From Candidatus Aegiribacteria sp. MLS_C (GTDB taxonomy: Bacteria; Fermentibacterota; Fermentibacteria; Fermentibacterales; JCC-6), in the NCBI GenBank assembly GCA_002030045.1, contig LQBI01000016.1:1-16448 (forward strand): a stretch of 16,448 bases of DNA. Direction: 5' to 3'. The position numbers were made by a program, and so were the translations under genes. Every line of letters begins with the position of its first letter. The stretch's first letter is position 1. This document shows positions 1 through 16,448 of the stretch, one piece after another. Below the pieces are notes generated by a model. The model made no database searches. It saw only the letters and a program-made list of their open reading frames with translations, and had not been told where the DNA came from.

Positions 1-15
1 TTTTGATAGAGGGAA

Positions 16-45
16 TCAAGTCCCACTTTTTGTGTGACTTTCATC
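16..45. repeat. Imperfect direct repeat, copy A
   Basis: This 30-base segment matches 947-976 in the same orientation at 26 of 30 positions; the last 13 bases (TGTGACTTTCATC) are identical. It lies just beyond the 3' end of the minus-strand gene at 52-537. The match stops at both edges. No tandem or further copy was seen. Its nature (target duplication, recombination site or remnant of a duplicated gene end) is unknown. Confidence 0.5.
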
Positions 46-51
46 TAGCCC

Positions 52-537
52 TCAATAGCTGAGCATTTTGGCTAGCAGAATTTCCATTGCCCTATATGTT
101 GGGTTCAAATCTTCTCCTGAAAGGGGAGATTTGTGCTCTATTTTCTTAAACTCCTCACTGTATTCCGTAAGTTCAGAGCGACAATTATCGAAAAATGGAA
201 TATAGGCATTCATGTATGATGTGAAGTGTCGAATCTTATCTTCAATATTTGACACATCACCTTTGTTGAATGCGTATAAATCCCAGACTGATTTTCTTAT
301 CTCTGCAAGTTGATCTGCAGCACAAATTCTTATCTCGATCACTTTTTTAAAATTCTCAAGCTTGATGTTGTATTCTGATAGCGATTTTTGGTATACCGTT
401 TTTATTGTCTCTACCTTTTCGGTGATTTCTTCGATGTCCTCCTTCGTTGCCAATAGTTTCCCTTTTTGTCTAAAGTATGCGTATAGCAAAGCCATAAATA
501 ACAGTGTAAGAGCTTGAATCGGGTTGTTCCAGTCCAT
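52..537 (-). CDS. Hypothetical one-TM coiled-coil protein
   Basis: The product is a 161-residue protein I cannot assign to a named family. Residues about 8-22 form one hydrophobic segment, followed by a basic stretch (RQKGK), so the C-terminal part should be cytoplasmic. Residues about 29-65 contain a charged heptad-like helix beginning ATKEDIEEITEKVETIK; this N-terminal anchor plus TKEDIEEIT motif recurs in many uncharacterised accessory proteins of bacteria. The rest is mixed helical with no catalytic motif. The ATG at 537 has a good ribosome binding site (AGGAG, about 6 bases upstream). Codons are clearly more AT-rich than in the neighbouring protease gene, which together with the flanking direct repeat suggests acquisition by transfer. 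No partner gene is adjacent. The gene is probably real; its function is unknown. Confidence 0.75.
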   Translation of the reverse strand: MDWNNPIQALTLLFMALLYAYFRQKGKLLATKEDIEEITEKVETIKTVYQKSLSEYNIKLENFKKVIEIRICAADQLAEIRKSVWDLYAFNKGDVSNIEDKIRHFTSYMNAYIPFFDNCRSELTEYSEEFKKIEHKSPLSGEDLNPTYRAMEILLAKMLSY

Positions 538-1094
538 ATCTACTCCTATCGAAATTGAACACCAAGAATCGGTGTGAAATTAAGCTGCGTTCCACGGGAT
601 CCAGCTTTTGTCTAGATCAAGAGTACTTCTCATGAAACCACCGGTCAAGCTGCACACCCCATATCGAAGCCTGAATGGTTTGGGCTGTATCATATTATCA
701 TACAGTGGAATAGAGAGCGATTTACGTGCTACATATTGAATTTCAAATAGGAAAAGCCCCTATTCGCAAAGCATTACATTCCATAGAATTGCTGCAGAAT
801 ACCGATTCACTTCTTCTTTAATTCCATATCATGCTATAAGCACTGTTGAGGACTGCTTGGGGGTGCGCCACTGTCATGATACTCAGAGTTCTTCCCGGGT
901 TTTTTCCTGCAGCTACCGAACCATGAATAGATACACTCAGCCGTTCTCAAGCCCCACATTGTCTGTGACTTTCATCAATCAGTATTCAAGAACAACCAGT
1001 GTGTGTAGACATCAATGCTTTCGTTTGCTGCAGTTATTTCAGTTCTCAGTTATAGATAAGTTCCAATTTCGAATGCATCTGAATCGAGTTTATG
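538..1094. other. Gene-free, AT-rich intergenic stretch
   Basis: No convincing gene is seen. A plus-strand open frame at 857-1156 has no ribosome binding site, an S/R/Q-rich composition and runs into the 3' end of the S41 gene, so I do not count it. The stretch holds the second direct-repeat copy (947-976) and weak inverted repeats: CTGTAT at 685-690 with ATACAG at 700-705, and a short AATAGG/CCTATT hairpin near 747-765. The part next to 537 should hold the promoter of the coiled-coil gene, but no clear -35/-10 pair stands out. Confidence 0.5.
947..976. repeat. Imperfect direct repeat, copy B
   Basis: This is the second copy of the 30-base repeat at 16-45 (26 of 30 identical, same orientation). 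It lies in the non-coding stretch between the coiled-coil gene and the S41 peptidase, so the two copies bracket about 930 bases containing one AT-rich gene. Confidence 0.5.
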
Positions 1095-3128
1095 CTAAAG
1101 CCCTCTTTCCGGCAATTCAAACTGATATGACTCCGGGTTGTTCATCCATTCCGTGATCTCATGAATGGGCTCTGGTGAATCCAGCCAGTAATCCGGCATA
1201 TAACCCACACCCTCTTCATAACCTGGAGCGATGTACAACTTGAAAGGAATGTATATTTGTATGCGGGAGTTGGGAAGCCAGTAATAGCGCGGGTGCCCGA
1301 AGATACCTACCCCGGCTGAGTTCTCACCCACCCGGACAGCACCGGGGATCGACATAGCGTAGTCTATGAAAGCCTCCCCGGAAGACGCTACTCTTCTGTC
1401 GACAAGGAAAACAGCCTGACCGTTGTAGTTACCCATCTGTCTCGGAGGAAGACTTTCATCCCTGATGATCCAGTTTCTCACTGGATTCTCTCTCAGCAGT
1501 TCCAGCGCATTCCGGGCGTAGTTGATATACTCAACCCAGTCTTCGGAAGAATCCTCTGTTGCGGGGATGCCTGCTACGGCTCCCATGGTGGCGGGAGAAC
1601 ACAGCATGGCATAATTCATCCTCCACTGGGCTACTCCATTAAGGGACTGGATGAATGCCTTCGCATAATTGCTGTTTCCTCCACGGTTACCGGTAAGGTC
1701 CACAATGAATCGGTCCGTTGCAGCCAGGGTGTCACCAAGACGGATAAAATCGGAAAGAGTATCGTGGTATTCGCTGGAAAAACTCCTTACCCTGATCAAC
1801 TCGATCCCGTCAACCAGCGTTCTGTAGTAGACACCTTCCCTTGAATCGTCGGTCCTTGCGGTCAGGTTGCATTCATGAAGAGGCAGCTTCAGGGTATCGA
1901 TGCCTGATGACCCTGCAGCTGAACCGGGATCGGTGTTGAACGGGAAAGATGCTTCGGTAATGTCTTCATCCGAGAATACTCCCAGCTGGTACTGTTGGGA
2001 GCCCTGCCGGGCCAGGATCCTGAACATTCGTTCCTCCGGGCCGGTGTAAATCATTCCAGGCTGAACAGAATCATATCGGGACTGGATGACCACGTACTGA
2101 CCGTGCAAGATGCTGTCTCCCTCTTCACACTGGGATAACTCGACTATGACGCTGGCGAAGTAGGGATTTGTTCTGTCGAGAAAACGGTGTGTCTCATGTC
2201 CTTTGACCGTAAGATGACCGTCCTGAATTCCGCTGAATCCATCTGCTGTAAGCCTTTCAAAGTCCAGTACGGCAATTGAGTTGCCGGATCGCGCCAGAGC
2301 TTCCAGAGAATCGAATGCAGAATCGAAGTCTACGCCATTGCTGCTCCAGTAGGTGTATCCGCTGTAACCGTATTCGATCAGATACTTCAGTAATTCCATA
2401 TCTTCCGAAAACTCTGCGGCGCTGATGCTGTCCGGGCAATCACCTTCTGGCTGAGGGGGGATTTCCATGAAGGGAGCGGGTCTGTGAAGGTCCCCGATAT
2501 ATTCGGCAAGAGGACCCCTTATTCTGTCCATAGGAATTGCTTCACAATCATCATCGTACGTAAAAGAAAGATCATCGACCCAGAGTGTACCTGAAATGCT
2601 GGAGAGGATGATGAACCTGATACTCCTGGCAGGTTCAGTTTCAGTATTAAGAGAAACACTCGCTTCGGTCCAGTCGTAGTCGTCTCTGGGAAGTTGTTCA
2701 AGCAACATTGTGCGGTTACCCTCGAGTCCATTGTATAAGAAGCCGATAATACAGTTGTCGTACTGATTCCCACTCCGGTGAAGTCCGCTGGCCTTTACGG
2801 ATATTGTGGCAGTTATACATCGAAAGTCTCCCGGGATATCAAGTTCGATGTAATACCATTGATCTGTAGAATCGTTAGCTGAGATTCTCAGGCTGCTGTT
2901 TCCCGACAGATATACAGTGGAGTCCCTCTCGAAAAGATTCACTGAAGAAGAGTTTCCGGTCCTGGTCAGAAAGGTTGAATCCATTCCAACGGGCAATCCG
3001 TTCTCGAACTCCTCGAATCCTATGAAGCTCAATCTCTGACTGGATGAATCCGCATCTACTGAATTACCCAGAAGAGGTTCAGCATAGGCAATGGTGAAGA
3101 CGAGAACCAGCACTGAAATGAATATCAT
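1095..3128 (-). CDS. Secreted S41-family (C-terminal-processing/tricorn-like) serine peptidase
   Basis: This is an exported serine protease of about 677 residues. Numbered from the ATG at 3128: a signal peptide (MIFISVLVLVFTIAYA), a beta-rich jelly-roll-like domain at about 34-192 ending in WVDDLSF (typical of carbohydrate-binding-like modules), a helical region, the S41 hallmark QDGH near 302-305, and the catalytic core. The core contains VDLTGNRGG (about 476-484) and VASSGE, where Ser582 is the predicted nucleophile, followed by the glycine-rich GENSAGVGIFGHP strand. No PDZ domain is obvious. Start choice: the ATG at 3128 has GGGAG five bases upstream. An in-frame ATG at 3176 adds 16 residues with several positive charges, which would give a more normal signal-peptide n-region but has no clear ribosome binding site. 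The substrate is unknown; it probably acts on extracellular or periplasmic protein. Confidence 0.88.
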   Translation of the reverse strand: MIFISVLVLVFTIAYAEPLLGNSVDADSSSQRLSFIGFEEFENGLPVGMDSTFLTRTGNSSSVNLFERDSTVYLSGNSSLRISANDSTDQWYYIELDIPGDFRCITATISVKASGLHRSGNQYDNCIIGFLYNGLEGNRTMLLEQLPRDDYDWTEASVSLNTETEPARSIRFIILSSISGTLWVDDLSFTYDDDCEAIPMDRIRGPLAEYIGDLHRPAPFMEIPPQPEGDCPDSISAAEFSEDMELLKYLIEYGYSGYTYWSSNGVDFDSAFDSLEALARSGNSIAVLDFERLTADGFSGIQDGHLTVKGHETHRFLDRTNPYFASVIVELSQCEEGDSILHGQYVVIQSRYDSVQPGMIYTGPEERMFRILARQGSQQYQLGVFSDEDITEASFPFNTDPGSAAGSSGIDTLKLPLHECNLTARTDDSREGVYYRTLVDGIELIRVRSFSSEYHDTLSDFIRLGDTLAATDRFIVDLTGNRGGNSNYAKAFIQSLNGVAQWRMNYAMLCSPATMGAVAGIPATEDSSEDWVEYINYARNALELLRENPVRNWIIRDESLPPRQMGNYNGQAVFLVDRRVASSGEAFIDYAMSIPGAVRVGENSAGVGIFGHPRYYWLPNSRIQIYIPFKLYIAPGYEEGVGYMPDYWLDSPEPIHEITEWMNNPESYQFELPERGL

Positions 3129-3296
3129 CTGGTCTCCCGACCTGGTTACTCTTGAGCAATGATTCTTATACCTCATGAAGTATTCTTCAACACAACTGAA
3201 AGGCTGAGTGCTGCACTTGCCACTTGAATCCGCGAATCTGAATTGAGCAAGTCATAGATGACTGCAGCTTCTTCTCGATCATTATACAGCTTAATA

Positions 3297-3632
3297 CTAA
3301 GCTTCAGTTTTAATTCTTTCAGTTCGAACATCTTCGAACTGATTGATCAGAACTTCTCCCTCCGGGAAAGATGAAACTATCTTCAAGGATGCTCCCATTG
3401 CTGAAAGAATTCCACGCAGTGTACTTATGAACATATCTGACTGATGCTCCATTTTTGAAATGGCTGCTTGATTCACTCTCAGTTTCCTAGCCAGCTCTAT
3501 CTGAGTCATGTCAAGTGCTTTTCTTATGTCTCGAATCTCCATTTCCAATAGATGTTCTCTTGTTCGTTCTTCAGCTTTCTTCTGAGCCTCTGGAGACATT
3601 TTAGCCACCAGATCTCTAAAAGGCTTAGCCAT
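3297..3632 (-). CDS. XRE-family antitoxin of a HigBA-like toxin-antitoxin pair
   Basis: The product is a DNA-binding antitoxin or repressor of about 111 residues. The N-terminal helix (MAKPFRDLVAKMSPEAQ) is typical of antitoxins paired with Gp49-like HigB toxins. The helix-turn-helix follows at roughly 33-66 (RKALDMTQIELARKL, then VNQAAISKMEHQSD), and the tail GASLKIVSSFPEGEVLINQF is the usual C-terminal strand of this group. Such proteins bind their own promoter and neutralise the toxin. I chose the ATG at 3632 because the family usually begins at M(x)xFxDL. In-frame ATGs at 3647, 3662 and 3686 would add 5-18 basic residues, and the ribosome binding sites do not settle the choice. It follows the toxin remnant directly (toxin stop at 3697), in the toxin-first order normal for HigBA. 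Because the toxin is truncated, this may now be an orphan regulator. Confidence 0.85.
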   Translation of the reverse strand: MAKPFRDLVAKMSPEAQKKAEERTREHLLEMEIRDIRKALDMTQIELARKLRVNQAAISKMEHQSDMFISTLRGILSAMGASLKIVSSFPEGEVLINQFEDVRTERIKTEA

Positions 3633-3696
3633 TTTCCCTCGCCTCATTCCTTTCTGGTCCATCTTCCTTTGTTTTCCTTCTAGCATTTCTACTCAC

Positions 3697-3981
3697 TTAA
3701 GTTCTTTCTTCCCTTTCTATTTCAGCTAAATGAGTATCATATATCTTGTCAGCTCTTGGTACAAAGATGTCATACCATCTATCATCACCTGCTTTATTTC
3801 CACCTATCAAGAGGATTGCTGTCCTTCTTGGGTCGAAAGCATACAATACTCTATAGGGATCACCAGCATACTGGATACGTAGTTCCCTCATATGAGAGTG
3901 TTTCGGCTGGTTCGGGCCGTTATCGAACAGCTCAAGTGAGCTTTCAATGCTGTATCCGATTGCCTTGTAGGCCTTTTCGGT
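3697..3981 (-). pseudogene. 5'-truncated HigB/Gp49-like (RelE superfamily) toxin
   Basis: From an ATG at 3891 a 64-residue protein can be read. It contains the family core MRELRIQY, AGDPYRVLYAFDPRRTAILLIG, GGNKAGDDRWY and the C-terminal helix DTHLAEIE. Known members are about 100-120 residues and act as ribosome-dependent mRNA interferases. Reading the same frame upstream past the ATG gives recognisable family sequence (KAYKAIGYSIESSLELFDNGPN, then KHSHMRELR) back to a TAA at 3982-3984, with no standard start codon among those 30 residues. So the N-terminal strand and start are missing, and the segment before KHSHMRELR also looks about 10 residues shorter than usual. I infer a decayed, probably inactive toxin. 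It could still be expressed from a non-standard start such as ATT or ATC, or as the short 64-residue form. Confidence 0.72.
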
Positions 3982-4010
3982 TTATACTTATTGACAATTC
4001 TTACTTGCGC

Positions 4011-4032
4011 CCGGGTTTGTCAGTCAACCCGG
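4011..4032 (-). terminator. Hairpin at the 3' end of the alpha/beta hydrolase
   Basis: CCGGGTT (4011-4017) pairs with AACCCGG (4026-4032) around an 8-base loop that contains the hydrolase stop codon. No U-run follows on the minus strand, so this is at best a weak or factor-assisted terminator or an mRNA-stabilising 3' structure. Confidence 0.3.
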
Positions 4033-4992
4033 AGTTCCAGGTCCTTCTGAATCCTTCAGGCGGCGCTTGAAGAAGGCGCGAACCTTCTCGAAGAACTCGT
4101 CGTAGGCTACCAGCTCAGGCGCTTCCCCTCCACCGTGTCCTGCTCCGGGAACCACCCACAGCTCCCCGGGTCCCGGGAGCGAGTCATACACCTCCCGGGA
4201 CATCCAGGGGGGCGTCCGTTCATCATGCTCCCCCACAACAAGAAGCACCGGGATCGTGACCCTTGCGGCAGCGTTGGCCGGGAGAAGCTCCTCCGGATAG
4301 TCCTGCGGAAAATTCCATGCCCTGTCCGGGTCGAGTCGCGCGAGTATCGGCGACAGATCCTCAAATGTCGTAATCGTAGCTCGAACGGCCAAAGCAGCAA
4401 CGTCGTTCCGTTCAGCTGCCATGGCGAACGAAAGGTATGCTCCCGTGGAGAAGCCCAGGAGACCAACACCGGATGTGTCCACATCAGGCCTGGACAAAAC
4501 ATAGTCGAGCGCAGCCTCGTAGTCTGCGAGGAACTCGGAGTACACCAGGCGGTCCGGGTCCATCGGCCAGGAATCGCTCTCACCGAAACCACGCCAGTCG
4601 AAGGTGAATACGTTGAAGCCGCGAGTGAAGAACTCGTATGCGTACAGGATCGAATAGGTCATGTTGCCGGCATCACCGGGACATATGACAATAGTGGGCG
4701 CGGGACCGTATTCGCCGGGAATATATTGCTCTGACGGCGGCTTAAGGTCGTCTGGTACGGGAATGACTCTGCCCACCAGCTCGCTGGCGATGCCTGTCGT
4801 ATCCTGAGCCGGGAAGAACCATCCCCTGAGCAGGAGCCCGTCTGAAGTCTCGAAGGTGATATCTTCAAAGACGATCCCATAGTCGGAGGGGACTGCACGG
4901 TATCCAACCTCGGGCCTCAGACCAAATACAGATGCTGTCATGCCCGGCAGGAGCAGCAGTACAAGCCTCAATGCCCTGAGAGATGGTTTCAA
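4024..4992 (-). CDS. Secreted alpha/beta hydrolase (serine esterase/peptidase-like)
   Basis: The product is an exported hydrolase of about 322 residues. Numbered from the TTG start: a signal peptide at 1-24 (KPSLRALRLVLLLLPGMTASVFG), an oxyanion-side motif CPGDAGN near 104-110, strand FNVFTFDWRGFGES, nucleophile elbow GFSTG with Ser182, acid Asp257 in VVGEHDERTP, and His286 in GAGHGG. All three triad residues are present, so it should be active on an ester, amide or peptide bond. The substrate cannot be read from the sequence. The start is set by a perfect AAAGGAGG five bases before TTG at 4992. The longer in-frame ATG at 5052 lacks a ribosome binding site and would bury the signal peptide. 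A GATAAT box on the minus strand near 5041-5046 could be its -10, but no matching -35 is evident. Confidence 0.88.
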   Translation of the reverse strand: MKPSLRALRLVLLLLPGMTASVFGLRPEVGYRAVPSDYGIVFEDITFETSDGLLLRGWFFPAQDTTGIASELVGRVIPVPDDLKPPSEQYIPGEYGPAPTIVICPGDAGNMTYSILYAYEFFTRGFNVFTFDWRGFGESDSWPMDPDRLVYSEFLADYEAALDYVLSRPDVDTSGVGLLGFSTGAYLSFAMAAERNDVAALAVRATITTFEDLSPILARLDPDRAWNFPQDYPEELLPANAAARVTIPVLLVVGEHDERTPPWMSREVYDSLPGPGELWVVPGAGHGGGEAPELVAYDEFFEKVRAFFKRRLKDSEGPGTPG

Positions 4993-5125
4993 GCAATCCT
5001 CCTTTGAGATCTCCGTCTGACTTCGGGCATCAGTTGCGGCGATTATCCACACGCCTGCATGCCATTGGGGGCATTGTCCGTTTTCCGGTTCGTTGACTCA
5101 TCGGTGCCTTTTGGGGGAAACACGG

Positions 5126-5358
5126 TCACCTTCCCGCTCTGATTACGGTTGCTAAGTCGCTTTTCGAAGTAGTTGACTTTGACAAAGAATACTTGTTACC
5201 ACGCCCGGTGCCAATCGCTCCAGAATTCCATCCTCGTAGAACATTTTGAGGATTCTGTAAGCAGTGGCCCCTGGTATGCCCAGCCGCTGAATCAAACGCG
5301 AGACCGAGACGGACGCAGGATTCACTCTCTGTCGGGGAACGGGTCTGCCACTCAACAA
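5126..5358 (-). pseudogene. Frameshifted winged-helix DNA-binding fragment
   Basis: One minus-strand frame from about 5358 reads SVSRLIQRLGIPGATAYRIL and then KMFYEDGILER, a clear helix-turn-helix plus recognition helix of the winged type. It then loses sense. A shift of one frame at about 5215 restores a plausible wing, TGRGNKYSLSK, ending at TGA 5126-5128. This dGILER-x-GrGxxYxL layout is what winged-helix tails in GntR-type, Fic-type or AlbA-type proteins look like. An in-frame stop lies just upstream of 5358, so the rest of the ancestral protein is gone. I read it as the decayed C-terminal end of a regulator or Fic-like protein; the family assignment is uncertain. Confidence 0.4.
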
Positions 5359-5418
5359 GGGGAGGCCTCAGTGTTGGACGATTCCTGGAATACCTATACA
5401 GGCTGAGAACTGCTGGAG

Positions 5419-5432
5419 GTGATATCATGTGA
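5419..5432 (+). promoter_or_regulatory. Strong Shine-Dalgarno followed by a start-stop (ATG-TGA)
   Basis: GGAGG at 5415-5419 is followed at normal spacing by ATG 5427-5429 and immediately by TGA 5430-5432. The frame is the same one that continues open into the XRE-phosphatase gene. It is either a minimal upstream ORF on a longer transcript or a nonsense change at codon 2 of an older start. Confidence 0.35.
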
Positions 5433-5489
5433 TATCACTATTGGCACCCATACGGGTTGACAAGCTCGAATACATATCAAATGATATCA
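5420..5489. promoter_or_regulatory. Three TGATATCA palindromes: probable operator of the partner-switch operon
   Basis: The perfect 8-base palindrome TGATATCA occurs at 5420-5427, 5430-5437 and 5482-5489. Centre-to-centre spacings are 10 and 52 bases, close to one and five helical turns, so the sites would lie on one face of the DNA. The third copy overlaps the predicted -10 region and ends four bases before the ATG at 5493. The downstream gene begins with an XRE helix-turn-helix, so autoregulation is the natural inference. Confidence 0.5.
5457..5485 (+). promoter_or_regulatory. Putative promoter of the XRE-phosphatase-kinase operon
   Basis: A consensus TTGACA at 5457-5462 lies 17 bases before AATGAT (5480-5485, 4 of 6 to TATAAT). 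Transcription would begin at about the ATG at 5493, giving a leaderless or nearly leaderless message, in keeping with the absence of a ribosome binding site before that ATG. The TTG of the -35 is in frame with the gene, so an automatic caller may use it as the start. Confidence 0.45.
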
Positions 5490-5492
5490 ATC

Positions 5493-6779
5493 ATGATAAG
5501 AGTGAATGACATCAAGAGACTCAGAATCGACAGAGCTCTTACTCAGTCGGAGCTTGCGGATATGGTGGGGTGTGCCCAGTCAACGATTTCCATGATTGAG
5601 TCGGGAAGATACCATCCTTCCGACCTGCTGTTATCAAAAATAGCGAAGGCCCTTTCTTTAGAATCCCAACCCAGGCATGAGGTGGCAGGACTTCAACTCG
5701 ATTTCGCTTTTCCAGAGACCAGCTATCATGGTTCTCTTCCCATCAGAGTAAGCTCCTGGAAACGACCTGAGATATCCGGGGATTTCAACATGGTTCTGCC
5801 GACATCTGACAAGTCCGCACTTCTCATAGTGGCTGATATTGCCGGGCACGGATCAAGTGCATTCCCCAAAGCGGTTTATCTAGCAGGCTGGATAAAGGGA
5901 CACATCGGAAAATCATCCCAGCTCATTCGCCTCGATGTTCTTGCTCAGGAGATCGGTGAGGTGGCAGAAGACCTCGGTACTGCGCTTTCCTGTTATCTTG
6001 CTCAGTTCACTCAGATTGCTGGTAACCGCCACACAATCTCCTATGAGGGGGTGTCCTGCGGATTTCCACCCCCATTACTTCTGACAGGAATTCCCATTCG
6101 AACACTTGAAAGTGCATACCTGAACTCTTCCCTGCCTATGTTCACGTCACGGAAGGTTGAAGTTGTCAACCACGAAATAACCGCCCCGTGGCAACTGGTG
6201 GTATCTACTGATGGTCTACTGACTCGGCTTGGATCAGGAAACGAGAATGATGGGAAGAGGGAACTGCTGAGACTGATGACAAACAGCAAAAGAGAAAACG
6301 CACCCGGAGTTATCATGAAGACTGATATTCCTCCCACGGATGATGAGTCGCTTGTTATTACCAGGTGGAATGCCTGGGATAGGGAATCCACCTTCGATCT
6401 CGATGACATGGGAAGTCTTGAGTTCTTCTATGACATAGCAGAAAAAACAGCTTCGGAACTCCTTGGAGAGGAACCTGCGATACAAATTATCCAGGCTGCA
6501 ATTGAAGCTGTGGATAACGCAAGACGGCATGCATATCATGGAAATTCGGGGCTTGTAACCATGAGATTGCGCAGTACTCGAGAATCGTTCTGCATCGAAG
6601 TTGAGGACAGGGGAAAGAACAACATCCCACAGGCCGAAGTACTGCGATCACAGAATGGTTTCGCAATCATGCGGGCGTATACCGACAGCCTGGACGTACG
6701 ACAAGCCGTCTCAGGCGGGACCATTGTCACATTGAACGTAAGAGTGCGGAACGGAAAGGAGAATGGGACCAATGAATGA
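5493..6779 (+). CDS. XRE DNA-binding / SpoIIE-like PP2C phosphatase / RsbW-like HATPase fusion regulator
   Basis: This 428-residue signalling protein has three domains, numbered from the ATG at 5493. Residues 4-58 are an XRE helix-turn-helix (LRIDRALTQSELADMVGCAQ). Residues about 75-295 are a SpoIIE-type PP2C phosphatase with its metal-binding and core motifs: SGDF (Asp97), VADIAGHG (Asp115), the strand GVSCGFPPPLLL, STDGLL (Asp240) and TDDES (Asp283-284). Residues about 305-420 are a GHKL/HATPase_c domain of the RsbW anti-sigma kinase type: N-box IEAVDNARRHAYHG (Glu338, Asn342), EDRG (Asp372, Gly374), QNGFAIM and GGTIVTLN. In partner switching, RsbW phosphorylates a STAS protein and a PP2C reverses this; here both activities plus a DNA-binding output share one chain. 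The next gene encodes a STAS protein. A TTG start at 5457 would add 12 residues but coincides with the -35 box. No membrane segment or separate sensor domain is seen. Confidence 0.88.
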   Translation: MIRVNDIKRLRIDRALTQSELADMVGCAQSTISMIESGRYHPSDLLLSKIAKALSLESQPRHEVAGLQLDFAFPETSYHGSLPIRVSSWKRPEISGDFNMVLPTSDKSALLIVADIAGHGSSAFPKAVYLAGWIKGHIGKSSQLIRLDVLAQEIGEVAEDLGTALSCYLAQFTQIAGNRHTISYEGVSCGFPPPLLLTGIPIRTLESAYLNSSLPMFTSRKVEVVNHEITAPWQLVVSTDGLLTRLGSGNENDGKRELLRLMTNSKRENAPGVIMKTDIPPTDDESLVITRWNAWDRESTFDLDDMGSLEFFYDIAEKTASELLGEEPAIQIIQAAIEAVDNARRHAYHGNSGLVTMRLRSTRESFCIEVEDRGKNNIPQAEVLRSQNGFAIMRAYTDSLDVRQAVSGGTIVTLNVRVRNGKENGTNE

Positions 6780-7095
6780 TCTGGCACCCTACGCTATTGA
6801 AGTCGAAGAACCGGGCGTGGTCTTGATCAGATTCCGTTCAGGACGGTGTAGTTCCCGACGAATGAATAAGCATGAGGTTGAGATTGCCGAGCTTGTAAGA
6901 TCCAATGAAACTGTAAAGTACGATCTATCCGATACGACTGCTATCGGAAGTGCGTGGATAAAATGGATGGTGAAAATGACCTTGATGGCCAGGAGAATGG
7001 GCAAAGAGGTCTTGTGTGTCGGCATGTCTGATAGTATCCGGAGCATGAGTGAGGTCATAGGGGTACTCGACGATCTGAATTTCGAGCAGAAGTGA
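6772..7095 (+). CDS. STAS-domain protein, RsbV/SpoIIAA-like antagonist
   Basis: This protein of about 107 residues fits a single STAS domain. VLIRFRSGR is the first strand; VKYDLSDTTAIGSAWIKWMV covers the strand-loop-helix holding the phospho-acceptor; VLCVGMSDSIRSMSEVIGVL is the late strand-helix; the tail is DDLNF. Ser60 in AIGSAW sits where RsbV-type proteins carry the serine phosphorylated by RsbW (usual form DSSGL). The rest of that motif is divergent (Gly for Asp, Ala for Ser, Trp for Gly), which lowers certainty that it is phosphorylated. The ATG at 6772 overlaps the previous gene's stop (ATGAATGA), with AAAGGAG about ten bases upstream, indicating translational coupling. An ATG at 6763 is possible but too close to that site. 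I infer that it is the substrate of the fused kinase/phosphatase and switches that protein's DNA binding or another target. Confidence 0.82.
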   Translation: MNDLAPYAIEVEEPGVVLIRFRSGRCSSRRMNKHEVEIAELVRSNETVKYDLSDTTAIGSAWIKWMVKMTLMARRMGKEVLCVGMSDSIRSMSEVIGVLDDLNFEQK

Positions 7096-7105
7096 GTAAA
7101 ACCTG

Positions 7106-8038
7106 ATGAAAGTTGCGATTTGGGGAGCGGGTACTATCGGCAAAGCTCTCGCCCACAGATTGGCTACAACTGATTTTATCTCTGAATTGCATTGGATCAA
7201 TAGAGACCTAAACAAGATTCAATCGAGATCTACCGATATTGAACATGGGCTGCTGTTTGCACCAGTGTGCCGACGTGTTACAACAGCCTCTCAGAAATCA
7301 GCATCAGAGGTTTTTGATGAAGTTGACATGGCTATACTTACGCAAGGTTACCCGGTGGCTCAGGGAGATACCAGAGACGATGTCTATATTCGCAATCGGG
7401 AAATCTTCCGAGAGTTCGTAATTCCATCACTCTCCGGGAAATCCATGCCGATTGTGCTTGTGATTACGAATCCTGTTGATCATCTCACAAGGTTGCTATA
7501 CCGTGAAACTGATCTGGGCAGTTCGAGGCTTATGGGGCTTGGCACGGTCGTTGATACTGCTCGTCTTTGTCACAGCATCTCAGGATACGTATCACCTATG
7601 CCTTACCCGAGGGATATATGGGCATACGCTGTTGGTTTTCATAATGAAGATGTTGCGGTAACGATTCCGAGGATGTGTGCAATGGGAAGGGAGTTTCCTC
7701 CTGATCTGCTTGAAGATATCAAGCGACTTGTTCAAATTGAGATCGCCAATGGGGCAAACAGGGTCAAGCAGGCAACGGATGAGGCTACACTTCATCCTGT
7801 CATTGAAGGTGCCGTCCATGTCATGAAGAGCATAGCCCTCGATATGTGTTCTGTTCTGACAGTCTCTGTTCATGATCCAGATTCTTCTAACGACCTTTTC
7901 TATTCAGTGCCATGTACCATTGGTAATCAAGGTATCCTGGAGAGACTGGACAACCTCATTCCAGCTGATACCAAGGACTCTATGAGATTGGGGATCGAGA
8001 ACGCTATCAGATTTCTCCACTCTTGCGGGGACGCATAA
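7106..8038 (+). CDS. Lactate/malate dehydrogenase-fold 2-hydroxyacid dehydrogenase, atypical
   Basis: The 310-residue length is normal for the LDH/MDH superfamily. The Rossmann motif GAGTIG is at 7-12, Arg90 in GDTR matches the mobile-loop arginine, NPVD is at 122-125, Asp150 and Arg153 in VVDTAR match the catalytic Asp and carboxylate-binding Arg, and His179 in GFHNED matches the catalytic His. All acid-base and substrate-clamping residues are therefore present. Two positions differ: the end of strand 2 reads INRD (Asn32-Arg33) where NAD enzymes have Asp, suggesting NADP or altered nucleotide binding, and the specificity position (Gln in LDH, Arg in MDH) is Val84. The GEHG motif is GFHN. It starts 10 bases after the STAS gene without a strong ribosome binding site, so it is probably co-transcribed. 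Role inferred: a redox or 2-oxoacid enzyme or sensor linked to the partner switch. Confidence 0.85.
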   Translation: MKVAIWGAGTIGKALAHRLATTDFISELHWINRDLNKIQSRSTDIEHGLLFAPVCRRVTTASQKSASEVFDEVDMAILTQGYPVAQGDTRDDVYIRNREIFREFVIPSLSGKSMPIVLVITNPVDHLTRLLYRETDLGSSRLMGLGTVVDTARLCHSISGYVSPMPYPRDIWAYAVGFHNEDVAVTIPRMCAMGREFPPDLLEDIKRLVQIEIANGANRVKQATDEATLHPVIEGAVHVMKSIALDMCSVLTVSVHDPDSSNDLFYSVPCTIGNQGILERLDNLIPADTKDSMRLGIENAIRFLHSCGDA

Positions 8039-8144
8039 TCGCTTGCCTGGAGCTTCTTCCTTCCTGTACCGGGCGGGTGTTATTGTATGATCCTGCAGTT
8101 GAATATGGAGAGCGCTGTTGTACCATTCTGGAAGCGGAGGGGTT

Positions 8145-9530
8145 ATGTCCGGATATATGCGGCCTTTTATGCTGTGCGCGCTGTTGCTTCTTGCCTGCGG
8201 GGGAGGCTCCGATGAAGTCCCGGATGTCTCGGGAGTATGGGAGGGGGAGCTTGCTGGCGCCGGTGTGGAACTGCGCCTCAGAGCCTCCTTCACAGTCGAT
8301 GATGACGGGATAACCGGTACGCTGGACATTCCCCAGCAGCAGGCCCGTGGGCTTCCCCTTGCCGATTTCCGGCAGGCTGGGGACAGCCTTTCCTTCGTAC
8401 TTCCGCTGGATCAGGGAAGGGCGGAATTCAGGGGGGTTGTAAGCGGCGATACTCTCAGGGGCCTGTTCCAGCAGAACGGTTTCTCTGGGAGCTTCATTCT
8501 GGAGAGGACCTCCATGGAGGAGGAAGCTGCTTCTCCGGGGGGGGAGGAAGTGGTGATAACGGGTGATGACTGCGTCCTGGCCGGGACGCTGACGCTTCCT
8601 TCTGCGGACCCTCCCCACCCCTGTTTGGTGCTCCTGTCCGGCAGCGGTCTTCAGGACAGGGACGAGTACGTAATGGGGTTCCCCGTCTTCGGTGAGCTTG
8701 CGCGTATTCTCGATGCCTCGGGCTACGCCGTTCTAAGGTGTGACGACAGGGGCACGGGCGGCTCCTCCGGGGACATGGGGAGCTTCAGCGACTCCATGCT
8801 GGTGTACGACGCCGGCCTGATGCTGGACCATGTCCTGAACGACCCCAGGATAGACCCCGGAAGGGTAGGGCTGCTGGGACACAGCGAAGGTTCGACCACG
8901 GCTTTCGCGCTTGCGGCGGAGAGGGCCGGGGATGTGGCCTTCGTGATAAGCATTGCGGGTCCCGCGGTTCCCGGGTACGAGCTTCTGCCTTCCCAGCTCA
9001 GGGTATTGCTGCCCATGCAGGGATATACGCAGGAGGAGACTGAGGAAAAGCTTCAGGCCCAGTACATTGTAATGGACGCGGTGCTTGCGGGTGATACCGC
9101 TTTGGTGGATTCCGTGCTGCGGGCACAGACGGAAGAGCAGCTTCAAAGGCTTTCCGAAGAGGAGCTGGCCTCGCTGGGGGACCTTGACATGTATATCGAG
9201 CAGGCGACGGGCGCCTCCGCGGCCTCCGCGAAAAGCCTGTGGTTCAGGAGGTTCCTGGCGGTCGATCCTGTGCAGTACATCAGGGAAGTGGATGTGCCGG
9301 TTCTCTGCCTGTACGCGGAGCTGGACGTGCATGTGATACCTGAAACGAACCTCGGTCCCATGGAGGAGGCCCTGGCCGATAACCCGGACCATTCCATAGT
9401 CGTGTTCGAGGACGCCAACCATCTGTTCCAGGAGGCGCTTACCGGGGAGGTCATGGAGTACGCCGTACTGGAGTCGGCTTTCATAGAGGGTTTTGCTGAC
9501 ACCATCTCGGCCTGGCTGGAATCCCTCTGA
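8145..9530 (+). CDS. Lipoprotein alpha/beta hydrolase with N-terminal beta domain
   Basis: This 461-residue membrane-anchored hydrolase is numbered from the ATG at 8145. A lipoprotein signal runs to the lipobox LLLAC with Cys18 and a GGGS linker. Residues about 27-122 form a beta-strand domain (VSGVWEGEL, TGTLDIPQQQ, LRGLFQQNGFSGSF) regularly found ahead of this hydrolase family. The catalytic domain has LSGSGLQDRDE, strand YAVLRCDDRGTGGSSG, nucleophile elbow GHSEGS with Ser247, a helical cap insert at about 280-375, Asp394 in YAELDVHV and His426 in DANHLFQ. The triad is complete. Family members are usually annotated as esterases or acyl-peptidase-like hydrolases; the substrate is unknown. 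GGAGG with about 5-base spacing fixes the ATG at 8145; the upstream in-frame TTG at 8118 would add nine residues ahead of the lipoprotein signal. It has its own likely transcription unit, 106 bases after the dehydrogenase gene. Confidence 0.9.
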   Translation: MSGYMRPFMLCALLLLACGGGSDEVPDVSGVWEGELAGAGVELRLRASFTVDDDGITGTLDIPQQQARGLPLADFRQAGDSLSFVLPLDQGRAEFRGVVSGDTLRGLFQQNGFSGSFILERTSMEEEAASPGGEEVVITGDDCVLAGTLTLPSADPPHPCLVLLSGSGLQDRDEYVMGFPVFGELARILDASGYAVLRCDDRGTGGSSGDMGSFSDSMLVYDAGLMLDHVLNDPRIDPGRVGLLGHSEGSTTAFALAAERAGDVAFVISIAGPAVPGYELLPSQLRVLLPMQGYTQEETEEKLQAQYIVMDAVLAGDTALVDSVLRAQTEEQLQRLSEEELASLGDLDMYIEQATGASAASAKSLWFRRFLAVDPVQYIREVDVPVLCLYAELDVHVIPETNLGPMEEALADNPDHSIVVFEDANHLFQEALTGEVMEYAVLESAFIEGFADTISAWLESL

Positions 9531-9575
9531 AGCTGCTGTCCGGGGGGTGGCGGGCTGATCATCCGGGCCCGGCCT

Positions 9576-9788
9576 TTATCGCGGTGTGCTGGAGGAGGAA
9601 GCCTTCCACCTGAGAGCTTCCTTCTCGACCCTTTCGATGAAGGGCTGTTTTCCATCCATGTACGCTTCCGCCGACAGGGGATCCCGGTCGATAAGGCTCT
9701 GTTTCAACCGGTTGGATTCCTGCTCCACCTCGGTGTGGTGCCTCAGATAATCACAAGAGGACTGGTCCTGGTCCGATCGACAGGGGAC
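9576..9788 (-). pseudogene. Unrecognised coding remnant, C-terminal fragment or small gene
   Basis: A minus-strand frame open between a TGA at 9789-9791 and a TAA at 9576-9578 reads SCDYLRHHTEVEQESNRLKQ, SLIDRDPLSAEAYMDGKQPF and IERVEKEALRWKASS. Its GC-rich third positions and AGG arginines match neighbouring genes, and the amphipathic helix pattern looks protein-like. There is no ATG near the beginning. A GTG at 9728 without a ribosome binding site could start a 50-residue protein. I think it is the surviving C-terminal part of a lost gene, or a small gene with an unusual start. No family was recognised. Confidence 0.4.
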
Positions 9789-9812
9789 TCATAAGTAAGT
9801 AAAAGGTTGAAG

Positions 9813-10814
9813 TCAGCTGTTACTCGCTTCCTGTACCAATTCCTTAACGCGGGGATCTGATCTGCCATAGCTCACGATGGACACGTCCAGATCAGTGTTC
9901 CTGCAGAGGTTCAGAGCTCGGTGAATCGACCCTGTGATCCAATCGGTTTCATTGCCAAAGGCTCCTCCGCCCAGCAGCGTAAGGAAAACTCTATTGCTGC
10001 CGTTGCTTCCCGCATTCAATACCGCTGCACAGAGTGTTGCCTCGTAGGATGAATCCAGTACAAGCCTGGCGAAGTCAGCCCAGAGTTCCGATGAATGCCG
10101 CGAACAGGCAACAGGCAGTGCGGAGCAGTAGGCTTGGGAAACCAGGTGGGTACAGTTGTCCAGCGTTACCTGCGTATTCCACTGAATGCCGATTCGCAGC
10201 TTTTGGCGAATTCTGTCTATTTCTTCCTCGCTTGAAGATTCAAGACGTTTGGCAATTTCCATCAGTCCATTGCGGGATGGCATCGCATAGCCGTTGATCA
10301 TCTTCCACAGTTGCTTCCTGGAGTTTCCTAAAGCTGCTCCGATATCTGCCAGGCAATCGATCTGGTTGTTCGCTGATTGGCCTGTCTGTCCATTTACATC
10401 CGCAAAATAGTTCCGGTAGATCGTTCCGGCGCCAGCGGCGATGGCGCATGCGGGACCCTGGGTATGATCATGCTCGTAGATACCAACTCCCTTTTCAGGT
10501 ATGACATTCGAAGAGACCATCTCAAGGAGGTTGAACTGGGAAGCCACCTGAAAGAGCGCTGCTGCGTTCGATTCGTCCATGTGCAGATGCTGGACATCGG
10601 CAACCACTTCACGGACGGATAGCCTTCCATGCCTTTTCACACAGGACCTGGAACGTTCTCTCAACTCACCCAGGGAAGGTATCTCCAGTTCACCGCAAAT
10701 CCATGCTTTTCCATTTATGTGTGACTTCAGAGAACTTCCGTCAACGGACAGATTCGCTCGAACCTGCTGCGGGGATTCCTCGGTGAAGCCGGTCAGTTTT
10801 TCAAACCAGTTCAT
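9813..10814 (-). CDS. Conserved macro-domain-like protein (putative ADP-ribose-binding)
   Basis: This 333-residue protein has no signal peptide. It belongs to a conserved family I recognise by its blocks rather than by an assigned activity: LTGFTEESPQQVR at 7-19, FQVASQFNLLEMV at 88-100, HTQGPACAIAAGAGTIYRNYF at 117-137 (quoted in part), NNQID, VSQAYCSALPVA near 225-236, and LTLLGGGAFGN at 278-288 followed by DVSIVSYG. The C-terminal LLGGGAFGN segment with its flanking strands resembles the ligand loop of macro domains, which bind or hydrolyse ADP-ribose, but the canonical PARG glutamate motif is not obvious, so enzymatic activity is an inference. Start: ATG 10814, with GAGGATC lying rather far upstream. 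It lies downstream of the serpin on the same strand, separated by a strong inverted repeat. Its 5' end is duplicated ahead of the chitosanase gene. Confidence 0.75.
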   Translation of the reverse strand: MNWFEKLTGFTEESPQQVRANLSVDGSSLKSHINGKAWICGELEIPSLGELRERSRSCVKRHGRLSVREVVADVQHLHMDESNAAALFQVASQFNLLEMVSSNVIPEKGVGIYEHDHTQGPACAIAAGAGTIYRNYFADVNGQTGQSANNQIDCLADIGAALGNSRKQLWKMINGYAMPSRNGLMEIAKRLESSSEEEIDRIRQKLRIGIQWNTQVTLDNCTHLVSQAYCSALPVACSRHSSELWADFARLVLDSSYEATLCAAVLNAGSNGSNRVFLTLLGGGAFGNETDWITGSIHRALNLCRNTDLDVSIVSYGRSDPRVKELVQEASNS

Positions 10815-10835
10815 ACAACGGCTGATCCTCGATTC

Positions 10836-10954
10836 GTAATGGCCCTGCCTGCCTTGCAGCCATGATTCTCGAACATTTAAGGCGTTCCGGAATCAGGCCG
10901 GAACATAATCGGTACCCCTTGTGAAGATACGAACAGATCAGGCAGGGCCGTTAC
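10836..10954. repeat. Long-range inverted repeat between the serpin and macro-like genes
   Basis: The bases GTAATGGCCCTGCCTG at 10836-10851 and CAGGCAGGGCCGTTAC at 10939-10954 are complementary over 16 positions with a single T/G mismatch, which pairs as U-G in plus-strand RNA but is an A/C mismatch in minus-strand RNA. Inside lies a second hairpin, GTTCCGG (10884-10890) with CCGGAAC (10898-10904). The right arm starts two bases beyond the serpin stop codon, and the left arm ends about 20 bases before the macro-like start. It could be a terminator or attenuator, an RNA processing site, or a small inverted-repeat element. Confidence 0.55.
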
Positions 10955-10955
10955 C

Positions 10956-12209
10956 TCACGCCGACGGGTCCGTCACCCTTCCCATGAAGAGTATCGAGCC
11001 CGTCTGTCTGTCCATTATGAGGAACATGAAGGGGCGGTCGATGTTCATCTGTACCGGTGTGGGAGGCATGCTTTCGATGGCCATTACGACGGCGGTGGCC
11101 GCTGCCGCTTCGGTTCCCGATTCATCGACTTTCACGAATGCCTTGTGGACCACGGCCGAGATGAAGAGGTCGGGTATTCCAGTGAAACCGCTGAAATCAG
11201 CATCTTCCGAGAAAGCCGACGGCATCCCCATGTCCTTCAGTATGTCACTCAGGGCCATGCTTCTCGTGAACTCGAACCCGGGCATCGCGAGGGCCACGTT
11301 CCGGCTTGTCATCCCTGACCTGATGGCGCTTATGAGGTCGGCGTCCAGCTCCGCCTCCAGGTCCTCCAGGCTGCCGTCGGGAAGTAGTATCAGCATTGAT
11401 GCCGTTCCTTCCGCGTAGTCCATCTCGATAGCCGAGCATCCCTCAGTTGACGCGTACCTGAAGAACTCCGTCTGACTCATCATGGGCACGGTAACAGAAC
11501 TGCCATCCTGGAGGTAGAAGCTGCCGTCCCCGGTGCTGGACTCCTCGAAGGGGTTCTGCCAGCTGGCCTTGAAGTATACGGCGTTGGTGAGGATGACCCT
11601 TGTGTCAGGAGTAATCACGCCCTGTGGAAGCAGGTTCTGAATCCTCTCCGCTGTCTTCTGGGCCACCCACTGGTTGATGGCGGTTCTTGAACCCTCCGGG
11701 TCTCCCATGAAGTCCAGGTTCCTGACGGCCGCGTCGAAACTTGATTCTACCCTTTCAACGTAGTCCCGCAGGAGGCTGAAGCCGTCCTGCACCCAGAGGC
11801 CGTTGGCTATGGCAAGGGTGAAGGGTTCGCCCCTCCGGGCACCTGCAACGTCCCCTGAGCTGAGCCTGTCCGTCAGTGAGCCGAATGCCCTGCAGACGGC
11901 ATCCGTCGGGAGCGTGAAATGAAGGACTCTGGCCATCTCATCGGCAGTCTCACCGGCGGCCCCCGCCCAGGTCATTCCCAGGGCGGCCGATATGCTGAAC
12001 GGGGAGAAGAAGACATTATCATCGCCCGCATTGTCCCGGGCTTTCAGATATAGCTCCACGGCGAACTGGTTGTTGCCTGCGACCAGCTGCCCGACGATGG
12101 ATGCATCATCACCCTGCGAAGTCTGCTGATCAACCGCCTGGGCTGCGGATACAGCTGCCAGGACCAGCAGAATGATAATGCTCATCGAGAGTTTCGCCGC
12201 GTCCCTCAT
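10956..12209 (-). CDS. Secreted serpin (serine protease inhibitor)
   Basis: This is a 417-residue serpin with a Sec signal peptide (MRDAAKLSMSIIILLVLAAVSAAQA). Family blocks in order: NVFFSPFSISAALGMTWAGA (about 65-84), NGLWVQ, ILTNAVYFKASWQNPF, the hinge DESGTEAAAATAVV, and the C-terminal NIDRPFMFLI and GSILFMGRV. The alanine-rich hinge beginning at Gly365 is of the inhibitory type that can insert into sheet A. Counting 15 residues from that glycine puts P1 at Glu379 and P1' at Ser380 (AIE/SM), so a glutamate-specific or unusual protease is the likely target; an error of one residue would make P1 Ile or Ser. The ATG at 12209 follows AGGAGG with a 7-base gap; the ATG at 12236 is out of position. 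It probably protects the cell surface from secreted proteases, its own or foreign. Confidence 0.95.
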   Translation of the reverse strand: MRDAAKLSMSIIILLVLAAVSAAQAVDQQTSQGDDASIVGQLVAGNNQFAVELYLKARDNAGDDNVFFSPFSISAALGMTWAGAAGETADEMARVLHFTLPTDAVCRAFGSLTDRLSSGDVAGARRGEPFTLAIANGLWVQDGFSLLRDYVERVESSFDAAVRNLDFMGDPEGSRTAINQWVAQKTAERIQNLLPQGVITPDTRVILTNAVYFKASWQNPFEESSTGDGSFYLQDGSSVTVPMMSQTEFFRYASTEGCSAIEMDYAEGTASMLILLPDGSLEDLEAELDADLISAIRSGMTSRNVALAMPGFEFTRSMALSDILKDMGMPSAFSEDADFSGFTGIPDLFISAVVHKAFVKVDESGTEAAAATAVVMAIESMPPTPVQMNIDRPFMFLIMDRQTGSILFMGRVTDPSA

Positions 12210-12866
12210 TTGTCTTCCTCCTGTGGGTTGTGTCATGACTGTTACATAGCCGCCGGAAGATTATTCCTCAAGTCTTCCTTCGGGCATGGGACCGGGCGAC
12301 TGGAGATGGTACTACTAGTTACAATTCCTGGGGCAGGTAACGTTCGATCCTCTCGCCACAGCGTGACATGACACATGCTGACACGGCTGGTATTGCCGTC
12401 ATGACGGTAGAAAACCACTGCCATGGACGGTGAGCGTCCGAGCCGGGTGGACATTCAGCATTCATGTAACGGTAAACCGGATGGTCTGGGAAGCCTTGGG
12501 TCGAAGTGCCTTCGAAGAGCCGCGTCGCATATGGCGCAGACCCAGTTCACAAGTGCCATTCTCGTGGAGGATCCTTGTCTCCTGGACCTGGCGGGTATGT
12601 TAGCAGGTGCCGGGCCTGTTCCTCCCCTGCCGGATGGGTCATACTGGAGGGTGGAGGCCACTCAGGCAGTTCCAACTCCGGACAGCATGATTTGAGTGAC
12701 CGGTAATAGGACTTCATCCCTCTGTTTGCGATAGTCGGTTCTACACAGGCTGGTCATGCCCTCAGAACGATGTCGAGTGATATGCCTTTACATCTTTACA
12801 AATGTTGTCAGGAATAAGGTTGTTTTTATTACAATCATTGTTATGTTCAGGGGGAAGGAGACTGGT
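12210..12866. other. Intergenic stretch between divergent serpin and ATPase genes
   Basis: No gene is certain here. A plus-strand frame at 12423-12695 could encode 90 residues (ILVEDPCLLDLAGMLAGAG, then PLPDGSYWRVE) with neighbour-like codons, but it has no ribosome binding site or recognised family. An overlapping minus frame is no better. A perfect 12-base palindrome CCGTCATGACGG lies at 12396-12407, of a size expected by chance a few times in a window this long. The last 90 bases turn AT-rich and hold the ATPase promoter. Confidence 0.45.
12805..12832 (+). promoter_or_regulatory. Putative promoter of the AAA ATPase gene
   Basis: TTGTCA (12805-12810) and TATTAC (12827-12832) are separated by 16 bases in a locally AT-rich stretch that contrasts with the GC-rich surroundings. 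Transcription would begin about 30 bases before the ATG at 12867. Confidence 0.4.
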
Positions 12867-14210
12867 ATGTTCCAGAGGGATATCGTCGAGTACCTGGGCA
12901 GATGGCACGGGAGCAGATTCCGGAAGCCTCTTCTTCTGAGAGGGGCAAGGCAATGCGGCAAGACTTCCGCGGTCCGACTGTTCGCCGGTGGAATGCCCGG
13001 CTACATGGAGGTCAACCTGGAGGCGCCCGGTGAGAAGGACCTTTTCAGGAGAGGTCTTTCCGCAAGAGAGCTCCTTAGCGCTCTCAAGCTGTCCAGGGGC
13101 ATAACTGCCGCCACGAGCGAATCGATCCTCTTCATGGACGAGATCCAGGAGTCTCCGGACGCGATCGGATACCTCCGCTTCCTGGCGGAAGAGATACCTG
13201 AGCTGGCGGTCATCGCCTCCGGATCCCTGCTCGAGCTTTACCTGGCGGACATGAACCTGGAATTCCCGGTGGGAAGACTTGAACATGCATTCATGTACCC
13301 GGTTTCCTTCGAGGAGTACCTGAGGGCCATCGGGCGGGACGACATGCTCGAGGTGATCGATGAGGTTCCGATTCCCTCTTATTCGATACCGGTGATATAC
13401 AGGGAATTCGTGAAATACTCGATCCTGGGAGGAATGCCGGAGATACTCAGGGCAAAACTTGCGGGAGCCGAACTGGAGGACCTTACCACCATCTACTCAT
13501 CCCTTATGATCTCCTTCCTCGATGACGTGCCGAAGTATGCATCGAACCGCACAATGGCAGGAGTCATCAGACACTGCCTGGAAACGGCTCCTTCGGAGAC
13601 GGGGAACAGGATAACCTATGCGGGTTTCGGAGGGTCATCCTACAGGTCCAGAGAAGTGGGAGAGGCTCTCAGGATGCTTGAAAAGGCACTGCTTATCCAT
13701 CTGGCCTACGCCTCGGGAAGCGTTGCCCCTCCCATAAGGGAGAACAGACGGAAATCCCCCAAGCTGCTCTTCATAGATTCCGGACTGCTGATGCACCTGC
13801 TCGGGGCGCAGTGGGAAAACCTGGGGATCGATGATCTCAACTCCGCTTTCAGAGGCGCTCTGGCCGAGCAGTGTATCGGGCAGAGCATCGCCGCAGCCCG
13901 AAGGACCGACTTCCCCGCCCTGCGATTCTGGACAAGGGACAAGCGAGGCTCCAGCGCGGAGGTGGATTTCCTGATACAGCACGATGAGAGGGTGATACCG
14001 ATCGAAGTCAAATCCGGTGCTACCGGAAGACTGCGATCGATCCATCGCTTCATTGAAGACTCCGATCAGGACATCGCGGTCAGGTTCTACAATGGCGCCG
14101 TAGAGGTCGATACCCTGAGGACACAGTCCGGCAGGGAGTTCAGACTGCTGAACCTGCCGCATTTTCTGGCGGGTCGTCTACACGATTACCTGGACTGGCT
14201 GATCGGATAG
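12867..14210 (+). CDS. AAA_14/DUF4143-family ATPase
   Basis: This 447-residue P-loop ATPase is numbered from the ATG at 12867. Walker A is RGARQCGKTS (25-34, Lys32), Walker B ILFMDEIQ (87-94), a sensor-like ASGSLLEL (117-124), then GRLEHAFMYPVSFEEYL. These are hallmarks of the family whose usual Walker A is RGPRQVGKTT. The C-terminal DUF4143 region includes LLFIDSGLLMHLL and a PD-(D/E)xK-like core, AEVDFL (Asp367 region) and IPIEVKSG (about 378-385), so a nuclease-like fold with possibly retained catalytic residues is visible. These proteins are abundant, often single-gene and mobile in bacteria and archaea; their cellular role is unsettled. AAGGAG six bases upstream fixes the ATG at 12867; the longer starts back to 12756 read through the promoter. 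It converges with the chitosanase gene, 16 bases apart. Confidence 0.9.
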   Translation: MFQRDIVEYLGRWHGSRFRKPLLLRGARQCGKTSAVRLFAGGMPGYMEVNLEAPGEKDLFRRGLSARELLSALKLSRGITAATSESILFMDEIQESPDAIGYLRFLAEEIPELAVIASGSLLELYLADMNLEFPVGRLEHAFMYPVSFEEYLRAIGRDDMLEVIDEVPIPSYSIPVIYREFVKYSILGGMPEILRAKLAGAELEDLTTIYSSLMISFLDDVPKYASNRTMAGVIRHCLETAPSETGNRITYAGFGGSSYRSREVGEALRMLEKALLIHLAYASGSVAPPIRENRRKSPKLLFIDSGLLMHLLGAQWENLGIDDLNSAFRGALAEQCIGQSIAAARRTDFPALRFWTRDKRGSSAEVDFLIQHDERVIPIEVKSGATGRLRSIHRFIEDSDQDIAVRFYNGAVEVDTLRTQSGREFRLLNLPHFLAGRLHDYLDWLIG

Positions 14211-14226
14211 CCTTCCCGAAGCGCAT

Positions 14227-15054
14227 TCATGGCAGTACTCCCGTTCCGGTAACGGTGAAGGAATCCCCGTAGCAGGTGACATCGAAGGGCGCTTCGAGGG
14301 AATGGTTGCCCGTCTGCAGGAGACGCCGGAACATATCTATGCGGTCGATGCTCTCCTTCCAGGCCGTATTCCGGGACAACACGGCCTCCCTTTCATCCAG
14401 GAAGCATGACAGCCAGAGGATCTCGTCCACGCCTTCGCGGGGAGAGCCACCCAGAGCGGCACTGGTCCGTTCCGCGATCCCGGCCATGCCATCCTGCCCC
14501 ATCTGTATGCAGGCATCGAAGAGCTGGGCCAGCGTGACGTTGTGCCGGACGCCCAGGCTCCGGGCCAGGTCCAGGGCGGGTGTCCAGTACATCCCGTCCA
14601 TGACATCGATCTGGGATTGTTTGAAAAAAGCGTCGTCCAGAGGAGCCCGGAAGTCTTCCATGAAACCCTCCAGCCCCGCCACATCATCGCTCATGCCACC
14701 CGGATGCGGCCCCGCATCGATGGCGTCCATGGCGGGGATGTACTCTGCAAGCCGGTTGGACGGGTCCAGCGAGGTGTAGTGGTGCAGCCAGATGCTGCCA
14801 TCGAAGGTTCCGGTGGTGAACCCGACCATGCCGAAGGTTATGCCGCGTCCGTCGCCGATGTCCTCGGCGTAGTCGAAGACCGGGATCGTCCGGCTGTTCT
14901 CTGCGACAGCCACCAGGCTGAGCATCACGGACTTCTCGTGCCGGTCCGGACTGATGTCCCCCGGGCAGGCGGTTCCGCCGACGCCTGGACCTCCGAATCC
15001 AGAAGAGAGCAGTAAGACGCAGGCGAATACCGCCCCGTTGACAAGGGAAGTCAT
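14227..15054 (-). CDS. Secreted GH46 chitosanase
   Basis: This 275-residue enzyme should hydrolyse beta-1,4 linkages of chitosan outside the cytoplasm. Numbered from the ATG at 15054: a signal peptide (MTSLVNGAVFACVLLLSSGFGG), VAENS with Glu52 as predicted general acid, DIGDGRG with Asp68 as predicted second catalytic residue, ITFGMVGFTTGTFDG, YTSLDPSNRLAEYIPAMDA, FKQSQ, YWTPALDLARSLGV, LFDACIQMGQDG and EILWLSCFLDER. These follow the order of classical GH46 enzymes such as that of Streptomyces N174, with a short C-terminal extension (CYGDSFTVTGTGVLP). GAAGG seven bases upstream supports this ATG. The reading frame continues upstream to an ATG at 15138, but those 28 codons are a copy of the macro-like gene's 5' end and lack a ribosome binding site. 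Chitosanases are patchily distributed, so acquisition by transfer is plausible. Confidence 0.9.
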   Translation of the reverse strand: MTSLVNGAVFACVLLLSSGFGGPGVGGTACPGDISPDRHEKSVMLSLVAVAENSRTIPVFDYAEDIGDGRGITFGMVGFTTGTFDGSIWLHHYTSLDPSNRLAEYIPAMDAIDAGPHPGGMSDDVAGLEGFMEDFRAPLDDAFFKQSQIDVMDGMYWTPALDLARSLGVRHNVTLAQLFDACIQMGQDGMAGIAERTSAALGGSPREGVDEILWLSCFLDEREAVLSRNTAWKESIDRIDMFRRLLQTGNHSLEAPFDVTCYGDSFTVTGTGVLP

Positions 15055-15138
15055 TTCATTGCCTTCGACGGTGATCTTTGACCGAACCTGCCGGGGGGAC
15101 TCCTCGGGGAATCCGGTCAGTGCCTCAGACCACATCAT
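15019..15138 (-). repeat. Duplicated 5' end of the macro-like gene, fused in frame to the chitosanase
   Basis: Translation from the ATG at 15138 gives WSEALTGFPEESPRQVR, against WFEKLTGFTEESPQQVR at the start of the macro-like gene (10814 downward). The similarity continues more weakly: VEGNEMTSLVNGAVFAC against VDGSSLKSHINGKAWIC. The DNA is also clearly alike (for example GAGGAATCCCC/GAGGAGTCCCC). So the chitosanase signal-peptide region appears to lie on, or be derived from, a truncated second copy of that gene. The edges of the match are approximate. Confidence 0.65.
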
Positions 15139-15230
15139 GGATCAAACAGATCCTTCCATGTCATGCAGGGAAGCAGGTTCCCCCTTCCGCGGGGAGACGG
15201 ACTCCCCCTGAACGCAGGCAGGCATTGCTC

Positions 15231-15617
15231 TCACTTGAGCAGGACCAGCATGGTACCGGTTCCGGAGGCCAGCATCATCAGGGTGTAGATCACCATGCCC
15301 GAGAGCCTCGCGACGGCGAGCCTGTACCCGGGGATCTTATCGGCATCCGCATCCGCCCCCTCGCTGAGGCAGCGCGCCACGATCCTCTCGTAGTGGACAT
15401 AGATGGCATGACGGCTCAGGACATAGGCGATCCCCACCAGTACGGTCAGACCGGCGGATATGCACAGGGCCGCCGTGCCCAGCGCGGCCGTGAGCATTTC
15501 CCCCTGCGTCATCAGGAAACCGTTCATTCCGACTATGAGCGCCACCATCCAGAACTGCTCGGCGGTGCACTTGTCCATCCTCTGCTGATATATCTCCATC
15601 GCACCAGGCTTCATCAT
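15231..15617 (-). CDS. Small integral membrane protein, three predicted TM segments
   Basis: This 128-residue protein is of unrecognised family. Predicted membrane segments are at about 21-37 (FWMVALIVGMNGFLM), 43-67 (ALGTAALCISAGLTVLVGIAYVL) and 104-127 (LSGMVIYTLMMLASGTG). A charged cytoplasmic-type loop RHAIYVHYERIVARCLSEGA joins the last two. The N-terminal helix MEIYQQRMDKCTAEQFW followed by a membrane pair is reminiscent of small octameric RipA-like membrane proteins, but that resemblance is weak. GGGAG lies just before two adjacent ATGs (15617 and 15614); the second has the better spacing, so the protein may be one residue shorter. It lies upstream of the chitosanase on the same strand with about 175 bases between them. 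No function can be assigned. Confidence 0.75.
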   Translation of the reverse strand: MMKPGAMEIYQQRMDKCTAEQFWMVALIVGMNGFLMTQGEMLTAALGTAALCISAGLTVLVGIAYVLSRHAIYVHYERIVARCLSEGADADADKIPGYRLAVARLSGMVIYTLMMLASGTGTMLVLLK

Positions 15618-16145
15618 TTACTCCCTTCCGGATCAATCGTGCCACCCTCTGTAAAAGCGCCTTCGCGCTTCGGAAAGGATGCCGTGATGTATACTGACCA
15701 TGGATCGGAGGATCCGTAAGACGCTCGGCCCGCATCAGTCGACCAGAAACCGATCAGGCTACGAAAAGCGCTGCACTGCATATGGTTCCCCGGCCATCCT
15801 CCCGAAGGCGTACTCACGCGGCACCAGTGGGCTTGAACCGTCATGCCCGTCCAACAGTGACGATCAGAGGATCCGAGCAAGTATATAGCTCACCCGGCCG
15901 CTGCTCCACAGTGCACGGATGACAGTCAGCCCGAGCATTCCACCGGATATCCTGAACACCGCCTGCTTCCTGTGTAATATGAATTCCATATGTTCATATT
16001 ACATGGCGAATGACTGTCGAAAACAGGACACTGCATCAAGCCTGTCCAAAATAGCTTTCCAGAATGAGAGTGTGCCCTTCAAATAATGAGCATTTCTGCC
16101 CATGTTCGGGTGTTGGTCAAAATCACCTAAACAATTGAAGGGCAC
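15618..16145. other. Intergenic stretch leading into an insertion sequence
   Basis: No gene is supported; open frames at 15614-15880 (minus) and 15700-15888 (plus) look like non-coding shadow. A hairpin AAGCGC/GCGCTT with a 4-base loop (15655-15670) lies near the membrane-protein gene; read on the minus strand it is followed by TTTAC and could be a weak terminator. Further right are GACAGTCA (15921-15928) with TGACTGTC (16011-16018), a strong 11-bp palindrome (15973-16003), and the inverted repeat at the transposase start. The left end of the insertion sequence must lie in here, but I cannot place it. Confidence 0.45.
15973..16003. repeat. 11-bp inverted repeat with 9-base spacer
   Basis: TGTAATATGAA (15973-15983) and TTCATATTACA (15993-16003) are perfectly complementary. 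The element is AT-rich within a GC-rich neighbourhood. It may be an operator, part of the insertion-sequence end, or the insertion target. Confidence 0.55.
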
Positions 16146-16146
16146 A
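16071..16146 (+). promoter_or_regulatory. 12-bp inverted repeat sequestering the transposase ribosome binding site
   Basis: TGTGCCCTTCAA (16071-16082) is perfectly complementary to TTGAAGGGCACA (16135-16146), with a 52-base loop. The right arm contains the Shine-Dalgarno GAAGGG and the A of the ATG at 16146, so a transcript entering from upstream would hide the start of translation. A transcript beginning inside the loop would not fold this way. Comparable hairpins are known to limit expression from external promoters in IS10, IS50 and IS200. Confidence 0.55.
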
Positions 16147-16448
16147 TGAGTATGATACGCAATGTCAGCTTCTTCAGCCAGGTGCTACAGCAGCTTCCCC
16201 GCAACACATTCAGAGGACATGTAAGGGATCGCGGCACAGAGTATAACGCAAAGGGGTTCACTTCATGGACACATCTTGTGTCCATGCTGTTCTGTCATCT
16301 TGCCCGTGCGGAATCACTCAGGGAGATCTGTAAGGGCCTGGGAGGAATGCTGGGTAAACTGTCCCATCTTGGAGTACAAACATCACCTCCGAAGTCCACA
16401 CTGTCCTATGCCAACGCCAACAGGACATCTGAACTCTTCAAGAAGTTC
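16146..16448 (+). CDS. IS4-family transposase with DUF4372 N-terminal domain (partial)
   Basis: The first 101 codons of a transposase, open to the window edge. The sequence SFFSQVLQQLPRNTFRGHVR, then GFTSWTHLVSMLFCHLARAE, SLREICKGL and STLSYANANRTSELF, is the DUF4372 domain that precedes the DDE catalytic domain in one group of IS4-like transposases. The catalytic residues are beyond the window. The ATG at 16146 has GAAGGG three bases upstream, a short gap; the second ATG (two codons later, at 16152) would have better spacing and may be the main start. No stop or frameshift is visible, so this copy may be intact. Its host-flanking gene on the left is the small membrane protein. Confidence 0.93.
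   Translation, partial: MSMIRNVSFFSQVLQQLPRNTFRGHVRDRGTEYNAKGFTSWTHLVSMLFCHLARAESLREICKGLGGMLGKLSHLGVQTSPPKSTLSYANANRTSELFKKF

Follow-up and report, generated by a model that had tools for sequence, protein, structure and literature searches.

What does a partner switch control when its kinase and phosphatase are fused to a DNA-binding domain and no sigma factor is encoded beside them? In the RsbU/RsbW/RsbV-SigB and SpoIIE/SpoIIAB/SpoIIAA-SigF systems, the components are separate proteins and the released partner is a sigma factor. We analyzed a 16,448-nucleotide stretch of contig LQBI01000016.1 of Candidatus Aegiribacteria sp. MLS_C (hereafter, the window) in which an operon has the same three biochemical domains as those systems but lacks a sigma gene. 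Its kinase and phosphatase are in one chain with an XRE-type helix-turn-helix (HTH), and its other two genes encode a STAS protein and a protein with the fold of lactate and malate dehydrogenases (LDH/MDH). The evidence leans, if modestly, toward a self-contained and autoregulated partner-switch operon.

Domain architecture of the fusion protein

The first gene of the operon (positions 5493..6779, + strand) encodes a fusion of an XRE HTH, a PP2C/SpoIIE phosphatase, and an RsbW/SpoIIAB-type HATPase. Pfam matches to a Cro/C1-type HTH_3 DNA-binding domain (5511..5657; E = 1.6e-13), a SpoIIE-type PP2C phosphatase domain (5766..6368; E = 7.2e-8), and a SpoIIAB/RsbW-like HATPase_c_2 kinase domain (6450..6734; E = 2.2e-11), all on the + strand, exceed curated cut-offs. 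The scan was done on the 440-aa open reading frame (ORF) at 5457–6779, which is open from a TTG at 5457, and residues of the fusion are numbered from that codon. Only one protein homologous to the fusion over its whole length was found; it is encoded in G016, a second genome of Candidatus Aegiribacteria, the genus of the window (34% identity; E = 1.4e-74). In the alignment of these two proteins, the metal-binding residues D109, D127, D252, and D295/D296 of the PP2C domain are common to both copies, as are E350/N354/H358 of the kinase N-box and D384-x-G386. Because the two copies are strongly diverged, residues that are invariant between them are informative, and the three domains named in an earlier, sequence-only reading of this DNA are borne out. 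The window copy has a degraded form of the glycine-rich nucleotide motif of the kinase (DRGKN, vs. DNGRGG in G016). The best PDB sequence match of the kinase domain is SpoIIAB, a weak match; a search of PDB sequences with just the PP2C domain yielded no meaningful match, and the AlphaFold model of the fusion is unusable (pLDDT 45).

The Pfam scan found no PAS, GAF, or receiver domain in the operon, nor a sensor domain of another kind. As the sequence-only reading also had it, no ORF in the operon encodes a sigma factor, judging from the list of window ORFs and a Pfam scan of ten window proteins. Only the HTH touches Sigma70_r4, weakly and below cut-off.

The STAS protein and its candidate phospho-acceptor

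The second gene (6772..7095, + strand) overlaps the stop of the fusion gene by 8 nt and encodes a STAS-domain protein. By sequence, this gene is divergent and its similarity to STAS is weak: the Pfam STAS match of the window protein has an E-value of 0.016, below the curated cut-off. The earlier assignment nevertheless stands, as the G016 orthologue matches STAS_2 at 2e-5, and the PDB matches of a two-sequence STAS profile are nearly all STAS proteins, with TM1442 at the top. An AlphaFold model of the STAS protein, one good model among five, has a pLDDT of 71, and SpoIIAA is the best PDB match of the predicted fold.

With the start at ATG 6772, the candidate acceptor is numbered Ser60, as previously proposed; it is codon 63 when counted from the ATG at 6763. 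In alignments, Ser60 falls at the position of the phospho-serine of TM1442 and at that of the first Ser of MDSSG in the STAS protein of a conventional switch encoded by the host, and G016 has Thr at this position. The surroundings are noncanonical (G-S-A-W / P-T-E-L vs. D-S-S-G), with the canonical Asp and Gly absent. The divergent context of the phospho-site, together with the degraded nucleotide motif in the window copy, would suit a system in which phosphorylation plays little part: the kinase and phosphatase domains would serve chiefly as structure, and the repressor would be controlled allosterically by STAS binding alone. We consider this very unlikely because two copies with only 34% identity have the PP2C aspartates and the kinase N-box in common and retain Ser/Thr at the acceptor position. 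Partner switching through Ser60/Thr of the STAS protein is the likely reading of these residues.

The conventional switch of the host (G000:C7:66646-67026 and 69901-70554; L063 and L002) consists of a STAS protein with MDSSGLG followed directly by a 149-aa RsbW-like kinase. Near it, a 1207-aa open frame weakly resembles the fusion in the PP2C region. Cross-talk between the conventional switch and the operon is possible.

Promoter and paired operator-like sites

Two palindromic, operator-like sites of 16 bp are located upstream of the fusion gene. Site 1 (GATATCATGTGATATC; 5421..5436) is inside a 20-bp palindrome at 5419–5438 and occurs without mismatch nowhere else in the 2.98 Mb genome, and site 2 (CATATCAAATGATATC; 5473..5488) is the sole match with one mismatch. 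The pair flanks a −35-like TTGACA (5457..5462, + strand), which is separated by a 17-nt spacer from a weak −10-like AATGAT (5480..5485, + strand); the two hexamers score 10/12. In both the window and G016, the palindromes are spaced by exactly 52 bp and site 2 covers the −10 region. Relative to the ATG, the pair starts at −72/−20 in the window and −74/−22 in G016, and TTGACA is at −36 and −37, respectively. The palindromes themselves differ, with GATATC-N4-GATATC in the window and AATATT-N4-AATATT in G016. None of 2,000 dinucleotide shuffles matched the score of the pair, for the window or for G016. A change in sequence at fixed geometry and location is the pattern that a co-evolving regulator/operator pair gives.

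The location of the promoter bears on where translation begins. The sequence-only reading had placed the start of the fusion at 5420/5457. Homology to G016, whose fusion has an N-terminus in agreement, and the position of the promoter argue instead for ATG 5493. Since the promoter is so close, with the −10 hexamer only a few bases before this ATG, the transcript is predicted to have little or no leader. At the other end of the operon, a terminator-like site at 8063–8077, 3′ of the last gene, is not above chance.

In each of the two whole genomes, the only operator matches with one mismatch or fewer are the two sites of the operon itself. We rejected a wider regulon, as sites with two mismatches in the genome of the window number 9 versus 18 expected under a second-order Markov model and are mostly inside ORFs. 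Because operator-like sites are confined to the operon's own promoter in each genome, the fused DNA-binding domain is most likely a dedicated autorepressor rather than the outward output of the switch, and the earlier proposal that this domain is a general output is doubtful.

The dehydrogenase-like protein

The third gene (7106..8038, + strand) begins 10 bases past the stop of the STAS gene, and its product has the dehydrogenase fold read earlier from the sequence (Ldh_1_N, E = 9.3e-22, Pfam). It has a Rossmann GxGxxG motif, and both copies keep GAGxIG, Arg90, Asn122, Arg153, His179, Thr228, and a TxHPVIEG motif. The catalytic residues Arg109, Asp168, Arg171, and His195 of LDH numbering correspond to Arg90, Asp150, Arg153, and His179 of the window protein. 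Asp150 is replaced by Glu in G016. The specificity position 102, which is Gln for lactate and Arg for malate, is Val84 in both copies and thus neither lactate- nor malate-like. The N-R pair after beta-2 (WINRD) hints at NADP(H), judging from the family.

Across 42 genomes of the small phylum Fermentibacterota, the Ldh_1_N profile is matched in two, which are exactly the two carriers of the fusion; among control genomes, 13 of 14 have a match. This distribution rules out that the gene is a stray from core metabolism. In this phylum, the dehydrogenase-like protein is thus no part of core metabolism and travels with the switch.

The protein could be the sensor of the system, with occupancy by NAD(P)(H) or a 2-hydroxyacid setting the balance between PP2C and kinase, and with transcription via the fused repressor as the sole output. 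In its favor, a sensor domain is found nowhere else in the operon. The Rossmann motif and the catalytic Arg, His, and Thr are kept, yet both copies have Val at the substrate-selecting position and G016 has Glu in place of the catalytic Asp. Ligand binding may outweigh turnover because of these two substitutions. However, the operator is at this promoter only, so a purely transcriptional output would govern nothing but the module, and we regard this version of the system as somewhat unlikely. The LDH-like protein is probably either a switched target or a sensor; these are the two leading readings, and they are not separable. Going by co-occurrence, which is the sole basis for the link, the STAS protein and the dehydrogenase may be partners.

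Distribution and genomic context

G016 has the same three-gene order with equally tight packing, and identities between the copies are 34%, 30%, and 40% for the fusion, STAS, and dehydrogenase, respectively. The fusion is present in 2 of 42 genomes of the phylum and 2 of 19 of the genus. A profile search of 385 genomes recovered both known copies alone, with none in the ∼340 sampled genomes beyond the phylum. Scans with single sequences of genome contigs, viral contigs, plasmids, and phages found no copy of the fusion beyond the genus, and a two-sequence profile of the fusion matched the G016 copy and, beyond it, HTHs only. Conservation of the STAS and LDH neighbors, which the sequence-only reading had proposed to check in unrelated genomes, is seen within one genus, in G016 at 30–40% identity; no copy was found in the ∼340 genomes sampled or, in the contig, plasmid, and phage scans, beyond the genus. 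The comparison is of two copies from one genus, both in draft metagenome-assembled genomes.

That the known carriers are metagenome-assembled genomes only could point to chance adjacency or an artefact of annotation or assembly. This is hardly credible given G016, an independent and highly diverged copy in which the fusion, the order of the genes, and the geometry of the promoter all recur. The presence of the three genes in G016 and the restriction of the LDH/MDH family to genomes with the fusion indicate a conserved module rather than a chance neighborhood. Comparison of the two copies establishes a conserved three-gene unit with private, paired sites that are predicted to be operators.

The neighborhood of the operon is unlike between the two genomes, and the downstream flanking gene is in a different neighborhood in the relative examined. 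The operon has a lower GC content than the genes just downstream. In G016, the operon (L010 168-2957) is near an antitoxin, a Phd/PIN toxin-antitoxin pair, and a DDE transposase. With these toxin-antitoxin and transposase genes, both copies are in mobile-looking neighborhoods.

Such surroundings raise the possibility that the operon is an accessory or mobile element akin to toxin-antitoxin or defense cassettes, in which the XRE domain autoregulates and the STAS/dehydrogenase pair, on release, hits the host or invaders. The patchy distribution in 2 of 19 genus genomes, the neighborhood that differs in each genome, the neighbors of toxin-antitoxin, transposase, and DUF4143-ATPase type, the autoregulated XRE architecture, and the GC content relative to downstream genes are all in keeping with a cassette. 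We nonetheless consider it unlikely, as PADLOC matched it to a generic HTH only and to nothing else of defense, no copy is on the plasmids, phages, or viral contigs scanned, and no known toxin fold is present.

The window has several other features. A HigBA-like pair is on the − strand at 3297–3990, where an HTH_37 antitoxin (3297–3686) follows a Gp49-like toxin ORF without an obvious intact 5′ end. Also on the − strand, and immediately upstream of the operon, is what is left of an IclR-type HTH, a short stretch bounded by stops at either end (5150–5310). Two − strand genes (9813–10814 and 14227–15138) encode otherwise unlike proteins that share an N-terminus (MNWFEKLTGFTEESPQQVR and MMWSEALTGFPEESPRQVR). 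Beyond this N-terminus, a Pfam scan assigns the second protein to glycosyl hydrolase family 46; the arrangement looks as though a duplicated 5′ end had been fused to a chitosanase. Between them are a gene whose translation, inspected by eye, resembles a secreted serpin (10956–12236, − strand), and one for an AAA_14/DUF4143 ATPase (12756–14210) that matches the PADLOC candidate PDC-S01 at 2.3e-150.

Comparison with known partner switches

The view that classical switches use separate proteins and release a sigma factor, from which the sequence-only reading had set out, is too strict. SypE and Rv1364c are fused, and SypA, SiaC, and HsbA belong to published switches without a sigma-factor output. 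SypE of Vibrio fischeri is a single-chain kinase/phosphatase that acts on the STAS protein SypA, and its output is not a sigma factor. As in the operon, an RsbW-like serine kinase and a PP2C phosphatase are in one protein and the STAS partner is co-encoded. SypE differs in having a receiver between its domains, the order kinase-REC-phosphatase, and no DNA-binding domain, and the SypE-SypA system has neither a dehydrogenase nor autorepression via a fused HTH. Rv1364c of Mycobacterium tuberculosis combines sensor, PP2C, GHKL, and STAS in one chain. As in the fusion, a GHKL kinase comes after a PP2C domain and the domain acted on is an anti-sigma-antagonist (STAS) domain, but Rv1364c has an N-terminal sensor instead of the HTH, carries the STAS domain in the same chain, and is tied to SigF.

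In the SiaABC-SiaD and HptB-HsbR-HsbA-HsbD systems of Pseudomonas aeruginosa, a STAS-like protein controls a diguanylate cyclase rather than a sigma factor. SiaABCD resembles the operon in having an enzyme encoded together with the switch, and it is by analogy that we propose STAS-like control of an enzyme here. Unlike the operon, the Sia and Hsb systems use separate proteins and a different enzyme, have no fused DNA-binding domain, and in the former, SiaA is a membrane-linked phosphatase. TciR of Vogesella indigofera and related REC-RsbW proteins also fuse an RsbW-like kinase domain to a regulatory domain, with a receiver in place of the HTH, no PP2C, and, for TciR, no STAS partner in its genome. 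HsbR, too, is a receiver-linked regulator. No description of an XRE-PP2C-HATPase fusion, or of a switch fused to its own XRE repressor, was found in the open-access full-text literature, which is weak evidence of absence; databases may well contain the architecture, though undescribed.

A model for the switch

More tentatively than the autoregulated operon itself, we propose that the kinase/phosphatase chain is the repressor, that docking of the STAS protein sets XRE binding with no sigma factor involved, and that the LDH-fold protein is a metabolite or redox sensor or a switched enzyme. In the autoregulated-operon reading, which we favor, the fusion would bind both sites cooperatively on the same face of the DNA, as 52 bp is about five helical turns, and would repress its own operon, since site 2 covers the −10 region. 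The kinase domain is predicted to phosphorylate the STAS protein on Ser60, or on Thr in the G016 copy, and the PP2C domain would oppose it by removing the phosphate. Docking of unphosphorylated STAS protein on the kinase domain would shift the repressor between states, and STAS protein that is not docked would engage a target. The most economical target would be the co-encoded LDH-fold enzyme, by analogy to SiaABC-SiaD and HsbA-HsbD, and the cofactor or substrate state of the dehydrogenase is a candidate signal. Because the operator is private and the DNA-binding domain looks like feedback control, an outward effect is likeliest through the STAS protein or the dehydrogenase.

Because the paired operators differ in sequence, are identical in geometry, and are confined to each copy, the DNA-binding half of this model is directly testable in vitro with three small proteins. 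Should the proposed steps prove correct, a single chain would link partner switching directly to a DNA-binding repressor, and the operon would be a minimal switch that functions without a sigma factor. An LDH/MDH fold would then be a dedicated signaling partner in a phylum in which 40 of 42 genomes lack the family.
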